64,000 bases of DNA from Candidatus Mnemosynella biddleae. Its GTDB lineage: Archaea > Halobacteriota > Archaeoglobi > Mnemosynellales > Mnemosynellaceae. Location of the stretch: NCBI GenBank assembly GCA_002011165.2, contig MTMI02000001.1:92174-156173 (forward strand), given 5' to 3'. Positions 1 through 64,000 of this stretch are shown piece by piece. The notes under the pieces are model-generated. The model made no database searches, was not told the DNA's origin, and worked only from the letters and a program-made list of their open reading frames with translations. Position 1 is the stretch's first letter. Each line of letters begins with the position of its first letter. The position numbers were made by a program, and so were the translations under genes.

Positions 1-1634
1 GCCTAAATCTCACAATTGAACTCATTGAATTTGGGATCCCCCTTGTTCTGTGTTTGAACATGATGGATGAAGCAAGAAGAAAAGGCATAGAGATAAACGT
101 GGATTGCCTTTCTAAAGAGCTTGGTGTTCCTGTAATCCCAACAGTCGCCACAAGAGGAGAGGGTATTAAAAAGCTCTTTGAATTTGCCCTGAGAGTTGCA
201 GAGGAGAGGAAAACTCCGGAGAGAATCTTGAACTACAGTAAAGATGTCGAAAAGATCGTAAAAAAAGCCGAAGAACTCGTAAAAGAGGTTTTTCCAGATA
301 ATTTCATTGTTTCGAGGAGATTTCTAGCAATAAAAGCTCTTGAAGGTGACGAAGAGATTCATGAACTAATAAAAGATAAGAGAAGGTTGGAAGAGCTTAG
401 GAGAGAGATAGAAGAGTCCCATGGAAAGCCTTCTGACGTCGTGGTTGCTTCAGAAAGACATTCTCTTGCCCTTCATCTCTTCTCAAAATGTGTAAAGGTG
501 GAGAGAGGATCTAAAAAAGACTTCAGAGAAAGAATTGATGAGATTCTCACTCATAAGTATTTGGGATTCCTTGTAGCCGGTCTTGTGCTCTATTTATTAT
601 TCTTCTCAGTATTTTCAATAGGAGGAATTATGGAAGAACGCCTTATGGAGTTTTTCGAGACTTTCTCTTATGAAATACTGAGAAATTTTCCAGAAGAGTC
701 CTCGGAATACGTGTTGCTTAACGGACTTCTCTTGGGAATTTCTGGTGGAATAGCCATAGTTCTTCCATATCTCATTCCCTTCCTCCTCTTTCTTGCAATC
801 CTCGAAGATGTGGGTTATATTCCACGAGTGGCATTTCTTTTGGATGGTGCTTTCCACAAAATGGGGCTTCACGGGGGAGCTATCATCCCACTTGTTCTCG
901 GATACGGATGTAGCGTTCCTGCTGTCATGGCCACGAGAACGATCGGATCGAGAAGTGAGAGGATTGTTGTAACTGCTCTTTCTGTTATGATTCCATGCTC
1001 TGCGAGAACTGTTGTTATCTTGGGACTCGTTGGACATTTCATAGGACTTTACGCAGCACTTCTCGTTTATTTCCTTAATCTAGCAGTAATAGTAGTCGCG
1101 GGCTTTTTCATGAGTAAAACTGTTTACGGAGATATTTTTGGACTTATCATGGAAATTCCTCCCCTCAGAGTTCCTTCTTTTAAAAATGTACTTCTGAAGA
1201 CGTGGTTGAGAGCAAGAGAATTCGTTGTAATCGCCTTTCCAATTCTCATCGCTGGAAGTGCGTTCCTATCTCTCATTGAGTTTTACAGATTAGACGGCTA
1301 CGTGAATCTACTTTTCGCTCCGCTAACCTCTCTTCTCGGACTTCCAAGCAATGTTGGAATGACGCTGATATTTGGAATATTGAGAAAGGAGTTAACCTTA
1401 ATTATGTTGACTCAAATAATGGGGACCTATGACCTCTCTTCTGTTCTCTCAAATGCTCAGATTATGAGCTTTGCAATTTTCACAACATTTTATATTCCCT
1501 GTCTTGCAACGATTGGCGTTATGATGAGAGAAATAGGAAAGAAATACACCTTATACACTATTCTCATGACCTTCTCAATTGCAACTGTTCTTGGAGCTCT
1601 TGCAAGAATTCTTCTGAGCTTCAATTTCCATTAA
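1..1634 (+). CDS. feoB: Ferrous iron transport protein B (FeoB), 5'-truncated by window edge
   Basis: This is the C-terminal part of the Fe(II) permease FeoB of the cytoplasmic membrane. The frame stays open to the window edge, upstream of the first start codon on the ORF track. It includes the G4 motif of the GTPase domain (NMMD) and the region after it, so the G1-G3 motifs lie outside the window. Next come the helical spacer domain and a large polytopic domain. Its hallmarks are the LEDVGYIPR gate segment, the Cys-containing GYGCSVPA segment and PCSART. The 3' end overlaps the convergent Nudix gene by 60 bases. No feoA is visible downstream. Identification is firm. Confidence 0.95.
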   Translation, partial: LNLTIELIEFGIPLVLCLNMMDEARRKGIEINVDCLSKELGVPVIPTVATRGEGIKKLFEFALRVAEERKTPERILNYSKDVEKIVKKAEELVKEVFPDNFIVSRRFLAIKALEGDEEIHELIKDKRRLEELRREIEESHGKPSDVVVASERHSLALHLFSKCVKVERGSKKDFRERIDEILTHKYLGFLVAGLVLYLLFFSVFSIGGIMEERLMEFFETFSYEILRNFPEESSEYVLLNGLLLGISGGIAIVLPYLIPFLLFLAILEDVGYIPRVAFLLDGAFHKMGLHGGAIIPLVLGYGCSVPAVMATRTIGSRSERIVVTALSVMIPCSARTVVILGLVGHFIGLYAALLVYFLNLAVIVVAGFFMSKTVYGDIFGLIMEIPPLRVPSFKNVLLKTWLRAREFVVIAFPILIAGSAFLSLIEFYRLDGYVNLLFAPLTSLLGLPSNVGMTLIFGILRKELTLIMLTQIMGTYDLSSVLSNAQIMSFAIFTTFYIPCLATIGVMMREIGKKYTLYTILMTFSIATVLGALARILLSFNFH

Positions 1635-2165
1635 AGCCATATCTGTAAGAAAAACCCGATATGTGAGGCCCCCTGAATTAGAGTTCAAGAGAGCTTCTCT
1701 TATTTTCCCTTTCAGATCTTCTAGTGAAACTAAAAAAACTCTTCTGATTTCATTTTTGTCAACTGGATTTAAAGAGCCTCCAATAGCACGGGCTGTAAAA
1801 ACATGTGAGATCCAACTCTTTTCTTTATCACCACAAATGAAATTTGCGTGTATTCTGAGAAGATATCTCTCCAATTCAATCTTCAATCCAGTTTCTTCCC
1901 AAGCTTCTCGAAGAGCTGCAATCGCAAGTGATTCGTCTGGTTTAACTCCGCCACTCGGAGCTCTGGAAACACCTAGAGGATGAGTGTGTTTCTCAATCAC
2001 AACAACTTTATTATTAAAAAAGATGAAGAGAGTCACATCTTCTTTTCTACCATCTTTTCTCATGCTTTCCACAAGATTTCTGAACTCCCGAGGATGCATG
2101 AAGCCAACATAGTAGAGATCTTTTGGTTTTCCGTATTTCTTCTCTAAAATTTCAATATCTCTCAT
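1575..2165 (-). CDS. Nudix hydrolase
   Basis: A 196-aa protein carrying the complete Nudix box (GGVKPDESLAIAALREAWEE followed by TGLKI), at about residues 92-116. Nudix enzymes cleave nucleoside diphosphates linked to another moiety, but the substrate cannot be read from the sequence. An N-terminal extension of about 50 residues precedes the Nudix fold. Its ATG overlaps the stop of the winged-helix gene upstream (ATGA), so the two are probably translated together. Its 3' end runs 60 bases antisense into feoB. Confidence in the family is high; the substrate is unknown. Confidence 0.9.
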   Translation of the reverse strand: MRDIEILEKKYGKPKDLYYVGFMHPREFRNLVESMRKDGRKEDVTLFIFFNNKVVVIEKHTHPLGVSRAPSGGVKPDESLAIAALREAWEETGLKIELERYLLRIHANFICGDKEKSWISHVFTARAIGGSLNPVDKNEIRRVFLVSLEDLKGKIREALLNSNSGGLTYRVFLTDMALMEIEAQKNSCKSSKNSCN

Positions 2166-2404
2166 AAACCTCTCAACTTTGCGAGAGCTTTCAAAGCATC
2201 TTCTGTAAGCGAGAAAGTTCCGTTTTCTTCATTCACAACTCCTTGATTTTTCATCTCGCTTAAAATTCTTCTGAGAATTACTTCAGGAATTCTCGTAATT
2301 TTGGAGATCTCCTGAAGCTTCATACTTCCAGATACCAGTGTCTCAACTATTTTCTCCCTTTTAGGGTTTCCTGTGATGTAACCAATGAGATCGCTCATGT
2401 TCAT
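2162..2404 (-). CDS. Small winged helix-turn-helix protein
   Basis: I shorten the ORF-track entry to the internal ATG (MNMSDLIGYITGNPKREKIV...), giving 80 aa. The longer N-terminus would be read from antisense SRP RNA sequence and is not credible. The product looks like an ArsR/MarR-type winged helix, with a recognition-helix region around LQEISKITRIPEVILRRILS and a short beta-wing. It probably binds DNA as a dimer. It is translationally coupled to the Nudix gene. Its promoter must lie in the short AT-rich space shared with the divergent SRP RNA gene. Confidence 0.75.
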   Translation of the reverse strand: MNMSDLIGYITGNPKREKIVETLVSGSMKLQEISKITRIPEVILRRILSEMKNQGVVNEENGTFSLTEDALKALAKLRGL

Positions 2405-2451
2405 CACATCCGATGAATTTATTAGAGTGAGATGATAATATAAGTATCTCT

Positions 2452-2766
2452 GGTGGGCTAGCCCGGGTGGCTCGGCGTCACCTGTAACCCGAAATCGCCG
2501 ATATGCGGGGGGCGAAGTCTGAGGGCGTCGGACTGACATTCGGGAAGTCCCCATCTGAAACGAGGAGTCTCCGTCCCGCTGGGTCGGTGTGTGATGGAGG
2601 GGCTATCTGGAAAGATGGTTCCTCCATCTTAACTGCGCGCACCGGTTCAGGCCCGGAAGGGAGCAGACCAAAGCGCAGGCAACCGGCGCTTGCGGGGGTG
2701 CGGAGATGAGGATCGATGGGGAGGAACTTCCTGAGTGTCAGTCCGGCCACCGAGGACGTGCCCACT
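2452..2766 (+). ncRNA. ffs: Archaeal 7S / signal recognition particle RNA
   Basis: About 315 nt. The ends GGTGGGC and GCCCACT pair as the terminal helix 1. The 5' domain has the archaeal GGCGTCACCTGTAACCCGAA loop region. Helix 8 carries the GGAAG/GCAGAC elements (cccggaagggagcagac) that bind SRP54. This RNA scaffolds SRP19 and SRP54 for targeting proteins to the Sec translocon. An AT-rich TATA-like stretch lies just upstream. The ends are estimated from the helix, so they may be off by a few bases. The ORFs listed across this segment are spurious. Confidence 0.95.
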
Positions 2767-2772
2767 AAAAAA

Positions 2773-2856
2773 GTCGGGGTAGCCAAGTGGCTAAGGCGCG
2801 GGTCTGCTAAACCCGTGGCGCTTCGCGCCGCGAGGGTTCAAATCCCTCCCCCGACG
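2773..2856 (+). tRNA. tRNA-Ser (GCT)
   Basis: A class II tRNA. The acceptor GTCGGGG pairs with CCCCGAC, with discriminator G. The anticodon loop CTGCTAA gives anticodon GCT, and there is a long variable arm typical of Ser. The T arm reads GGTTCAAATCC. No CCA is encoded. It starts only 6 bases after the SRP RNA, so the two are probably made as one transcript. Confidence 0.96.
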
Positions 2857-3170
2857 TGATTTTCCCTCCCTACTTATCTTTCTCCAAAAATACTCAATAT
2901 GCCACCGTTCACGGATATGTTTTAGGAGGAATTTCTCTATTAAAGACTAAAAAGAAAGTGATTGTGGATGTAACCCACTCTTCAAAGAGACGAATAGTCT
3001 CCCAGAAGCGGTTGAAGTTGTAATTCACGAAGTACTTGAAGAGAATTGAAGGACGTGGGAAGAGCAAGTCAGTGAGGTGGTCAGAGATTCTCAAGTGCCA
3101 TAAAATGTTATTTTTCCGTGTTTTCGATAAAATTTTTAAAAAGAAGTTCGCAATACTCTAACGATCAAAT
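2857..3170. other. Intergenic region with possible decayed coding sequence
   Basis: No credible gene was found. On the plus strand a start-less open frame from about 2871 to 3023 reads protein-like (HGYVLGGISLLKTKKKVIVD), then stops. A second frame just after it reads AVEVVIHEVLEEN and stops. This looks like the remains of a gene broken by frameshifts, but I do not recognise the family. The last 50 bases hold an AT-rich promoter region (ATTTTTAAAAA, roughly 30 bases before the next ATG). Confidence 0.3.
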
Positions 3171-3485
3171 ATGTTTGACGTGATCTTCATAATGCTAATA
3201 GGAGCAATTTTCGTGATTGTTGGATATCTCGTGAAATTCAAAGAAATGGTAGGCTTTATTCCGGGATATGATCCAGAATACTACGAAAATACAAAAATGA
3301 TGACAAACATAATGGGGATTGCCTACATGCTCATAGGGATCATAACTATTGGAATGGCACCATACATGGTGAAGGGTGTTCTTTTCTATCTTAGAATCTG
3401 GCTCTTGTTGATTGGTACTGTCCTTATCTCCGCTTTTATACTATCATCAAAATATGGAGTTGTGAAAAATGAGGACAGACGTTAG
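3171..3485 (+). CDS. DUF3784-like small membrane protein
   Basis: A 104-aa protein with three predicted membrane segments (about residues 3-22, 44-63 and 70-92). After the first segment comes VKFKEMVGFIPGYDPEYY, which resembles the short conserved motif of DUF3784 proteins; the match is by eye. Function is unknown. A TATA-like ATTTTTAAAAA lies about 30 bases upstream of the ATG, which suggests a leaderless transcript. The next small membrane gene overlaps its 3' end, so the two form a pair. Confidence 0.65.
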   Translation: MFDVIFIMLIGAIFVIVGYLVKFKEMVGFIPGYDPEYYENTKMMTNIMGIAYMLIGIITIGMAPYMVKGVLFYLRIWLLLIGTVLISAFILSSKYGVVKNEDRR

Positions 3486-3633
3486 TATTCTGATCTTCGT
3501 TGCGGTTTTCTTCCTTCTTCTAGCAGGATACGCATATATTCAGGATTGGGGGACTCCGAGAGTTACAGGAAGCATTCTGATAGCCATAGGTTTTCTGTTA
3601 GAGGCATATCGAAGAGATTCCCTCGAATTATGA
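3469..3633 (+). CDS. Small two-helix membrane protein (54 aa)
   Basis: Too short for the ORF track. It reads MRTDVSILIFVAVFFLLLAG and so on, with two hydrophobic segments around residues 5-21 and 33-45 and a charged C-terminus. It starts at an ATG inside the 3' end of the DUF3784-like gene (17-base overlap) and ends antisense to the last codons of the dehydrogenase gene. The overlap and hydrophobic pattern support a real gene, probably co-expressed with its upstream neighbour. No family recognised. Confidence 0.55.
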   Translation: MRTDVSILIFVAVFFLLLAGYAYIQDWGTPRVTGSILIAIGFLLEAYRRDSLEL

Positions 3634-4599
3634 GATGATTTCTTTGTTAACTAGATTTGGAGGTATTTCTCCTTTCAGAGCAGTTATTAGATTTTTCGCT
3701 GCAGTAACAGCCATTTTGGTTCTGGTCTCTACGGTAGCACTTCCAATGTGTGGAAGAAGAGTAACGAAGTTTTCCATTTTCTTCAGCTCTTCGTGAACTG
3801 CGGGTTCAAATTCATAAACATCCAACCCTGCTCCACGAATCCAGCCCCTTTTCAGAGCCCATACGAGATCATCTTCTTTTACAATAGGACCTCTCGCTGT
3901 ATTTATGAGAAAAGCTGTTCTCTTCATCTTCCTGAGTTCATCTTTCGTGAACCGGTGTCTCGTTTCTTCCGTTAAAGGAACATGAATTGTCAAAAAATCA
4001 CTCCTTTCGAGAAGTTCGTCGAATGAGACAAATTGTGCACCTATTTCCTTCTCAGCTATCTCATTTCTTTTCACATCGTGATAAATGACCTCCATATTGA
4101 ACCCGAATTTACCTCTTCTAGCAACCGCAAGTCCAATTCTTCCCATTCCATAAATTCCAAGTGTCTTTCCATAAACATCGTAACCCAAGAATCCAAAAAT
4201 GTCCCATCCTCTGAACTTTCCTTCTCTGACGAATCTATCCGCTTCGGTGACTCTTCTTGCGGTGCTCAAAATCAGAGCAAATGTAAGATCTGCGGTTGTT
4301 TCGGTCAAAACATCCGGCGTGTTTGTGACCATGATTCTCCGTTTCGTTGCAGTTTTAACATCTATGTTATCATATCCTACTGCAACATTTGCGATGACCT
4401 TAAGATTTTTCGCTGATTCTATGACTTCTCGATCGAATATATCGGTTAGAAGACAGAGGACTCCATCTTTATCTTTTATTCTTTCGATTAGTTCTTCTTT
4501 GCTTAATTTTCCTTCTTTATTGTACTCAATCTCCAAAGAATTTGCCTTAAGAAGTCTTATAGCCTCTTCAGGTATTTTCTGAGTAACAAGGACTTTCAT
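3628..4599 (-). CDS. gyaR: D-2-hydroxyacid dehydrogenase (glyoxylate/hydroxypyruvate reductase type)
   Basis: A 323-aa NAD(P)-dependent D-2-hydroxyacid dehydrogenase. The Rossmann motif GMGRIG is at about residues 151-156. The catalytic triad is recognisable: Arg in NTARGPIV, Glu in GLDVYEFEP and His in LLPHIGSAT. Length and motifs fit archaeal glyoxylate/hydroxypyruvate reductases better than SerA, because the C-terminal ACT domain is absent. It starts 17 bases after a carboligase-like gene. That fits reduction of glyoxylate or hydroxypyruvate to glycolate or glycerate. The exact substrate is inferred from context. Confidence 0.88.
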   Translation of the reverse strand: MKVLVTQKIPEEAIRLLKANSLEIEYNKEGKLSKEELIERIKDKDGVLCLLTDIFDREVIESAKNLKVIANVAVGYDNIDVKTATKRRIMVTNTPDVLTETTADLTFALILSTARRVTEADRFVREGKFRGWDIFGFLGYDVYGKTLGIYGMGRIGLAVARRGKFGFNMEVIYHDVKRNEIAEKEIGAQFVSFDELLERSDFLTIHVPLTEETRHRFTKDELRKMKRTAFLINTARGPIVKEDDLVWALKRGWIRGAGLDVYEFEPAVHEELKKMENFVTLLPHIGSATVETRTKMAVTAAKNLITALKGEIPPNLVNKEIIS

Positions 4600-4616
4600 G
4601 GCAATGCCTCCAGAGA

Positions 4617-6296
4617 TTAATTCTCAGTAGAGAACTCTTTAATATTTTCGATATTCGTACCCATCGAAGCAAATTCATCTGGAGATATCTGAACTTCTAT
4701 TATCACCGTTTTTTCGAGTTTCCATACTTTTCTTAGAACTTCCTTCAGCTCTTTCAAATCTTCAACTTTAATGTGCTCAGCTCCAAAAGCTCTGGCAAAG
4801 TTCTTAAAATCCACACTTCTACCATCTAGTTCAAGATTCACCTCATATTCATATCCGTAGAGATAGATCTGAGATTGTCTTATCAGTCCGAGATGTCTAT
4901 TGTTGAGGAGGAGAATGATAATTGGAAGATTGTACTTTACTGAAGTGGCTATTTCCATCCCCATGAAAAGTATTCCTCCATCTCCTACGATTGAAACAAC
5001 AGTTTTCTCTGGATTGGCAGCTTTTGCTCCTACTGCTGCAGGAATTTCAAATCCCAAGGTTCCCGCCCCACCAGAGAGTATGTAACTTCTCTCCCCGTGA
5101 ACTTTGAGGAATTGTCCTGCCCATATTTGGTTTAAACCGCACCCTAATGTGAAGATTGTATCCTTTGGAAGAGTTTCTGAAATGATTTCGAATAGCTTCT
5201 TCGGATAAGAATTTGGCTCTTCAATCTCATCCAAGATTTCAGAATGCCAGATTCTTTTTCTTTCTGGAAGGACTCTCAGAATTTCATCGAGAAATTCTTT
5301 TGCATCACTCACAACTCCAAGATCGATGGAGAAATTCTTTCCTATCTCTTTTGGATCAACATCCACCTGAAGAAATTTTTTGCCTTTAGTATAAACTGAG
5401 ACTTCACCCGTATGTCTGTCAGAAAAACGACATCCCACTGCAATCACGAGATCTGCGTGTTTAAAGACATGATTTCCTCTTAAAGAGTGGCATTGGGTTC
5501 CCACGTTTCCGATATAGAGTGGGTGATTTGGAGGGATTGCTCCTTTGGCCATGTTAGTTGTAACAATGGGGGCTTTCAGCTTTTCCGCAAGTTTAACGAT
5601 CTGTTGAGTTGCAGTTGAGAGAATGACGCCATGACCTACAAGCACTATTGGACGGCGAGAGGAAGATATCATTTCCACTGCCATCTTTATAATTTCCTTT
5701 TCTCCTGATGGCCTTCTACCTTTTAATTCGAATGATGAAATTTGATGATAGTGTGTGATTGCTTTTTGAACGTCGAGAGGTATATCTATGAGGACTGGCC
5801 CAGGTCTTCCGCTTTTCGCTATTATGAAAGCTCTTTGAAAAATTTGAGGTGCTCTTTCGGGAGAGAGAACAAGAAAACTGGCTTTCGTTACAGATTTTGC
5901 GATTTCCACTATTTTTACTTCCTGAAATGCATCGGTTTCGAGCTTCCAACTCTCAACCTCTCCGGTTATTGCGATAAGAGGTATCGAATCTGCGTAAGCT
6001 GTGTAGAGTCCAGTAATCAGATTTGTTGCAGCCGGTCCAGAGGTTGTAAGGCAAACACCTATTTTTCCGCTAGATCGAGCATGTCCGTCTGCAGCGTGAA
6101 TTGCACCTTCCTCGTGTCTCGTTGTTATGTGTTTTATCGAAGATTTAGCAAGATGTTTGTAAATAGGAAGAACTGCAGCTCCAGGAATTCCAAAAACAAC
6201 CTCAACATTATTCTCTTCAAGTATTCTCACAAGAGCTTCTGCAACTTCAATCTTCTCATAATTCGCACTCTGAGTTTCCACTGCTTTTGCTTCCAT
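4617..6296 (-). CDS. ThDP-dependent carboligase, glyoxylate carboligase/acetolactate synthase-like
   Basis: About 559 aa. I start at the second Met because AAAGGTGG lies six bases before it. All three ThDP-enzyme domains are present: the PYR domain (FGIPGAAVLPIYKHL, GVCLTTSGPAATN), the central domain, and the PP domain with GDGG...LLLNN. Automatic annotation would say IlvB. However, the segment NNRHLGLIRQSQ and the tail ASMGTNIENIKEF resemble glyoxylate carboligase (Gcl), and the Trp of the IlvB segment GMVxQWQ is missing. Unlike Gcl, it keeps the catalytic Glu (RHEEGA). No IlvN subunit gene is nearby, and the downstream neighbour is a glyoxylate/hydroxypyruvate reductase type gene. Confidence 0.8.
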   Translation of the reverse strand: MEAKAVETQSANYEKIEVAEALVRILEENNVEVVFGIPGAAVLPIYKHLAKSSIKHITTRHEEGAIHAADGHARSSGKIGVCLTTSGPAATNLITGLYTAYADSIPLIAITGEVESWKLETDAFQEVKIVEIAKSVTKASFLVLSPERAPQIFQRAFIIAKSGRPGPVLIDIPLDVQKAITHYHQISSFELKGRRPSGEKEIIKMAVEMISSSRRPIVLVGHGVILSTATQQIVKLAEKLKAPIVTTNMAKGAIPPNHPLYIGNVGTQCHSLRGNHVFKHADLVIAVGCRFSDRHTGEVSVYTKGKKFLQVDVDPKEIGKNFSIDLGVVSDAKEFLDEILRVLPERKRIWHSEILDEIEEPNSYPKKLFEIISETLPKDTIFTLGCGLNQIWAGQFLKVHGERSYILSGGAGTLGFEIPAAVGAKAANPEKTVVSIVGDGGILFMGMEIATSVKYNLPIIILLLNNRHLGLIRQSQIYLYGYEYEVNLELDGRSVDFKNFARAFGAEHIKVEDLKELKEVLRKVWKLEKTVIIEVQISPDEFASMGTNIENIKEFSTEN

Positions 6297-6440
6297 GTTT
6301 TTCCACCTTTTATGCAAATTTATTACATTGGATATTTAAACTTTCTGATGTAAAATATCATAATTATAAATTGATAATGTTAATTAATGACAGACACTAA
6401 CAGAAAACATGAAATAGGTTTAAAGATAGGAAGAGAATTG

Positions 6441-7004
6441 ATGATAAAAGCCGTGATATTCGATCTTGATGGTACTCTCACAGAATTTAACATAAGAATA
6501 GATGAGATTAAGAGGATTCTCGGATGTAGAGGGCCTCTTCTCGAATTTTTGATGATGTTAGAGGAGGATGAGAGAAGGAGAGCCGAGGAGATGTTAAGAA
6601 GGGAGGAGATGAGAGCTGCGGAAGAATGTAGATTGAGAGAAGATGTAAAAGAGGTTCTTAGAGAGTTGAAAAAGAGGGGTCTGAAGCTTGCAATACTCAC
6701 AAGAAATAACAAAGATGCCGTCGAGAGAGTCTTGAAGAGATTTAACCTGAGTTTTGATGCTATTTCTACAAGAGATGATGGAGATTTTAAACCTTCGAGG
6801 AAAGCGGTTGAGAGACTCCTGAGAGATCTTCGAGTTTCCAGAGAAGAGGTTATTTTTATTGGAGATCACGAAATAGATAAAATCTGCGGAGAGATTGCTA
6901 AAGTAAAAACTCTGATAATAGGAGAAGATATAAAGTGTTTGAAGGAGTTAATTCAAGTAGTGGAGAATGAGAATTACCGTCCTCTATCAGGAGAACGAGT
7001 TTGA
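6441..7004 (+). CDS. HAD-superfamily phosphatase (phosphoglycolate phosphatase-like)
   Basis: About 187 aa from the ATG giving MIKAVIFDLDGTL; the ORF-track start adds 18 unlikely residues. HAD motifs are clear: DLDGT with nucleophile Asp (I), ILTRNN (II), Lys in DFKPSRK (III) and FIGDHEID (IV). The cap region is a highly charged helix (EEDERRRAEEMLRREEMRAAEE). It probably dephosphorylates a small phosphometabolite. Phosphoglycolate is possible given the divergent glyoxylate-type genes, but this is not proven. Its 3' end overlaps the next gene by 38 bases. Confidence 0.8.
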   Translation: MIKAVIFDLDGTLTEFNIRIDEIKRILGCRGPLLEFLMMLEEDERRRAEEMLRREEMRAAEECRLREDVKEVLRELKKRGLKLAILTRNNKDAVERVLKRFNLSFDAISTRDDGDFKPSRKAVERLLRDLRVSREEVIFIGDHEIDKICGEIAKVKTLIIGEDIKCLKELIQVVENENYRPLSGERV

Positions 7005-7497
7005 AGATTACGAGAAAAGAGAAATAGAGGAGAGATTGAATTCTTTCGGTCTAGAGGTTGAAGGAGATGTTAAACTGATTAAATCGGCGAAAAAAGAGAT
7101 TAGATTAATAAGAGTGGAGATCTTTAAAAGACTTCCAAAGTTTTTGAAACAGATTTTTTACGCCTATGCAAGGAGAATTTATCCAAGATGCAGATACTAC
7201 GTGAGTCTCAGGAGGGTCAGAGAGAGCTACTGGATTGACGTGATAGGAATTTTCGAAGAGATTTACAAATATGCAATTGAAGAAGAAAAGAAAAACGTCG
7301 TTTTCGTTGTTAAGATGCCAATTGTAAGAGCTTTCGATCTGAAAATGGATGGAGGACTCTCTTATTCATTAAGAGACGTGAATCTTGCTATTTGTGGTTC
7401 TGAATCAATTGAAGATCTTGTAAAATTAATCATTCACGAAATTTGGCACTGGAGGATTTTCCGTGGCTGGAAAGATTTAATAAAGAGAGTTCAATAA
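6967..7497 (+). CDS. Uncharacterised protein with C-terminal HExxH zinc-binding motif
   Basis: A 176-aa protein that I do not recognise. Near its C-terminus it has HEIWHW, an HExxH signature of zinc metallopeptidases in a helix (EDLVKLIIHEIWHW). Only about 26 residues follow, and no obvious third zinc ligand is present. The rest is rich in charged residues (about 60 Lys, Arg and Glu). There is no signal peptide or membrane segment, so it is probably cytoplasmic. It sits inside an operon between a HAD phosphatase (38-base overlap) and an acyl-CoA synthetase. It could be a minimal peptidase or a degenerate relative. Confidence 0.6.
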   Translation: MRITVLYQENEFEDYEKREIEERLNSFGLEVEGDVKLIKSAKKEIRLIRVEIFKRLPKFLKQIFYAYARRIYPRCRYYVSLRRVRESYWIDVIGIFEEIYKYAIEEEKKNVVFVVKMPIVRAFDLKMDGGLSYSLRDVNLAICGSESIEDLVKLIIHEIWHWRIFRGWKDLIKRVQ

Positions 7498-7516
7498 TTC
7501 ATTTGAGGTGTTTGCG

Positions 7517-9631
7517 ATGAGGGCTTCTGAGATCATAGAAAAAGCGAAAAAAGAGGGGAGAAGTGTTCTTACTGAAGTTGAGTGTAGAGAGATTCTAAAA
7601 GAGTATGGAATTCCTATCCCGGAAGGTTATCTTGCGAGAAGTGAGAGAGAAGTGAGAGAAATTTTCGCAAAAGTTGGAGCTCCTGCAGTCATGAAGATTG
7701 TATCTCCAGATGTTATTCACAAATCTGATGTAGGAGGAGTTAAACTTAACATTCAAAGTGAAAAGGATGCAATTATCGCTTATAATGAGATTTTAGAAAA
7801 CGTGAAGAAGAACGTCCCTGAAGCAAAAATTGATGGTATTCTCATTCAGAAAATGATCCCAGAAGGAATTGAAACAATCATAGGAGGGACTTTTACACCT
7901 CAATTCGGTCACGCCCTCATGTTCGGATTAGGAGGAATTTTTGTAGAGATTATGAGAGATGTAAGCTTCAATATTGTTCCAATTTCTGAAGAAGATGCAA
8001 GAGAGATGATAGAAGAGATAAAAGGGAGGGCAATTCTAGAGGGTGTGAGAGGGAAGATCTCGGTTGATAAAGATGCTCTCGTAAATATTCTTCTTGCAGT
8101 TTCTTCACTTCTGAAAGATCATCCTGAGATCGTAGAGCTCGATCTCAATCCTGTTATTGCTCTTGAGGATTCTGCCTTTGCAGTTGATGCAAGGATGATT
8201 CTGGGAGAACCAAAATTCATTAGGGAAAGAGAATATACCAGAGAGGAGATTCTAGAGCAGATGAGGAGAATATTCTCACCAAAAGGAATTGCGATTATTG
8301 GGGCTTCTTCAGATCCCACAAAACTTGGTTATGCTGTTCTGAAGAATCTCGTGGAGTCTGAGTTCGATGGAGAGATCTATCCAGTGAATCCCAAGGGTGG
8401 AGAGATTCTTGGAAAGAAGGTTTACACCTCGGTTGAAGAAATTGATGGAGAAGTGGATGTTGCGGTTCTTGTCATACCAGCAAAGTTCATTCCTAATGAG
8501 ATTGAGAGACTCGGAAGGAAAGGAGTTGTGGGAGCGGTTGTTCTGGCTTCTGGATTTGCAGAAGTGGGAAACAAGGAGCTTCAGGAAGAATTGGTAGAAA
8601 AAGCAAGAAAACATAGAGTGAGGATTCTCGGACCAAACATCTTTGGATTCTATTATACCCCGAGGAGTCTTTGCGCAACCTTCTGTACACCGTATTACGA
8701 AAAGGGAGGTACTGCTCTTATCTGTCAGAGTGGCGGAGTTGGAATGGGAATAATAGGATACTCTCGTTCCAACAGAATGGGAGTTTCTGCAATAGTGGGA
8801 CTTGGAAACAAGAGCGATATTGATGAGGATGATCTTCTTGAGTTCTTCGGAGAGGATGAGAACACGAGAGTAATTGCGATGCACATGGAAGATATGAAAG
8901 ATGGACGATCCTTCATAGAGGTTGCAACAAGAGTTTCGAAGAAGAAACCAATAGTTGTTCTAAAAGCAGGAGCTACTAAAGAGGGACAAAGAGCTGCAAG
9001 CTCTCATACTGGAGCTCTTGGAGGAGATCTCGCAATTTATGATGCAGTTTTCAAAAAAGCAGGAATTATCAGAGCCTCAAATCTTGAAGAGATGCTCGAT
9101 ATAGCGAGAGCTTTGAACCTACTCCCAGTTCCAAAAGGGGAGAACGTGCTCATTCTTACGGGGGCAGGAGGTCTTGGAGTTCTTTTAGTTGATGCCTGTG
9201 TGAAACATGGACTAAAATTGATGAGGCTTCCTGATGATCTTGACGCAAAGTTCAGAGAATATATTCCTCCATTTGGTGCAACTGGAAATCCAGTCGACAT
9301 AACAGGAGGGGAGCCTCCCGAAACTTATGAGGCGACTCTGAAGATTGCTCTTGAAGATGACAGAGTGCATGCGATCATTATAGGATACTGGCATACTCTC
9401 ATAACACCGCCAATGGCATTTGCTCAAGCTGTTATTAGAGCAAAGGAGGAAGCTGAGAAGAAAGGAAAGAGGAAACCAATGGTTGCAGTTCTAGCTGGAG
9501 ATGTCGAAGTTGAGGAGGCTTCGAGATATCTCGAAGAACGCGGAATTCCCGCTTTTCCATATTCATCCGAAAGAGCTGTAGCTGTGATGGGGGCTCTTTA
9601 CAAATGGGCGAGAAGAGCAGGAAAGATTTGA
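7517..9631 (+). CDS. ADP-forming acyl-CoA synthetase, fused beta-alpha
   Basis: About 704 aa, with the start set by GAGGTG six bases before the ATG. Residues 1 to about 230 form the ATP-grasp (beta) part (HKSDVGGVKLN). A CoA-binding Rossmann domain (GIAIIGASSDPTKLGYAV) and the succinyl-CoA-synthetase-like flavodoxin domains follow. These include SSHTGALGG, whose His is phosphorylated during catalysis. The family converts acyl-CoA, ADP and phosphate to acid, CoA and ATP, giving substrate-level ATP in acetate- or other acid-producing archaea. The domain order (beta first) is the reverse of many fused homologues. The specific acyl substrate is unknown. Confidence 0.93.
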   Translation: MRASEIIEKAKKEGRSVLTEVECREILKEYGIPIPEGYLARSEREVREIFAKVGAPAVMKIVSPDVIHKSDVGGVKLNIQSEKDAIIAYNEILENVKKNVPEAKIDGILIQKMIPEGIETIIGGTFTPQFGHALMFGLGGIFVEIMRDVSFNIVPISEEDAREMIEEIKGRAILEGVRGKISVDKDALVNILLAVSSLLKDHPEIVELDLNPVIALEDSAFAVDARMILGEPKFIREREYTREEILEQMRRIFSPKGIAIIGASSDPTKLGYAVLKNLVESEFDGEIYPVNPKGGEILGKKVYTSVEEIDGEVDVAVLVIPAKFIPNEIERLGRKGVVGAVVLASGFAEVGNKELQEELVEKARKHRVRILGPNIFGFYYTPRSLCATFCTPYYEKGGTALICQSGGVGMGIIGYSRSNRMGVSAIVGLGNKSDIDEDDLLEFFGEDENTRVIAMHMEDMKDGRSFIEVATRVSKKKPIVVLKAGATKEGQRAASSHTGALGGDLAIYDAVFKKAGIIRASNLEEMLDIARALNLLPVPKGENVLILTGAGGLGVLLVDACVKHGLKLMRLPDDLDAKFREYIPPFGATGNPVDITGGEPPETYEATLKIALEDDRVHAIIIGYWHTLITPPMAFAQAVIRAKEEAEKKGKRKPMVAVLAGDVEVEEASRYLEERGIPAFPYSSERAVAVMGALYKWARRAGKI

Positions 9632-10284
9632 TTGCTCTGCATATAATCGCTGAGAACAGACCAGGAGTTCTCAGAGATATAACTCAGGTGATAGCATCGA
9701 AAGGTGGGAATATCACCTATCTACAATCTTTTATTGTTGAAAGGGGTGTAAACGAGGGGAAGAGCAGTATTTATGCTGAAATTGAGAATATAAAGGCTGA
9801 AGATGTTCTCAATGATATTCGAGATCTACCAGTTGTTTACAATGCTGAAGAAGTTCCGCCCTTCATAGATGTTTACGGAAAACGAGTGATTATCATTGGT
9901 GCAGGCGCTCAGGTTGCTCAAGTTGCTATGGGAGCAATCAGCGAGGCTGATAGGCATAACATCAGAGGTGAGAGGATTAGTGTAGACACAATTCCGCTTG
10001 TGGGAGAAGAAACAATAGGAACAGCTGTAAATGCTGTTTCAAGGCTTCACAGAGCCTCAATTCTTGTTCTCGCTGGATCTCTGATGGGAGGAAGTATTAG
10101 TAAAGAAGTTGATAGATTGAGATCTCTGGGAATCCCAGTCATTTCCCTAAATATGGCTGGAAGTGTTCCAGAACATGCAGATCTTGTTGTAACTGATCCA
10201 GTTCAAGCCGGAACTTTTGCGGTGATGCATATAGCAGAGACTGCATCATTTGATATTTCTAAGTTGAAAAAAAGGAGATTCTAA
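9604..10284 (+). CDS. ACT-domain protein with C-terminal SIS/Rossmann-like domain (DUF5612 type)
   Basis: A 226-aa protein. Residues 8-85 form an ACT domain (ALHIIAENRPGVLRDITQVI), a fold that binds amino acids. The second half has a Gly-rich nucleotide- or sugar-binding style segment (VIIIGAGAQVAQVAMGA, VLAGSLMGGSISKEVDRL). It matches my memory of archaeal DUF5612 proteins, which have no assigned reaction. The start overlaps the acyl-CoA synthetase gene by 28 bases, so both are surely in one operon. Amino-acid-responsive control of a neighbouring enzyme or transcript is possible but speculative. Confidence 0.75.
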   Translation: MGEKSRKDLIALHIIAENRPGVLRDITQVIASKGGNITYLQSFIVERGVNEGKSSIYAEIENIKAEDVLNDIRDLPVVYNAEEVPPFIDVYGKRVIIIGAGAQVAQVAMGAISEADRHNIRGERISVDTIPLVGEETIGTAVNAVSRLHRASILVLAGSLMGGSISKEVDRLRSLGIPVISLNMAGSVPEHADLVVTDPVQAGTFAVMHIAETASFDISKLKKRRF

Positions 10285-10991
10285 AAACTTAAACACTCAA
10301 ACTCCTTCAATCTCTCCTTCAACTCATCCTCCATTCTCCTCTTAACCTCTTCCAGCTTCATTCTAAGTTCCTCTGAGATTTCCTCTTTGAGAATAGAGTT
10401 TACGAGTTGAAGAACATGATTTGCTCCTGCAACTTCTTTATCACAATCTCTTCCAAATCTTGGGGCTCTACAATTATAACAGATGGAGAGAGCGAATCTA
10501 TTCAGATTCTCCTCGCTGATCTCCTTACCTATAATCTCTTTAACTGCTTCTCTTGTTGAAGTGCATGGAGATTCTCTGAGAATTTCTACGTTTTCCAATT
10601 TTCTTCCTTTTAGCTTAACTTTAAATTCTGGAATTCCGAAATGCTTTGCATACTCGTCAATCTCCTCAATTCCAGTATCATCTCTTAGCATACACATAGT
10701 TTTTGGAATGACAATCCTAGAATTGATCTCATGAATCTGTCTGTGAAAACCTCTTCCGAAAGATACACCGAGAATCATTGGTTTTCTCTTCTCTGCAACC
10801 GATAGAACAACGTCAGGGTGGCGATGATATGAAATGTAGAGATTGCACTCCGGTAACTCTACTTCAAGTTCATCATCTATAATCTGTGAGAGAGGCATCG
10901 GAATGAAGATCCACTCCACTCTGAAGACTCTCCCAATGTTCTTATATGCTCTATCTCCGTATTTCCCATCACTAATTATCCCAATCCTCAT
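10281..10991 (-). CDS. DUF166 family protein
   Basis: A 236-aa protein matching the archaeal DUF166 family. Typical features are MRIGIISDGKYGDRAY at the N-terminus, a central GVSFGRGFHRQ, and several Cys: CMLRDD, SPCTSTRE and CYNCRAPRFGRDC. The Cys cluster may bind metal or an Fe-S centre. Some databases label the family thymidylate-synthase-like, which I would not rely on. The gene starts 3 bases after a tiny zinc-ribbon gene, and its 3' end overlaps the convergent ACT gene by 4 bases. Its function is unknown. Confidence 0.8.
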   Translation of the reverse strand: MRIGIISDGKYGDRAYKNIGRVFRVEWIFIPMPLSQIIDDELEVELPECNLYISYHRHPDVVLSVAEKRKPMILGVSFGRGFHRQIHEINSRIVIPKTMCMLRDDTGIEEIDEYAKHFGIPEFKVKLKGRKLENVEILRESPCTSTREAVKEIIGKEISEENLNRFALSICYNCRAPRFGRDCDKEVAGANHVLQLVNSILKEEISEELRMKLEEVKRRMEDELKERLKEFECLSF

Positions 10992-10994
10992 GCA

Positions 10995-11162
10995 TCAGAA
11001 TCTCCTTATGTCTTTCAATTTTTTCTCACAATCAAAGCAGTATTTCTTTTCGAGATCTGTAAGAAATTCCTTTCCACAGTCTTTACATCTGACTTTTTTC
11101 AGCGAACTCCTATATTTCGCAAGAGTTGGAACATCAAAACATCTGCACTCTTCGAATTTCAT
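10995..11162 (-). CDS. Small zinc-ribbon protein (55 aa)
   Basis: Absent from the ORF track because of length. It reads MKFEECRCFDVPTLAKYRSS, then CKDCGKEF and CFDCEKKL, giving a CxC plus two CxxC knuckles and probably a structural zinc site. It ends 3 bases before the DUF166 start and shares its direction, so the two are probably co-transcribed. The pairing hints that the ribbon protein is a partner of DUF166, but no function is known for either. The coding case rests on the clean Cys pattern and the tight spacing. Confidence 0.65.
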   Translation of the reverse strand: MKFEECRCFDVPTLAKYRSSLKKVRCKDCGKEFLTDLEKKYCFDCEKKLKDIRRF

Positions 11163-11262
11163 TTTCACTCAGCTCCAAAATCATTCTCGCAAATCGTTGA
11201 GATTTAATCCATTTTATATGTTGCTGTTTTTCTCTATCCATGAGTCTGATATGAATGTTAAA

Positions 11263-11946
11263 CTAAAAAAGTAGATCAGAAAGCAGAGATCTCTCCACAT
11301 CACAGAGCTCTGAGAACTCGCACTTTGGGCACTTTTCCTTCTTTGGCGGAAGTTTTCCACTGTAAATCGAGAATATTTTATCTCTTATTCTAATTACATT
11401 TCTTCTATCTGAAAATCTGATTTTTTGTTCTCTGATGATACCATAAGGTGCATAATCCACGTATCCTTTTCTAACTCTTCCAAATCGCTCTTCAGCAAGC
11501 ATTGCATATGCAGTTAACTTTATTCTGTCAGATCTATAGATTCCCTGAGATGGGGGTTTGGAAGTTCTTAAAATAACGGGAATTGGTTCATCAGAAAGAA
11601 CAATTTTATCTAGAATTCCGCTCATTCTGAGTCTTTCTGAGAAGAGTTCGACATCAATTTCATAATTTTCTTCCTTGTAATTTTCAGAACATCGTAGTTT
11701 AACGGCTCTAAAGATCTCGAGATCTTCACTCTTCAGATAAGGATGAGTTTGAAGAATTGTTTTAAAAACATCCGAAATTTCAATCTTATTTGGATACAAA
11801 GAGTATCGAGAAAATACCTCTTTCCAGAAAATTCTTTTGAGAGATTCTTCCTTTTTCTCTTCTAAATTATATCCATTAACCACGAAATATACCATTCTAG
11901 GACATCTTAAATAGAGTGAGATGTCTGAGACTCTTACGAATGACAT
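11263..11946 (-). CDS. Cas4-like protein with altered nuclease residues
   Basis: A 227-aa protein of the Cas4/DUF83 type. It has the N-terminal Cys in YLRCPRMVYF, a GILDKI segment, the helix RSDRIKLTAYAML where the RecB-like Gln motif sits, and the C-terminal cluster CPKCEFSELC. Together these give the four Cys that hold the 4Fe-4S cluster. At the PD-(D/E)XK core, the expected ExK appears as ILR in PVILRTSK, so the catalytic Glu and Lys seem lost. It lies 1.3 kb before the CRISPR array without other cas genes. It is probably a stand-alone, perhaps catalytically inactive, relative. Confidence 0.75.
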   Translation of the reverse strand: MSFVRVSDISLYLRCPRMVYFVVNGYNLEEKKEESLKRIFWKEVFSRYSLYPNKIEISDVFKTILQTHPYLKSEDLEIFRAVKLRCSENYKEENYEIDVELFSERLRMSGILDKIVLSDEPIPVILRTSKPPSQGIYRSDRIKLTAYAMLAEERFGRVRKGYVDYAPYGIIREQKIRFSDRRNVIRIRDKIFSIYSGKLPPKKEKCPKCEFSELCDVERSLLSDLLF

Positions 11947-11978
11947 TTAATTTTGATTTTTACTGAGAAGAAATAAAG

Positions 11979-11989
11979 TTTTATATAAA
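11979..11989 (+). promoter_or_regulatory. TATA box for the glutamine amidotransferase gene
   Basis: The sequence TTTTATATAAA is centred about 27 bases before the ATG at 12011. It is a near-ideal archaeal TATA element for TBP. AAAGGT directly before the ATG could act as a weak ribosome site on a very short leader. Confidence 0.6.
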
Positions 11990-12010
11990 CTTCCAAAGAA
12001 TGAGAAAGGT

Positions 12011-12676
12011 ATGCTAAAAATTCTTGCAATTATCCATGCGGAAAATGAAAGGATGGGGTTCATAGAAGATTTTCTCGAAGAGAAAGAAATTGAATATGAA
12101 TATTTGAGATATTACAGAGGAGAGAATATAAAGAGATGGGATTTCACCCATTTAATCATCATGGGAGGGCCTATGGGAGCATACGAAGAGAAAAAATATC
12201 CTTTTCTCGAAGAAGAAAAGAGAGTTATTCTAAGAGCTTTTAAAAGGAATATTCCAATTCTTGGAATTTGTCTTGGAGCACAGTTAATAGCAAGATCTCT
12301 TGGCTCAAGAGTCTACCCGCATATCAGAGAGATTGGATGGTTTAAGATTTGGAAGAATGAGAGAGATGAGATCGCAGAAGAGATTCCAGAAGAATTTTAC
12401 ACTTTCCAGTGGCATAATGACACCTTTGAAATTCCAAATAATGCTAAAATGATTTTCACAGGAGATCCAGTAAAGAATCAAGGATTTAGAATAGGAAATG
12501 CCATTGCACTTCAATTCCATCCAGAAGTCACGAGAGAGATGATAAAGGACTGGATTTCGGATGAAGAGTGTCTCACTGAGGATGAAAAGAAGAGAATTTT
12601 GAAGGACACAGAGAAATATATTAAAGAATCTCAAAAGATCTGCAGAAGATTGATGAATAATTTCTTGAAAATTTGA
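12011..12676 (+). CDS. Class I glutamine amidotransferase-like protein
   Basis: A 221-aa protein of the GATase1 family. The nucleophile elbow is GICLGAQLIARSLG (Cys about residue 84) and the His/Glu of the triad are in FHPEV. The oxyanion-side motif is MGGPMGAYEE. It resembles the broad 'GMP synthase glutamine amidotransferase domain' group (COG0518) rather than true archaeal GuaA subunit A, which is shorter and lacks the C-terminal helical tail here. It transfers or removes gamma-glutamyl amide nitrogen, but the acceptor is unknown. A good TATA box precedes it. The gene ends directly against tRNA-Pro on the other strand. Confidence 0.85.
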   Translation: MLKILAIIHAENERMGFIEDFLEEKEIEYEYLRYYRGENIKRWDFTHLIIMGGPMGAYEEKKYPFLEEEKRVILRAFKRNIPILGICLGAQLIARSLGSRVYPHIREIGWFKIWKNERDEIAEEIPEEFYTFQWHNDTFEIPNNAKMIFTGDPVKNQGFRIGNAIALQFHPEVTREMIKDWISDEECLTEDEKKRILKDTEKYIKESQKICRRLMNNFLKI

Positions 12677-12750
12677 TGGGGCAGCGCAGATTTGAACTGC
12701 GGTCCAGGCCTCCCAAAGGCCCGAGGATAACCAGGCTACCCTACTGCCCC
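12677..12750 (-). tRNA. tRNA-Pro (TGG)
   Basis: Read on the minus strand, acceptor GGGGCAG pairs with CTGCCCC, and the discriminator is A. The anticodon loop TTTGGGA gives TGG. The T arm contains GTTCAAATC. Length is 74 nt, with no CCA and no intron. Its 3' end abuts the stop codon of the convergent amidotransferase gene. Confidence 0.95.
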
Positions 12751-13204
12751 ACGATAAATAGAGATAACAGAGAGAATATTTAAAGGTTTTAGTCCTGCTA
12801 AGATAACTTATTGAAGAGATTCTGTGATGTTTTCTTACCCAATTCCTAATTAAATGAGTTTTTCTATAGAAATCTCTCTTCAAATCCATCTAAATCCAAA
12901 ATCAACCTCTCTCATCAAATCAGGAATCTAATGTTCTTTCATCTCTTAACTCAAATTTTCTTTTAATTCAACAGTGTTAATGATGAATTCTGGTTTAAAT
13001 CTCTTCATTTCAATCTTCTATCTCAACAGAATTTCTTCTTTTTATCTTTTCTTCTCTTAAAGAGGAGAAAATTTGAAAAGAAGAAAAATTAGAGAATCAG
13101 GGATATTTATAAATGAACTTCATCTTTAGAGATTCCTGACATCTTATAAAGGAGAGAAGCTCCAGAAAAGATTTTTATTGAGAAAGAAGAGAAAATTAGT
13201 GATG
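12751..13204 (+). promoter_or_regulatory. Probable CRISPR leader region
   Basis: About 450 AT-rich bases with no credible gene, directly before the first, perfect repeat. It is purine-rich on the plus strand near the array (GAGAAAGAAGAGAAAATTAG). The opposite end of the array carries degenerate repeats, which marks this side as the leader. The crRNA precursor promoter and integration signals should lie here. I cannot single out exact elements. Confidence 0.6.
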
Positions 13205-14768
13205 GTTGAAATCAGACTAAAATAGGATTGAAATCTTTATCAGGAAGCAGAACTATCGCATCTGCAGAAGCTGTTGAAATCAGACTAAAATAGGATTGAA
13301 ATGAAGTTTATCTGAAATACGAGCTGCAAGCTTTCTGGTTGAAATCAGACTAAAATAGGATTGAAATAGCCCTTCTTGCCCGGTGTGCTTGTGAGTATGT
13401 CTAAAACCTGTTGAAATCAGACTAAAATAGGATTGAAATTGAGTCGTACTTAACAGAATGGTTGGGAATTACGTTGAAATCAGACTAAAATAGGATTGAA
13501 ATGCTTTAAGTAGTCTGCGAGCACGTGCAAGAACATACCGTTGAAATCAGACTAAAATAGGATTGAAATGAGGCACCATCTACGTAGAATGTCTTGTTCG
13601 GAGGAACAGTTGAAATCAGACTAAAATAGGATTGAAATCTTTTTCATGGATCTGGAACTCTACTCTCGAGTTTGGTTGAAATCAGACTAAAATAGGATTG
13701 AAATTCTTGGTCAGATGTCATGGAGCTCAGGAGCAGAAAGGTTGAAATCAGACTAAAATAGGATTGAAATTTTCCATGGGCAATAAGATACGACTACTAC
13801 TATCCATAGTTGAAATCAGACTAAAATAGGATTGAAATCACGTCTACTTTATCACTCCCATCTAAGCCCGTAACTGTTGAAATCAGACTAAAATAGGATT
13901 GAAATGTGATTGCATTCACCATATCTTCCGTGACTGCAACTCGTTGAAATCAGACTAAAATAGGATTGAAATTATTTACCGAGCTGGGGCGATGTAATGG
14001 AGCTAAGGAGTTGAAATCAGACTAAAATAGGATTGAAATAACGGGAGTGGGAGTGCAAGAACTGCGTCTACAACGTGTTGAAATCAGACTAAAATAGGAT
14101 TGAAATAATAGCGGAAGCTCAGAATTCTCTGAAGAGGACATGTTGAAATCAGACTAAAATAGGATTGAAATTGATTCGACGGCTGCGTACATGACAGGAT
14201 TCGTTACGTGAGTTGAAATCAGACTAAAATAGGATTGAAATGATCCTGATATTCCACCGCCCCCTTCTCGACGTGAGTTGAAATCAGACTAAAATAGGAT
14301 TGAAATATTGTATATTCTTTTTTGAATGGTGGAGATACTTTAGTTGAAATCAGACTAAAATAGGATTGAAATATTTCAGGCGTGCTCAAAGCTGTTGGCG
14401 GTTATTTGTTGAAATCAGACTAAAATAGGATTGAAATGTGATCTATAAGCTCTTTAAGAGGTGAGGAAATGAGTTGAAATCAGACTAAAATAGGATTGAA
14501 ATCAACTAAAAGCAGCAATGGATAAACACATGCTTTTGTTGAAATCAGACTAAAATAGGATTGAAATTCTCCAACCCTCCTCATCTTTTTCTCGATCTCG
14601 TGATTGTTGAAATCAGACTAAAATAGGATTGAAATCGTTCCATTCTGATTGCCTTTTCAAGACCCTTTTCGAGTTGAAATCAGACTAAAATAGGATTGAA
14701 AGAACCCTCAGACGTTCCGCAGGTCATTCCTTTCCCTCGTTGAAATCAGACTAAGATAGGATTGAAAG
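13205..14768 (+). CRISPR. CRISPR array, 24 repeats of 30 bp, 23 spacers
   Basis: The repeat begins GTTGAAATCAGACTAAAATA and ends GGATTGAAAT. I counted 24 copies starting at 13205, 13273, 13338 and so on to 14673 and 14739. Spacers run from 33 to 42 bases, mostly 35-38. Copies 1-22 look identical. Copy 23 ends in G instead of T, and copy 24 also has an A-to-G change (CTAAGAT). Decay at the right end therefore places the leader at the left. The ATTGAAA(N) 3' end is the usual archaeal crRNA 5' handle. No cas operon lies in the window, so Cas proteins must come from elsewhere. Confidence 0.98.
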
Positions 14769-14770
14769 CA

Positions 14771-14854
14771 GATGACCGGATAAATGGCATTGAAGTCCTT
14801 CAGTGTCTGGATCCAGAAAACACTGTGAGATTTAGAATCATCAGAGAAAGATGA
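14771..14854 (+). pseudogene. 3' fragment of an unknown gene after the array
   Basis: Starting directly after the last repeat, an open frame reads DDRINGIEVLQCLDPENTVR and ends at a TGA that overlaps the ATG of the next (pseudo)gene. It looks like the tail of a gene once coupled to it. The front is missing, as if cut at the CRISPR boundary. I do not recognise the family. Confidence 0.45.
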
Positions 14855-15297
14855 AGAGTGTTGGGTGGCTTAAGAGTTATATTAGGGAGAAGGGAATTGA
14901 TGCAAAAATCATAGAAGTCGGAAAAGCTTCAACTGTTAACGAGGCTGCAGAAGAATTTGATGCAGTAAAAGATAGATAATAAAATCCATTGTTCTCATTG
15001 CAGAAGATGAAGCTATAATTGCAATTGTTACCGGCACGTCATCTGTTGATTTGAAGGGGATCAAAGAGCTGATCGAAAAGAAAGTGGAGGGCGCAGGAAG
15101 AGAGGAGGTTTTACATCTCACTGATTTCCCAGCTGACGGTGTTCGTCTATAGGGCACGAATCAAGGTAATCCTTGATGAAAGAGTTCTAAGGAATGAGAG
15201 AGTTTACAGCGGTGGAGGAGGTGAGAGACATCTGCTCCTAATCTCTCCTTCTGAGATTGTGAGAGATGGAGCAATTGTAGCGAGGATAAGGAAGTAA
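14851..15297 (+). pseudogene. YbaK/EbsC-type aminoacyl-tRNA deacylase pseudogene
   Basis: Three frames together spell a protein of the YbaK/ProX (Cys-tRNA-Pro deacylase-like) family. The first piece is SVGWLKSYIREKGIDAKIIE. The second reads SIVLIAEDEAIIAIVTGTSS and DLKGIKELIEKK. The last reads IKVILDERVLRNERVYSGGG, then ERHLLLISPSEIVRDGAIVA. In-frame stops occur near 14977 and 15150, and the frame changes around the GGVxPxGH motif. The family edits mischarged tRNA, but this copy cannot make a full protein unless these are sequence errors. Confidence 0.75.
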
Positions 15298-15300
15298 AAT

Positions 15301-16182
15301 CTAGTGTCTCTCAACCAAATAAACTCCAGTCATTGTCAAAATCCCTCCTAAAGCTGTAAAAATTCCTATCTCTTCTCCCAGCACAGAAAAAGCCATTATT
15401 GCCGTGAAAAAAGGAATAATGTACACGAAAACAGCTACTTTTGTTGCCTCCATTGCGGTCAAGGCGGAGTACCATACCAGATAAGCAAAGACTGAGCAGA
15501 GAAGGGAGAGGTACAGCAAAGAAATCCAGGCGGTCATGCTCAAAGAAAGCGGGTTTACAATACCTTCGTAGAGAGCAAATGGAAAGAGTAGGATTGAGCC
15601 AATTGCAAAGGCGTAGGCTGTAAGAACGTCTGGGTTGTACTTCTCCAGCAAACTCTTCCCCAAGATTGTGTAGAGAGCCCATAGAAACCCATCGAAAATT
15701 ATCAGCACGTCACCAGTAAGAGTTTCACTGCTGAAAAATTCGAATTCCCCTTTCGAAACCACCAACATAACACCAAGAAAAGATAAGCAAAGACCGAGAG
15801 TTTTAAGCTTCGTAAACCTCTCACCAAGGAAAAGGGACATCACTGCTATGAAAATAACCGATGTATTCATGAGTATTGAAGAATTCGTGGCTGTTGTGTA
15901 TGTGAGAGCTACAAACTGAACTGCATAGAGTAAAGTAACTCCCGTAATGGCCAAAATTACGATACGGGGTATATCCTCTATCTTAACAGACTTCAATCTC
16001 TTTTTTAAGTAAACCGCTAGGAGAAGAACTGGTGAAGCTAGGATGAACCTATAAAATGCCAGATTGTACGGCTTAATTTCTTGAAGACCGATTTTTATGA
16101 AGATGAACGAGCCTGCCCAGATGAGCATTGTAAGGAGTAATGCAATTATGTACATTCTCTGTAGCTCTTCTTTTGTCCCCAT
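15301..16182 (-). CDS. EamA/DMT-family transporter
   Basis: About 293 aa from the ATG giving MGTKEELQRMYIIALLLTM, which has GAGGTG eight bases upstream; the ORF track starts 33 bases earlier. Ten hydrophobic helices in two homologous halves fit the drug/metabolite transporter superfamily. The first half has the WAGSFIFIKIGLQ signature and the second half GLWALYTILGKS-like text (FDGFLWALYTILGKSLLEKY). It probably exports or imports a small metabolite, unknown which. It lies between the CRISPR array and an orphan repeat, so it may be part of an inserted segment. Confidence 0.88.
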   Translation of the reverse strand: MGTKEELQRMYIIALLLTMLIWAGSFIFIKIGLQEIKPYNLAFYRFILASPVLLLAVYLKKRLKSVKIEDIPRIVILAITGVTLLYAVQFVALTYTTATNSSILMNTSVIFIAVMSLFLGERFTKLKTLGLCLSFLGVMLVVSKGEFEFFSSETLTGDVLIIFDGFLWALYTILGKSLLEKYNPDVLTAYAFAIGSILLFPFALYEGIVNPLSLSMTAWISLLYLSLLCSVFAYLVWYSALTAMEATKVAVFVYIIPFFTAIMAFSVLGEEIGIFTALGGILTMTGVYLVERH

Positions 16183-16215
16183 TGCTTCTGCACCTCTAAA
16201 CCTTAAAGATGACAT

Positions 16216-16525
16216 TCAAAAAACTTTGAAACAAATAACTTATGATCTCAATTTCGATGGAGTATGTTTGATTTAATAGAGGCTATTGTGGGCCATTAAA
16301 TGAGATTAATGATGAAAAGTAAAGGTTATACCAAAGTTGAAAAGATAGTTGTGGAACATGAGTTTGCTCCAACTACAATCAAGCTCCTTTCTAATATTTT
16401 TACTAATATTTGAGTGATCATCAATCACTTGTTTACGAAGTATGCTGAATTCAGACTAAGATGGGATTGAAATCGAGAGTTGGAAATTGTCACAAAGCAC
16501 TTTTGAGGATATGAGGTTTTATTTT
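16216..16525. other. Intergenic region between EamA and moeA genes
   Basis: About 310 bases without a convincing gene. A 34-codon plus-strand frame from 16309 (MMKSKGYTKVEKIVVEHEFA) is probably a remnant or chance frame. It also contains one degenerate CRISPR repeat, listed separately. Confidence 0.4.
16444..16473 (+). repeat. Orphan degenerate CRISPR repeat
   Basis: GCTGAATTCAGACTAAGATG followed by GGATTGAAAT differs from the array repeat at only a few positions. It shares the CTAAGAT variant with the last array repeat. It lies 1.7 kb beyond the array in the same orientation and with no second copy beside it. Chance is unlikely for a 30-base match of this quality. Confidence 0.85.
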
Positions 16526-18409
16526 TTAAATTTTTATAATTTCGCCTGTTCTTTCGTAAGTCCTTATTCCATCGGGAAGTCTCTTGGAGAATTCCTTCGA
16601 TCTTAAAACTGAGAGGAACTCTTGAACTGTTGATTCTTCAAGTCTTTCTATAGGAATTAAGAAATCATATTCCTCTTCGGTTAAAGGAGTGAAAAAGAGA
16701 TTATACCGAAGTGCCACATATTTCAGTCCGATTCCCGCATCAGCTCTTCCAGTAGAGATATAATAAGCTAAGGACGAGTGAGTCTTCACAACAACTTCAT
16801 ATCCTTTGAGATTTCTTCTGAGGTTCTCTGCTTCAATTCCTCTTTTTTCTGCAAGCTCTTCTATCAGCCTATCGAGAAGTAATCTCGTCCCAGATCCGGG
16901 ATTTCTATTAACAATTCTTAAATCTTTATCTACGATCTCCTCGAATGATGAGAGCGGAACTGATGAAATTATTCCCTGTTCCCTCAAATAGCCCTTCACA
17001 AGAACACAATTCTTCAACCCATATTCTCTTGCTTGAAGAAGATTATCTCCCAAATGAATTCCAGAAATATCTGGAATTCCTCTCCTCATCACCATTAACC
17101 CACCAGTTGAACCAAGGTTCACAATTTTCATCTCACACTCCATCAGCTCATCTATGAGTTCTACTCCCGGACAGTGACTTCCCATAAAGAGGATATCGGG
17201 AATTCTCTTTTCACTAAAAAGCGTAACTTCGAGCTCTTCTCCCTCATCAATCACTTCAACATTTTCTGGAATTTCTACAAAGCCTTCTGCCTCAGAGAGA
17301 GAGGTTATAGCTCCAGAGGATTTGAAAACTGGATAGCATTTATCCCTGAAAACGCCAACCGGCAAAATCTGCCTCCTTCCATCCAATCTCATTTTTGATG
17401 TCAATTTCATTCTGATTTTCTTTCTTTCATCTCTTAGATGCATTGCTCTTCTGAATAGTGGTTCAACGAAGTAAATGAATATTGAGAGAGCTGAAGTAGG
17501 ATAGCCGGGAAGTGAAAAAACTGGTCTTCCGTTAACTATACCAACTAAAAAAGGCTTTCCTGGTCTTATGTTAACTCCGTGAAAAAGGAGTTGACCTTTT
17601 CTTTCAATGATCTTTGGAAAGAGGTCTGCAACACCTACGGAAGTGCTTCCTGATGTTATCACTGCATGACATTCAAGAGCTGCTCTCTCAAGTGTCTCCT
17701 CAATCTCCCTCTCGTCATCCCCAATTATTCCATAATCCACCGGAGTGCATCCTATGAGTTTGAGAGATGATGAAATTGAGTAACGATTGACATCATAAAT
17801 TTTGGCTTCTTCCAGCTCTTTTCTACAATCAATTATTTCATCTCCTGTCGAGAATATTCCAACTTTCAGAGAGAGAACTCTAATCCTCGAGATTCCAGAA
17901 GCTGCGAGAACACCTATGTGATGAGGTGAAATTAGAGTGTATCTCTTGAGAATTCTTTCTCCTCCAGAGATGTCTCCTCCCGCGCTCATCACGTTTTCGA
18001 ATCTTCTTACAGCTTTCAGAACTTTCACATGCGTGTTTTCCACTATACAATCCTCAATCATAACAACAGCGTCAGCACCTTTCGGCATCATAGCACCAGT
18101 TGCAATTTCTATCGCCTCTCCACTCTCTATTTCTATTTCTGGCTTCTCTCCCGGAAGGACTTTCCCCTTGATTCTCAATGATTTGGGAGAGTCTTCTCTT
18201 GCATCAAAAGTATCTGATGCTCTAACTGCAAATCCATCCATTGAGGCCCTTTCAAAAGGAGGTACGTCAATCGGAGAGAAAATAGATTCAGCAGATACTC
18301 TTCCAAGTGATTCAAGAAGAGGGACTTCTTCAATTTCTGGTTTGAGCTCCAAGGAGAAGAGAATTCTTTTCGCTTCTTCAACTGAGATTAGTCTTCTATA
18401 TTTACTCAA
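16526..18409 (-). CDS. moeA: Molybdopterin molybdotransferase MoeA fused to a PBP-like domain
   Basis: A 627-aa protein. Residues 1 to about 400 are MoeA: PPFERASMDGFAVRA near the N-terminus, the GSTSVGVADLFPKII segment, and RPGKPFLVGI...LPGYPTSA. MoeA inserts molybdenum or tungsten into adenylylated molybdopterin. The last 220 residues form a periplasmic-binding-protein-like fold (DILFMGSHCPGVELIDELM, NRNPGSGTRLLLDRLI), as in many archaeal MoeA paralogues. It may sense molybdate/tungstate or another ligand. It overlaps the second moeA by 8 bases. Confidence 0.92.
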   Translation of the reverse strand: MSKYRRLISVEEAKRILFSLELKPEIEEVPLLESLGRVSAESIFSPIDVPPFERASMDGFAVRASDTFDAREDSPKSLRIKGKVLPGEKPEIEIESGEAIEIATGAMMPKGADAVVMIEDCIVENTHVKVLKAVRRFENVMSAGGDISGGERILKRYTLISPHHIGVLAASGISRIRVLSLKVGIFSTGDEIIDCRKELEEAKIYDVNRYSISSSLKLIGCTPVDYGIIGDDEREIEETLERAALECHAVITSGSTSVGVADLFPKIIERKGQLLFHGVNIRPGKPFLVGIVNGRPVFSLPGYPTSALSIFIYFVEPLFRRAMHLRDERKKIRMKLTSKMRLDGRRQILPVGVFRDKCYPVFKSSGAITSLSEAEGFVEIPENVEVIDEGEELEVTLFSEKRIPDILFMGSHCPGVELIDELMECEMKIVNLGSTGGLMVMRRGIPDISGIHLGDNLLQAREYGLKNCVLVKGYLREQGIISSVPLSSFEEIVDKDLRIVNRNPGSGTRLLLDRLIEELAEKRGIEAENLRRNLKGYEVVVKTHSSLAYYISTGRADAGIGLKYVALRYNLFFTPLTEEEYDFLIPIERLEESTVQEFLSVLRSKEFSKRLPDGIRTYERTGEIIKI

Positions 18410-19553
18410 AAAATCTCACCTCAACAATCTCGTCTCTCTCTATTCCCTCAAGCTCTTCTGGAACGATGATATAACCATCCGCTTTAGTAACGGAGCTGAG
18501 GATTCCAGATCCGTGGGTCATCAGGGGAATTGCAGTAGAATGGCGGAGTTTAACTCTCGTGAATGTTCGATAGCCAGCTTTAGATGTGACTGAAGTTAGG
18601 AGCCTTGCTTTAACAATCCTCTCTTCAATCGGCTTATTCATCAGCTTGAAGATGATTTCTTTGAGAAAGGTGATAGAAGCCATAAGACAGGCAACCGGAT
18701 ATCCCGGAAGTCCAAGAAGAGGTTTTCCTTCAACAACGCCAAAAAGCGTGGGTCTTCCGGGAGACATCGCAACCCCTCTGAAAACAGGAGTTCCGATTTC
18801 CTCAAGAACGTTCCAGAGAAGATCTCTCCTTCCTGCAGAAGTTCCTCCGATAACTGTGATGATGTCGAACTCTCTTGCATGTAGGATGGCTTCCTTCAAC
18901 TCCTTCTTATCATCTCCAACCACAGGATAGATCTCTGGAATCCCACCCCATTTTCTTGCGAGAATAGATAGCATCAGAGAATTAGTTTCTCTGATTTCTG
19001 AATCTTTTTTAAACTCTTCTCCCGTTGGAATGATTGCCACTCTGGGTCTCTTGAAAACTGATACTTCTTCTATCCCAAGAGCTTTAAGTAAAGCGATATC
19101 GGGAGCTCTGAGAACGTGAGAGATTTCAAAAATAGTTTCACCTATTTCAACGTCTTCTCCCCTTCTTGCGACATTTTTCCCAGGATGGACTTCGGAATAG
19201 ATCTCCACCTTACCGTTCATCTGAACTGTGTCCTCGACCAACACAACTGCATCAGCACCATCTGGGAGTTTCTCTCCAGTGTTCACAGGAACTGCTTTCA
19301 TCTCTCCAGCAATTTCGGAGATTTCCATGAGTACGGGAGAGTTGTGAGAAGCGCCATATGTGTCTGATGCTCTAACTGCAAATCCATCCATCGCAGATCT
19401 GTCAAAAGGAGGGATATTCACATCAGAAATTATTTCTTCCGCGAGTGTGCATCCTACAGCATCTTCTAACCTAACTTTTTGGATTGATGGGTTTAAATTT
19501 TCAAAAATCAATTTTAGAGCTTCTTCAACTTTTACTGTCTCTTTTATCTCCAT
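18402..19553 (-). CDS. moeA: Molybdopterin molybdotransferase MoeA
   Basis: A 383-aa MoeA without a C-terminal extension. Signature parts are PPFDRSAMDGFAVRASDTYG near residue 50, GGTSAGRRDLLWNVL, and SPGRPTLFGVVEGKPLLGLPGYPV. Two different MoeA copies side by side are common in archaea that use tungsten and molybdenum enzymes, possibly with divided metal preference. It begins one base after the moaD stop and runs into the PBP-fused moeA, so all three form one operon. Confidence 0.93.
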   Translation of the reverse strand: MEIKETVKVEEALKLIFENLNPSIQKVRLEDAVGCTLAEEIISDVNIPPFDRSAMDGFAVRASDTYGASHNSPVLMEISEIAGEMKAVPVNTGEKLPDGADAVVLVEDTVQMNGKVEIYSEVHPGKNVARRGEDVEIGETIFEISHVLRAPDIALLKALGIEEVSVFKRPRVAIIPTGEEFKKDSEIRETNSLMLSILARKWGGIPEIYPVVGDDKKELKEAILHAREFDIITVIGGTSAGRRDLLWNVLEEIGTPVFRGVAMSPGRPTLFGVVEGKPLLGLPGYPVACLMASITFLKEIIFKLMNKPIEERIVKARLLTSVTSKAGYRTFTRVKLRHSTAIPLMTHGSGILSSVTKADGYIIVPEELEGIERDEIVEVRFFE

Positions 19554-19814
19554 TTACCCACCAGCAACAGGTGGAAATATCGCTATTTCATCTCCTTCCC
19601 TAACCTCGGTATTCAGATCCGTGTTCTTTCCATTCAGCATTATATTCAAACTTTTGTTAAGTTCACCCTGAGGAAAGATCTTATCCTTTAGAGCTGAATG
19701 CTTTTCAACAAGTTTTTCAAGAGCTTCTCCAACGCTTTGCGCTTCAACAAACTCTTCCTTGACGCCCACGATTTCTCTGAGATTTGCAAAGAGCTTTATC
19801 TTTACCTTCGACAT
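19554..19814 (-). CDS. moaD: MoaD/ThiS-family sulfur carrier protein
   Basis: An 86-aa beta-grasp protein ending in the diglycine tail (EIAIFPPVAGG). The C-terminal Gly is adenylylated and thiocarboxylated to deliver sulfur to precursor Z in molybdopterin synthesis. The length fits MoaD, though archaeal relatives (SAMPs) can also modify proteins. It is the first gene of the moaD-moeA-moeA operon, and its stop directly abuts the moeA start. No moaE lies nearby. Confidence 0.9.
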   Translation of the reverse strand: MSKVKIKLFANLREIVGVKEEFVEAQSVGEALEKLVEKHSALKDKIFPQGELNKSLNIMLNGKNTDLNTEVREGDEIAIFPPVAGG

Positions 19815-19930
19815 ATTTTGAGTTTTTGACTCGTAGAAGATATAAAGATGATGGAAGGGTGCAAAAAAGTAATTATTAATATTTGATGATCAGATACTGG
19901 CACGCTTTCGCAAGGAGTGATACCGATAAG

Positions 19931-19940
19931 ATTTAAATAA
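19931..19940 (+). promoter_or_regulatory. TATA box of the ATPase operon
   Basis: ATTTAAATAA lies about 35 bases before the ATG of the first ATPase gene and follows a purine-rich BRE-like GATAAG. GAGAGG near 19960 would serve as ribosome site on a short leader. Confidence 0.5.
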
Positions 19941-19969
19941 AGAGGGAGATGACCTTCTGAGAGGGTAAA

Positions 19970-20314
19970 ATGGAGAGAGAGGAAATTCTTCTAAAGGTTA
20001 AAGAGGCTGAAGAAGAGGCAAAGAAGATAGTTGAAGAAGCTGAAAGAGATTTTCAAAAAATAATTGATGAAGCTAAAAAGGAAGGAGAGAAAATAGTAAA
20101 GAAGGCGGAAATAGAGGCTGAAAAAGAGGCAGAAATGATTTTGGAGGAGGAAAGAAGAAGGATTGAAAAGGATAAAGAAGAGATATTGAAGAGAGGAGAG
20201 GAGGAGATAGAGAGGATTGAGAGTAGAGCTCAACAGAAAATGTCTGAAGCTGTCGAACTTTTACTCAGGAGATTCGAGGAGGTTTTAAATGCTCCTCCCA
20301 GAGAGAATGAATAG
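19970..20314 (+). CDS. atpH: A-type ATP synthase subunit H
   Basis: A 114-aa, almost purely helical coiled-coil protein (VKEAEEEAKKIVEEAERDFQ and similar heptads). Together with subunit E it forms the peripheral stalk of the A1Ao ATP synthase. It is the first gene of the operon, as in Methanosarcina ahaH. It overlaps subunit I by 26 bases. The low-complexity Glu/Lys sequence alone is weak evidence; position in the operon makes the call firm. Confidence 0.9.
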   Translation: MEREEILLKVKEAEEEAKKIVEEAERDFQKIIDEAKKEGEKIVKKAEIEAEKEAEMILEEERRRIEKDKEEILKRGEEEIERIESRAQQKMSEAVELLLRRFEEVLNAPPRENE

Positions 20315-22196
20315 GTTCATCGTGGTAGGTGAAAAAGATGAACTCGAAAATGTTATTGAGAGGCTTTATTCTCTAAACATCTTTCATATAAAAGATTTCA
20401 TCGAAGAGGGTCCAATTTTCAGAATAGGTGAGCCACTTGAAAGAGCTGAGAAGTATTCTGATTATCTTCTGAGGATTCGCTCTTTGATGAGAGCTCTTAA
20501 AATAAAAGAAGTTGATCAAAAATACAGTGTTAAAGAGATCGAGGAGATTATTCAATCGAAACTCGATGAAATAAACAAGAGAATTTCTGAAGAGATGGAG
20601 AGATATTCGAGAGTGGAAGGAACTCTAAAAGAGTTGGAGCAACTCCTCAAAGATTTGAGACCTTTCGAGATTCTTGGAATTCGTCCTTCGCTGTGCAGAG
20701 GTTATGAGGGGATTTCATGTTTTGTAGGGAAGATTAGGAATTTCAAAGAAATTGAAGAGATTATTTCACAATTCCGAGAAGAGTGTTATGTTGTGAGAGG
20801 AGATGGAGAAAAGGATATTTACGTTGCGATTTTTGTTCCGAAGAATTTGAGCGATAAGATGGCTTCTGAACTTTCAAGAACTAGCTTCTCAGAAATTCCA
20901 GTTCCTCTAGTTGAAGGAGATGTTGGAGAGGAGATTAAAAGAGCAACAGAAGAAGTTGAAAAGCTTAAAAATGAGCTTGAAAGTATAAGTAAGAGGATTG
21001 GAGGATTAAAAGAGGAGTACGCCGGCATTCTTCTTGCTTGCGAAGAGTATTTGGCAATAGAAGTTGAAAAGGCTGAGGCACCTCTCAGATTTGCGACAAC
21101 TGAGAACTTCTTTGTGATAGATGGGTGGATTCCTTCAGAGAGAAGAGATGACTTTATTGAAGCTTTAAAGGATTTCAAGGTTTACGTAAATGAGATTCCA
21201 TCCAAAGAAGAGCCACCGGTTTATCTCAAGCATCCAAAACCGATAAGTCCTTTCAAGCTACTCATAGACGTTTTCTCAACTCCTCGCTACAATGAGATAG
21301 ATCCCACATCGATTATTTTCATCACCTTCCCACTTTTCTACGGCTTCATGCTCGGAGATGTTGGCTACGGAGCACTGATAGGAATTATGAGCTATGCTAT
21401 AAAGAGGAAGATGAGGAGCGAAGGATGGCAGTCGCTTGCTTCAATCGGGCTCTATGCTGCGGCACTCTCAATTATTTTCGGATTGATATATGGAGAGTTT
21501 TTCGGATTTCCAATGTATGGAGAGGAGAGTATCTTTGGATTAACCTATATCCACACTCCGCTTCATAGATTTGAAGAAGTAGTCGAGCTTCTGATGATTT
21601 CTCTCATAATCGGAGTCGTCCATGTATCTCTCGGACTTTTCTTGGGTTTGAGAAACGTTGCAGTGATGCACGGATGGAAAAAAGCGATTTACGAAAGAGT
21701 TTGCTGGATTCTCATGCTTTTCGGGGGCATCATACTTGTTTATTACTTACTCCCCCCGCTTATGGAGGGGGTTCCTCTCGGAGAGCTAAACTTCCTTTCA
21801 CCAATCTTTCTCCTCGGAGCGGTTCTCCTTATTTCAGGTGTTGCGATTCTTATAATCGGAGAAGGTCCAATTATGATCATGGAAGTTCCAACGCTTCTGA
21901 GTAATATCGTATCTTATTCCCGACTTCTTGCAATTGGACTCTCCTCAGTGGGAATAGCTCTCGCAGTAAACACGATTTCAATAGAGCTCTTCTTATCGAA
22001 GGGAGGAGTTCTGCTCCTTGTAGGAGTGATTGTTTTGATTCTCGGTCACAGTCTCAATCTCGCCCTCGGAATAATAGGTCCGGGGCTTCATTCACTTAGA
22101 TTGCAATATGTGGAGTTCTTTACGAAGTTCTTCGAAGGTGGTGGAAAAAAATACAGCCCCTTTGGAAGAATTAGAAAATATTTGAAGGAGGGATGA
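20289..22196 (+). CDS. atpI: A-type ATP synthase subunit I (a subunit)
   Basis: A 635-aa protein. The cytoplasmic N-terminal half (about 1-320) has helical hairpins that contact the peripheral stalk. The C-terminal half has about eight membrane helices, including the ion half-channel (LLSNIVSYSRLLAIGLSSVG, with the essential Arg) and GHSLNLALGIIGPGLHSLRL. GGAGG lies a few bases before the ATG, which falls inside the atpH 3' end. The role is ion translocation against the c ring. Confidence 0.96.
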   Translation: MLLPERMNRFIVVGEKDELENVIERLYSLNIFHIKDFIEEGPIFRIGEPLERAEKYSDYLLRIRSLMRALKIKEVDQKYSVKEIEEIIQSKLDEINKRISEEMERYSRVEGTLKELEQLLKDLRPFEILGIRPSLCRGYEGISCFVGKIRNFKEIEEIISQFREECYVVRGDGEKDIYVAIFVPKNLSDKMASELSRTSFSEIPVPLVEGDVGEEIKRATEEVEKLKNELESISKRIGGLKEEYAGILLACEEYLAIEVEKAEAPLRFATTENFFVIDGWIPSERRDDFIEALKDFKVYVNEIPSKEEPPVYLKHPKPISPFKLLIDVFSTPRYNEIDPTSIIFITFPLFYGFMLGDVGYGALIGIMSYAIKRKMRSEGWQSLASIGLYAAALSIIFGLIYGEFFGFPMYGEESIFGLTYIHTPLHRFEEVVELLMISLIIGVVHVSLGLFLGLRNVAVMHGWKKAIYERVCWILMLFGGIILVYYLLPPLMEGVPLGELNFLSPIFLLGAVLLISGVAILIIGEGPIMIMEVPTLLSNIVSYSRLLAIGLSSVGIALAVNTISIELFLSKGGVLLLVGVIVLILGHSLNLALGIIGPGLHSLRLQYVEFFTKFFEGGGKKYSPFGRIRKYLKEG

Positions 22197-22200
22197 GAAA

Positions 22201-22440
22201 ATGGCGGATCCTTTAGCGGTTGGATTGCTCGCACTTGGTGCAGGTCTAGCTGTTGGACTGGCTGGAATAGGAGCTGGAATGGGCGAACAGGGAATCGGAG
22301 CTGCTGCAGTGGGTGCAATGGCAGAAGATGAAGGTTTCTTTGGAAAGGGACTTCTGATGACTGTGATTCCAGAGTCCATAGCTATTTTCGGTCTTGTGGT
22401 CTCACTGATTCTTCTGTTCGTCACACTACCATCTCTCTGA
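22201..22440 (+). CDS. atpK: A-type ATP synthase subunit K (proteolipid c)
   Basis: A 79-aa proteolipid with two membrane helices joined by a short polar loop. Helix 1 is Gly-rich (GAGLAVGLAGIGAGMG). The second helix carries the ion-binding Glu in VIPESIAIFG. It is a single hairpin, as in most archaea, not a duplicated form. I see no Na+-type Gln/Glu signature I would trust, so the coupling ion is left open. Confidence 0.95.
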   Translation: MADPLAVGLLALGAGLAVGLAGIGAGMGEQGIGAAAVGAMAEDEGFFGKGLLMTVIPESIAIFGLVVSLILLFVTLPSL

Positions 22441-22450
22441 AGGGATTTAG

Positions 22451-23026
22451 ATGGCTCTGGAGAAGGTTATAGAGGATACACTGAAGAAGAGTAGACAGAG
22501 GGCAGAGGAGATCAGAGAAAGAGCTGAAGAGGAGAGGAAAAAGATACTAAATGAAGCGATGAAGAGAGCTGAGGAGATAAAGAGGAAAAAGAGAAGAGAA
22601 GTTGAAGAGAGAGCGAGGAGGATGAGAATTCAGGAGCTCTCGAGCACGAAGATAGAGGTAAAGAGGAGGGTGCTGGAAGTTCAGAAAGAATTGCTTGAGA
22701 AGTGCTATGAAGAGTCCCTAAGAACTCTTTCAAATCTTTCCGAGGATAGACGACGAGAGATCTTGAAGAAACTTATATCAGAAGCTGAGAAGCATGGCTC
22801 AAAGATTTATTCAAATGAGAGAGAGGAGAATATAGTCAAAGAGCTCAGTAAACTGAAGTATGCTGGAAGAATTGACTGTCTTGGAGGCGTAATCGTTGAG
22901 AATGAAGATGGAAGTGTGAGAGTTGACATGACCTATGAGACTATTTTCTCTTCGCTCTTCGAGTCTTCGATGAAAGAAGTTGCTTCAATACTCTTTGAGG
23001 ATTATGAGGCTGGGAATAAGGATTAG
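22451..23026 (+). CDS. atpE: A-type ATP synthase subunit E
   Basis: A 191-aa peripheral-stalk subunit. Residues 1-75 are a long charged helix that pairs with subunit H, and the rest is the globular head that contacts the A/B hexamer (GGVIVENEDGSVRVDMTYET, a typical E-subunit segment). It overlaps subunit C by 23 bases. Length and order fit the family. Confidence 0.95.
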   Translation: MALEKVIEDTLKKSRQRAEEIRERAEEERKKILNEAMKRAEEIKRKKRREVEERARRMRIQELSSTKIEVKRRVLEVQKELLEKCYEESLRTLSNLSEDRRREILKKLISEAEKHGSKIYSNEREENIVKELSKLKYAGRIDCLGGVIVENEDGSVRVDMTYETIFSSLFESSMKEVASILFEDYEAGNKD

Positions 23027-24053
23027 AGGAAGATCGAAGATTAAAGATTACGCATATATCACAGCGAGAGTTAGGGCTAAAAAGAAAAAGCTTCTACCCA
23101 AGGAGACTTATCAGAAGCTCCTGAAGATGGGTCTCTCCGAGATTATCAGATTTCTTAGCGAGAGCGAGTATAAAGAAGAGATAAACGAGCTTTCGGATAA
23201 ATACAGCGGAGTTGATCTTATAGAGAGAGCTCTGAATCTCAACCTTTCGAGAACTTACAGAAATCTCATTGAGATTTCTTCGGGAGATGCAAATTTAATG
23301 ATAAGAGAATATCTCCGAAGATGGGATATCTGGAATATAAAGTGTGTGATCAGAGGCAAGAGGATAGGAGCGAGTCCAGAGGAGATAAAATCTCTCTTCG
23401 TCGTTGCTGGAGAATTCGATGAGAAGTTTCTCGGTACTCTCGCAGAACTGAACAGCGTGGAAGATGTTATAGAGGCGCTGAGCAACACGAGATACCATCG
23501 AATATTAAGGAAATATGGAGAAGAGAGATGGGCGGAGCTTGAAGATGAACTTGATAAGATGTACTATGAAGAGCTGATAGATATTCTCGAAGAGGAGGTT
23601 AGTGAGGACAGAAAGCTTCTTCTCAAAGTTATAAGGATGGAAATAGATGTTAAGAATCTGAGGACACTTCTGAGATTGAAGAGAGATGGTGTAGAGACTA
23701 AAGATATTGAGCATCATCTTATAAAAGGAGGAGAGGAGCTTCATGAAAGAGAGCTCAGAAGACTTCTTACGCTAGATTATGAGGATCTACTCAAAGCTCT
23801 GAGCGAATATTCATATTGGAAGGTTATTGAAGAGGCAATAGAGAGGAGATCTCTTGTATCGGCGGAGACGAGACTTGAGAGATACGGAGCGGAATACGCT
23901 CATAAGCTCTCATATTACTATCCTCTTTCCATTCTGCCAGTAATAGGATACATAATAAGTAAAAAACACGAAATTCATAATTTGCATCTCATTGCAAGAG
24001 CAAAAGAGCTCGGAATTCCTTCAGAGAGTGTTGAAGAACAGCTGGTGATATGA
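23004..24053 (+). CDS. atpC: A-type ATP synthase subunit C (d-like)
   Basis: About 349 aa from the ATG (MRLGIRIRGRSK), which has GAGG upstream; the ORF track begins at an earlier TTG inside atpE. It is an all-helical funnel protein that couples the central stalk to the proteolipid ring. Typical segments are YAYITARVRAKKKKLLPKET at the start and IHNLHLIARAKELGIPSE at the end, the latter matching the family C-terminus. One base separates it from subunit F. Confidence 0.95.
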   Translation: MRLGIRIRGRSKIKDYAYITARVRAKKKKLLPKETYQKLLKMGLSEIIRFLSESEYKEEINELSDKYSGVDLIERALNLNLSRTYRNLIEISSGDANLMIREYLRRWDIWNIKCVIRGKRIGASPEEIKSLFVVAGEFDEKFLGTLAELNSVEDVIEALSNTRYHRILRKYGEERWAELEDELDKMYYEELIDILEEEVSEDRKLLLKVIRMEIDVKNLRTLLRLKRDGVETKDIEHHLIKGGEELHERELRRLLTLDYEDLLKALSEYSYWKVIEEAIERRSLVSAETRLERYGAEYAHKLSYYYPLSILPVIGYIISKKHEIHNLHLIARAKELGIPSESVEEQLVI

Positions 24054-24054
24054 G

Positions 24055-24357
24055 ATGAGAATAGGAGTGGTAGGCTCAAAGGACTTCACTCTTGGCTTCA
24101 GACTAGCTGGAATTAAACTCTTCAAAGAGGTTTCAAGCTCTGAGGATATGGAGAGAGCTATTAAAGAGATGATGGGAGAAAAGGACATAGGAATATTGAT
24201 CGCAGAAGGGGGGCTTGCCGAAAAAATGAGGAGGGAGTTCAGAGAAGAGATTGAAGAGTCACTAGAACCTATCGTAATCTTTGTTGGTGGAGAAACTGGT
24301 ATAGAAAGTTTGAGGGAAAGAATAAGACTTTCGGTAGGTGTTGACCTGTGGAAGTAA
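24055..24357 (+). CDS. atpF: A-type ATP synthase subunit F
   Basis: A 100-aa subunit of the central stalk with the usual opening [20 protein letters not shown] and a Rossmann-like fold ([15 protein letters not shown]). It overlaps the GTG start of subunit A by 10 bases. Such overlaps run through this operon and should help keep subunit stoichiometry. Confidence 0.95.
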
Positions 24358-26090
24358 GTAAAGGTGAAATTTTGAGGGTTGCTGGTCCTGTTGTCACCGC
24401 CACTGGAATGCACGCCAGAATGTATGATCTCGTTGAGGTTGGAGAAGAAGGTCTTATGGGAGAGGTTATAGGGATAGAAGGAGAGAGAGCGATCATACAG
24501 GTTTATGAAGATACCTCTGGAGTGAGACCAGGAGAGAAGGTTGTGAATACTGGAAGACCTCTCTCCGTGGAACTCGGTCCAGGGCTTCTTGGAAGAATTT
24601 ATGATGGAGTTCAGAGACCTCTTCCGGTTCTACGAGAGATGATGGGAGATTTCATAAGAAGAGGTGTAAGTGCTCCAGCATTAGACAGAAAGAAAAAGTG
24701 GAAGTTCATTCCTTCTGTTAAAGCGGGTGAGAAGGTCTCTGGAGGGGGTATTCTCGGAGAGGTACAGGAAGCGGAGCATGTCGTTCACAGAGTCCTCGTG
24801 CCTCCGAATGTCTCTGGAAGGATTAAAGAAATTTACGAAGGAGAATTTACTGTTGAAGAGCCAATTGGATATTTTGAGGATGGAAAGGAGATCAAGATGA
24901 TGCATACGTGGCCTGTGAGATTTCCGAGGCCCGCAAAGGAGAGATTCATGCCAGACGTTCCTCTTTTAACTGGTCAGAGGGTGCTCGACACATTCTTTCC
25001 GGTTGCAAAGGGCGGGACTGCCGGAATTCCTGGCCCATTTGGAAGTGGAAAGACTGTAACGCAACAGCAACTGGCGAAGTGGAGTGATGCCGACATCGTA
25101 GTTTACATAGGGTGTGGAGAGAGAGGAAACGAGATGACGGAAGTTCTTGAGGAGTTTCCCAAGCTTGAGGATCCGAGAACTGGAGCTCCTCTGATGGAGA
25201 GAACGGTTCTCATTGCAAATACATCAAATATGCCAGTAGCAGCAAGAGAAGCATCTATCTATACCGGAATAACCATAGCGGAATATTACAGAGATATGGG
25301 ATACGATGTCTCGCTTATGGCTGATTCAACCTCAAGATGGGCTGAAGCTCTGAGAGAGATATCCTCAAGACTTGAGGAGATGCCTGGAGAAGAGGGATAT
25401 CCCGCTTATCTCGCTGCAAAACTCTCAGAATTCTATGAAAGAGCTGGAAGGGTAAGGACTTTATGTGATAAAGAGGGATCTGTAACAATTATCGGAGCAG
25501 TTTCACCGCCGGGAGGGGACTTCTCAGAGCCCGTAACTCAGAACACTTTGAGAATAGTAAAGGTTTTCTGGGCTTTAGACGCGAAACTTGCACACAGAAG
25601 ACACTTCCCTTCAATCAACTGGTTGAACTCGTATTCCCTTTACGTTGACACTCTAAGAAGATGGTATGAAGAGAAGGTTGCTCCAGATTGGGGAAGAATG
25701 AGAGAGGAAGCAATGAGGATTCTTCAGGAAGAAGCAGAGCTTCAAGAGATAGTTCAGCTTGTTGGAAGCGATGCACTTCCTGAGGAGCAAAGACTTCTTC
25801 TCGAGGTTGCGAGGATGATAAGAGAGTATTTCCTCCAACAGAATGCATATCACGAAGTTGACACATATACTCCTCTAGAGAAACAGTATGAAATGCTCAA
25901 AAGCATTCTTAAGTTCTATGAATATGCATCGAGAGCTCTTCAATCCAGAGTTCCACTTGAGGACATTCTCTCGCTAAAATCGAGAGTTGAGCTCTCAAAG
26001 GTGAAATATGAGAAGGACTACAAAGAGGCTCTCAAGAGAATTGAAGAGATGATGAGAAAAGAGTACGCCGATCTCGGTGTGGAGGTGTAA
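24348..26090 (+). CDS. atpA: A-type ATP synthase catalytic subunit A
   Basis: A 580-aa catalytic subunit, started at GTG within the atpF stop. The P-loop is GPFGSGKT (about residue 230), and the catalytic Glu is in [13 protein letters not shown]. The non-homologous insert typical of A/V-type A subunits (about 110-200) is present. No intein interrupts the P-loop region, as it does in some archaea. Three copies alternate with subunit B and make or hydrolyse ATP. Confidence 0.97.
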
Positions 26091-26093
26091 GAA

Positions 26094-27497
26094 ATGATTG
26101 GAGTTAAGGAATACCGCACTATCACTGAAATAAGCGGACCTCTGCTTTTCCTCGAAAAGACAGAACCAGTTGGATATGGAGAACTTGTTTACATAACTCT
26201 GAGCGATGGAACAAAGAAGAGAGGTCAGGTTCTCGACACTTCAAAGGATTTTGTTGTGGTTCAGGTATTTGAAGGTACTTCAGGAATAGATACGGGAGCT
26301 GCAGTTAGATTCACAGGTGAGACTATAAAACTTCCAGTCTCTTCTGATCTCCTCGGTAGAATCCTCTCTGGCTCTGGAGATCCTCTGGATGGTGGACCGA
26401 GGATAATTCCTGAGGATAGATGGGAGATTACGGGATCTGCAATAAATCCTTGGGCAAGAGATACTCCGAGAGAATTTATTCAAACTGGAATCTCCACGAT
26501 AGACGGTATGAACACACTCGTGAGAGGGCAGAAGCTTCCGATTTTCAGTGGTAGCGGATTGCCACACAATGAGATTGCCCTTCAGATTGCGCGCCAAGCA
26601 AAAGTTCTTGGAACTGAGGAGGAATTTGCGGTTGTCTTCGCTGCGATGGGAATAACTCATGAAGAAGCTCAGACCTTCATGAAGGACTTCGAAAGAACGG
26701 GCGCTCTTGAAAGAGCGGTTGTCTTTCTAAATCTTGCAGATGATCCAGCTATCGAAAGGCTCATAACTCCAAGAATGGCACTTACTGCAGCGGAATATCT
26801 TGCTTATGAAAACGATATGCACGTTCTCGTGATTCTAACGGATATGACGAACTACTGTGAGGCTCTCCGGCAGATAGGAGCGGCAAGAGAGGAAGTTCCT
26901 GGAAGAAGAGGATATCCGGGTTATATGTATACCGATCTCGCTACGATATATGAGAGAGCGGGAAGAATTAAAGGAAGGAGAGGATCTATCACGCAGATTC
27001 CGATCCTCACCATGCCCGGAGATGATATTACTCATCCCATTCCAGATCTCACAGGATATATAACTGAAGGGCAGATAGTCATATCGAGAGAATTGCACAG
27101 AAAAGGAATCTATCCTCCGATCAACGTTCTCCCCTCGCTTTCGAGACTCATGGACAATGGAATTGGGCCGGGACAGACCAGAGAAGATCACAAACAGCTT
27201 TCAGATCAGATGTATGCAGCTTACGCTGAAGGAGTTGATCTGAGAGGTCTTGTCGCAATCGTTGGTAAAGAGGCGCTTTCTGCAAGAGATCAGAAATTCC
27301 TGAGATTTGCCGATCTCTTCGAGGATAGATTTGTGAGACAGGGAAGAGAGGAGGACAGAAGTATAGAGGAGACTCTCGAACTTGGATGGGAGCTTCTTGC
27401 AGAGCTTCCTGAAACAGAGCTAACGAGAATGGATAGAGAGACGATAGAGAAATATCATCCAAAGAAGAGGAGGAAAAATGGCGATCAGAGAAGTTAA
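26094..27497 (+). CDS. atpB: A-type ATP synthase regulatory subunit B
   Basis: A 467-aa subunit B. As in the family, the P-loop position is replaced ([20 protein letters not shown]), so it binds but does not hydrolyse nucleotide. Other conserved text includes [20 protein letters not shown]. Three bases separate it from subunit A, and it overlaps subunit D by 20 bases. It forms the non-catalytic half of the hexamer. Confidence 0.97.
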
Positions 27498-28101
27498 GGC
27501 AACCAGATCAGAACTCATGGAAGTAAAGAAGAGGATTAAACTATCTGAATCGGGTTACGAATTATTGAAGAAGAAGAGAGATGGTCTCATCTTGGAATTC
27601 AGAGGGATTCTGGAGAGAGCAATCGAGATAAGAGAGAGAATGGGAAAAGAGAGTGCAGAGGCTGAGGAAAAACTCAGAGATGCACTTTGCTATGAGGGTT
27701 CTCTTGCTATCGAGAGTTCTGCTCTCGCCATAGAAGATGAACCCGAAATCGTGATAAGAAGTAAAAATATTATGGGCGTTGTTGTCCCGATTATAGAGGC
27801 AACAAGAGTTGAGAAGAACGCTCATGAGAGAGGTTATGGACTCATAGGAACTTCCTCGAGGATAGATGAAGTTGCTAAAGCATACGAGAGACTTCTTGAG
27901 ACTATTATTCTTGCTGCTGAGATTGAGACGACGATGAGAAGACTTCTGGAGGAGATAGATAAGACGAAGAGGAGAGTGAATGCACTGGAATACAAGGTGA
28001 TTCCTGAGCTGAAGGAGATTGCAAGATTTATTCAGTTCAGACTGGAAGAAATGGAGAGAGAGAACATCTTCATGCTGAAAAGGATAAAAGCCAAGGAATG
28101 A
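27478..28101 (+). CDS. atpD: A-type ATP synthase subunit D (central stalk)
   Basis: A 207-aa protein with long N- and C-terminal helices forming the rotor shaft. The start is [13 protein letters not shown]-like ([20 protein letters not shown]), and the end has [20 protein letters not shown], a strong family signature. The stop codon overlaps the ATG of a small membrane gene (ATGA), so the operon continues past D. Confidence 0.96.
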
Positions 28102-28268
28102 GATTGAAGAAAGTTATAGGGGAACTGAAAAGCGGAGAGCTCTCCTTAGAGACGAAAGTGTGGATTCTCAAAAAATTTTGGATTATCTCTCTTTTCATGC
28201 TTGTTCTTGGATATTTGATACTCTTTCTCCTTCTTTTCGGTGAGCGAATAAACATCCCATTCATTTAG
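28098..28268 (+). CDS. Small membrane protein at the end of the ATPase operon
   Basis: A 56-aa ORF missing from the track: [20 protein letters not shown], then one strong hydrophobic helix (FWIISLFMLVLGYLILFLLL) and a short tail. The ATG overlaps the atpD stop, so translation is coupled. In Methanosarcina the aha operon ends with a small gene, ahaG, after D. This gene has the same place, but I cannot show homology. It may be an assembly or stability factor, or unrelated. Confidence 0.65.
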   Translation: MRLKKVIGELKSGELSLETKVWILKKFWIISLFMLVLGYLILFLLLFGERINIPFI

Positions 28269-28316
28269 TACATCACTCCGAAATGTCTATATTAGAGCAC
28301 TGAGAGATTCCATGCC

Positions 28317-28514
28317 ATGAAAAGGGAGACTCTCGATATTTTAGCATGTCCTGAATGCCGAGGAGATTTAGAGCTCAGAGTTAAAGAGGAAAGTGATGAG
28401 GAGATTTTAGAGGGAGAACTCATATGCAAGAATTGTGGTGAGATTTATCCTATAAGAGATGGAATTCCAGATCTCAGACCCAAGGAGATGAGAGAAAAAT
28501 TCGGTGGTGATTGA
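28317..28514 (+). CDS. Trm112-like zinc-binding protein
   Basis: A 65-aa protein with CPEC and CKNC knuckles and the C-terminal YPIRDGIPDLRP typical of Trm112p-like proteins. In eukaryotes and haloarchaea, Trm112 activates and stabilises several SAM-dependent methyltransferases acting on tRNA, rRNA or release factor. A TATA-like CTATATTAG lies about 28 bases before the ATG. Its 3' end overlaps the next gene by 11 bases. A partner methyltransferase is not adjacent. Confidence 0.88.
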   Translation: MKRETLDILACPECRGDLELRVKEESDEEILEGELICKNCGEIYPIRDGIPDLRPKEMREKFGGD

Positions 28515-29136
28515 AATCCACCAGATTTTCGTAAATAGGAGAGGTTTAAATTCAATAGAATTTGAAGATTCAGAGATTGAAATTGAAATATCTCCAGAAG
28601 AAGAGAGAATCGTTGAATTTCTCATCGTGAATTACGGAACTCCCACACACGTGAATGTTTCGGTTTCAGAAGAGCTCCGAAATAACGTGAAACTGCTTAA
28701 AGAGAATCCATATGTGAAATATGAAGAGGTTGTGCCAGCTCTTGTAACTCTTGAAGAAGGTGAGCTCAGAGGAGAGCTCATTGTCACAACAGGATATGGA
28801 GCTTACAGAAGCTCTGTTCCCCTTGTGATAAGAGCCAAGGACAAATCAAAGGAGATATCCCATATAGTGGAGATCTCCCCAAGAACAACGATTATGAGAG
28901 AGGAGGGGGTCGAGAGGCGAAGATTTTCGATTGTAGAAGTTCTAAAAGTTATGAAATATCCTCTGGCAATAGTATTTCTTGCGGTTATCCTTTACTTCGG
29001 AGCCCAAGTAGTTGGGACTCTCTCGATACCATCACAGAGTATCCTCATGAGTTCTTCTTTCTGGGTAGCCTATCTTCTCTCAAACATCCTTACTTATACT
29101 GCTGTTGAGACCTTGAGAGCTGTTTATTCGAGGTGA
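28504..29136 (+). CDS. Conserved archaeal membrane-anchored protein
   Basis: A 210-aa protein. Residues 1-145 are beta-rich and look like one Ig/CARDB-type domain ([20 protein letters not shown], then [20 protein letters not shown]-like strands). Two hydrophobic helices follow near the C-terminus ([20 protein letters not shown] and [17 protein letters not shown]). There is no N-terminal signal peptide, so the large domain may face the cytoplasm. GTG start within the Trm112-like gene. I do not recognise a characterised family. Confidence 0.7.
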
Positions 29137-29140
29137 TGAA

Positions 29141-30730
29141 ATGAAATATATATGCATTACTGGAGGAGTTATGAGTGGACTTGGAAAAGGAATAACTGCA
29201 GCTTCGACAGGAAGAATTCTCAAAGATAGAGGATTTAAGATTGTTCCAATTAAGATTGACCCTTATTTGAATATAGATGCGGGAACGATGAATCCTTATC
29301 AGCATGGAGAAGTCTTTGTTCTGAAGGATGGTGGAGAAGTTGATCTCGATCTTGGACATTATGAGAGGTTTCTGAACGTTGATTTGACGAGTGAACATAA
29401 CATCACAACGGGAAAAATCTACAGAAACGTAATAGAGAGGGAGAGGAGAGGTGACTATCTCGGAGAGACGGTTCAAATCATTCCTCACGTTACAAACGAG
29501 ATTAAAAGATGGATAAGAGAGGTTGCAGAAAAGTCGAATTGCGACATCTGTTTGATTGAAGTTGGAGGAACTGTCGGTGACATCGAAAGTATGCCTTTCT
29601 TAGAAGCACTCCGTCAGATGAGACATGAAGAGGGTGAGGAGAACTTCGTTCTCATTCACGTGACTTTAGTTCCAACTGATATTATGGGTGATCAAAAAAC
29701 GAAACCAACGCAACATTCAGTGAAGACTCTCAGAGAGCTGGGTCTCCAGCCAGATGTCATCGTGGGGAGGTGCTCAAAGAGATTGAGAGATGATGTTAAA
29801 GCCAAAATCTCACTTTTCACCGATGTTCCGGTTGAGGCTGTGATAAGTGCTGAAAATGCAGAGGATATCTATTACGTTCCTCGAATGTTGAAAGAAGAGA
29901 TGCTCGACGAGTATTTGATAAAAAGGCTGAAACTTGAGGAAAGAGAGGATACAAGAAAATGGGACGAGATAGTAGAAAAGATGGAGAAGAGAAGGGGAGA
30001 GGTCAGAGTTGCGATTGTTGGAAAATACACCTTTATTCCTGATTCTTATCTCAGCATCAGAGAGGCTCTGAAACATGCTTCGATAGAGCTTGGAGTGAAG
30101 GTGAAAATAGAGTGGATAGAAGCGAGTGAGATAGAGAGGGGTAGAATTGAACTTGAGGATTATGAATTTGATGGAATTCTCATTCCTGGTGGTTTTGGAG
30201 CTAGAGGCTCTGAGGGAAAGATCGAAGCTATAAAATATGCAAGAGAGAACGAATATCCCTTCCTCGGGCTCTGCCTTGGATTTCAGCTTGCAGTAGTTGA
30301 GTTTGCAAGAAATGTGATTGGATGGGCTGACGCTCATACTTCGGAAGTGGAGAGGACTTCTCATCCTGTCATAGATCTCCTCCCAGAACAGAGAGGTGTT
30401 AAAAAGCTTGGAGGAACAATGAGACTTGGAGAAGAGGAAATAACGATAAAGGAGGGAACTCTTGCACATAGAATTTACGGAGAGACGAAGATTAAAGAGA
30501 GACACAGACACAGATACGAGGTGAATCCGAGGTATATAAAGAAGATTGAAGAACATGGATTGATTTTCTCAGGAGAGAGTAAAGGAAGGATGGAAATTGC
30601 AGAACTTCCAGAACATCCTTTCTTTTTTGCAACTCAATTTCATCCTGAGTTTAAGAGTAAACCTGAAAATCCATCTCCCCCTTTTGTGGCTTTCGTTGAT
30701 GCGATGATGAGGATGAGGGGATTAAAATGA
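29141..30730 (+). CDS. pyrG: CTP synthase
   Basis: A 529-aa enzyme making CTP from UTP, ATP and glutamine. The N-terminal synthetase domain starts [19 protein letters not shown] with the P-loop-like motif, and it has the product-feedback region seen in the family. The class I amidotransferase domain follows from about residue 285, with nucleophile Cys in [12 protein letters not shown] and His/Glu in FHPEFKS. The stop overlaps the guaA start (ATGA), so pyrimidine and purine amination enzymes share an operon. Confidence 0.97.
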
Positions 30731-31638
30731 AAAATGTTGATGCTTTCATAGAATCTGCGATAAAGGAGATAAGAGAGAGAGTAAGAGGAAGAGCTATCAT
30801 AGCTCTTTCAGGAGGGGTTGATAGCTCTGTATGTGCAGTCTTAGCTCACAAAGCTATAGGAGACCTCCTCACACCAGTTTTCGTGGATACAGGTTTGATG
30901 AGGAGAGGAGAGCCAGAAAGAATAAAGGAGATCTTTGGTCATATGAATTTGATGTTTGTCGACGCAAAAGAGAGATTTTTCGAGGCTCTTAAAGGTGTTA
31001 CGGATCCTGAGAAGAAGAGGAAGATTGTAGGAGAACTATTTATAAGGATCTTCGAAGAGTGTGCAAAGAAGATAGGAGCCAAATACCTTATTCAAGGAAC
31101 AATTTATCCAGATAGAATTGAATCAGAAGGAGGGATAAAATCGCATCATAATGTCGGAGGAATGCCCTCAAACATAGAGTTCGAAGATGTAATTGAACCT
31201 TTGAGAGATCTCTACAAAGATGAAGTGAGAGAAGTTGCGAGAACTCTCGGACTTCCAGAGGAGATAAGCGAGAGGATGCCATTTCCAGGTCCAGGACTTG
31301 CGGTGAGGGTACTTGGAGAGGTAACCGAAGAGAAGATAAGAATCGTGAGGGAAGCCAATGCAATTGTGGAGGAAGAGCTCAGAGAATTCAATCCTTGGCA
31401 AGCTTTTGCAGTTCTTTTAGGTAAAGCTACTGGAGTAAAAGGAGACGTAAGACTCTATGGATGGATAATTGCTGTTCGAGCGGTTCTCTCAAGAGATGGA
31501 ATGACTGCAGAGATTCTTGAGATCCCGTATGATAAACTTAAGAAGATTTCCTCAAGAATAACCTCAGAGATCCCTGAGGTTTCGAGAGTTGTTTACGATA
31601 TAACTCCGAAGCCCCCCGCAACTATAGAATTTGAGTGA
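30727..31638 (+). CDS. guaAB: GMP synthase, ATP pyrophosphatase subunit
   Basis: A 303-aa subunit that adenylylates XMP and aminates it to GMP. The PP-loop is [16 protein letters not shown], and the C-terminal dimerisation part ends with [17 protein letters not shown], the family's typical close. As in many archaea, the amidotransferase subunit is a separate gene. The class I amidotransferase at 12 kb does not look like the true partner, so GuaA subunit A is probably elsewhere. Confidence 0.96.
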
Positions 31639-31648
31639 GGTGTGTTCC

Positions 31649-32809
31649 ATGAACTTTGAAGATATTGTTCAGCTCGATGAGAAATATGTGATGAGGACAT
31701 ATAGAAGAGAGCCGGTGGTTCTTGTTAGAGGAGAGGGTGCTCTCGTATGGGACATTGAAGGAAGAAGATATATTGATTGTGTGGCTGGAATAGCCGTTAA
31801 CATCGTTGGGCATTGCCATCCTTATGTGGTGGAAGCAATAAAAAAGCAAGTTGAAAAACTCATTCACATCTCCAATCTCTATTACAATGAACTTCAACCT
31901 GTTCTTGCAATGGAGTTGAGTAAGAGAAGTGGGATGGACAAATTTTTCTTCTGCAACAGTGGAACCGAGGCTGTTGAAGCTTCACTTAAGCTTGCAAGAA
32001 AGAAAAGTGGAAAGAGGGATATCATCGCCGCGAGAGGATCTTTCCACGGGAGGACGATGGGGTCTCTCTCAGTCACCTCAACGGAAAAATACAGAAAGCC
32101 TTTCGAACCTCTTATTCCTGGAGTGAAGTGGGTGGATTACAACGATGCGGAGGCTATAAGAAAAGCTATTGATAAAGACACTGCAGCGGTGATATTGGAG
32201 CCAGTTCAGGGAGAAGGTGGTGTAAATGTTCCTTCAAAGGACTATCTTAAAGAAGTTAGGGAGATATGTGACGAAAAAGATATTCTTCTGATATTCGATG
32301 AAGTTCAAACCGGATTCGGGAGAATAGGAGATTGGTTCGCCTCTCTGGTGTTTGATGTTAAACCCGATATCATGGCAATGGCGAAAGGGATGGCAGGAGG
32401 ATTTCCTATGGGTGCTATCGGAGCGGTTGAAGAGGTTGCAAATGCTTTTGAACCTGGAAATCACGCTTCAACATTTGGTGGAAATCCGCTGGCCTGTGCA
32501 GCTTCCTTGGCTACGATAAGAGCAATAGAAGACGGAGATCTTCTGAGAAAGTGTAGGGAGAACGGAGCGTACTTTATAGAGAGACTGCACGAAATTCAGA
32601 GTGATGGAATAAAGGAGGTCAGAGGTCTTGGAATGCTAATTGGAGTGGAAATGAAGGGGTCATGCACGGAGATAGTTACAAAGATGCGTGAGAAGGGCGT
32701 TCTTGTGAATTGCATTCAGGAGAGAGTTATAAGGCTTGCTCCACCCCTAGTCATTACAAGAGAGCAGATTGATGAGGTGGTGGAAAAATTTGCCTCTGTC
32801 TGTCCGTGA
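31649..32809 (+). CDS. argD: Acetylornithine aminotransferase family (ArgD-like)
   Basis: About 386 aa; the start is the ATG seven bases after GAGGTG, not the earlier GTG. This is a class III PLP aminotransferase: the PLP-binding Asp in LLIFDEVQTGFGR, the Lys in AMAKGMAGGFPMGA, and FCNSGTEAVEASLKLAR. It best fits ArgD (N-acetylornithine to the semialdehyde in arginine synthesis), which in archaea may also serve lysine synthesis. Other omega-aminotransferases (for example GABA type) are possible. It overlaps hisC. Confidence 0.85.
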   Translation: MNFEDIVQLDEKYVMRTYRREPVVLVRGEGALVWDIEGRRYIDCVAGIAVNIVGHCHPYVVEAIKKQVEKLIHISNLYYNELQPVLAMELSKRSGMDKFFFCNSGTEAVEASLKLARKKSGKRDIIAARGSFHGRTMGSLSVTSTEKYRKPFEPLIPGVKWVDYNDAEAIRKAIDKDTAAVILEPVQGEGGVNVPSKDYLKEVREICDEKDILLIFDEVQTGFGRIGDWFASLVFDVKPDIMAMAKGMAGGFPMGAIGAVEEVANAFEPGNHASTFGGNPLACAASLATIRAIEDGDLLRKCRENGAYFIERLHEIQSDGIKEVRGLGMLIGVEMKGSCTEIVTKMREKGVLVNCIQERVIRLAPPLVITREQIDEVVEKFASVCP

Positions 32810-33884
32810 GTGCATAAGAGAGCTCAGAGAATACATTCCAGGAAAAAATATTGAAGAGGTTGTCGAGAAATACGGAATTCCTCCAGAAAAAGTGGCAAAA
32901 CTTGCATCAAATGAGAATCCCATTGGGCCGAGTCCAAAAGCGATAGAAGCAATAATCAGAACTGCTGGAAGTGTGCACATTTATCCAGAGAAGGGGGGTT
33001 GGAAGCTTAGAGAAGCAATATCAGAATATCTTGAGGTACCTCCAGAGACCATCATCCTCGGAAATGGAGTTGATGGAGTTATTGAAGGACTCATGAAACT
33101 TTTCATAGAACCTGGAGATAATGTTATCTTTCCCATTCCAACCTTTCTCGGTGCAGAACTTCTTGCAGTGGCTTCTGGAGGCAGAACCAAGTATGTTATG
33201 AGGGATGAGAATTTTGAGATTTCCCCAGATGACATTTTTGAGGCGGTAGATGAGAGAACAAAGATGATTTATCTCTGTACTCCAAATAATCCAACGGGAA
33301 ATGTTGTTGAGGAGAGAGTTGCTAGAGAGCTTGCAGAGGAGATTGATGCTCTGATTCTTTTGGATGAGGCTTATGTTGAGTTTGCGGATTCCTCTCTGCT
33401 CCATCTTATTGAGGAGTACGAGAACGTTGTGATTATGAGGACTTTCTCAAAGGCGTTCGGATTAGCAGGATTGAGGTGCGGATATGCTATTTGTTCCCCT
33501 GAAATAAGAAAAGAATATGACAAAGTAATTCCTCCATTCGATGTCAACAGAGTTGCAATAGAGGCAGCTATTGCAGCTTTGAAGGATAAGGAGTTTATCA
33601 AGATGGTTATCGAGCTCGTGAGAGAGGGAAGGGAGTTTCTTAGAAAGGATGTTCCTTTCAAAACTTATCCTTCCCAAGCTAATTTTGTCTTTGTAGACGT
33701 CTCGCCATTTAAATCCTCTTTCATAACTGAGGAACTTATGAAAAGGGGAATTATCATAAGAGATTGCTCCTCTTTCACCGGAGCCAAAGATACTCACATC
33801 AGAATAACAGTCGGAAAAATGGAAGATAACTTAAGAGTTGTGGAAGAACTCAAAAAACTAAAAGAATCAGATGGGTTTAACTAA
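32790..33884 (+). CDS. hisC: Histidinol-phosphate aminotransferase
   Basis: About 364 aa. I choose a TTG about eight bases after GAGGTGG; an ATG at 32772 is the alternative. Class II PLP enzyme signatures: LASNENPIGPSPKAIEA, NNPTGN, the Lys in RTFSKAFGLAGLRCGY, and the C-terminal Arg in HIRITVG. It transfers an amino group to imidazole-acetol phosphate in histidine synthesis. No other his genes are adjacent, so it may also serve other pathways. The 3' end overlaps the convergent GNAT gene by 18 bases. Confidence 0.9.
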   Translation: MPLSVRECIRELREYIPGKNIEEVVEKYGIPPEKVAKLASNENPIGPSPKAIEAIIRTAGSVHIYPEKGGWKLREAISEYLEVPPETIILGNGVDGVIEGLMKLFIEPGDNVIFPIPTFLGAELLAVASGGRTKYVMRDENFEISPDDIFEAVDERTKMIYLCTPNNPTGNVVEERVARELAEEIDALILLDEAYVEFADSSLLHLIEEYENVVIMRTFSKAFGLAGLRCGYAICSPEIRKEYDKVIPPFDVNRVAIEAAIAALKDKEFIKMVIELVREGREFLRKDVPFKTYPSQANFVFVDVSPFKSSFITEELMKRGIIIRDCSSFTGAKDTHIRITVGKMEDNLRVVEELKKLKESDGFN

Positions 33885-34328
33885 TAGAAAGGCGTCTCTT
33901 GAATTATTGAATGGAAGATCATAGTAGTTTAAAACGAGTCCGATAATTCCGAATTTCATTTTCAGGAAGAAGTCCAGAGATGGGTTTGACCTATTGCACT
34001 CAAGAAGAATGAGTTTTGACGTCTCTTTTGATTTTCTTTCGAATTTCTCAAGAAGAGCTTTTCCGATGCCTTTCTTTCTGAAGTCTGGATGAACACAGAT
34101 TGATGCAACTCTTGAGACTTCTTCTCTAATCTCTCCTGCAATGTATCCCAAGATATTCTCCTCCTCTTCTGCAACTAGAAGGGTTCCTTTCACGAAGAAG
34201 TGGAAGATATCTTCAAGAGAATAGGAATAAATACCTCTGAAACAAATTTTCTCTATCTCCAAGATTTTTTCGAGATCTTCCTCTTTTGCTTCTTTCACTT
34301 TCATTCTGCTAAATTTTTTATACTTCAT
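33867..34328 (-). CDS. GNAT-family N-acetyltransferase (RimI-like)
   Basis: A 153-aa acetyltransferase. Motif A with the acetyl-CoA pyrophosphate loop is VHPDFRKKGIGKALLEKFER (R-x-x-G-x-G). The ending, NYYDLPFNNSRDAFLLVKP, recalls RimI/Ard1 N-terminal acetylases, where a Tyr acts as acid. The start could be MKYKK or the internal MKVKEA, eight residues later. Its likely substrate is a protein alpha-amino group. Confidence 0.8.
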   Translation of the reverse strand: MKYKKFSRMKVKEAKEEDLEKILEIEKICFRGIYSYSLEDIFHFFVKGTLLVAEEEENILGYIAGEIREEVSRVASICVHPDFRKKGIGKALLEKFERKSKETSKLILLECNRSNPSLDFFLKMKFGIIGLVLNYYDLPFNNSRDAFLLVKPI

Positions 34329-34350
34329 AATTAATTCATTTTGTGACGAA

Positions 34351-34761
34351 ATGGAGGAGGATTGCGTGGACTACGAAGAGTTGAAGAGATGGGTTGAAGA
34401 AGAGATCTATTTTTGTGAGAAACAGATTGAAATTTATCAGAAACGGCTTGAAAGGGCTAAAAAGATAAAAAACGAGCTCGAGAGGATAGGAGAGGTTAGA
34501 GAGGAGATAAGAAGTTCATCAAAAGTTGAAGTTCCGAAGATTCAGCCACAGAGAAGAAGATATAAAGATGTGATGACAGAAATAAAGAGGATTATAATAT
34601 CTGCTGGAGCGAAATTCCAAGCTGTTCCAAGAGATGAAATAATAAGGAGAGCGGTTGAAATTGGAATACCTGAGAGTGAAGTTCAGCACGTTTTACGTTG
34701 TCTAATCTCGGAAGGAAAGTTGTTTGAGCCAAGAGAAAAAATGATAAGGATGATTCACTGA
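34351..34761 (+). CDS. Coiled-coil protein with C-terminal winged helix (MCM-tail-like)
   Basis: A 136-aa protein. Residues 10-55 form a coiled coil (EEEIYFCEKQIEIYQKRLER). After a basic linker (PQRRRYKDVM), residues 70-136 form a winged helix: VPRDEIIRRAVEIGIPESEV then LRCLISEGKLFEPREKMIRM. That pattern resembles the C-terminal winged helix of archaeal MCM helicase. It might be a stand-alone DNA-binding or protein-docking module linked to replication, or a regulator of a neighbour. No family name is certain. Confidence 0.65.
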   Translation: MEEDCVDYEELKRWVEEEIYFCEKQIEIYQKRLERAKKIKNELERIGEVREEIRSSSKVEVPKIQPQRRRYKDVMTEIKRIIISAGAKFQAVPRDEIIRRAVEIGIPESEVQHVLRCLISEGKLFEPREKMIRMIH

Positions 34762-34763
34762 GT

Positions 34764-35912
34764 CTAATACTCGTAAACTCTCCAATAGAGCTCAACAACC
34801 TCTTCCTTCGTCGGGACCCTTGGATTAAAATTGGGACTTCCACTGGCTAAAGCATCTTCTGCCATTTTCTCCACGACTTCTGAGAATTTCTTTCTATCAA
34901 CTACTTCAGATAGTTTCTTAACATTAAGATCATCATTGAGTTTCTGAACTGCTTCTGAAGCTCTTCTGTGATCTCTTTTCTCTCCGAGAAGCTCTGCAAT
35001 TTCAGCATATCTCTCCTTTTCGTAATCTGCACTAAATCTGATGACTTCGGGTAAGAGGACTGCATTTGAGTGGCCATGGTGCATGTGGAAATAAGCTCCG
35101 AGAGGTCTTGCCATACCATGAACAAGTGCCACAGAAGAGTTTCCAAAAGCTAAGCCAGCCTGCATCTGAGCCACCATCATGTGGTATCTCGCTTCTTTAT
35201 CTTCTGGATTTTCATAAGCTCTTCTAAGATATTTCGAGATAAGTTTGATCGCTGAAATAGCAAGAGCGTCACTCAGGGGATTTCTTCTTTTGGAAACATA
35301 GCTTTCAATCGCATGAACAAGTGCGTCTATTCCTGTGTAAGCGGTGAGATGCTTTGGAAGCGAAATGGTAAGCTCGGGATCCTCTATTGCTATGAAAGGG
35401 ACGACTTTTTCACTTTTTATCAGCATTTTAACATCTCTCTCCTCATCGGTTATTATGATGCTCTGGGAGCACTCGCTTCCTGTTCCCGCAGTTGTATTAA
35501 TTGCAATTTGTGGAACAGGAGTGTTTCTGACCTTCTCATATCCTTCGTAATCCTGAATTCTCCCGTTGTTTGTCGCAAGAACTGCGACTGCTTTTCCCAC
35601 ATCGGTAGGACTTCCTCCTCCTATAGAGATTACCCCATCACACTTCTCTTCTGTGAAGAGTTTTAGGGCTTCTTCAACATTTCTAACAGTTGGATCCGGT
35701 GTTGTTCCATCAAAAATGATTGGAGAGGAAAAATTACTGAGGATTTCAATGATCTCTCCGAAGAACTTCTGCTTCGCAAGAAAACTATCTGTGACTACGA
35801 GTGGTTTCCTTATATTCAGCTCTTCCACTACCTCTCCTATTTTCTTTGAAGCTCCAAATCCTATTATTACCTTTCTTGGAGATATAAAATTTCGAATTTC
35901 CTCCATATACAT
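34764..35912 (-). CDS. Iron-containing alcohol dehydrogenase
   Basis: About 382 aa from the ATG that overlaps the upstream stop (TAATG); the ORF track start is 33 bases earlier. Group III ADH features: the NAD-binding GGGSPTDVGKAVA and metal ligands in the region ALVHAIESY and HMHHGHSNAVLLPEVI. It should interconvert an alcohol and aldehyde with Fe(II). Tight coupling to an aldehyde dehydrogenase suggests the two handle one aldehyde intermediate. The substrate cannot be told. Confidence 0.9.
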   Translation of the reverse strand: MYMEEIRNFISPRKVIIGFGASKKIGEVVEELNIRKPLVVTDSFLAKQKFFGEIIEILSNFSSPIIFDGTTPDPTVRNVEEALKLFTEEKCDGVISIGGGSPTDVGKAVAVLATNNGRIQDYEGYEKVRNTPVPQIAINTTAGTGSECSQSIIITDEERDVKMLIKSEKVVPFIAIEDPELTISLPKHLTAYTGIDALVHAIESYVSKRRNPLSDALAISAIKLISKYLRRAYENPEDKEARYHMMVAQMQAGLAFGNSSVALVHGMARPLGAYFHMHHGHSNAVLLPEVIRFSADYEKERYAEIAELLGEKRDHRRASEAVQKLNDDLNVKKLSEVVDRKKFSEVVEKMAEDALASGSPNFNPRVPTKEEVVELYWRVYEY

Positions 35913-37384
35913 TAGAACCAACTCTCCCTTTTTACAGGAACCCATCTCTCTATGATAACTTTTCTATCCGTGAAGAAATCTACAACATCTTTACCCTGAC
36001 CGTGGAGGTCTCCGAAGAAGGAGTCTTTCATTCCTCCGAAAGGATAGAACGCTATTGGTGCAGCAACTCCAACATTTATTCCTATGTTTCCGCACTGCAC
36101 TGTATATCTGAATTTGTGAGCCCACTTTCCATTCATCGTGTAAATTGTTGAAGCATTTCCGTATTTACTCGAATTTATGATTCTTATTGCCTCTTCGAGA
36201 CTTTCAACCCTTTTCATACAGACGACTGGTCCAAAAATTTCCTCATCAAAGATGTACATTCCTGGTTCGGCTTCAAAAACCGTTGGACCGAGGAAATACC
36301 CATTTGGATGACCTTCGACTTTTATGTTCCTTCCATCCAACAGAAGCTTTGCTCCCTCTTTAATCCCTATTTCGATCTCCTTATGGAGTCTTTCTAAAGC
36401 ACTTTTTGAGACAACTGGACCCATATCAACATCTGGATCCAACCCATTTCCGACCTTCAGTTTACTCGCTGCATCAAGAAACTTTTCCTTAAGCTCTTCG
36501 TAAATCTCTCCGACTCCAAGAATCACGGAACCTGTGAGACACCTTTGACCAGTGTTTCCGAAGCATGACTCAAGCATGTTAGACATGAAAGCATCTATAT
36601 CAGCATCAGGCATTACCACAAGAAAATTATTTGCTCCTGCCTGAGCCTGAACTCTCTTCCCATATTTCCCACAGAGCTCATAGATTCTCTTAGCCACTCT
36701 TGTTGACCCAACAAATGAAATTCCAACTACATCAGGATGTTCTATTAACCACTGAGCCTGTTGAGGTCCTCCATTGACGAGGTTCACAACTCCTGGAGGA
36801 AATCCAGCCTCCTCTATCAGCTCGAAGATTCTCTGTTGAGAGATCGGACACTGTTCATTTGGCTTCACAATATAGGTATTTCCGCATGCAACTGCCCAAG
36901 GAAGGAACCAGAAAGGGACGAGAGCAGGAAAGTTGAAAGGCGGAATCATCGCAAAAACTCCAAGAGGTACTCTTATTGTATATTCATCAATTCCTCTCGC
37001 TATATCTTCAGAATAATCTCCCATCATCAACGTTGGAATTCCACAAGCTGTTTCGATCATTTCTATCAATCTCTGCATTTCTCCAACCGCTGCTCTGTAT
37101 TCCTTTCCGTGCTCAGTTGTTATCGTTCTTGCAAGCTCTTCCTTGTGTTCAAGAATCAGATCTCTGAGCTTGAATAGATATCTAACCCTTTCTACCGCTG
37201 GAGTCTCTCTCCACTCTGGAAAAGCTTCCTTTGCAGCCTTAACAGCTTCATCAACTTCTTTTTTGGTAGACATCGGAACCTTTGCGATGACCTCAACTGT
37301 AGCGGGATTATCAACATCAAGAAGCTCCTCAGATTCAGAGTCCACCCACTTACCGTTTATGTAATTTCTCAGAACTTCAACCAT
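35912..37384 (-). CDS. mmsA: Methylmalonate-semialdehyde dehydrogenase (CoA-acylating) type
   Basis: A 490-aa aldehyde dehydrogenase. The catalytic Cys lies in NTGQRCLTGS, the form typical of CoA-acylating MMSDH rather than the GQxC(C/T)A of ordinary ALDH. VFAMIPPFNFPALVPFWFLP also fits this subfamily. It converts methylmalonate or malonate semialdehyde to propionyl- or acetyl-CoA, as in valine and inositol breakdown. It is cotranscribed with an iron ADH. Other CoA-linked semialdehydes are possible substrates. Confidence 0.88.
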   Translation of the reverse strand: MVEVLRNYINGKWVDSESEELLDVDNPATVEVIAKVPMSTKKEVDEAVKAAKEAFPEWRETPAVERVRYLFKLRDLILEHKEELARTITTEHGKEYRAAVGEMQRLIEMIETACGIPTLMMGDYSEDIARGIDEYTIRVPLGVFAMIPPFNFPALVPFWFLPWAVACGNTYIVKPNEQCPISQQRIFELIEEAGFPPGVVNLVNGGPQQAQWLIEHPDVVGISFVGSTRVAKRIYELCGKYGKRVQAQAGANNFLVVMPDADIDAFMSNMLESCFGNTGQRCLTGSVILGVGEIYEELKEKFLDAASKLKVGNGLDPDVDMGPVVSKSALERLHKEIEIGIKEGAKLLLDGRNIKVEGHPNGYFLGPTVFEAEPGMYIFDEEIFGPVVCMKRVESLEEAIRIINSSKYGNASTIYTMNGKWAHKFRYTVQCGNIGINVGVAAPIAFYPFGGMKDSFFGDLHGQGKDVVDFFTDRKVIIERWVPVKRESWF

Positions 37385-37457
37385 TCGAAAACCTCCAAGT
37401 TAATTGTTAATCGTGATGAAATAAATTTTTTATGATTTCAAATGGAGGAATTGTTTG

Positions 37458-37925
37458 ATGAGCTTCTTCACTTCCATTTACGAATCGTGGAGAGAAATTC
37501 AATATGAGAAATACTCCACTCTTGAGCTCGATAAGAGATTAAAGGGGAAGAGAGTACTTGATGCTGGATCTTCGGTTGGTTTTCTCAGCGATTTTCTCCA
37601 AGAGAGGGGCTGTAATGCAGAAATCATTTCGGTGGATCTTGATGAGGGGGCTCTTATAAAATGTTCTTCAGAAAGTGTTCTTGGAGATATCACAAATCTC
37701 CCTTTTAAAGAGAGATGTTTTGATGCAATAGTCTGCTTTGACGTTCTTCATCTTTCAAGAACCATTGACCTGAGACCTCTGAAGGAGGGTGGCGAGATGA
37801 TCGTGGGTGTTCCAAAAAGACATGAAAACGTTCTTCTTGAGTGGATTGAAGGAAAAAATGCAGAAATCAGAGAAATAAATGGAAAAGAGAGAGAAATTGT
37901 TGCTCTCTTCACTTTGGATTCATAA
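37458..37925 (+). CDS. SAM-dependent methyltransferase (class I, short)
   Basis: About 155 aa with GGAGG before the ATG. The SAM-binding motif I is [16 protein letters not shown], followed by the acidic motif II ([10 protein letters not shown]) and the motif IV-like [13 protein letters not shown]. The length is minimal for a methyltransferase, and no substrate domain is evident. It overlaps ilvD tail to tail by 17 bases. The divergent mmsA promoter lies in the same short intergenic space. Confidence 0.8.
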
Positions 37926-39579
37926 TTGCTCCTCTTGAAGCAGAAGTTACATTCTTTGCATAAACTCCAAGAAATCCTTTTACTTCTTTCTCAGGAGGTC
38001 TCCACTCCTTTCTCCTCTCTCTCATCTCCTCCTCACTGATCTCGACATGAAGAGATCTCTTAGGTATGTCAATGGTTATTAGATCTCCGTCTCTCACCAG
38101 AGCAATAGGCCCACCTTCCATAGCCTCTGGAGAGACGTGACCTATTGCACCTCCTCTGTTGGATCCCGAGAACCTTCCATCTGTGACGAGAGCAACTGAG
38201 GAGGAGAGACCCATTCCGTCAATAACTTGAAGAATGTCGTACATCTCCCTCATCCCAGGTCCTCCTTTTGGACCTTCATAGCGTATCACTATGACATCAC
38301 CCTCTTCAATTTCTCCTTTCATCACCGCTTCCATTGCATCCTCCTCTCTGTCAAAAACCTTCGCCTCTCCCTTATGAACAAGCATCTCCTCTGAAACAGC
38401 AGATGCTTTTACAACAGCTCCATCAGGAGCAAGATTTCCTTTGAGAATTGCTATTCCTCCTTGTTTATAGAAGGGGTTCTCCCTCGTTCTTATAACTCCT
38501 CCGTATATTCCATGAGCATCCTTGAGAATCTCTCTTAGAGTTCTTTGCGAGACTGTCATGACATCCAAATGAAGTTCATCTTCTATTTGTTTCCACACAG
38601 CTGGAAGTCCTCCTGCTTCGTCGAGATCTTTCATTGAATACTTATCTGTCGTCGGAGCCATTCCACAGATTGTGGGAATCTTTCTCGAGAGTTCATCAAA
38701 CACCTCCAGAGAGAGCTCTATTCCAAGCTCATGAGCTATTGCTGGAAGGTGCATCACTGCATTTGTTGAACCTCCAACGGCCATGAGAGTCATAACCGCA
38801 TTCTCAAAGGCTTCATAGCTCATAATATCTGAAGGTTTAACTCCTCTTTCAAGAAGATCTATGATTGTTTTTCCTGTTTTATAAGCCATTTCGCTGATTC
38901 TAGCTCCAATGGCTGGAGTCGTTGAATTTCCTGTCAGAGACATCCCAAGAGCTTCTGTTATTACACACATCGTGTTAGCTGTCCAGATGCCCGGACATGC
39001 TCCGCAAGTTGGACAGGCTGAATGAGCAAGTTTCACATAATCTTCTTTACTCATTCCTCCAGAAAGAAGAGTTCCGTATTTCTTTGTTATTGTGCTTGCA
39101 AGAACGAGCTCCCCTTTATAATTCCCGGGAAGCATGTAACCGCCTGTAAGAACGATTGAAGGTATGTCCATTCTAGCCAGAGCCATCAGCATACCGGGAA
39201 CGATTTTATCGCATGTTGCAATAGCAACAACTGCGTCGAACTGATGAGCCTCGACCATAAGCTCAACACTTGCTGCAATGACTTCTCGACTTGGAAGCAC
39301 ATATTTCATTCCCACATGACCCTGAGCGACTCCATCACAAATTGCAATTGTGTTGAATTCAAAAGGAGTTCCTCCTGCCCTTCTAATTCCATCTTTAACT
39401 CTCTGAGCGAGTTCTCTTAAATGGTATGACCCGGGAAGAGCTTCGTTCCAACAGTTCGCAACACCTATAAGTGGAGAGTCGAACTCTTCCTTCGTTAATC
39501 CCATAGCATGCCACAGACAGAATCTTTCCCAGTAAATATCTTCTCTTCCCTCAACAATCTTTCTACTCCTCAGCTCCAT
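37909..39579 (-). CDS. ilvD: Dihydroxy-acid dehydratase
   Basis: About 556 aa; I take the ATG giving [11 protein letters not shown], which has GGTGA upstream. Fe-S ligands are visible in [14 protein letters not shown] and [16 protein letters not shown], and the C-terminal part has [19 protein letters not shown]. It dehydrates dihydroxy acids to the 2-keto acids for valine, isoleucine and leucine (and CoA through pantoate). No ilvC or leu genes are adjacent. This also weakens the case for calling the distant ThDP enzyme IlvB. Confidence 0.96.
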
Positions 39580-39723
39580 TTTATTCACCGAAAAGAGGTT
39601 CTTTTAGAGAACATAAATGTTTTTTCATTTCAAATTCTCTCCTGTGAACTTCGAAATAAAAAGGGATTTCAATGTTCAATAAGAAAAAATTAAATTCCCC
39701 CGAAAGCATAATTATCTTGAGGG

Positions 39724-39954
39724 ATGGCCTTGCTTCCGAACAGAAAGGTTCAGAATCTCATAGGAAAGAGAGTAAGAGTTGAGATGAAAGGAGATGCCAG
39801 CATTCTTGAGGGAACTTTGATGAGCGTTGACGACTACATGAATCTGTACTTAGAGGATACGAGTGAGATCGTTAATGGAGAGAGAACGAGGATTCTCGGA
39901 CCTGTGATCCTCAGAGGAAACAACATAATTCTTCTTACTCCGGTAGAAGAGTAA
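39724..39954 (+). CDS. LSm (Sm-like) RNA-binding protein
   Basis: A 76-aa Sm fold with Sm1 (RVRVEMKGDASILEGTLMSV and DDYMNLYLED) and Sm2 (ILRGNNIILLTP) motifs. Archaeal LSm proteins form heptameric rings that bind U-rich RNA. The ORF has a divergent AT-rich promoter region shared with ilvD. A winged-helix gene follows within 16 bases, probably cotranscribed. Confidence 0.92.
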   Translation: MALLPNRKVQNLIGKRVRVEMKGDASILEGTLMSVDDYMNLYLEDTSEIVNGERTRILGPVILRGNNIILLTPVEE

Positions 39955-39969
39955 GAGAGAGTGACTTGG

Positions 39970-40305
39970 ATGACCATTAAAGACGAGGTTATTGAATACC
40001 TTCGTTCGAAGCCTGAAGGTGTTTATCAGAAAGATTTGTGGAGAGATCTTGGGATAGATAGCAGAAGCTGTTCGAGGGTTCTTTTGGATCTGGAGAGAAA
40101 GGGGGTGATAGAGAGGGAGAAAGTAGTCGTTGACGGAACGGTAACCTACAAAATAAAGCTCATCTCAGAAAATGGTGACGAAAGTGTTATTTTGATTCTT
40201 TCAGAGTCTCTACCCCCATGCATAGGTTGTAGAGAGGAGTGTGAACCCGAATGGTGTGAATTGCTGGAGATATGGATAAGAGATGTTTTTGACAAGAAAA
40301 AATGA
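39970..40305 (+). CDS. Winged-helix protein with C-terminal Cys cluster
   Basis: About 111 aa (ATG start; a GTG nine bases earlier is possible). Residues 1-65 form a winged helix with a clear recognition helix (YQKDLWRDLGIDSRSCSRVL and DLERKGVIEREK). The C-terminus has four Cys in PCIGCREECEPEWCELLEIW, a spacing suited to an Fe-S cluster or zinc. This recalls the RPC34/39-type winged helix with a cubane Fe-S cluster, and also archaeal Lrp-like regulators. It could be a redox-sensing transcription factor. Its place after LSm suggests a link to RNA metabolism. Confidence 0.65.
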   Translation: MTIKDEVIEYLRSKPEGVYQKDLWRDLGIDSRSCSRVLLDLERKGVIEREKVVVDGTVTYKIKLISENGDESVILILSESLPPCIGCREECEPEWCELLEIWIRDVFDKKK

Positions 40306-40378
40306 TGTTTTAATTCTTCCTTTGTTGTTTTTGTAGGAGAAAGAATAAATACCTCTCATCCCCTTTTTCATCTTCAGA

Positions 40379-41449
40379 ATGAATATCGAAGAAGAAATTA
40401 GAAGACTCGAAGAGGAGATCAGGAGTACACCATATAATAAATCAACCCAACATCACATAGGGAGATTAAAGGCCAGAATCGCTCAACTAAGAAGAGAGCT
40501 TGAGAGAAAAAGTTCTAAGGGTGCTCAGAGGGAGGGTAAGGTTAAAAAACAGGGAGATGCAACTGTTGCACTTGTTGGAGGTCCTTCGGTTGGAAAATCA
40601 ACTCTTTTTAACATTTTAACCAATGCAAATTCAGAGGTCGGAGATTATGATTTTACAACTCTTGAAGTAATTCCAGGGATGATGGAATACAACAAAGCGA
40701 AAATCCAGATCCTCGATCTCCCCGGAATCATTGAGGGTGCTTCCAGTGGAAAAGGAGGGGGCCGAGAGATCATCAGTATGGTCAGAATTGCAGATCTTGT
40801 TCTCTTCCTCGTTGATCCATGGGATGTTGAGAAATGGAGGGACTGGGAGAGAGAGCTTTATGAATGTGGAATAAGGGTGAACAAATCCCCTCCAGATATA
40901 AAAATAAGGAAGATGGATCAGGGAGGGATAAAGATACAGAGGAGGGGAGAGACAAAACTGAGTGATGAGGAGATCATGGGGGTGCTCAGAGAATTTAAGA
41001 TACATAACGCGGAGATTTCTCTTAACGAAGATTGTGACGTAGAGGATCTCATAGACGTGCTTGCGGATAACAGAAAGTACGTAAAAGCTCTTGTGGTTGT
41101 TAATAAAATAGACCTCTATGAACCAGAGGAGAAGAGGGAAGAATACGTTTACATATCCGCAAAAGATGGAAAAAACATCGAAGAGTTGAAAAAAAGGATA
41201 TATGAGTCGCTAGGTTTTATAAGAGTTTATTTAAAGCCCCCAAGAGGAGAACCAGATATGAATTCCCCAATGATTTTAAGAAGAGGAGCAACAGTCGAAG
41301 ACGTTGGGGAGAGACTCCATAGAGATTTTGTCGAGAGATTCAGATATGCAATGATCTGGGGTAGTTCTGTGAAATATCCAGGTCAAAGAGTTGGAAGAAA
41401 GCACGTGTTAGAAGATGGAGATATTCTTACAATAATAACTGAAAAGTGA
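40379..41449 (+). CDS. DRG/Obg-family GTPase with TGS domain
   Basis: A 356-aa protein of the developmentally-regulated GTP-binding family. An N-terminal helical segment (NKSTQHHIGRLKARIAQLRR) is typical of DRG. G motifs: GGPSVGKST (G1), LDLPGIIEGA (G3) and NKID (G4). The last 70 residues form a TGS domain (GATVEDVGERLHRDFVERFR). These GTPases associate with ribosomes and translation stress. TATA-like GAATAAATAC about 30 bases before the ATG suggests a leaderless mRNA. Confidence 0.93.
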   Translation: MNIEEEIRRLEEEIRSTPYNKSTQHHIGRLKARIAQLRRELERKSSKGAQREGKVKKQGDATVALVGGPSVGKSTLFNILTNANSEVGDYDFTTLEVIPGMMEYNKAKIQILDLPGIIEGASSGKGGGREIISMVRIADLVLFLVDPWDVEKWRDWERELYECGIRVNKSPPDIKIRKMDQGGIKIQRRGETKLSDEEIMGVLREFKIHNAEISLNEDCDVEDLIDVLADNRKYVKALVVVNKIDLYEPEEKREEYVYISAKDGKNIEELKKRIYESLGFIRVYLKPPRGEPDMNSPMILRRGATVEDVGERLHRDFVERFRYAMIWGSSVKYPGQRVGRKHVLEDGDILTIITEK

Positions 41450-41529
41450 GAGATCATTTGTTGATAATAAAATTCCTGACGCACTTCGTAAAATTTAAAA
41501 TTTCGGGTTCTCAAATTTATTAATAACTA

Positions 41530-42559
41530 ATGGTCAGAATGGGCGGTGTAGGGTTAAAAGCATTTTTGGTACTTGTATTATTTATTGTGGCACTCTTGTT
41601 TGTGATTGCCTATGAAAAAACCAATATTCAGATTGCCTCTGAAGAGGAGTATTTGCCTTTAAAATCCAACACCGAGGAAGAAAAATATCAAGAGAAAAAT
41701 AAGCGTGAGGTGAATATGAAGAGTTTACCGGTCTTATTGAAAGTATAGTAAAAGCTGAGAGAATAGCGGAGAACTGTTATTTATTGGAAATATCCTGAGT
41801 TCAGTATTTATGTTTCTAAAGGAACATGTGAAAAAGCTGAGGGAAAATACTCTTTCACCTATAAAGATGTGACATTCATTTTCGATGATGAGAGGGTCTT
41901 AGATATTTTAGAAAAAGAGACTAAAGACCCCAAAACAGTAGAGAAGTTGATGAATAATTTGGAAAAAATAGGAAATTCTATAATTCTTCTGGAATCAGAT
42001 GATGGGATAAACTGGAGAAAAACAGGAATTATCGTAGCAAAGGATGGAAGCGTTCCAAATCTTGTTGTAGATTATGAAGGAAGACTTCGTTTATATTATG
42101 TTTCTTTTCGAAGTTATTCTAATAAATGGAAAATACAGATTATATACGAATCTCGGAATAGTGGCAGAAGCGGATGACGGTATTGATTTCCAAGAAATAG
42201 GTTTTTCACAACCAATAATGGATCCCACTGTTTTTGAAATTAATGGAAAGTGATATATGATTGGCTGGGATGAAAAAGGAATTTATCTCTTTTCTTCAAA
42301 GGATGGTGTGAATTTCGTTAAAGAGAAGAATTTGGATTTAGACGGGAGAATATGTGATGCTATGAAGATGAATAATCTTATTTATCTTTACTGTTATTCA
42401 GAGAGGAATGGGAAACCCGTAATATTTCTGTTTAAGAGCAAGGATGGAATTAATTGGGATGAGTATGGAGTTGTGTATGAAAGTGATGAAAAAATAGCTG
42501 ATCCAACCGTTGTGTTTTTCAACGGGAAATATTATATGGCGCTTACCAAATATAAGTGA
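41530..42559 (+). pseudogene. Broken gene for a secreted, membrane-anchored beta-propeller protein
   Basis: Four frame segments combine into one protein. An N-terminal membrane anchor (FLVLVLFIVALLFVIAYEKT) is followed by a linker, EEFTGLIESIVKAER, then YWKYPEFSIYVSKGTCEKAE. Repeated blades follow with DGINW-type motifs (ESDDGINWRKTGI, DDGIDFQEIGF, SKDGVNF, SKDGINWDEYG) and YYMALTKYK. Such blades resemble GH43/GH32/GH130-like propellers. There are about three frameshifts and an in-frame TGA at 42251, where NGKxYMIG suggests an original Trp. Probably inactive. Confidence 0.7.
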
Positions 42560-42959
42560 AGACGATTAATGATGTTAACGATTAGAGCAAGTTAGCAAGT
42601 TTTTAAATGTCTCCTTTTGAGGGGTCGAATAAAACAAATCGCATTCAGCGTAAGCCAGAACAATTTTTGTATTTCATATTACTTGTTAATTTCAAAAAGT
42701 TTTGAGCTCCTTAGTAAAAGAATATTTCCTAAGCTTTGATTCCTCGATAAATTTGCCAACCTAGTTCATAGTTGCTAAAGTTTTTTTACGTTTTTTAGAG
42801 TAGAAAGAATTATAGAAAAGAAAAATTTAATTTATTTCAATTATCATTCAAAAATTGAAATTTTCTAGGGAAACTTGGAAAATTGGAGTTTAACGAAAGG
42901 TTATCTCCAGCGCCTTTTCAAAAAAATTTATAAAATAAAAAAAACAAAATATAAATATC
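42560..42959. other. AT-rich intergenic region before the nuclease module
   Basis: Four hundred AT-rich bases with no gene of note. The only element I can support is TTTATAAAA at 42928-42935, about 30 bases before the next ATG, which suits a TATA box for a leaderless transcript. Base composition differs from the flanking core genes, which are rich in GAGAG-type codons. Confidence 0.45.
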
Positions 42960-43133
42960 ATGAGTATTGGACATTTCTTTAAAAAGGTTGGAACAACAAT
43001 TGAAAAACAAGTAAAGAGATCTCAAATTAACTCAAAACGAGAAGAAGAAATAAGAATTATAAAAGAAAAATACCTTTCTCAACTTTCTCATCGTGAATTA
43101 GTTCAAATCTATAAAACATATTTCGAGGAGTGA
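42960..43133 (+). CDS. Small charged protein preceding the nuclease-like gene (57 aa)
   Basis: Just under the ORF-track cutoff: MSIGHFFKKVGTTIEKQVKR..., with a second half that is a charged helix (KREEEIRIIKEKYLSQLSHR, ending YKTYFEE). A TATA-like box sits 30 bases upstream. Its stop is three bases before the next gene's GTG, and its last codons supply GAGGAG as that gene's ribosome site, so the two form a unit. The family is unknown. It might be a partner, adaptor or antitoxin, but no evidence decides. Confidence 0.6.
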   Translation: MSIGHFFKKVGTTIEKQVKRSQINSKREEEIRIIKEKYLSQLSHRELVQIYKTYFEE

Positions 43134-43136
43134 AAC

Positions 43137-44039
43137 GTGTCAAGAAAAAAGACGAGAAAAACGAGAGGAAAAAGTAGAAAAAAGGAAGAAGATATTTTTG
43201 GTTTAGATTTTGATGTGTCAAAAATTGAGATTCCTAAAATAGAGATGTCTTCTCTAGATTTTGGTTTTTCAAAACAGAGAAGAACAACAAGAAAAAGTAG
43301 AAGAAGAGAAGATATATTTGGCTTAGATTTTGAAATGCCGAAAATAGATGCACCTCCTTTGGATTTTGGACTTGATGAACAGAAAAAGATGAATCTTAAT
43401 AAAATATCAAAAGTAAAACTTGTCGAAATTCTTTCAAGGCAACTTTCTACAAATCAAATTTATCAATCACTTATTCGCTTAGGTAAACACAGATTGGCGG
43501 ATGAGTTCTTAAATGAGATAGAATTTGTAAACAAAAAATATGATAAAATCCTTATGGAAATAGATGGAAAAGTTGAGAAGGCTGTTGGAGATAAAATACT
43601 TGGTGTTGTGGTAGATGAGATTATAACTTATATGAGAAGATTATATTCCATTTCATTTAAACCTAAAGACGAAATAGACTTCCATAAACAAATAGAACCA
43701 TTTCTTAATGGACTTGTTTCTGTGTTGGAAGGCTCTCTCACAAAATTTGGTTGGAAAGTTAACATAAATAGAGAATACAAACTTCCTTCAAACGAAAGGA
43801 TAGATTTATTGATCTCTATAGGCGGTGCAAAAATCGGAATAGAAGTTAAGTATGATTTAAAAGAGACGTCAAAACTTCAAAGATTACTTGGACAAATTGA
43901 TAGATATATTCCTTATTTGGATTTACTCATCGTAATCTCGTATTATCCTTTGAATTCAAATACGATTAATACTATCAAGAATAAAGAGATTGAAAAAGGA
44001 AAGCCAATAAGAGTAATAACTCCAAATAAAATAGTCTAA
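43137..44039 (+). CDS. Protein with duplicated EDIFGLDF motifs and PD-(D/E)XK nuclease-like domain
   Basis: A 300-aa protein, GTG start. Residues 4-84 hold two copies of a unit: a basic run (TRKTRGKSRKK or TTRKSRRR), EDIFGLDF, then KI and LDFG. Residues 90-190 are helical. Residues 195-300 look like a PD-(D/E)XK fold: D223 in ERIDLLI, E236 and K238 in GIEVKYDL, and Q253 in RLLGQIDRY. The fold occurs in restriction enzymes, nickases and mobile-element proteins. It is AT-rich and next to a pseudogene, so probably acquired. I know no family with this architecture. Confidence 0.75.
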   Translation: MSRKKTRKTRGKSRKKEEDIFGLDFDVSKIEIPKIEMSSLDFGFSKQRRTTRKSRRREDIFGLDFEMPKIDAPPLDFGLDEQKKMNLNKISKVKLVEILSRQLSTNQIYQSLIRLGKHRLADEFLNEIEFVNKKYDKILMEIDGKVEKAVGDKILGVVVDEIITYMRRLYSISFKPKDEIDFHKQIEPFLNGLVSVLEGSLTKFGWKVNINREYKLPSNERIDLLISIGGAKIGIEVKYDLKETSKLQRLLGQIDRYIPYLDLLIVISYYPLNSNTINTIKNKEIEKGKPIRVITPNKIV

Positions 44040-44062
44040 AATTTCAGCGCCTCTACTCACCC

Positions 44063-44083
44063 AATTTCGCAAGGCGCGAAATT
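44063..44083 (+). terminator. Hairpin after the nuclease-like gene
   Basis: AATTTCGC, a five-base loop AAGGC, then GCGAAATT form a perfect 8-bp stem, 24 bases after the stop codon. It could end the transcript or protect it. There is no strong T-run, so it is not a classic archaeal terminator. Confidence 0.45.
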
Positions 44084-44185
44084 TCATATATCTCCAAAAC
44101 GCTAACAGAACTTGTAGTTTAGGAGGATGATAAAATAGCAGTAAAAATATCATGTGAGAACGTTATTTATAAATTCTCCAAGTAC

Positions 44186-45046
44186 TTGAAGCCCGTGGCT
44201 CATGTGAAGCTAAAGGATGTAGTTATTTTTGAAACTTTAGATGCATTGAGCAATCAAATAAAAGATGAAAATGTAAGATTAGAGACAATAGATTTGACTA
44301 AAAGAAATCCTGCCACGGGTCCGATCTATGTGGAGAATGTTGAACCCGGTGACACTTTGGTTGTTGAGATTCTAGACGTAGCTCCTAGTGAGAGGGGTTG
44401 GATCCGAGTTTATCCTGGAGGAGGGGTGCTCCACGATAAGTTGTTTAAACCCAAGGTAAAGTTATTGCATCTTGAGAATGAAACTGTAAAATTTAACAAC
44501 ATAGGGATGCCAATTAAGCCAATGATAGGGGTTTTAGGTGTTGCTCCGTCTGAAGGAGAGTTTCCCACGATAACACCAAGCTATCACGGAGGTAACATGG
44601 ATGTAGCATTGATAACTAAAGGCAGTAAAGTATATCTTCCGGTGTTTGTAGAGGGTGCTCTTTTAGCATTAGGAGATCTTCACGCTGTACAAGGAGACGG
44701 AGAGATCTGTTCCACAGCAGTTGAGATTTCAGGAGAGGTTAAAATTAGGTTAGATGTAATTAAGGGGATGAGACCCAAATATCCCATTGTCGAGCTTGAA
44801 GATTCATATTCGATAGTAACTTTTGGTCACAGCCTAGATGATGCACTTTACAGAGCTTCTGAAGAAGTTGTAAAAAGTTTAATGAGGGCTCATGGACTTG
44901 AGTTTGAAGAGGCTTACATGCTCTCAAGCCTGATAGTTAATTTAAGAGTGAATCAAGCGGTCAATCCAATGAGAGGTATTAGAGCCGAAATACCCAAAAA
45001 ATATGTCAAATTGAATGATCTATTAAATTACGGCCAGAGCCCGTAA
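44186..45046 (+). CDS. Acetamidase/formamidase family protein, start region disturbed
   Basis: A 286-aa product of the FmdA/AmdA family (FETLDALSNQI, NPATGPIYVENVEPGDTLVV, GDLHAVQGDGEI), which hydrolyses formamide or short amides to acid and ammonia. The listed start is a TTG without ribosome site. The frame continues upstream in family-like sequence (KISCENVIYKFSKYLKPVAH) back to 44123 without ATG or GTG. AGGAGG is at 44121, and an ATG right after it is out of frame by one base in an A tract. So the true N-terminus is about 16 residues longer, or the gene is damaged. Confidence 0.75.
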   Translation: MKPVAHVKLKDVVIFETLDALSNQIKDENVRLETIDLTKRNPATGPIYVENVEPGDTLVVEILDVAPSERGWIRVYPGGGVLHDKLFKPKVKLLHLENETVKFNNIGMPIKPMIGVLGVAPSEGEFPTITPSYHGGNMDVALITKGSKVYLPVFVEGALLALGDLHAVQGDGEICSTAVEISGEVKIRLDVIKGMRPKYPIVELEDSYSIVTFGHSLDDALYRASEEVVKSLMRAHGLEFEEAYMLSSLIVNLRVNQAVNPMRGIRAEIPKKYVKLNDLLNYGQSP

Positions 45047-45207
45047 AATCCGTTCAAAAACAGCACAAGGATTCCGAGGAGTAGAGAGACCCAAAGCACT
45101 GTTTTTGGGTTTATCTCAATATTGGAATCTCTTATATCATAATACCTCATCAAACCTGCTGAAGAGATGAGTCCTGTTTCCTTTCCTTCTCTCTTCCTCT
45201 TCGCCAT
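45028..45207 (-). CDS. Preprotein translocase subunit Sec61beta (SecG)
   Basis: A 59-aa protein missed by the ORF track: MAKRKREGKETGLISSAGLM, then RYYDIRDSNIEINPKTVLWV and a single membrane helix (SLLLGILVLFLNGFYG). Archaeal Sec61beta has this layout: basic start, LxSSAGLxRYxD, DPKTV-like motif, then a tail anchor. It joins SecY and SecE in the translocon that receives SRP-targeted chains. Its 3' end overlaps the amidase gene by 19 bases, and it diverges from an amidohydrolase gene 35 bases away. Confidence 0.93.
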   Translation of the reverse strand: MAKRKREGKETGLISSAGLMRYYDIRDSNIEINPKTVLWVSLLLGILVLFLNGFYGLWP

Positions 45208-45242
45208 CGATTTTAAGTTTGAGTATCATTAATTTAAATGTT

Positions 45243-46301
45243 ATGTCTGAGATCGTGATAAGCGGATGGATCCTAAGAGGAGAGGAGTTCGAGCTCATCT
45301 CAGGTTACATTTCGATTAAAGATGGTGTGATAAAAGAAGTTGAAGAAGAGAATATCAGAGGCGAACTTCTCATAATCCCCTCACTTGTGAATGCTCATGT
45401 CCACACTGGTGATGCTGTTGCGAAGGACTTAGAGTATGAGGATCTCAGGAGTGTTGTTGCACCACCAGATGGTTTGAAGCACAGAATTCTGAGGGAGACG
45501 CCGAGAGACGAGATTATAGGAATGATGAAAAGGGTTTCAAATGATATGGTGAAGTGTGGAATTGGAGCCTTCTGCGATTTCAGAGAGGGAGGAATTGAAG
45601 GGGTGAGGATGCTAAGAGAGGCGGAGTTCAAACCTCTTGCGGTCATTCTCGGAAGACCGGAAGGATGTGATGAGGAGGAGGTATTGAAAATCTCTGAGGG
45701 AATAGGAGTAAGCGGATATCTAGATGTTGAGGAGGAGCTTCTCATCTCTTGGAGAGAGAGTGCGAAGAGAATGAGGAAACTTTTTGCGATTCACGCAGGA
45801 GAATTTGAAAGAAGTGATATAGAGGGTGCTCTAAGTCTTGAACCAGACTTTGTTGTGCACATGACGTGTGCTTCCAGAGAGGATATTAAGATGATGGCTG
45901 ACCTCAACATTCCCGTTGTTGTTTGTCCGAGGGCGAATCTCGATGGTGCTGGAATCTGTGGGCGTGCACCACCTCTCAGAGAAATGCTGGAAGAGGGATT
46001 GTGTGTTGCCATTGGAACCGATAATCTAATGATAAATTCAGTTGACCTCTTCAGGGAGATGGATTTCATCTCAAGGGTTTATAAGATTCCTCCAAAAGAA
46101 ATTCTCAAGATGGGTACGATAAACGGAGCGAGGATTTTAAAGAGAGATGAAGAGCTCGGGTGCATAGAAGTTGGGAAAAAAGCATATATAACAGTAATCA
46201 ACCTAAATTCATCTAACACGTGTGGAAGTAGAAGTGTTATAAGAACTCTCATTCGTAGAGTTCGACCAGATGATATTGTCAGGACAATAACCGGAGGTTA
46301 G
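45243..46301 (+). CDS. Amidohydrolase-superfamily deaminase-like enzyme
   Basis: About 352 aa (ATG giving MSEIVISGWILRG; the ORF track starts 8 codons earlier). It has the metal-dependent TIM barrel motifs NAHVHTGD (two His), a third His in LFAIHAGEFE, HMTCAS, and the Asp in IGTDNLMINS, all suited to one catalytic metal. It is related to cytosine, guanine and S-adenosylhomocysteine deaminases. The substrate is not evident. Six bases separate it from the UspA gene, so they are probably cotranscribed. Confidence 0.85.
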   Translation: MSEIVISGWILRGEEFELISGYISIKDGVIKEVEEENIRGELLIIPSLVNAHVHTGDAVAKDLEYEDLRSVVAPPDGLKHRILRETPRDEIIGMMKRVSNDMVKCGIGAFCDFREGGIEGVRMLREAEFKPLAVILGRPEGCDEEEVLKISEGIGVSGYLDVEEELLISWRESAKRMRKLFAIHAGEFERSDIEGALSLEPDFVVHMTCASREDIKMMADLNIPVVVCPRANLDGAGICGRAPPLREMLEEGLCVAIGTDNLMINSVDLFREMDFISRVYKIPPKEILKMGTINGARILKRDEELGCIEVGKKAYITVINLNSSNTCGSRSVIRTLIRRVRPDDIVRTITGG

Positions 46302-46306
46302 GAGAG

Positions 46307-46753
46307 ATGAGTGAAATTAAGAAGATAGTTATTGCTACAGATGGCTCCGAGTATACGAAGAAATCTGTTGAGGTTGCAGTAGATCTAGCTCAAAAACTCG
46401 GAGCCGAAGTTTATGGAATTTATGTTATGGACACTGCTGCTTTTGTAAGCGTCCCGCTTGACGCAGCTTTGGAGGACATCCTCGATGTCCTGAGAGAAGA
46501 AGGTAAAAGAGCTCTTAAATATGTTGAAGATCTCGCAAAGGAGAGGGGTGTGAAGGTTCATACTGAGATCCTTGAAGGTTATCCGGCTGAAATGATCGTG
46601 AAATATGCAGAAGAAATAAATGCAGATCTGATTTCCGTTGGGACTTTAGGAAAGAGTGGAATTGAGAGATTTATTCTGGGAAGTACCTCTGAAAAGGTTA
46701 TCAGACTTTCGAAAATGCCTGTAATGGTCGTTAAAGGTGAGAAACGTGATTGA
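46307..46753 (+). CDS. Universal stress protein (UspA family)
   Basis: A 148-aa protein with the ATP-binding type Usp fold: IVIATDGSEYTKKSVEVAVD at the start and the loop GTLGKSGIERFILGSTSEKV (G-2x-G-9x-G-S/T). ATP-binding Usp proteins act as stress or energy signalling modules. It overlaps the following CBS gene by eight bases. Usp and CBS genes side by side both sense adenosine nucleotides, which hints at a shared energy-sensing role. Confidence 0.9.
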   Translation: MSEIKKIVIATDGSEYTKKSVEVAVDLAQKLGAEVYGIYVMDTAAFVSVPLDAALEDILDVLREEGKRALKYVEDLAKERGVKVHTEILEGYPAEMIVKYAEEINADLISVGTLGKSGIERFILGSTSEKVIRLSKMPVMVVKGEKRD

Positions 46754-47597
46754 GAGTGGACTCAGAGTTAAGGATGTGATGACGAGAGATGTCATCTATG
46801 TGACTCTCCCGGGAACAAGGGATGAAGTACTTGAGATCTTCAAGAAGCATGGAATTTCAGGAGTTCCAGTTGTGAAGGATAAGAGACTTGTTGGAATAAT
46901 TACAAGAACAGATATTCTCAGAAAACCAGAAGAAGAGCAACTTGCTCTTTTGATGACAAGAAACCCAATAACGATTTCTCCAGAGGAGTCAATAGAGAGT
47001 GCCGCAAAGATACTTTATGAGAGGAGAATAAGAAGGCTTCCAGTTGTGAAAAATGATGAACTCGTTGGAATTGTCAGTATTGCGGATCTCATAAGGGCTT
47101 TGGGCGATATGGACGTTCAGGAAACGATTGACAGATACCTTGAGGATGGCACGATGATATGTTGGGAAATGACTCCACTGAATATTGTTGCAATGATGAT
47201 GCAGATGGGAAATATAAACGCGATGCCTGTTGTAAATGATAACGGAGAGCTCGTTGGTATAATAGGCGATGATGATATTCTGAAAGCTTCGATGATAGAG
47301 GATAGAGTGGAGAAATCCGACATGTCAACAGCTCATGATGAGGATGCGTGGGCTTGGGAAGGAGTGAGAGACACTTTGAGACTCTACTATGGAGTTTCAG
47401 AAATAAAGATTCCGAAGATTCCGGTTAAAGAGGTAATGGTGAAGAACGTTGTTACCGCATATCAATATTCTGAGGTCAGTGAATGTGCGAGAAAAATGAG
47501 CAGAGGAAATTTCGATCAACTACCAGTAATTACAAGTGAGAACGTTATTATAGGAGTTCTCAAGGATAGAGATCTCCTGAAGGTGTTTTTTGAATGA
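46746..47597 (+). CDS. CBS-domain protein with four CBS repeats
   Basis: About 283 aa from a GTG that follows AAAGGTGAG; a GTG nine bases earlier is possible. Four CBS motifs in two Bateman pairs are visible: VKDVMTRDVIYVTLPGTRDE, LMTRNPITISPEESIESAAK, the ISxEMTP-like ICWEMTPLNIVAMMM and VKEVMVKNVVTAYQYSE. No catalytic domain is attached. Such proteins bind AMP, ATP or SAM and regulate partners. Its stop overlaps the glyS start. Confidence 0.9.
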   Translation: MIESGLRVKDVMTRDVIYVTLPGTRDEVLEIFKKHGISGVPVVKDKRLVGIITRTDILRKPEEEQLALLMTRNPITISPEESIESAAKILYERRIRRLPVVKNDELVGIVSIADLIRALGDMDVQETIDRYLEDGTMICWEMTPLNIVAMMMQMGNINAMPVVNDNGELVGIIGDDDILKASMIEDRVEKSDMSTAHDEDAWAWEGVRDTLRLYYGVSEIKIPKIPVKEVMVKNVVTAYQYSEVSECARKMSRGNFDQLPVITSENVIIGVLKDRDLLKVFFE

Positions 47598-49234
47598 ATG
47601 ATAAGTATAAAAAGGTAATGGAGCTCTGTAGGAGGAGAGGTTTTCTCTGGCCCTCTTTTGAGATATATGGAGAGGTTGCGGGATTCTGGGACTATGGACC
47701 GCTAGGAACGAGCTTGAAGAATAGGATAATAGAGAGATGGCGTGAGATATACGTTAAGAGAGAAGGATTTTATGAAATTGACACACCGACGATAGGAGTT
47801 GAAGATGTTTTCGTCGCGTCTGGTCACGTCTCTGAATTTACAGATCCTCTGGTGAGATGCAAGAAGTGTGGAAGTGTTTTCAGAGCGGATCATCTCGCTG
47901 AAGTTAATTCATCTGAAACAGAGATTATAGAGGAGAGAATTAGAAAGGAGGGAATTTCATGCCCGGAGTGCGGGGGAGAGCTCAGTAATGTTTATTACTT
48001 CAACTTAATGTTCAAAACGAGCATAGGACCTGAAGGAGATAGAGTAGGATATCTCAGACCGGAAACTGCTCAGGGAATCTTTATCAACTTTCTCAGACTT
48101 TTCAGATTCAATAGAGAGAAGTTACCATTTGGTGTTGCTCAGGTTGGAAGAGCTTATAGAAACGAGATCTCGCCAAGACAGGGGCTTATAAGGTTGAGAG
48201 AGTTTACGCAGTGTGAAGTGGAATATTTTGTGGATCCAGAAAGGAAAGATTCAGCTTCATTTGAAGACGTTGAGCTTCTCCTTCTTCCTGCAACAGGAAA
48301 AGAGATTAAAATCAGCCTTAAAAAAGCTGTTTCAGAGGGAATGCTTGCTCATTCCCTTATGGCATATCACATGAAACTTATATACGAATTTCTGACCTCT
48401 ATTGGGATCCCCGGAAATGCCATAAGATTCAGACAACACAGAAGGGATGAGATGGCTCACTACGCAAATGATTGCTGGGATGCAGAGGTTCTAACTTCTA
48501 GATTCGGATGGGTTGAAGTTGTGGGTCTTGCAGACAGAGGAGATTACGATCTGAGAGCTCATATGAGACACTCTCAGGTGGATCTCAGAGTGGATACGGG
48601 AGAAGAGTTAGGAGAGATGAAGAGAGTTGTGAGACCCCGGATGAGCAAACTCGGACCTGTTTATAAGGAGAGAGCAAAGAAAATTGCGGAGGCTCTAAAA
48701 AATGCAGAATTTAAAGATGGGGGAATAATCGTAGAGGTGGATGGTGAAAAGATCGAGATTCCAGAGGAATTTTACGAAGTTGAAGAGATAAAGGAGACGA
48801 GAAAAATTATCCCTCATGTCATAGAGCCCTCTTTTGGAGCTGATAGAATCCTCTATGTTTTGTTGGAGCACGCCTATGACGAAGAAGAGGTTAATGGGGA
48901 GCTTAGAGTTGTTTTGAGGGTTCCTCCGGGAATTGCTCCGATTGATGTTGCGGTGTTTCCTCTTGTGAATGATGAGAGACTTGTGAAGATCTCCCGTGAA
49001 ATTGCTGAAGATCTCAGAACCCATGGACTTCAGGTGGAGTACGATGAGGGAGGATCCATAGGAAGGAGATACAGGAGACAGGATGAGATAGGAACGCCTT
49101 TCTGTGTAACTGTTGATTTCGAGACGCTTGAAGATGAAAGTGTAACTATAAGATTCAGAGATTCTATGAAGCAGGAAAGAGTGAAAATAAAGGAGCTAAG
49201 AGACAGGCTCCTGAAACTTTTGGGAAGATGCTGA
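47594..49234 (+). CDS. glyS: Glycyl-tRNA synthetase
   Basis: A 546-aa class II aminoacyl-tRNA synthetase of the archaeal/eukaryotic alpha-2 type. Motif 1 region: GFLWPSFEIYGEVAGFWDYG. A zinc-binding pair is present (CKKCGSVFRADH and CPECGG). Motif 2: FRNEISPRQGLIRLREF type, and motif 3: EPSFGADRILYVLLEHAY. The C-terminal anticodon-binding domain is from about 440. It charges tRNA-Gly. The start overlaps the CBS gene stop by four bases. Confidence 0.97.
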   Translation: MNDKYKKVMELCRRRGFLWPSFEIYGEVAGFWDYGPLGTSLKNRIIERWREIYVKREGFYEIDTPTIGVEDVFVASGHVSEFTDPLVRCKKCGSVFRADHLAEVNSSETEIIEERIRKEGISCPECGGELSNVYYFNLMFKTSIGPEGDRVGYLRPETAQGIFINFLRLFRFNREKLPFGVAQVGRAYRNEISPRQGLIRLREFTQCEVEYFVDPERKDSASFEDVELLLLPATGKEIKISLKKAVSEGMLAHSLMAYHMKLIYEFLTSIGIPGNAIRFRQHRRDEMAHYANDCWDAEVLTSRFGWVEVVGLADRGDYDLRAHMRHSQVDLRVDTGEELGEMKRVVRPRMSKLGPVYKERAKKIAEALKNAEFKDGGIIVEVDGEKIEIPEEFYEVEEIKETRKIIPHVIEPSFGADRILYVLLEHAYDEEEVNGELRVVLRVPPGIAPIDVAVFPLVNDERLVKISREIAEDLRTHGLQVEYDEGGSIGRRYRRQDEIGTPFCVTVDFETLEDESVTIRFRDSMKQERVKIKELRDRLLKLLGRC

Positions 49235-49242
49235 AAAAGATG

Positions 49243-49250
49243 TTTATATA
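49243..49250 (+). promoter_or_regulatory. TATA box upstream of hef
   Basis: TTTATATA lies about 26-33 bases before the hef ATG, just after the glyS stop. It is consistent with hef being transcribed on its own with a very short or no leader. Confidence 0.6.
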
Positions 49251-49275
49251 GTGTAGATGAGAGATTTTATGCAAG

Positions 49276-51513
49276 ATGAGTTATTACAATCATCCACTGC
49301 TTAAAAAAGATGTTATAGAGTATCGAGAGTATCAAGTTAGAATTGCAAGAAAAGGTATTGAAAAGTCTCTTTTAGTTGTTCTTCCCACAGGTCTCGGGAA
49401 GACTGTGATAGCTCTGATTGTGATGCTTGAAAAGCTCCTTGAATCTGGTGGCAAGGTTCTCATGCTCGCTCCTACACGACCTCTTGTGGAGCAACATTAT
49501 GAGTTTATAAAAAGTGTGACTCTCCTTCACCCAAGATCTATTGCGATGATTACGGGGAATATCGAAAAGAAAAAGAGACTGGAGTTGTGGAGGAGAGCAT
49601 CTGTTATTATTGCGACTCCTCAAACAATTGAGAACGATCTGGTGACGAATGAGATATCTCTAAGAGATGTTAGTTGTATCGTTTTTGATGAGGCTCATCG
49701 TGCTGTTGGAGAATATTCATACGTTTACATTGCAAGGAGATACAGAGAAGAGAATCCCCACGCACATGTCATTGGTATAACTGCATCTCCTGGAAGCTCC
49801 AAGGAGAGAATTGAGGAGATATGTGGAAATTTAGGGATAGAGGAGATTGAGATTAGAACAGAATATGATGATGATGTTCTTCCCTACATCTATCCCGTTG
49901 AGTTCGAGTGGATTCATGTAGAAGTTCCAGTGGAAATAAGGGGGTTGAAAGAAGAGCTTGAAAAAGTGGTAGATGACAGGCTGAATAAACTCAGAGAGAT
50001 GGGTGTAAAGATCAAAGGGAATTCAAAAAAGGAGATTCTGGAAATTCAAGCTAAAATAAGAGAGCTTATAAAAGAGTCGCCAAACAGACAGCTATATGAG
50101 ATTGCTTCTATTCAAGCAGAGGTTCTCAAGTTGAAACATGCAGTTGAATTAATTGAGACTCAGGGTCTTGAGGCTCTTAAAAAGTATTTCGAAAGGTTAA
50201 AAAAGGAGGCTTATTCAAGAGGTGGGAGCAAAGCCTCAAAAAGACTCTTCTCGGATCCCAAGTTTCTTGAAGTTTTGAAAAGAGTGGAAGGGCTCGAAAC
50301 AAAGCATCCAAAGCTGGAGAAACTTGTTGAAGTTATCCAAGAGGCTCTTGACGAAGGGACTGAGAGAATCATAGTCTTCGCAAACTTCAGAGATAGTGTG
50401 GAGATGATAACCTCACATTTGAAAGAGAGGGGAATTAAAGCGGAGAGATTTATAGGACAGAGTTCGAGAAATGGAGTCAAGGGTCTCTCTCAAAAAGAGC
50501 AGGTGGAGATAATCAGGAGATTCAAAGAGGGTGTCTTCAACGTTCTTGTGGCAACTTCAGTTGCCGAGGAGGGAATAGATATACCTTCAACAGATCTTGT
50601 AATATTCTATGAACCTGTTCCCTCCGAAATCAGAAGTATTCAGAGAAGGGGGAGGACCGGAAGGGACACTTATGGAAGAGTTGTCATGTTAATAACAAAG
50701 GACACGAGGGATGAGATCTATTACTGGATCAGCAGGAGAAAGGAGAAGATAATGAAGAGGATGATGCGGAGGAAGTTGAAAAGGGAAGAGGGGAAAGAAG
50801 TTGAAAGTGATCAAAAAAGGCTTGAAGACTTTAAAAATACCTCCATAAAGATTATAGTTGATCACAGAGAGTTGCGCTCAGGAGTTGTTAAAGAGCTTAA
50901 AGATTTTGGAGTTGAAATAGATGTTGAAGTTCTGAATGTTGGTGATTATCAACTTAGCTCTAGAGTCTGCGTCGAGAGGAAAACTGTTGAGGATTTTCTG
51001 GCATCTCTCATAGACACTGAGAGAAACCTTTTCAGACAAATAGAAGAGCTCTCTAAGAACTATGAGAGACCTGTGTTAATTATAGAAGGTGGCAATTTGT
51101 TTGGAGTGAGAAATATTCACCCTCATGCTATAATGGGAGCTTTAGCATCAATTAGCGTGGATTTCAGGGTACCTATTCTTTTCACAAAGGATAGTAGAGA
51201 GAGTGCTGAGCTGATTTTTCTCATCGCAAAAAGGGAGATGGAAGAGGGTATAAGAAACATCAAATTTCATACTAAAAAAACCTCTAAGAATGATAGAGAG
51301 ATGCTTGAATATATAGTTTCTTCTTTTCCGGGAGTTGGTGTTTCCACTGCAAAAGCCCTCTTGAACCATTTTGGATCCATAAAGAATATCGTAAACGCAG
51401 ATAAAAAAGAACTTCTGAGAGTTAAAGGAGTGGGAGAGGTTACTGCTGAAACGATAAAGAAATACGGCGAAATGGAATATGGAAAAAGGAGTTTTATAAA
51501 AGACTTGGACTAA
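49276..51513 (+). CDS. hef: Hef helicase/nuclease (FANCM/XPF family)
   Basis: A 745-aa fork-structure enzyme. The N-terminal SF2 helicase has PTGLGKT (I), DEAH (II) and ITASPG (III), with the helical insert (about 200-320), then RRGRTGR (VI). The C-terminal ERCC4 nuclease has GDYQLSSRVCVERKTVEDFL (GDY-n-ERK-3x-D), followed by tandem HhH (FPGVGVSTAKALLNHFGSI). Hef processes stalled replication forks in euryarchaea. Both halves are intact. It lies close to the predicted origin and PolD genes. Confidence 0.96.
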   Translation: MSYYNHPLLKKDVIEYREYQVRIARKGIEKSLLVVLPTGLGKTVIALIVMLEKLLESGGKVLMLAPTRPLVEQHYEFIKSVTLLHPRSIAMITGNIEKKKRLELWRRASVIIATPQTIENDLVTNEISLRDVSCIVFDEAHRAVGEYSYVYIARRYREENPHAHVIGITASPGSSKERIEEICGNLGIEEIEIRTEYDDDVLPYIYPVEFEWIHVEVPVEIRGLKEELEKVVDDRLNKLREMGVKIKGNSKKEILEIQAKIRELIKESPNRQLYEIASIQAEVLKLKHAVELIETQGLEALKKYFERLKKEAYSRGGSKASKRLFSDPKFLEVLKRVEGLETKHPKLEKLVEVIQEALDEGTERIIVFANFRDSVEMITSHLKERGIKAERFIGQSSRNGVKGLSQKEQVEIIRRFKEGVFNVLVATSVAEEGIDIPSTDLVIFYEPVPSEIRSIQRRGRTGRDTYGRVVMLITKDTRDEIYYWISRRKEKIMKRMMRRKLKREEGKEVESDQKRLEDFKNTSIKIIVDHRELRSGVVKELKDFGVEIDVEVLNVGDYQLSSRVCVERKTVEDFLASLIDTERNLFRQIEELSKNYERPVLIIEGGNLFGVRNIHPHAIMGALASISVDFRVPILFTKDSRESAELIFLIAKREMEEGIRNIKFHTKKTSKNDREMLEYIVSSFPGVGVSTAKALLNHFGSIKNIVNADKKELLRVKGVGEVTAETIKKYGEMEYGKRSFIKDLD

Positions 51514-51809
51514 CTTTTCCTTAGCCTTTCCATCATGTCAAGTAATTTCTCAAGTGAGAGAAGAATTTTATATATTTTCTCTGGATCCTTCTCTCTTCTC
51601 AGAACTCCCATGAGGTGTTGTGCGGTTTCGTTTAAAATTTCCTCCAAAGTTATTTCTTCTTTTTCGTCTTTCTTTTCTTCTTTTCTCTCACAGTAAACGC
51701 AAAACACTTCATTATCCTTTTTTAAAAGTGGAGCTCCACAGTTTTCGCAATGTTCGCCCAAGAGCGTTGCTCCTTTTTCCAAAGCTTCGACTATTTTTCT
51801 AACTTCCAT
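51510..51809 (-). CDS. SSSCA1/p27 autoantigen-like zinc-ribbon protein
   Basis: About 99 aa (ATG giving MEVRKIVEALEKG; a GTG two codons upstream is possible). A single zinc ribbon, EHCENCGAPLLKKDNEVFCV followed by YC, sits near residues 20-42, and the C-terminus is helical. It fits the archaeal homologues of Sjogren/scleroderma autoantigen 1 (COG1645). Their function is unclear. It overlaps the hef stop by four bases, tail to tail. Confidence 0.85.
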   Translation of the reverse strand: MEVRKIVEALEKGATLLGEHCENCGAPLLKKDNEVFCVYCERKEEKKDEKEEITLEEILNETAQHLMGVLRREKDPEKIYKILLSLEKLLDMMERLRKS

Positions 51810-51903
51810 TCTCACACCCTTTTAAACCGAAAATTATTTTTCCAACCTCTGATAAATAGAGATGAACACAAGATCCTTAAAAATTTTTACAGAGGTGATT
51901 TAT

Positions 51904-52185
51904 ATGATGGGAGAAGATCCAGAGGGAATTATAAAAGGTTGTGTTGATATTTTGAAACAGATTATTAACGATGACACCGTCCCGAAAAATATCCGAAGAT
52001 CAGCAGAAAAAGCTAAAGATGTACTTGAAAAGGGTGTTGAATCTGGAAAAGATAGTTATGCAATAAGAGCTGCTTCTGCAATTTCAATTTTGGATGAGGT
52101 TGGAAACGATCCCAACATTCCACTACATGCAAGAACTCTTATTTGGAATATAGTTTCTCAGCTTGAGAGAATACCTCCTGAGTAA
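51904..52185 (+). CDS. UPF0147 family protein
   Basis: A 93-aa, all-helical acidic protein with the family core VPKNIRRSAEKAKDVLEKG and the closing ARTLIWNIVSQLERIP. The start is the ATG seven bases after GAGGTGA; the ORF track begins 14 codons earlier. UPF0147 is widespread in archaea and has no known role. It is the last gene before the predicted origin. Confidence 0.85.
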   Translation: MMGEDPEGIIKGCVDILKQIINDDTVPKNIRRSAEKAKDVLEKGVESGKDSYAIRAASAISILDEVGNDPNIPLHARTLIWNIVSQLERIPPE

Positions 52186-52219
52186 TTTTTCTTTTTATTC
52201 AATCATTTTGGTGGGAGAG

Positions 52220-52240
52220 ACCCCTTTATTTCCAGTGGAA
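52220..52240 (-). repeat. Origin recognition box (ORB) 1
   Basis: ACCCC, TTTATTTCCAGTGGAA: a perfect 21-base inverted copy of ORB 2. Read on the minus strand it is TTCCACTGGAAATAAAGGGG then T, with the G-string and TTCCASTGGAAA core of euryarchaeal ORBs. Orc1/Cdc6 binds such sites through its winged helix and AAA+ domain. Confidence 0.88.
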
Positions 52241-52398
52241 CTTTTTAAGACTTTTTGGATTTGGCACTCGACTTTCTATTTTTAATTTAATTTATTTTTA
52301 AATTTTTCTTGGAAAAGTATAAATAATTTTAGTTGCAGAAATCTACAACTGGTTACTTCGTCATTAAAAATAATAAAAAATAGAAATGTCCAAAATAT

Positions 52399-52419
52399 TT
52401 CCACTGGAAATAAAGGGGT
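52399..52419 (+). repeat. Origin recognition box (ORB) 2
   Basis: TTCCACTGGAAATAAAGGGG plus T, followed by GGGTG. Identical over 21 bases to ORB 1 in reverse orientation. The G-rich sides of the two boxes point outward, so they face the AT-rich segment from both sides with the palindromic cores inward. Confidence 0.88.
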
Positions 52420-52508
52420 GGGTGTCACTCGCAATGATTATTAATATTCAGAGACTATCTTTATTACATCTCAAATCATAAGCTATCCATTCCCTCGTGG
52501 TGATAGTT

Positions 52509-53744
52509 ATGAATCCTAATGGTAGTGGAAGTATCTTTGACGAATTTCTAAATGCAAATTCAATATTTCTAAATAAAGAAGTTTTGAGACACTCTTATAC
52601 TCCTGATTATCTTCCTCACAGAGATGAGCAGATAAGAAGCATTGCAGCAATTCTCTCTCCAGCTCTTAGAGGAGAGACACCATCAAATATTCTCATTTAT
52701 GGTAAAACCGGAACAGGAAAAACTGCAGTTGCGCGATACGTCGGAAAGGAACTCGAAAATGTGGGAAGAAATAGAAACGTTCCCTGTCACGTTGTTTATC
52801 TTAATTGTGAGATTATAGATACGCAATACAGAGTTCTTGCCAATCTCTCGAAATATTTTAATAGAGAAGTTCCAATGACTGGTTGGCCTACAGATCAAGT
52901 TTATCAGGAGTTCAAAAATGCAATAGATAGACATCGAGCAGTAATAATAATCATTCTCGATGAAATAGATAAACTTGTCAAAAAAGGAGATGAAGTTCTT
53001 TATAATCTCTCAAGAATAAATTCCGAGCTTGATAACGCAAAAGTGAGTTTGATAGGAATCTCTAATGATCTAAAATTCACAGAGTATTTGGATCCAAGAG
53101 TCAGGAGCTCTCTTGGAGAAGAGGAAATAGTTTTCCCACCTTATGATGCGCAACAGTTAAGAGATATTCTTGAGGAGAGAGCCAAACTGGGATTCAGAGA
53201 TGGTGTTTTGGAAGATGGAGTTATACCCCTATGTGCAGCTTTTGCAGCTCAGGAACACGGAGATGCGAGAAGAGCTCTTGATCTCCTCAGAATAGCGGGA
53301 GAGCTTGCCGAGAGAGAAGGTGCTGAAAAAGTCACAGAGAGACATGTTAGATTGGCGCAGGAGAAGATTGAGATTGATAGAATAGTTGAAGTTATAAAAA
53401 CACTTCCGATGCACTCAAAAGTTCTACTCTACAGCGTTGTTTTTCTCGAAAGCTCTAATGTTAGGGGTGCGACTAGCGGAGAGGTTTATAGAGTTTATAA
53501 AGAGATATGCAGGGAAATAGGGATAGAACCCCTAACACCGAGGAGAATTACAGACTTGATATCAGAGCTTGACATGCTCGGGATAATTAATGCTACAATA
53601 GTCAACAAGGGAAGATACGGAAGAACAAAGGAAATAACCCTCAGCGTTCCTTTAGAAAGTACGAAATCTGTTTTACTCTCTGATTACAGATTGAGCAATC
53701 TCAAAGACTTCACACAAAAACTCTCAGTGCAATCGCATTTCTGA
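52509..53744 (+). CDS. cdc6: Orc1/Cdc6 origin-recognition and replication-initiation protein
   Basis: About 411 aa; the ATG after GGTGATAG is preferred over GTG at 52497. AAA+ motifs: Walker A in IYGKTGTGKTAVARYVG, Walker B in IIILDEIDKL, sensor 1 near SLIGISNDLKF, and sensor 2 in GDARRALDLLRIAG. The C-terminal winged helix (RRITDLISELDMLGIINATI) binds ORBs. It loads MCM at the origin just upstream. The stop runs 35 bases into the convergent signal peptidase gene. Confidence 0.97.
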   Translation: MNPNGSGSIFDEFLNANSIFLNKEVLRHSYTPDYLPHRDEQIRSIAAILSPALRGETPSNILIYGKTGTGKTAVARYVGKELENVGRNRNVPCHVVYLNCEIIDTQYRVLANLSKYFNREVPMTGWPTDQVYQEFKNAIDRHRAVIIIILDEIDKLVKKGDEVLYNLSRINSELDNAKVSLIGISNDLKFTEYLDPRVRSSLGEEEIVFPPYDAQQLRDILEERAKLGFRDGVLEDGVIPLCAAFAAQEHGDARRALDLLRIAGELAEREGAEKVTERHVRLAQEKIEIDRIVEVIKTLPMHSKVLLYSVVFLESSNVRGATSGEVYRVYKEICREIGIEPLTPRRITDLISELDMLGIINATIVNKGRYGRTKEITLSVPLESTKSVLLSDYRLSNLKDFTQKLSVQSHF

Positions 53745-54228
53745 TAAACTCCAAAATCTTCAAATAAATAATACCCACTTTAGGAATTCTGAATTTAGCA
53801 ACTCCAATTATCCACTTCTCTTTAACTGGAGATGAAATAAAGGGCTGATCATAAGCGGAGTTTGCGTCTCCTTTTGTAACAAATCCTGAGTTAGGAGCAA
53901 TCCCATCATTTGGGATTATTTCACCCTTCTCTATCCAGAACATAGCTCTGTGAATTATCGGCATTCTCTTCGAGTCTCCATTTGGTCTATAAACTATCAC
54001 ATCTCCATAATTTCCAAAAGAAACATAGTTAAGCTCTTTTCCCTTTTCGTAACTTATAACGTCACTTTTCATCAGAAAAACGACATCACCCCTCTCGAGA
54101 TTTGGAACCATACTATCAGAGTAAACGACTGCAAAAACTGGATAAGTTCCGCTGATAAGCAGAATAATCCCTACGATCAAAGCAGAAGGAATAACTGTTT
54201 CTACGACTTCTTTTTTGAGATTCCCCAT
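53710..54228 (-). CDS. Signal peptidase I (archaeal/SPC type)
   Basis: A 172-aa membrane protease. A membrane anchor (about 12-33, VIPSALIVGIILLISGTYPV) precedes the catalytic Ser in YSDSMVPNLERGDVV. The second catalytic residue is His in IIHRAMFW, as in ER/archaeal signal peptidases, instead of bacterial Lys. VTKGDANSAYDQP holds the conserved Asp. It removes signal peptides from secreted proteins. GGTGAT precedes the ATG. Confidence 0.92.
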   Translation of the reverse strand: MGNLKKEVVETVIPSALIVGIILLISGTYPVFAVVYSDSMVPNLERGDVVFLMKSDVISYEKGKELNYVSFGNYGDVIVYRPNGDSKRMPIIHRAMFWIEKGEIIPNDGIAPNSGFVTKGDANSAYDQPFISSPVKEKWIIGVAKFRIPKVGIIYLKILEFIRNAIALRVFV

Positions 54229-54323
54229 GAGATCACCGCTGAATTGAAATATCCAACCATCAGTTAAAAATCTTCCGAGGTAAAGTAAATTTTATTCTCC
54301 TCCACCTTCAACCTTATGAGGGA

Positions 54324-55718
54324 ATGTCAAAAGAAATATTGAGAAGATTTTTGGAAAATGGATTTCAAGTCCATCCTGAGGCTTTAAAGTTAATAAGTTC
54401 TCAAAGAAATCCAGAAGAAATAGTCGAACGTCTTTTGAAATCTCTCGACAGTTCAACAATCGTTGTGCAACCAGAAAACGTCATAGCTCTGATCTCGGAA
54501 AGGAAAGAATCTGAAGTTAAAATCATTGAAAATTTCCTAACCTCTTCATCAAGCGCTTCAGCAGAAAGCTTTCACAGCTATTTTCTAAGTAGGTACAAGA
54601 AATTGAGGAAAATAATAGAGCAGAGGGGAATACGAGGAAGAGAGATATCAACGATTTCGAGGGTTCCGAGAGGGAACGAAGTTACAGTAATCGGAATGGT
54701 TAACGAAATAAGGGAGACATCTTCTGGTAACCTCATTATCGAGCTTGAGGATCAAACCGGAGTCATCAGCGTAATCATATCGAAGGAGAGTGAGTGCTAC
54801 GAAAGAGCAAAGCTTCTAGTTCTAGATGAGGTGATTGGATTAAAAGCAATTAAACACAATGACATTCTTATTGCGACTGATTTGATAGAACCTGATGTAA
54901 AAGTACACAGGAGTAGAGAAATTGAGAGAATAAATTGTGGGATCCTCTTTCTCTCTGACATTCATGTGGGAAGCAAGACATTTTTGAAAGAAGACTGGAA
55001 TAGATTTATTTCTTGGTTAAGTGGAGAATATGGAAACGAGGAGCAAAAGGAACTTGCGGAAACTGTAAATTATCTCGTCGTTGCGGGTGATATTGTTGAT
55101 GGAATTGGAATTTACCCGAATCAGGATAGAGAACTCGAAATTCTCGATGTCTTTGAACAATACGAAGTTGCAGGAGAACTCTTCGAAAAAATTCCTAAGA
55201 GAATTAAAATCATCATCTCCTCTGGAAATCATGATGCAGTTAGACAAGCGGAACCACAACCTCCACTTCCAGAGGAAATCCAGTCTCTTTTTCCGAGAAA
55301 TACAATTTTTGTGAGCAATCCCTCGCTTATAGACATTCACGGGTTGAAAATTCTGATTTATCACGGAAGATCTCTTGATGATATAGCCTCTCTCATACCC
55401 TCTGGTTACAAGAACCCCCACCTCATGATGAGAGAGCTGATAAAGAAAAGGCACTTATCCCCCATTTATGGAGAGAAAGTACCTCTTGCACCGGAAGAAG
55501 AAGATAAACTTGTGATAGAGACAACCCCTGATGTACTTCATTGTGGACACGTTCATACTGTAGGAGTTGGAACTTATAGAGGGATCTATCTTATAAATTC
55601 AGGAACTTGGCAGGATCAGACTGAGTTTCAGAAGAGAATGAACATAATTCCAACTCCGGGGGTTGCAGTGTTCATGAATCTTAGTGATCTCTCTCCAAAA
55701 ATACTGAAATTTGTTTAA
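54324..55718 (+). CDS. polB: DNA polymerase D small subunit DP1 (3'-5' exonuclease)
   Basis: A 464-aa subunit. An OB fold (VTVIGMVNEIRETSSGNLII) precedes a calcineurin-like phosphoesterase domain with the full metal set: LSDIHVGS, VAGDIVDGIGIYP, SSGNHDAVRQ and CGHVHTVG. This provides proofreading for PolD. It lies less than 1 kb from the large subunit and 0.6 kb from orc1/cdc6. In related proteins the N-terminal residues bind the large subunit. Confidence 0.96.
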   Translation: MSKEILRRFLENGFQVHPEALKLISSQRNPEEIVERLLKSLDSSTIVVQPENVIALISERKESEVKIIENFLTSSSSASAESFHSYFLSRYKKLRKIIEQRGIRGREISTISRVPRGNEVTVIGMVNEIRETSSGNLIIELEDQTGVISVIISKESECYERAKLLVLDEVIGLKAIKHNDILIATDLIEPDVKVHRSREIERINCGILFLSDIHVGSKTFLKEDWNRFISWLSGEYGNEEQKELAETVNYLVVAGDIVDGIGIYPNQDRELEILDVFEQYEVAGELFEKIPKRIKIIISSGNHDAVRQAEPQPPLPEEIQSLFPRNTIFVSNPSLIDIHGLKILIYHGRSLDDIASLIPSGYKNPHLMMRELIKKRHLSPIYGEKVPLAPEEEDKLVIETTPDVLHCGHVHTVGVGTYRGIYLINSGTWQDQTEFQKRMNIIPTPGVAVFMNLSDLSPKILKFV

Positions 55719-55723
55719 ATCCC

Positions 55724-56131
55724 TTACCAATAGATAATTCCTTTATTCCTGTCGTATTCCCATATTCCAAGAAAAACCATCATTGCAGCTCTCATAGCCT
55801 TTCCTATCTCCTCTCTCGATCTCGCCACCACCGGATCTGGAAATCCCAAACCCTCTAAGGAAAACTCCACTCCTCTTTCTATGAACTCATTTGCAAGTGC
55901 AAGCATCTCATCATAGTTCTCACATATGGTCTTTAGGTCCCTCTCCATTTCCTTGGATCCAAGCTCTATAGCATCGTAAATCTGAAAGCTCTCTATTGTT
56001 GCCGTAATCGTTTTTATAACTTCTTCCGAATCCTCTCTACTTTTTACAAGCTCGTAAAGAGCCTTCTTAGCCTCTTCTCCTATCAATTCGAAAATTTTCT
56101 CAGAATTTTTAAGAGAACCACTAAAGCTCAT
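55724..56131 (-). CDS. Conserved hypothetical helical protein
   Basis: About 135 aa from the ATG that follows GAGGTGATGG; the ORF-track start is 57 codons too early and overlaps the divergent gene. The protein is nearly all helical (GEEAKKALYELVKSREDSEE, DLKTICENYDEMLALANEFI) and ends in MMVFLGIWEYDRNKGIIYW. It is soluble, with no motif I can name. It sits between the two PolD genes on the opposite strand, 5 bases after the DP1 stop. Confidence 0.6.
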   Translation of the reverse strand: MSFSGSLKNSEKIFELIGEEAKKALYELVKSREDSEEVIKTITATIESFQIYDAIELGSKEMERDLKTICENYDEMLALANEFIERGVEFSLEGLGFPDPVVARSREEIGKAMRAAMMVFLGIWEYDRNKGIIYW

Positions 56132-56193
56132 GCCATCACCTCGGGAAGAGTTTTTAACCACTGCAGTTATTAAAACCAGTGATGGGTGATGGG

Positions 56194-56616
56194 ATGAAGG
56201 AGTATGAAATAAAAAGAGTTTATATGGGAAAGATACCATATGGAGAGGACCTCCTCGGTTTTCTGAATGCTTTAGTTTTGGAGAAAGGAATTGAGCTTGC
56301 AATAATCAAAATACTCGGAGGTTTGAAGAAAATAACTCTTGGTTATTATAATCAAGAGAAGAAGGAGTTCGTCAAAATTGAAGATAATGCAGGAGTGGAG
56401 ATAGTCTCATGTTACGGAAATGTAACGAGGAAGGATGGAAAGCCACACGTTCATCTACATCTCATAGCTTCGAAGTCGGATGGAACCTGCATTGGAGGAC
56501 ACGTTCTCGAAGGATGTGAGGTATTTGCAGTAGAGTTTTTCCTTTTCGAGCTCTTTGGAGATCTGGTCGAGAGGAAATACGACGAATTGACAGGTCTCTA
56601 TTTGTGGGATGTGTAA
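56194..56616 (+). CDS. PPC/DUF296 domain protein
   Basis: About 140 aa from the ATG after GGTGATGGG. A single PPC (plants and prokaryotes conserved, DUF296) domain: [13 protein letters not shown], the conserved GKPHVHLHL, and [19 protein letters not shown]. The PHVHxH element may bind a metal in prokaryotic homologues, whose function is unknown. Plant versions attach to AT-hook DNA-binding proteins. The stop overlaps the DP2 start (TAATG), so both are surely cotranslated. Confidence 0.88.
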
Positions 56617-59600
56617 TGAACGAGTGTTATTTCTCCTCTCTCGAATTCGAGTTGAAGAAATGTTATGAAATTGCGAAAGAGGCTAGAAGAAGGAGAGAGG
56701 ATCCAACTCCAGAGCCTGAGATTCCGATAGCCAAAGATCTTGCTGAGAGAGTTGAAAGGCTGATGAACATCCCTGGACTTGCGGAGATGATAAGAAGATA
56801 TAACGAGGAGCACTCCTTAGAGGAAACAGCGATCCTCATAGGTTCTGAGTTTGCAAAGGGCGAGATAGGAGATTTCAAAGGTATAACCGCTGTTGAAATG
56901 GCTGTGAGAACAGCTATAGCAATTCTTACCGGAGGGGTGGTTGCAGCTCCGATTGAAGGAATAGCTAAGGTTGGAGAAGGCAGAAATGACGACGGAACAA
57001 AATTCCTCAAAATTTACTACGCAGGACCAATAAGGAGTGCCGGAGGAACTGCACAGGCTCTCTCTGTGCTTGTAGCAGATTACGTCGGAAAACTCGTAGG
57101 ATATGCTCCCTACAGGCCATACGAAGAGGAGATAGAGAGGTATATAGAGGAGATATCGCTTTACAGGAGAATAGCTCCTCTTCAATATACTCCTTCGGAA
57201 GAGGAAATTCGTTACATAGTCTCCCACTGCCCAGTTTGCATAGACGGAGAGCCAACAGAAAAGGAAGAAGTCTCAGGTTACAGGAATTTGAAAAGGGTAG
57301 AAACAAATAGGGTGAGGGGGGGCGTTGCACTAGTTATCGCGGAAGGTCTTGCTTTAAAAGCTCCAAAAATTGCCAAGTATGTGGAAAAGTTGAAGATCAA
57401 AGGATGGGACTGGGTTAAGAGTTTGACAAAAGAGAACGATCAAGAAGAGGAGGGAGAGAAAAAGGATTACAAATTCATGAGAGAGGTTATTGCTGGAAGA
57501 CCAGTCCTTTCACATCCCTCACAGCCAGGAGGTTTCAGACTGAGATATGGAAGATCGAGAAACACCGGGTTTGCTTCTGCTGGATTGAATCCTGCGACAA
57601 TGATCATACTTGATGAGTTTATAGCTATTGGCACTCAGCTGAAACTTGAGCTTCCGGGCAAGGCTGCGGGAATAGCTCCTGTAGACTCTATAGAAGGTCC
57701 TACAGTTCGTTTATTTAACGGAGATGTCTTAAGAGTTGATGATATTGAGACCGCAAAGAGAATTAGAGATAAAGTTGAGAAAATCCTCGATGTAGGAGAA
57801 ATTCTGATAAACTACGGAGACTTTCTCGAGAATAATCACAAACTTCTCCCTCCTACATACTCCATCGAAATATGGCTTCAGGAAGTTCCAGTGGAAATAA
57901 TGGGGTTGAAAGGATACGAGGATCCGAGTGGAGATGAAGCTTTGAGATTCTGTGAAATGGGAGCACCCTTGCATCCAAAGTTCACGTATCTCTGGCATGA
58001 CATCTCTGTAGAGGAATTCCTTTATCTTTCTGATTTCATATCCTCGAAAGCCTCGTTCGACGGAAAAATACTGAAGGTGCCTTATGATGAAAAAGTGAAG
58101 GAAATTCTTGAAAAACTTCTCATTCCTCATCTCATGAGAGATGATATTATAATTGAGGACTCGAAGCCACTAATAAGATGTCTTGGTTTAGATGATGGAT
58201 TAAGAAAGAAATACACTTCAATCTCATTCAAAACCGCTTTAGACGCTGTTAATGAAGTTAGTGGCCTTGTGGTTAGAGCCAGAGCACCAACAAGAGTTGG
58301 AGCGAGGATGGGAAGACCCGAAAAGTCGAAAGAAAGAAGGATGAAGGCATCTCCTCAAGTCCTCTTCCCGATTGGTGATTATGGAGGGAGAACGAGATCT
58401 GTTCTTGAGGCTTCGGAGAAAGGAGAGATAAAAGCTGTTTTGAATGTGAGATATTGTCCTGAATGTAGAAAGGAAACACCGCTGATTAGATGCGAGTGTG
58501 GTGCGAGAACAGAGGCCGTAAAGAAGTGCACATCCTGTGGAACTATTACCCCTCACGATCTCTGTCCAAGATGCAGAAAATCTACATCAAGTTTTGCGGA
58601 ATACGAAATAGATTTGAAGGAAATGATAAACAGAGCTCTTAGAGAACTCGGAATTAACGGAATAAAGGAGCTAAAAGGCGTAAAGGAACTAATGTCTGCG
58701 AGAAGAACTCCAGAGCCACTTGAGAAGGGGATTCTTAGATCAATTTTCTCTCTAACAGTCTTCAAAGACGGGACAATAAGATATGACATGACAGATCTTC
58801 CCTTAACTCACTTCAGACCATCTGAAATTGGAGTCTCGGTTGAAAAGCTGAAAGAACTCGGCTATACTCATGACATTTATGGTGAGGAACTTAAAAGCGA
58901 AGAACAGACACTCGAACTAAAGGTTCAGGATATAATAATCTCAGAGGACGCTGGAGATTATCTTCTGAGAGTTGCTCAGTTTGTGGATGAGCTCCTGAGT
59001 AGATATTATGGATTACCTGCTTATTACAATGCGAAGTCCAAGAAAGATCTAATCGGACACCTTGTAATAGGTCTTGCACCTCACACCTCTGCTGGAATTC
59101 TCGGGAGGATAATAGGGTTCACCAAAGCTTCTGTTGGATACGCTCATCCTTATTTCCATGCGGCCAAAAGAAGGAATTGCGATGGAGACGAAGATTGCGT
59201 AATACTCCTTCTAGACGCTCTTTTGAATTTCTCAAGAGACTACCTTCCAGAGAAGCGAGGAGGATTTATGGATGCGCCTTTAGTTCTGACGACAAGAATT
59301 ATTGTTCCAGAAGTTGACGGAGAGGTTCACAACATGGACGTCATGTTTGCATATCCTCTGGAGTTCTACAGGATAGCTGAAAAAGGCAAAATGCCAAAGG
59401 AAGCCCTCAGTCTTATGGAAGTAGTCTCCAAAAAGATGGAAAATGGAGATCCGTATTCAGGTTTAGGATACACTCACGAGACTTCATGCATTTCTGCGGG
59501 ACCTCTTAGGAGTTCTTACAAAACTCTTGATACGATGGTAGATAAAATAGAGAAGCAGTTGGGACTTGCCAAAAAGATAAGGGCGGTGGATGAAAGAGAC

Positions 59601-59930
59601 GTTGCAGAAAGATTGGTCATCTCCCATTTCCTCCCGGATCTGATTGGAAATCTCAGGCAGTTCTCGAAGCAATCTCTCAGGTGTCCGATGTGCAACTCCA
59701 AGTATCGAAGAGCACCTCTGAAAGGGTGTTGTTTGAAGTGCGGATCAAAACTCACACTAACGGTTCACGAGGGCTCCGTCTCGAAATACTATGATGTTTC
59801 CAGAAAAATAGCGGAAGAATTTGGAATATCTGAATACACAAAACAGAGGCTTAAACTCTTGGGAGAGGAACTCGAAGCCATGTTCAGCAACGGAAAGATA
59901 AAGCAAGCAGATCTCAGCAGTTTCATTTAA
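56616..59930 (+). CDS. polC: DNA polymerase D large subunit DP2
   Basis: About 1104 aa; ATG within the PPC gene's stop. It has the [20 protein letters not shown]-type catalytic-lobe segment ([20 protein letters not shown]), the [20 protein letters not shown] region, and MNATML-like active-site sequence with [20 protein letters not shown], the Asp triad. Zinc modules: [32 protein letters not shown] and the C-terminal CPMC...CCLKCG. No intein interrupts it. PolD is the main replicative polymerase in euryarchaea. Confidence 0.97.
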
Positions 59931-60366
59931 GGACGTCCAGAATTATTGAGGGACAGACTCGAGAAACTCCAGAAAGATTGGAAATCTCCTCATGAATTCT
60001 CGAAAGTTCTTCCATAGAATCTGCGACTATCTCTATCATCAGCGCGTGATCTCCAGTGGTGAGCCACATCGATCTAATTTTCTCATTCTCTTTCAGAATC
60101 TTTATAACTTCCCATAGCCTCTCTGCTTCAACGTCAACTCCAGTCAGCGAAGCGAAAATCTTGGCTTTTTTGAAATCCACTACTGCCTTGTAACCGATTA
60201 TCACGCCCTCTTCTTCGAGCTTCGAAATTCTTTTTCTAACTGCAGCCTCAGTTATCCCCAAGCTCTCCGCTATTCTAACCTTAGGTATTCTCGCATTCTC
60301 CACGAGAGCATCTATTATCCTTCTATCTTTTTCGTCCACAAAAGATAGATGAAAGTCCTCATTCAT
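59923..60366 (-). CDS. Lrp/AsnC-family transcriptional regulator
   Basis: A 147-aa regulator. The N-terminal HTH is [20 protein letters not shown] followed by [20 protein letters not shown]. The C-terminal RAM/ligand domain (about 70-145) forms octamers and binds amino acids. Its stop overlaps DP2 by eight bases, tail to tail. It is divergent from the ferritin operon across 130 bases. It may regulate itself and perhaps the iron genes. Confidence 0.92.
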
Positions 60367-60375
60367 ATACTTTTA

Positions 60376-60390
60376 GTTCTAAATTCGAAC
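60376..60390 (-). promoter_or_regulatory. Possible Lrp operator next to its own promoter
   Basis: GTTCTAAATTCGAAC has 4-base inverted arms (GTTC/GAAC). It sits between the likely minus-strand TATA element (ATATAAGTTTT) and the start codon of the Lrp gene. Archaeal Lrp proteins often repress themselves from such sites. The arms are short, so this is tentative. Confidence 0.3.
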
Positions 60391-60466
60391 AAAAAACTTA
60401 TATCTCGTGAAACAAAATTTAAAATTGTGAGTTAATACCTTTGCTGGATAAATTTCCCGAAGTTCT

Positions 60467-60474
60467 TATAAAAA
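60467..60474 (+). promoter_or_regulatory. TATA box upstream of ferritin
   Basis: TATAAAAA is roughly 25 bases before the ferritin start. The GGGGTGA ribosome site follows at 60484-60490. Confidence 0.5.
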
Positions 60475-60495
60475 GAATCCGATGGGGTGAATGAA

Positions 60496-61038
60496 ATGTT
60501 AAAGGATAGAGTTTTAAAAGCTTTGAACAAACAAATAAATGCTGAGCTTTATTCAGCATATCTTTATCTCTCGATGTCTGCTCATTTTGAGGCAGAAGGC
60601 CTAAAGGGCTTTGGAAATTGGATGAGAGTACAAGCTCAAGAAGAACTGATGCATGCGATGAAAATCTTTGATTACGTGAATGACAGAGGTGGAAAGGTTA
60701 AGCTCGAAAAAGTTGAAGCCCCTCCCTCAGAATGGAAGTCCCCCCTCCACGTCTTCGAAACAACATGCGAACATGAAGCTAAAGTCACAGAAATGATAAA
60801 CGATCTGGTTAATCTGGCGATTGAGGAGAAGGATCATGCAACCTACAACATGCTTCAATGGTTTGTGAGCGAGCAGGTTGAAGAAGAGGCAAGTGCTGAG
60901 GAGATCAGAAAGCAACTCGAGATTATAGGAGAGGATAAAAAGGCCCTTCTAATGATAGATAGGGAATTGGCTCAGAGGCAATTTTCTGTAACAACTCAGG
61001 AGGAGTTTGAATGCTCGCAAAAATCCCGGTTGAAATAA
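60496..61038 (+). CDS. ftnA: Ferritin
   Basis: About 180 aa, started at the ATG (MLKDRVLKALNKQ) after GGGGTGA; the ORF track begins 3 codons earlier. The four-helix ferritin fold has its di-iron ligands: NAELYSAYLYLSM (Glu), QEELMHAMKIFDY (Glu and His), and CEHEAKVTEMIN and NMLQWFVSEQVEEEA in the later helices. It oxidises Fe(II) and stores the mineral. Its 3' end overlaps an encapsulin-cargo-like gene by 28 bases. Confidence 0.95.
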   Translation: MLKDRVLKALNKQINAELYSAYLYLSMSAHFEAEGLKGFGNWMRVQAQEELMHAMKIFDYVNDRGGKVKLEKVEAPPSEWKSPLHVFETTCEHEAKVTEMINDLVNLAIEEKDHATYNMLQWFVSEQVEEEASAEEIRKQLEIIGEDKKALLMIDRELAQRQFSVTTQEEFECSQKSRLK

Positions 61039-61292
61039 AAGATTTAACAAAAGAGGACGTCAACAAGGAGGCTTTGAGATTGGCTGTGATTGCGGAACTG
61101 GATGCAATAAATCTTTATGAACAGCTCGCTTCGATGGTTGATAATGAAGGAATAAAGAAAATCCTTCTGGAAGTGGCTAAAGAGGAGAAAACACACGTTG
61201 GAGAGTTCTTGGCACTTCTTCTGAAGTTTGATGAAGAGCAAGTTAAAGAGCTCAAGAAGGGAGAGGGAGAAGTCAAAGAAGTCTTAGAGTGA
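61011..61292 (+). CDS. Ferritin-like protein of the encapsulin-cargo (EncFtn-like) type
   Basis: A 93-aa two-helix protein: RLAVIAELDAINLYEQLASM, then ILLEVAKEEKTHVGEFLALL and DEEQVKELKKGEG. It closely resembles, from memory, the ferritin-like part fused to the encapsulin shell in Pyrococcus. The Glu and ExxH ligands form a di-iron site when two chains pair. Encapsulated ferritins feed iron into protein nanocompartments. Here it is a stand-alone gene with GGAGGAG before its ATG, coupled to ferritin. No shell gene is in the window. Confidence 0.82.
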   Translation: MLAKIPVEIKDLTKEDVNKEALRLAVIAELDAINLYEQLASMVDNEGIKKILLEVAKEEKTHVGEFLALLLKFDEEQVKELKKGEGEVKEVLE

Positions 61293-61296
61293 AACT

Positions 61297-61416
61297 ATGA
61301 CGAGGGAAGGGCAACTTTACAAGTGCATGGTTTGCGGAAATGTTGTAAGAGTGATTCAGGCAGGAAGAGGACAGCTTTTCTGCTGTGGAAAACCTATGAG
61401 ACTGTTAGAGGAATAA
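61297..61416 (+). CDS. Desulforedoxin-like protein (39 aa)
   Basis: Too short for the ORF track: MTREGQLYKCMVCGNVVRVI, then GQLFCCGKPMRLLEE. The pattern YKCxxCG...LxCCGxPM is that of desulforedoxin, or of the N-terminal domain of desulfoferrodoxin, which binds Fe(Cys)4. The superoxide reductase domain is absent. It follows the ferritin-like gene by four bases, so it should share the operon and serve electron transfer or iron release or uptake. Confidence 0.85.
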   Translation: MTREGQLYKCMVCGNVVRVIQAGRGQLFCCGKPMRLLEE

Positions 61417-61469
61417 AAGTTTACCCTACCTCACTCAATTTATTTAACCTCAAATTTTTCGATAAGCCT

Positions 61470-61485
61470 TAAAAGAACTCTTTTA
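61470..61485 (+). promoter_or_regulatory. Inverted repeat between desulforedoxin and CDF genes
   Basis: TAAAAGA, AC, TCTTTTA: a perfect 7-bp inverted repeat 38 bases before the CDF transporter start. It could be a metal-regulator operator or a hairpin ending the iron operon, since a T-rich run (CTTTTTATTCTT) follows. Confidence 0.35.
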
Positions 61486-61522
61486 GCAATCTTTTTATTC
61501 TTAAAATAAGAAATCATCTTCG

Positions 61523-62392
61523 ATGAGTTACAAAAAAGCGAGAAAAATCCTCATTTTAATTCTCTTTCTCAATCTCTTAGTTGCAGTTGCGAAAGCAATC
61601 TTTGGGATTCTCTCTGGTTCACTCAGCATGATCTCGGATGCGTTTCACTCCTCTTTCGACTCCCTTTCGAATATTATAGGGATCATTGCAACCACGATAG
61701 CGATGAGAGAGGCAGACTACAATCATCCCTACGGGCATGGGAAGTTTGAGAGCTTGGGAACACTATTTATAGGATCCTTACTTCTTATTACATCGTTCTG
61801 GATTGTTAAAGAAGCTTACATAAGACTTAAAACGAATTTCTCACCGGAAATCTCCACTATAACGGTCTCTGTGATGATTTTGACCATCATCGTAAATATC
61901 TTCGTTTACTCTTATGAAAGGAAGAAAGGTGAAGAACTCGGAAGTCACATTTTGATAGCGGACTCTTCACATACTAAAAGCGATATATACGTCTCTTTAT
62001 CAGTTCTCGGATCCTTCCTACTCATAAAACTTGGACTCAATTTGGTGGATCCGCTTTTAGCTTTGGCAATCGCTATTTTAATTGCAAAAATGGGGGTTGG
62101 AATAGCGAAGGAATCTGCAATGGTACTCACGGATGCGAAGTTAATTGAGTGTGAAGAGGAAATTAAAAGAGCAATTCTTGAAGTTGAAGGCGTTGAGGGT
62201 TATCATAAGTTTAGATGTAGAGGAAAACCAGGAGAAATGTATGCAGACGTCCACATAACAGTTCATCCATCTTTAACAGTCGAAGAAGCTCATGAAATTG
62301 CGGAAAGAGTCGAAAAAAAGATCACAAAAGAATTCGACTTCATAAAAGAGATCACCATTCACTTGGAACCAGAGAATAAAATAAAAAGATAG
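61523..62392 (+). CDS. Cation diffusion facilitator family metal exporter
   Basis: A 289-aa protein. Six membrane helices with the metal site pairs SDAFHSSFDS (helix 2) and ADSSHTKSD (helix 5), then a cytoplasmic alpha-beta domain with His-rich end (MYADVHITVHPSL, ITIHLEPE). CDF proteins move Zn(II), Fe(II) or Mn(II) out of the cell in exchange for protons. The position after iron-storage genes favours Fe(II), but metal choice is not certain. Confidence 0.93.
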   Translation: MSYKKARKILILILFLNLLVAVAKAIFGILSGSLSMISDAFHSSFDSLSNIIGIIATTIAMREADYNHPYGHGKFESLGTLFIGSLLLITSFWIVKEAYIRLKTNFSPEISTITVSVMILTIIVNIFVYSYERKKGEELGSHILIADSSHTKSDIYVSLSVLGSFLLIKLGLNLVDPLLALAIAILIAKMGVGIAKESAMVLTDAKLIECEEEIKRAILEVEGVEGYHKFRCRGKPGEMYADVHITVHPSLTVEEAHEIAERVEKKITKEFDFIKEITIHLEPENKIKR

Positions 62393-62403
62393 AAAAAGAG
62401 GAG

Positions 62404-62676
62404 TTACTTCGCCAAGTAGATCTCAATTGAAGAGACGTTTATTACGTCTCCTCTCTCTCCCGAAATCTCCTCAGTATCAATCTTTATATCTTTAACTTCA
62501 ACATCAGTCAGAAACTTCTTTCTTACTACTTCCGCAGTATCCACAGCTCTACTGATTGCACGACCTCTTGCTTTAATCACAACCTCACTTGCTCCGTTGT
62601 TAAACTGCGTAACCGCTGCAAGCACATAGTTCATTATTGGTTTGTTACCCACGTAAATCACGTTCTCTTCTGCCAC
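62404..62676 (-). CDS. albA: Chromatin protein Alba, copy 1
   Basis: A 90-aa Alba (Sac10b) protein: [20 protein letters not shown] with the Lys that is acetylated in Sulfolobus Alba, then [20 protein letters not shown]. It coats DNA and RNA as dimers. The start is GTG with GAGGAGGT upstream. The first 68 codons are identical to copy 2 at the DNA level, but the tails differ ([20 protein letters not shown]). The two are probably able to heterodimerise. Confidence 0.96.
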
Positions 62677-62812
62677 AAACGCAACCTCCTCGAAAGTATG
62701 TGCAGACTTTTACATTCTCACGGTTCTTAAACTTTTCCTCCTCTAACAGACTAAGAAAAAATTAAGAGAAAATTAAAATTGAAAAAGTTAAAAATTGGGA
62801 GAAAAGCCCTAT

Positions 62813-63085
62813 TCAGGGCTTACTCAGATAGATTTCTATCGCCGAGATATTCATCTCATCCTGTTCCGTCTTAACAGTTTCAGTATCAATCTTTATATCT
62901 TTAACTTCAACATCAGTCAGAAACTTCTTTCTTACTACTTCCGCAGTATCCACAGCTCTACTGATTGCACGACCTCTTGCTTTAATCACAACCTCACTTG
63001 CTCCGTTGTTAAACTGCGTAACCGCTGCAAGCACATAGTTCATTATTGGTTTGTTACCCACGTAAATCACGTTCTCTTCTGCCAT
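62813..63085 (-). CDS. albA: Chromatin protein Alba, copy 2
   Basis: A 90-aa Alba paralogue in tandem with copy 1, 136 bases upstream. The body is identical to copy 1, while the C-terminus differs ([20 protein letters not shown]). It starts with ATG behind GGGAGTGATG. The promoter regions of the two copies are unrelated, so expression could differ although most of the protein is the same. Confidence 0.96.
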
Positions 63086-63213
63086 GGGACATCACTCCCT
63101 CCAAATCGCCTTTCTTCGATGTTAGTTACCATTATTAAGCTTCTATGGTATATAAAAATATTTAGGCAAAATTTTTTAAACATCCAACTTAAAGAAATAT
63201 AGCTCCTGAAAAA

Positions 63214-63287
63214 GCCTCGGTAGCTCAGCCCGGAAGAGCGGGTGACTTGTAATCACCAGGTCGGGGGTTCAAATCCCCCCCGGGGCT
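63214..63287 (+). tRNA. tRNA-Thr (TGT)
   Basis: Acceptor GCCTCGG pairs with CCGGGGC (one T-G pair), discriminator T. The anticodon loop CTTGTAA gives TGT. The T arm has GGGGGTTCAAATCCCCC. Length 74 nt, no intron or CCA. Confidence 0.95.
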
Positions 63288-63383
63288 TACATTTTTGAAT
63301 TTACATTTCTGAAGTTCGAACCATTGTGTAATATCAGGGAACATCTTGGATTATATATTGAAAATCTGGAAACCTCTTCTTTT

Positions 63384-64000
63384 CTATCCTATCTTCTCAA
63401 ACTCTACTCTCGGAAATCCTTCCGAAACATCAACAATCATCGCATAATATTGAGTCTTCGGCTTCTCACCCTTTATCACGGGAACATTGCAAACATTCTC
63501 CATCTTTATGTAAATGTCACTCAAATTCACAAGCTCTTCCATAAACGGAAATCCAGGCTTGACAAGTCTGATGAGGAGACCTCTCGTCTCTCTGACGAAG
63601 ACACCCCCCTCTTCAAGAGCTTTGAGAACTTCATTTCCATACCTCGAGTGAAGCGAATCAACTCCGGTAACATGAAGATCCTCATATGTTCCCCTCCTCT
63701 CTCTCATAAGCAGTTCATAAGTATCCTCAGCCTCCTCTATAGCCTCCTCTCCCCTGAGCCTTTCTTTGCCCCATCCTCTCTCAATAAAAATAAGATTCTT
63801 GAGCTCATCTCCTGTGACGAAAGGTCTAATCTCATTTAGAATTCTATCCGTATCAGTTCCCAGAGCTGGAATCATGTAAATTTTCTTTCCTCTACGCAGA
63901 AAATTCATATAAAAGCTCTGAATAACCCGATAATACATCGCCCTCGTCACACCCTCTCCAACTTCAAAAAGAATCGATGAACCCTTAGGAAATCCCCTCT
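63384..64000 (-). CDS. RecA-superfamily ATPase (GvpD/KaiC-like), 5'-truncated by window edge
   Basis: The ORF-track entry starts at a GTG, but the frame stays open to the window edge and reads RGFPKGSSILFEVGEGVTRA. This matches the start of KaiC/GvpD-type domains (GxPxGSSxLxxG). Where KaiC has GxGKT, this protein has GEGVTR, so the P-loop Lys is missing. The later parts (FIERGWGKERLRGEEAIEEA, THE-type VTGVDSLHSRYG) are typical of archaeal single-domain relatives. These may be signalling or scaffold proteins. The true start lies outside the window. Confidence 0.7.
   Translation of the reverse strand, partial: RGFPKGSSILFEVGEGVTRAMYYRVIQSFYMNFLRRGKKIYMIPALGTDTDRILNEIRPFVTGDELKNLIFIERGWGKERLRGEEAIEEAEDTYELLMRERRGTYEDLHVTGVDSLHSRYGNEVLKALEEGGVFVRETRGLLIRLVKPGFPFMEELVNLSDIYIKMENVCNVPVIKGEKPKTQYYAMIVDVSEGFPRVEFEKIG

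What the first reader, a model, noticed from the sequence alone, without database searches (positions are those of the whole stretch)
42960..44039. Unrecognised two-gene unit: 57-aa protein plus EDIFGLDF-repeat protein with PD-(D/E)XK nuclease-like domain
The second protein has two copies of a basic-patch + EDIFGLDF + LDFG unit at its N-terminus, and a C-terminal D223/E236-x-K238 core suited to a nuclease. The first is a tiny charged protein whose last codons provide the ribosome site for the second. The pair is AT-rich, has its own TATA box and ends in a hairpin. It sits beside a pseudogene, as acquired defence or mobile-element modules often do. The repeated motif could be a docking peptide for a host factor. 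I know no described system with this layout, but function is unproven.
Basis: partly seen in the sequence, partly recalled or inferred. Interest (0 to 1): 0.65.

Follow-up and report, generated by a model that had tools for sequence, protein, structure and literature searches.

The report
Travelling two-gene nuclease cassette of archaea
Two adjacent genes, one for a DNA-cutting-type protein with an intact catalytic site and one for a 57-residue helical partner, have been passed as a pair between very distantly related archaea and kept under selection, but what the pair does is not yet known.

Summary
A 57-aa gene (p1, 42960-43133) and a 300-aa gene (p2, 43137-44039) form one AT-rich, translationally coupled unit. 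p2 has two exact EDIFGLDF copies and a complete PD-(D/E)XK site (E198, D223, E236-x-K238, Q253); AlphaFold2 gives that fold and Foldseek finds Avs4, AF1548 and Ecl18kI. The same pair occurs as an isolated insertion in six other archaeal genomes, four phyla in all. Five copies are 72-80% identical in p2 (a housekeeping protein of two of these hosts: 49%), with dN/dS 0.11-0.18. It is absent from the one congener and 57 other same-class genomes. So it is a real, selected, horizontally spread module, not a core gene. p1 matches no family; p2 of the window matches none above cutoff; nothing in phages, plasmids or viral contigs; no recognised defence genes beside it. Weakened: the doubled motif is optional (3 of 7 copies) and the hairpin is not conserved. 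New: an IFG(L/F)DF peptide on a basic tail also occurs in a distant one-gene PD-(D/E)XK family, at the other terminus. Best reading: a genome-conflict nuclease (defence or toxin type) with a binding partner. Function and mode of movement are unproven.

The parts
42888..42914 (+). GC-rich block GTTTAACGAAA...AGCGCC upstream of the TATA box, shared by four copies of the unit
   Evidence: alignment of seven loci; position; role unknown
42927..42934 (+). TATA box TTTATAAA of the p1-p2 message (probably leaderless)
   Evidence: sequence, conserved in relatives
42960..43133 (+). p1, 57-aa basic helical protein
   Evidence: homologs 47-86% identical in six other genomes, always before p2; two helices in AlphaFold2
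43125..43130 (+). GAGGAG, end of p1 and likely ribosome site of p2
43137..44039 (+). p2, 300-aa PD-(D/E)XK nuclease-like protein
43188..43211 (+). first EDIFGLDF (p2 residues 18-25)
43308..43331 (+). second EDIFGLDF (p2 residues 58-65)
43671..44018 (+). PD-(D/E)XK domain (p2 residues 179-294; E198, D223, E236, K238, Q253, Y257)
   Evidence: AlphaFold2 order helix-3 strands-helix-strand-helix-strand; Foldseek; invariant residues
44040..44083 (+). 3' hairpin, significant in the window copy but not conserved among relatives
41450..45027 (.). 3.6-kb stretch absent from the congener G001 (72-aa ORF, pseudogene, p1-p2, acetamidase gene)

Best explanation
A horizontally spread two-gene nuclease module of the genome-conflict type (anti-element defence or toxin-like). 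Shown by sequence: p1 and p2 travel together as one coupled unit between archaeal phyla and stay under purifying selection; p2 has an intact PD-(D/E)XK catalytic core, a helical middle and a predicted disordered basic arm with IFGLDF-like peptides. Inferred: p2 cuts DNA with metal ions; p1, made just before p2 from the same message, binds the helical middle of p2 and holds, positions or activates it; the basic arm touches DNA and the IFGLDF peptide docks on another protein or another copy of p2. Confidence in the anatomy and the horizontal spread is about 0.9; the number given here is for the conflict-nuclease function.
For: Same pair in seven genomes of four phyla with scattered presence; 72-80% p2 identity among five hosts against 49% for CysS of two of them; dN/dS 0.11-0.18; AT-rich units in GC-richer hosts; nuclease fold and intact site; PDDEXK_4 above cutoff in L011; Foldseek neighbours include defence nucleases Avs4 and the CRISPR ancillary nucleases Can2/Cdn1; p2 helical middle modelled with higher confidence when p1 is in the chain (62-72 to 87-89).
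Against: No copy lies beside recognised defence genes; PADLOC matches are weak and only around the catalytic motif; no methylase or other protecting partner; the AlphaFold2 hint rests on 5-6 sequences without an interface score; no activity was ever measured.
Confidence: 0.4

Rival explanations
1. A very small self-moving element: p2 is the nuclease that moves the unit (homing or TnsA-like), p1 an accessory.
For: Isolated insertions at different intergenic sites, some by tRNA or rRNA genes; a second truncated copy in G389; shared flanking blocks in four copies; 14-bp perfect inverted repeat around the L011 copy.
Against: No inverted or direct end repeats above shuffles in six of seven copies; one copy per genome except G389; insertion sites are not alike, as homing would need; no recombinase or transposase in the unit.
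Confidence: 0.22
2. A classical toxin-antitoxin pair: p2 is a DNA-cutting toxin, p1 the antitoxin translated first.
For: Small gene first, tight translational coupling kept in all copies; mobile, sporadic distribution; weak similarity to Tox-REase-9.
Against: No known antitoxin family or DNA-binding domain in p1; p1 is basic and highly conserved, unlike many labile acidic antitoxins; no nuclease of this type listed in the type II survey PMC2701414 as far as a term search shows.
Confidence: 0.2
3. An acquired DNA repair or recombination factor whose IFGLDF peptide docks on a conserved replication or repair protein.
For: Foldseek neighbours include Bax1 and archaeal Holliday-junction resolvases; the motif on a basic tail recurs in a second family.
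Against: Rare and sporadic, absent from nearly all relatives; not next to repair genes.
Confidence: 0.13

Closest known systems
PD-(D/E)XK nuclease superfamily, Pfam PDDEXK_4 (PF14281)
   Same: Catalytic core, fold order, Q-x-x-x-Y after the E-x-K strand; L011 is above the Pfam cutoff
   Different: Window p2 is below the cutoff (20.6 against 22.3 bits); the disordered IFGLDF arm and the p1 partner are not part of the family
One-gene archaeal PD-(D/E)XK family found here (L003, L005, L006, L025, L026, L057, L058)
   Same: Profile match 96% over the core; lysine-rich tail ending IFGFDFNP in L025 and FGFDFNP in L005
   Different: Single gene, up to 184 aa, motif at the C-terminus, no p1; L006 lacks the motif
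phrog_5928 (phage protein, unknown function) and NCBIfam sce7726
   Same: Matches over the nuclease core, E 8.8e-7 and 0.0095 for the window protein
   Different: Only the core aligns; sce7726 score far below its cutoff; no phage record encodes a relative at tblastn level
Defence nucleases: Avs4 nuclease domain, Can2/Cdn1, PDC-S26
   Same: Fold of the nuclease domain; weak PADLOC profile match
   Different: No NTPase, sensor or ligand-binding domain; different partner; no defence context

Membership tests
PD-(D/E)XK nuclease superfamily | Acidic residue plus (D/E)-x-K motif on adjacent strands | tested here: met
   D223 and E236-V-K238, invariant in seven copies
PD-(D/E)XK nuclease superfamily | alpha-beta-beta-beta-alpha-beta core | tested here: met
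   AlphaFold2 at pLDDT 68-88 for the domain; Foldseek to Avs4, AF1548, Ecl18kI, best E 0.002
PD-(D/E)XK nuclease superfamily | Metal-dependent nucleic acid cleavage | not testable with these tools
   needs an assay
Type II toxin-antitoxin system | Two coupled genes, small partner first | tested here: met
Type II toxin-antitoxin system | Known antitoxin fold or DNA-binding domain in the small protein | tested here: not met
   p1 has no Pfam, NCBIfam, PADLOC or PHROG match of weight
Type II toxin-antitoxin system | Toxicity relieved by the partner | not testable with these tools
   needs expression tests
Restriction-modification system | Cognate methyltransferase beside the nuclease | tested here: not met
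   no methylase gene in the unit; units are isolated in every locus
Integron gene cassette | attC site behind the gene | tested here: not met
   no RYYYAAC...GTTRRRY pair behind any of seven copies; a simple pattern test, not the HattCI model
Insertion sequence or transposon | Terminal inverted repeats | tested here: not met
   only L011 exceeds shuffles (14 bp, fraction 0.007 for one of seven copies tested)
Insertion sequence or transposon | Target duplication at an empty-site comparison | tested here: inconclusive
   no relative with a clean empty site found; in G001 the whole 3.6-kb stretch is absent
Known anti-phage defence system (PADLOC) | Match to a system model over most of its length | tested here: not met
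   PDC-S26 57-107 of 351 positions, E 2.3e-4; nothing for p1

The most novel reading that the evidence does not exclude
An undescribed archaeal conflict system: a PD-(D/E)XK nuclease armed with reusable IFGLDF-type docking peptides and a co-made helical partner, exchanged as a minimal cassette between DPANN archaea and unrelated archaeal lineages; the shared peptide marks a common host or viral target used by at least two nuclease families.
Probability: 0.3. Interest if true: 0.72.

Novelty: new variant of a known kind. Interest (0 to 1): 0.5.

Why it matters
It offers a compact, testable nuclease module that crosses archaeal phylum borders, including into small DPANN archaea, in which RM and CRISPR-Cas are reported to be underrepresented and compact systems enriched (PMC12988326). 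If it is a defence or toxin unit, it adds an archaeal system missing from the libraries searched; if it is self-mobile, it would be a very small element without known ends. The IFG(L/F)DF peptide gives a handle for finding its partner.

Tried and rejected
Phage, plasmid and viral-contig searches with p2, p1 and the short family found nothing. Sequence search of solved structures: nothing relevant. Integron cassette: no attC pattern. Insertion sequence: candidate ends GTTYAACGA / TCGTTRAAC looked inverted in several copies by eye but do not exceed shuffles. Empty sites: the G389 relative has different surroundings; no other genome of the G396 family is held. Homology between p1 and the middle of p2: none. 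IFG(L/F)DF in other host proteins: two further hits in 12 genomes lie in chance frames of 43-47 codons. Conserved 3' hairpin: not conserved. Paper searches found no description.

Full report
WHAT IS THERE. EDIFGLDF is at residues 18-25 and 58-65, each after a basic patch and followed by a stretch ending LDFG. D223 and E236-V-K238 are present; the alignments add invariant E198, Q253 and, in six of seven, R256-Y257. The end of p1, GAGGAG, is the likely ribosome site of p2. In relatives the junction is TAAAACATG, TAAAATG, TAAATG or TAATG, sometimes in another frame, so coupling is conserved and read-through is not needed. The TATA box at 42927 suggests a leaderless p1 message (inference).

RELATIVES. 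The genome has one copy. The one congener and 57 other same-class genomes have none. Full pairs were found in G389 (complete single-contig genome, same phylum; plus a truncated second copy, L007), a DHVE2 archaeon (L008), a Woesearchaeota MAG (L009), an archaeon whose copy lies 62 bp or so behind its own 23S rRNA gene (L010; its genome was drawn from the same phylum as that of L009), an Aenigmatarchaeota MAG (L011) and G414 of that same phylum (L024). Frequencies of the full p2 are low: 2 of 394 genomes in the window's phylum, 2 of 156, 2 of 371 and 1 of 390 in the three others. p2 identity is 72-80% among the five close copies, 57-60% to L011 and 39-45% to L024; p1 follows. dN/dS of p2 is 0.11-0.18 among close copies, with dS 0.7-1.2. 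CysS of L009 and L010 is 49% identical and saturated at silent sites, while their p2 is 72% identical. With the scattered hosts this shows horizontal transfer. The units keep 25-32% GC even where the surroundings are 40-52%. Host contigs are long in most cases (69-394 kb or a whole genome), so misbinning is unlikely except for L008 (14 kb) and L024 (5 kb).

LOCAL HISTORY. In G001 the GTPase gene and the Sec61-beta gene are directly adjacent, so window 41450-45027 is a variable stretch of 3.6 kb: a 72-aa ORF, a glycosidase-like pseudogene (frame change and stop), p1-p2 and an acetamidase gene. Whether it was gained here or lost in G001 cannot be told from two genomes.

STRUCTURE. AlphaFold2 of p2 on six sequences leaves residues 1-86 disordered, gives helices 92-171, then helix, three strands, helix, strand, helix, strand, the PD-(D/E)XK order, mostly at pLDDT 68-88. 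Foldseek finds the Avs4 nuclease domain, Ecl18kI, XisH, AF1548, EcoT38I and BamHI, best E about 0.002. Libraries: PDDEXK_4 4.7e-4 for the window and 2.5e-6 (above cutoff) for L011; phrog_5928 8.8e-7; sce7726 and PDC-S26 weak. With p1 read through into p2 (TGA read as Trp, only to obtain one chain), p1 is two helices with pLDDT up to about 90, and the helical middle of p2 rises from 62-72 to 87-89 while the nuclease domain does not. This hints that p1 packs there; the alignments are shallow, so it is a lead only. p1 has an amphipathic N-terminal helix in all seven copies (reached by at most 0.3% of shuffles).

THE MOTIF. The doubled arm is in three copies only; L004, L009, L011 and L024 have one, more or less degenerate. 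A distant single-gene family, linked by profile comparison (96%), has a lysine-rich tail ending in IFGFDFNP (L025) or FGFDFNP (L005), though L006 lacks it. An exact DNA scan for IFG(L/F)DF in 12 genomes gave six hits: three in p2, one in this family and two in chance frames of 43-47 codons; the reversed-pattern control gave none. So the peptide looks like a real shared short motif that can sit at either end of a PD-(D/E)XK protein. Its binding partner is unknown.

MOBILITY. Copies lie alone in intergenic places, some by RNA genes. There are no terminal repeats above shuffles except 14 bp in L011, no attC pattern and no recombinase in the unit. L011 has an integrase fragment about 2 kb away. 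Four copies share GC-rich flanking blocks of unknown role. The carrier is therefore unknown.

MECHANISM. Most likely a conflict nuclease with its partner (0.4), against a self-moving element (0.22), a classical toxin-antitoxin pair (0.2) and an acquired repair function (0.13). Shown: pairing, selection, transfer, intact catalytic core. Inferred: cutting, p1 binding, docking, biological role.

NOVELTY. The nuclease domain belongs to a known superfamily; the two-gene layout is not in the libraries or papers searched. It is a new variant of a known kind.

Noticed in passing
window 41869-42559: Glycosidase-like (weak GH43, E 0.003 for the last piece) pseudogene with a frame change and an internal stop, just upstream of p1.
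   Followed up: partly
window 44123-45046: Acetamidase/formamidase gene whose reading frame opens at 44123 but has no ATG near its expected start (AGGAGG then ATA, or an internal TTG at 44186); its end overlaps the Sec61-beta gene.
   Followed up: partly
window 41450-45027: 3.6-kb stretch missing from the only congener, in which the GTPase and Sec61-beta genes are adjacent.
   Followed up: yes
L007:1426-1931: Second, truncated copy of the unit in G389, 0.77 Mb from the intact one: a decayed relic.
   Followed up: partly
L025:66-584, L005:1297-1851, L006:1303-1818, L057:1561-2082: Distant one-gene PD-(D/E)XK family with no Pfam family of its own, several members with an FGFDFNP-like C-terminal peptide.
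   Followed up: partly
L011:9775-9788 and 10712-10725 (approximate): Perfect 14-bp inverted repeat (TGAGTTTAGACGCC) closely flanking the L011 unit, better than 99% of shuffles.
   Followed up: partly
L057:1127-1360: A 77-aa HNH endonuclease gene (HNH_3, E 8e-10) just upstream of a member of the one-gene family.
   Followed up: no
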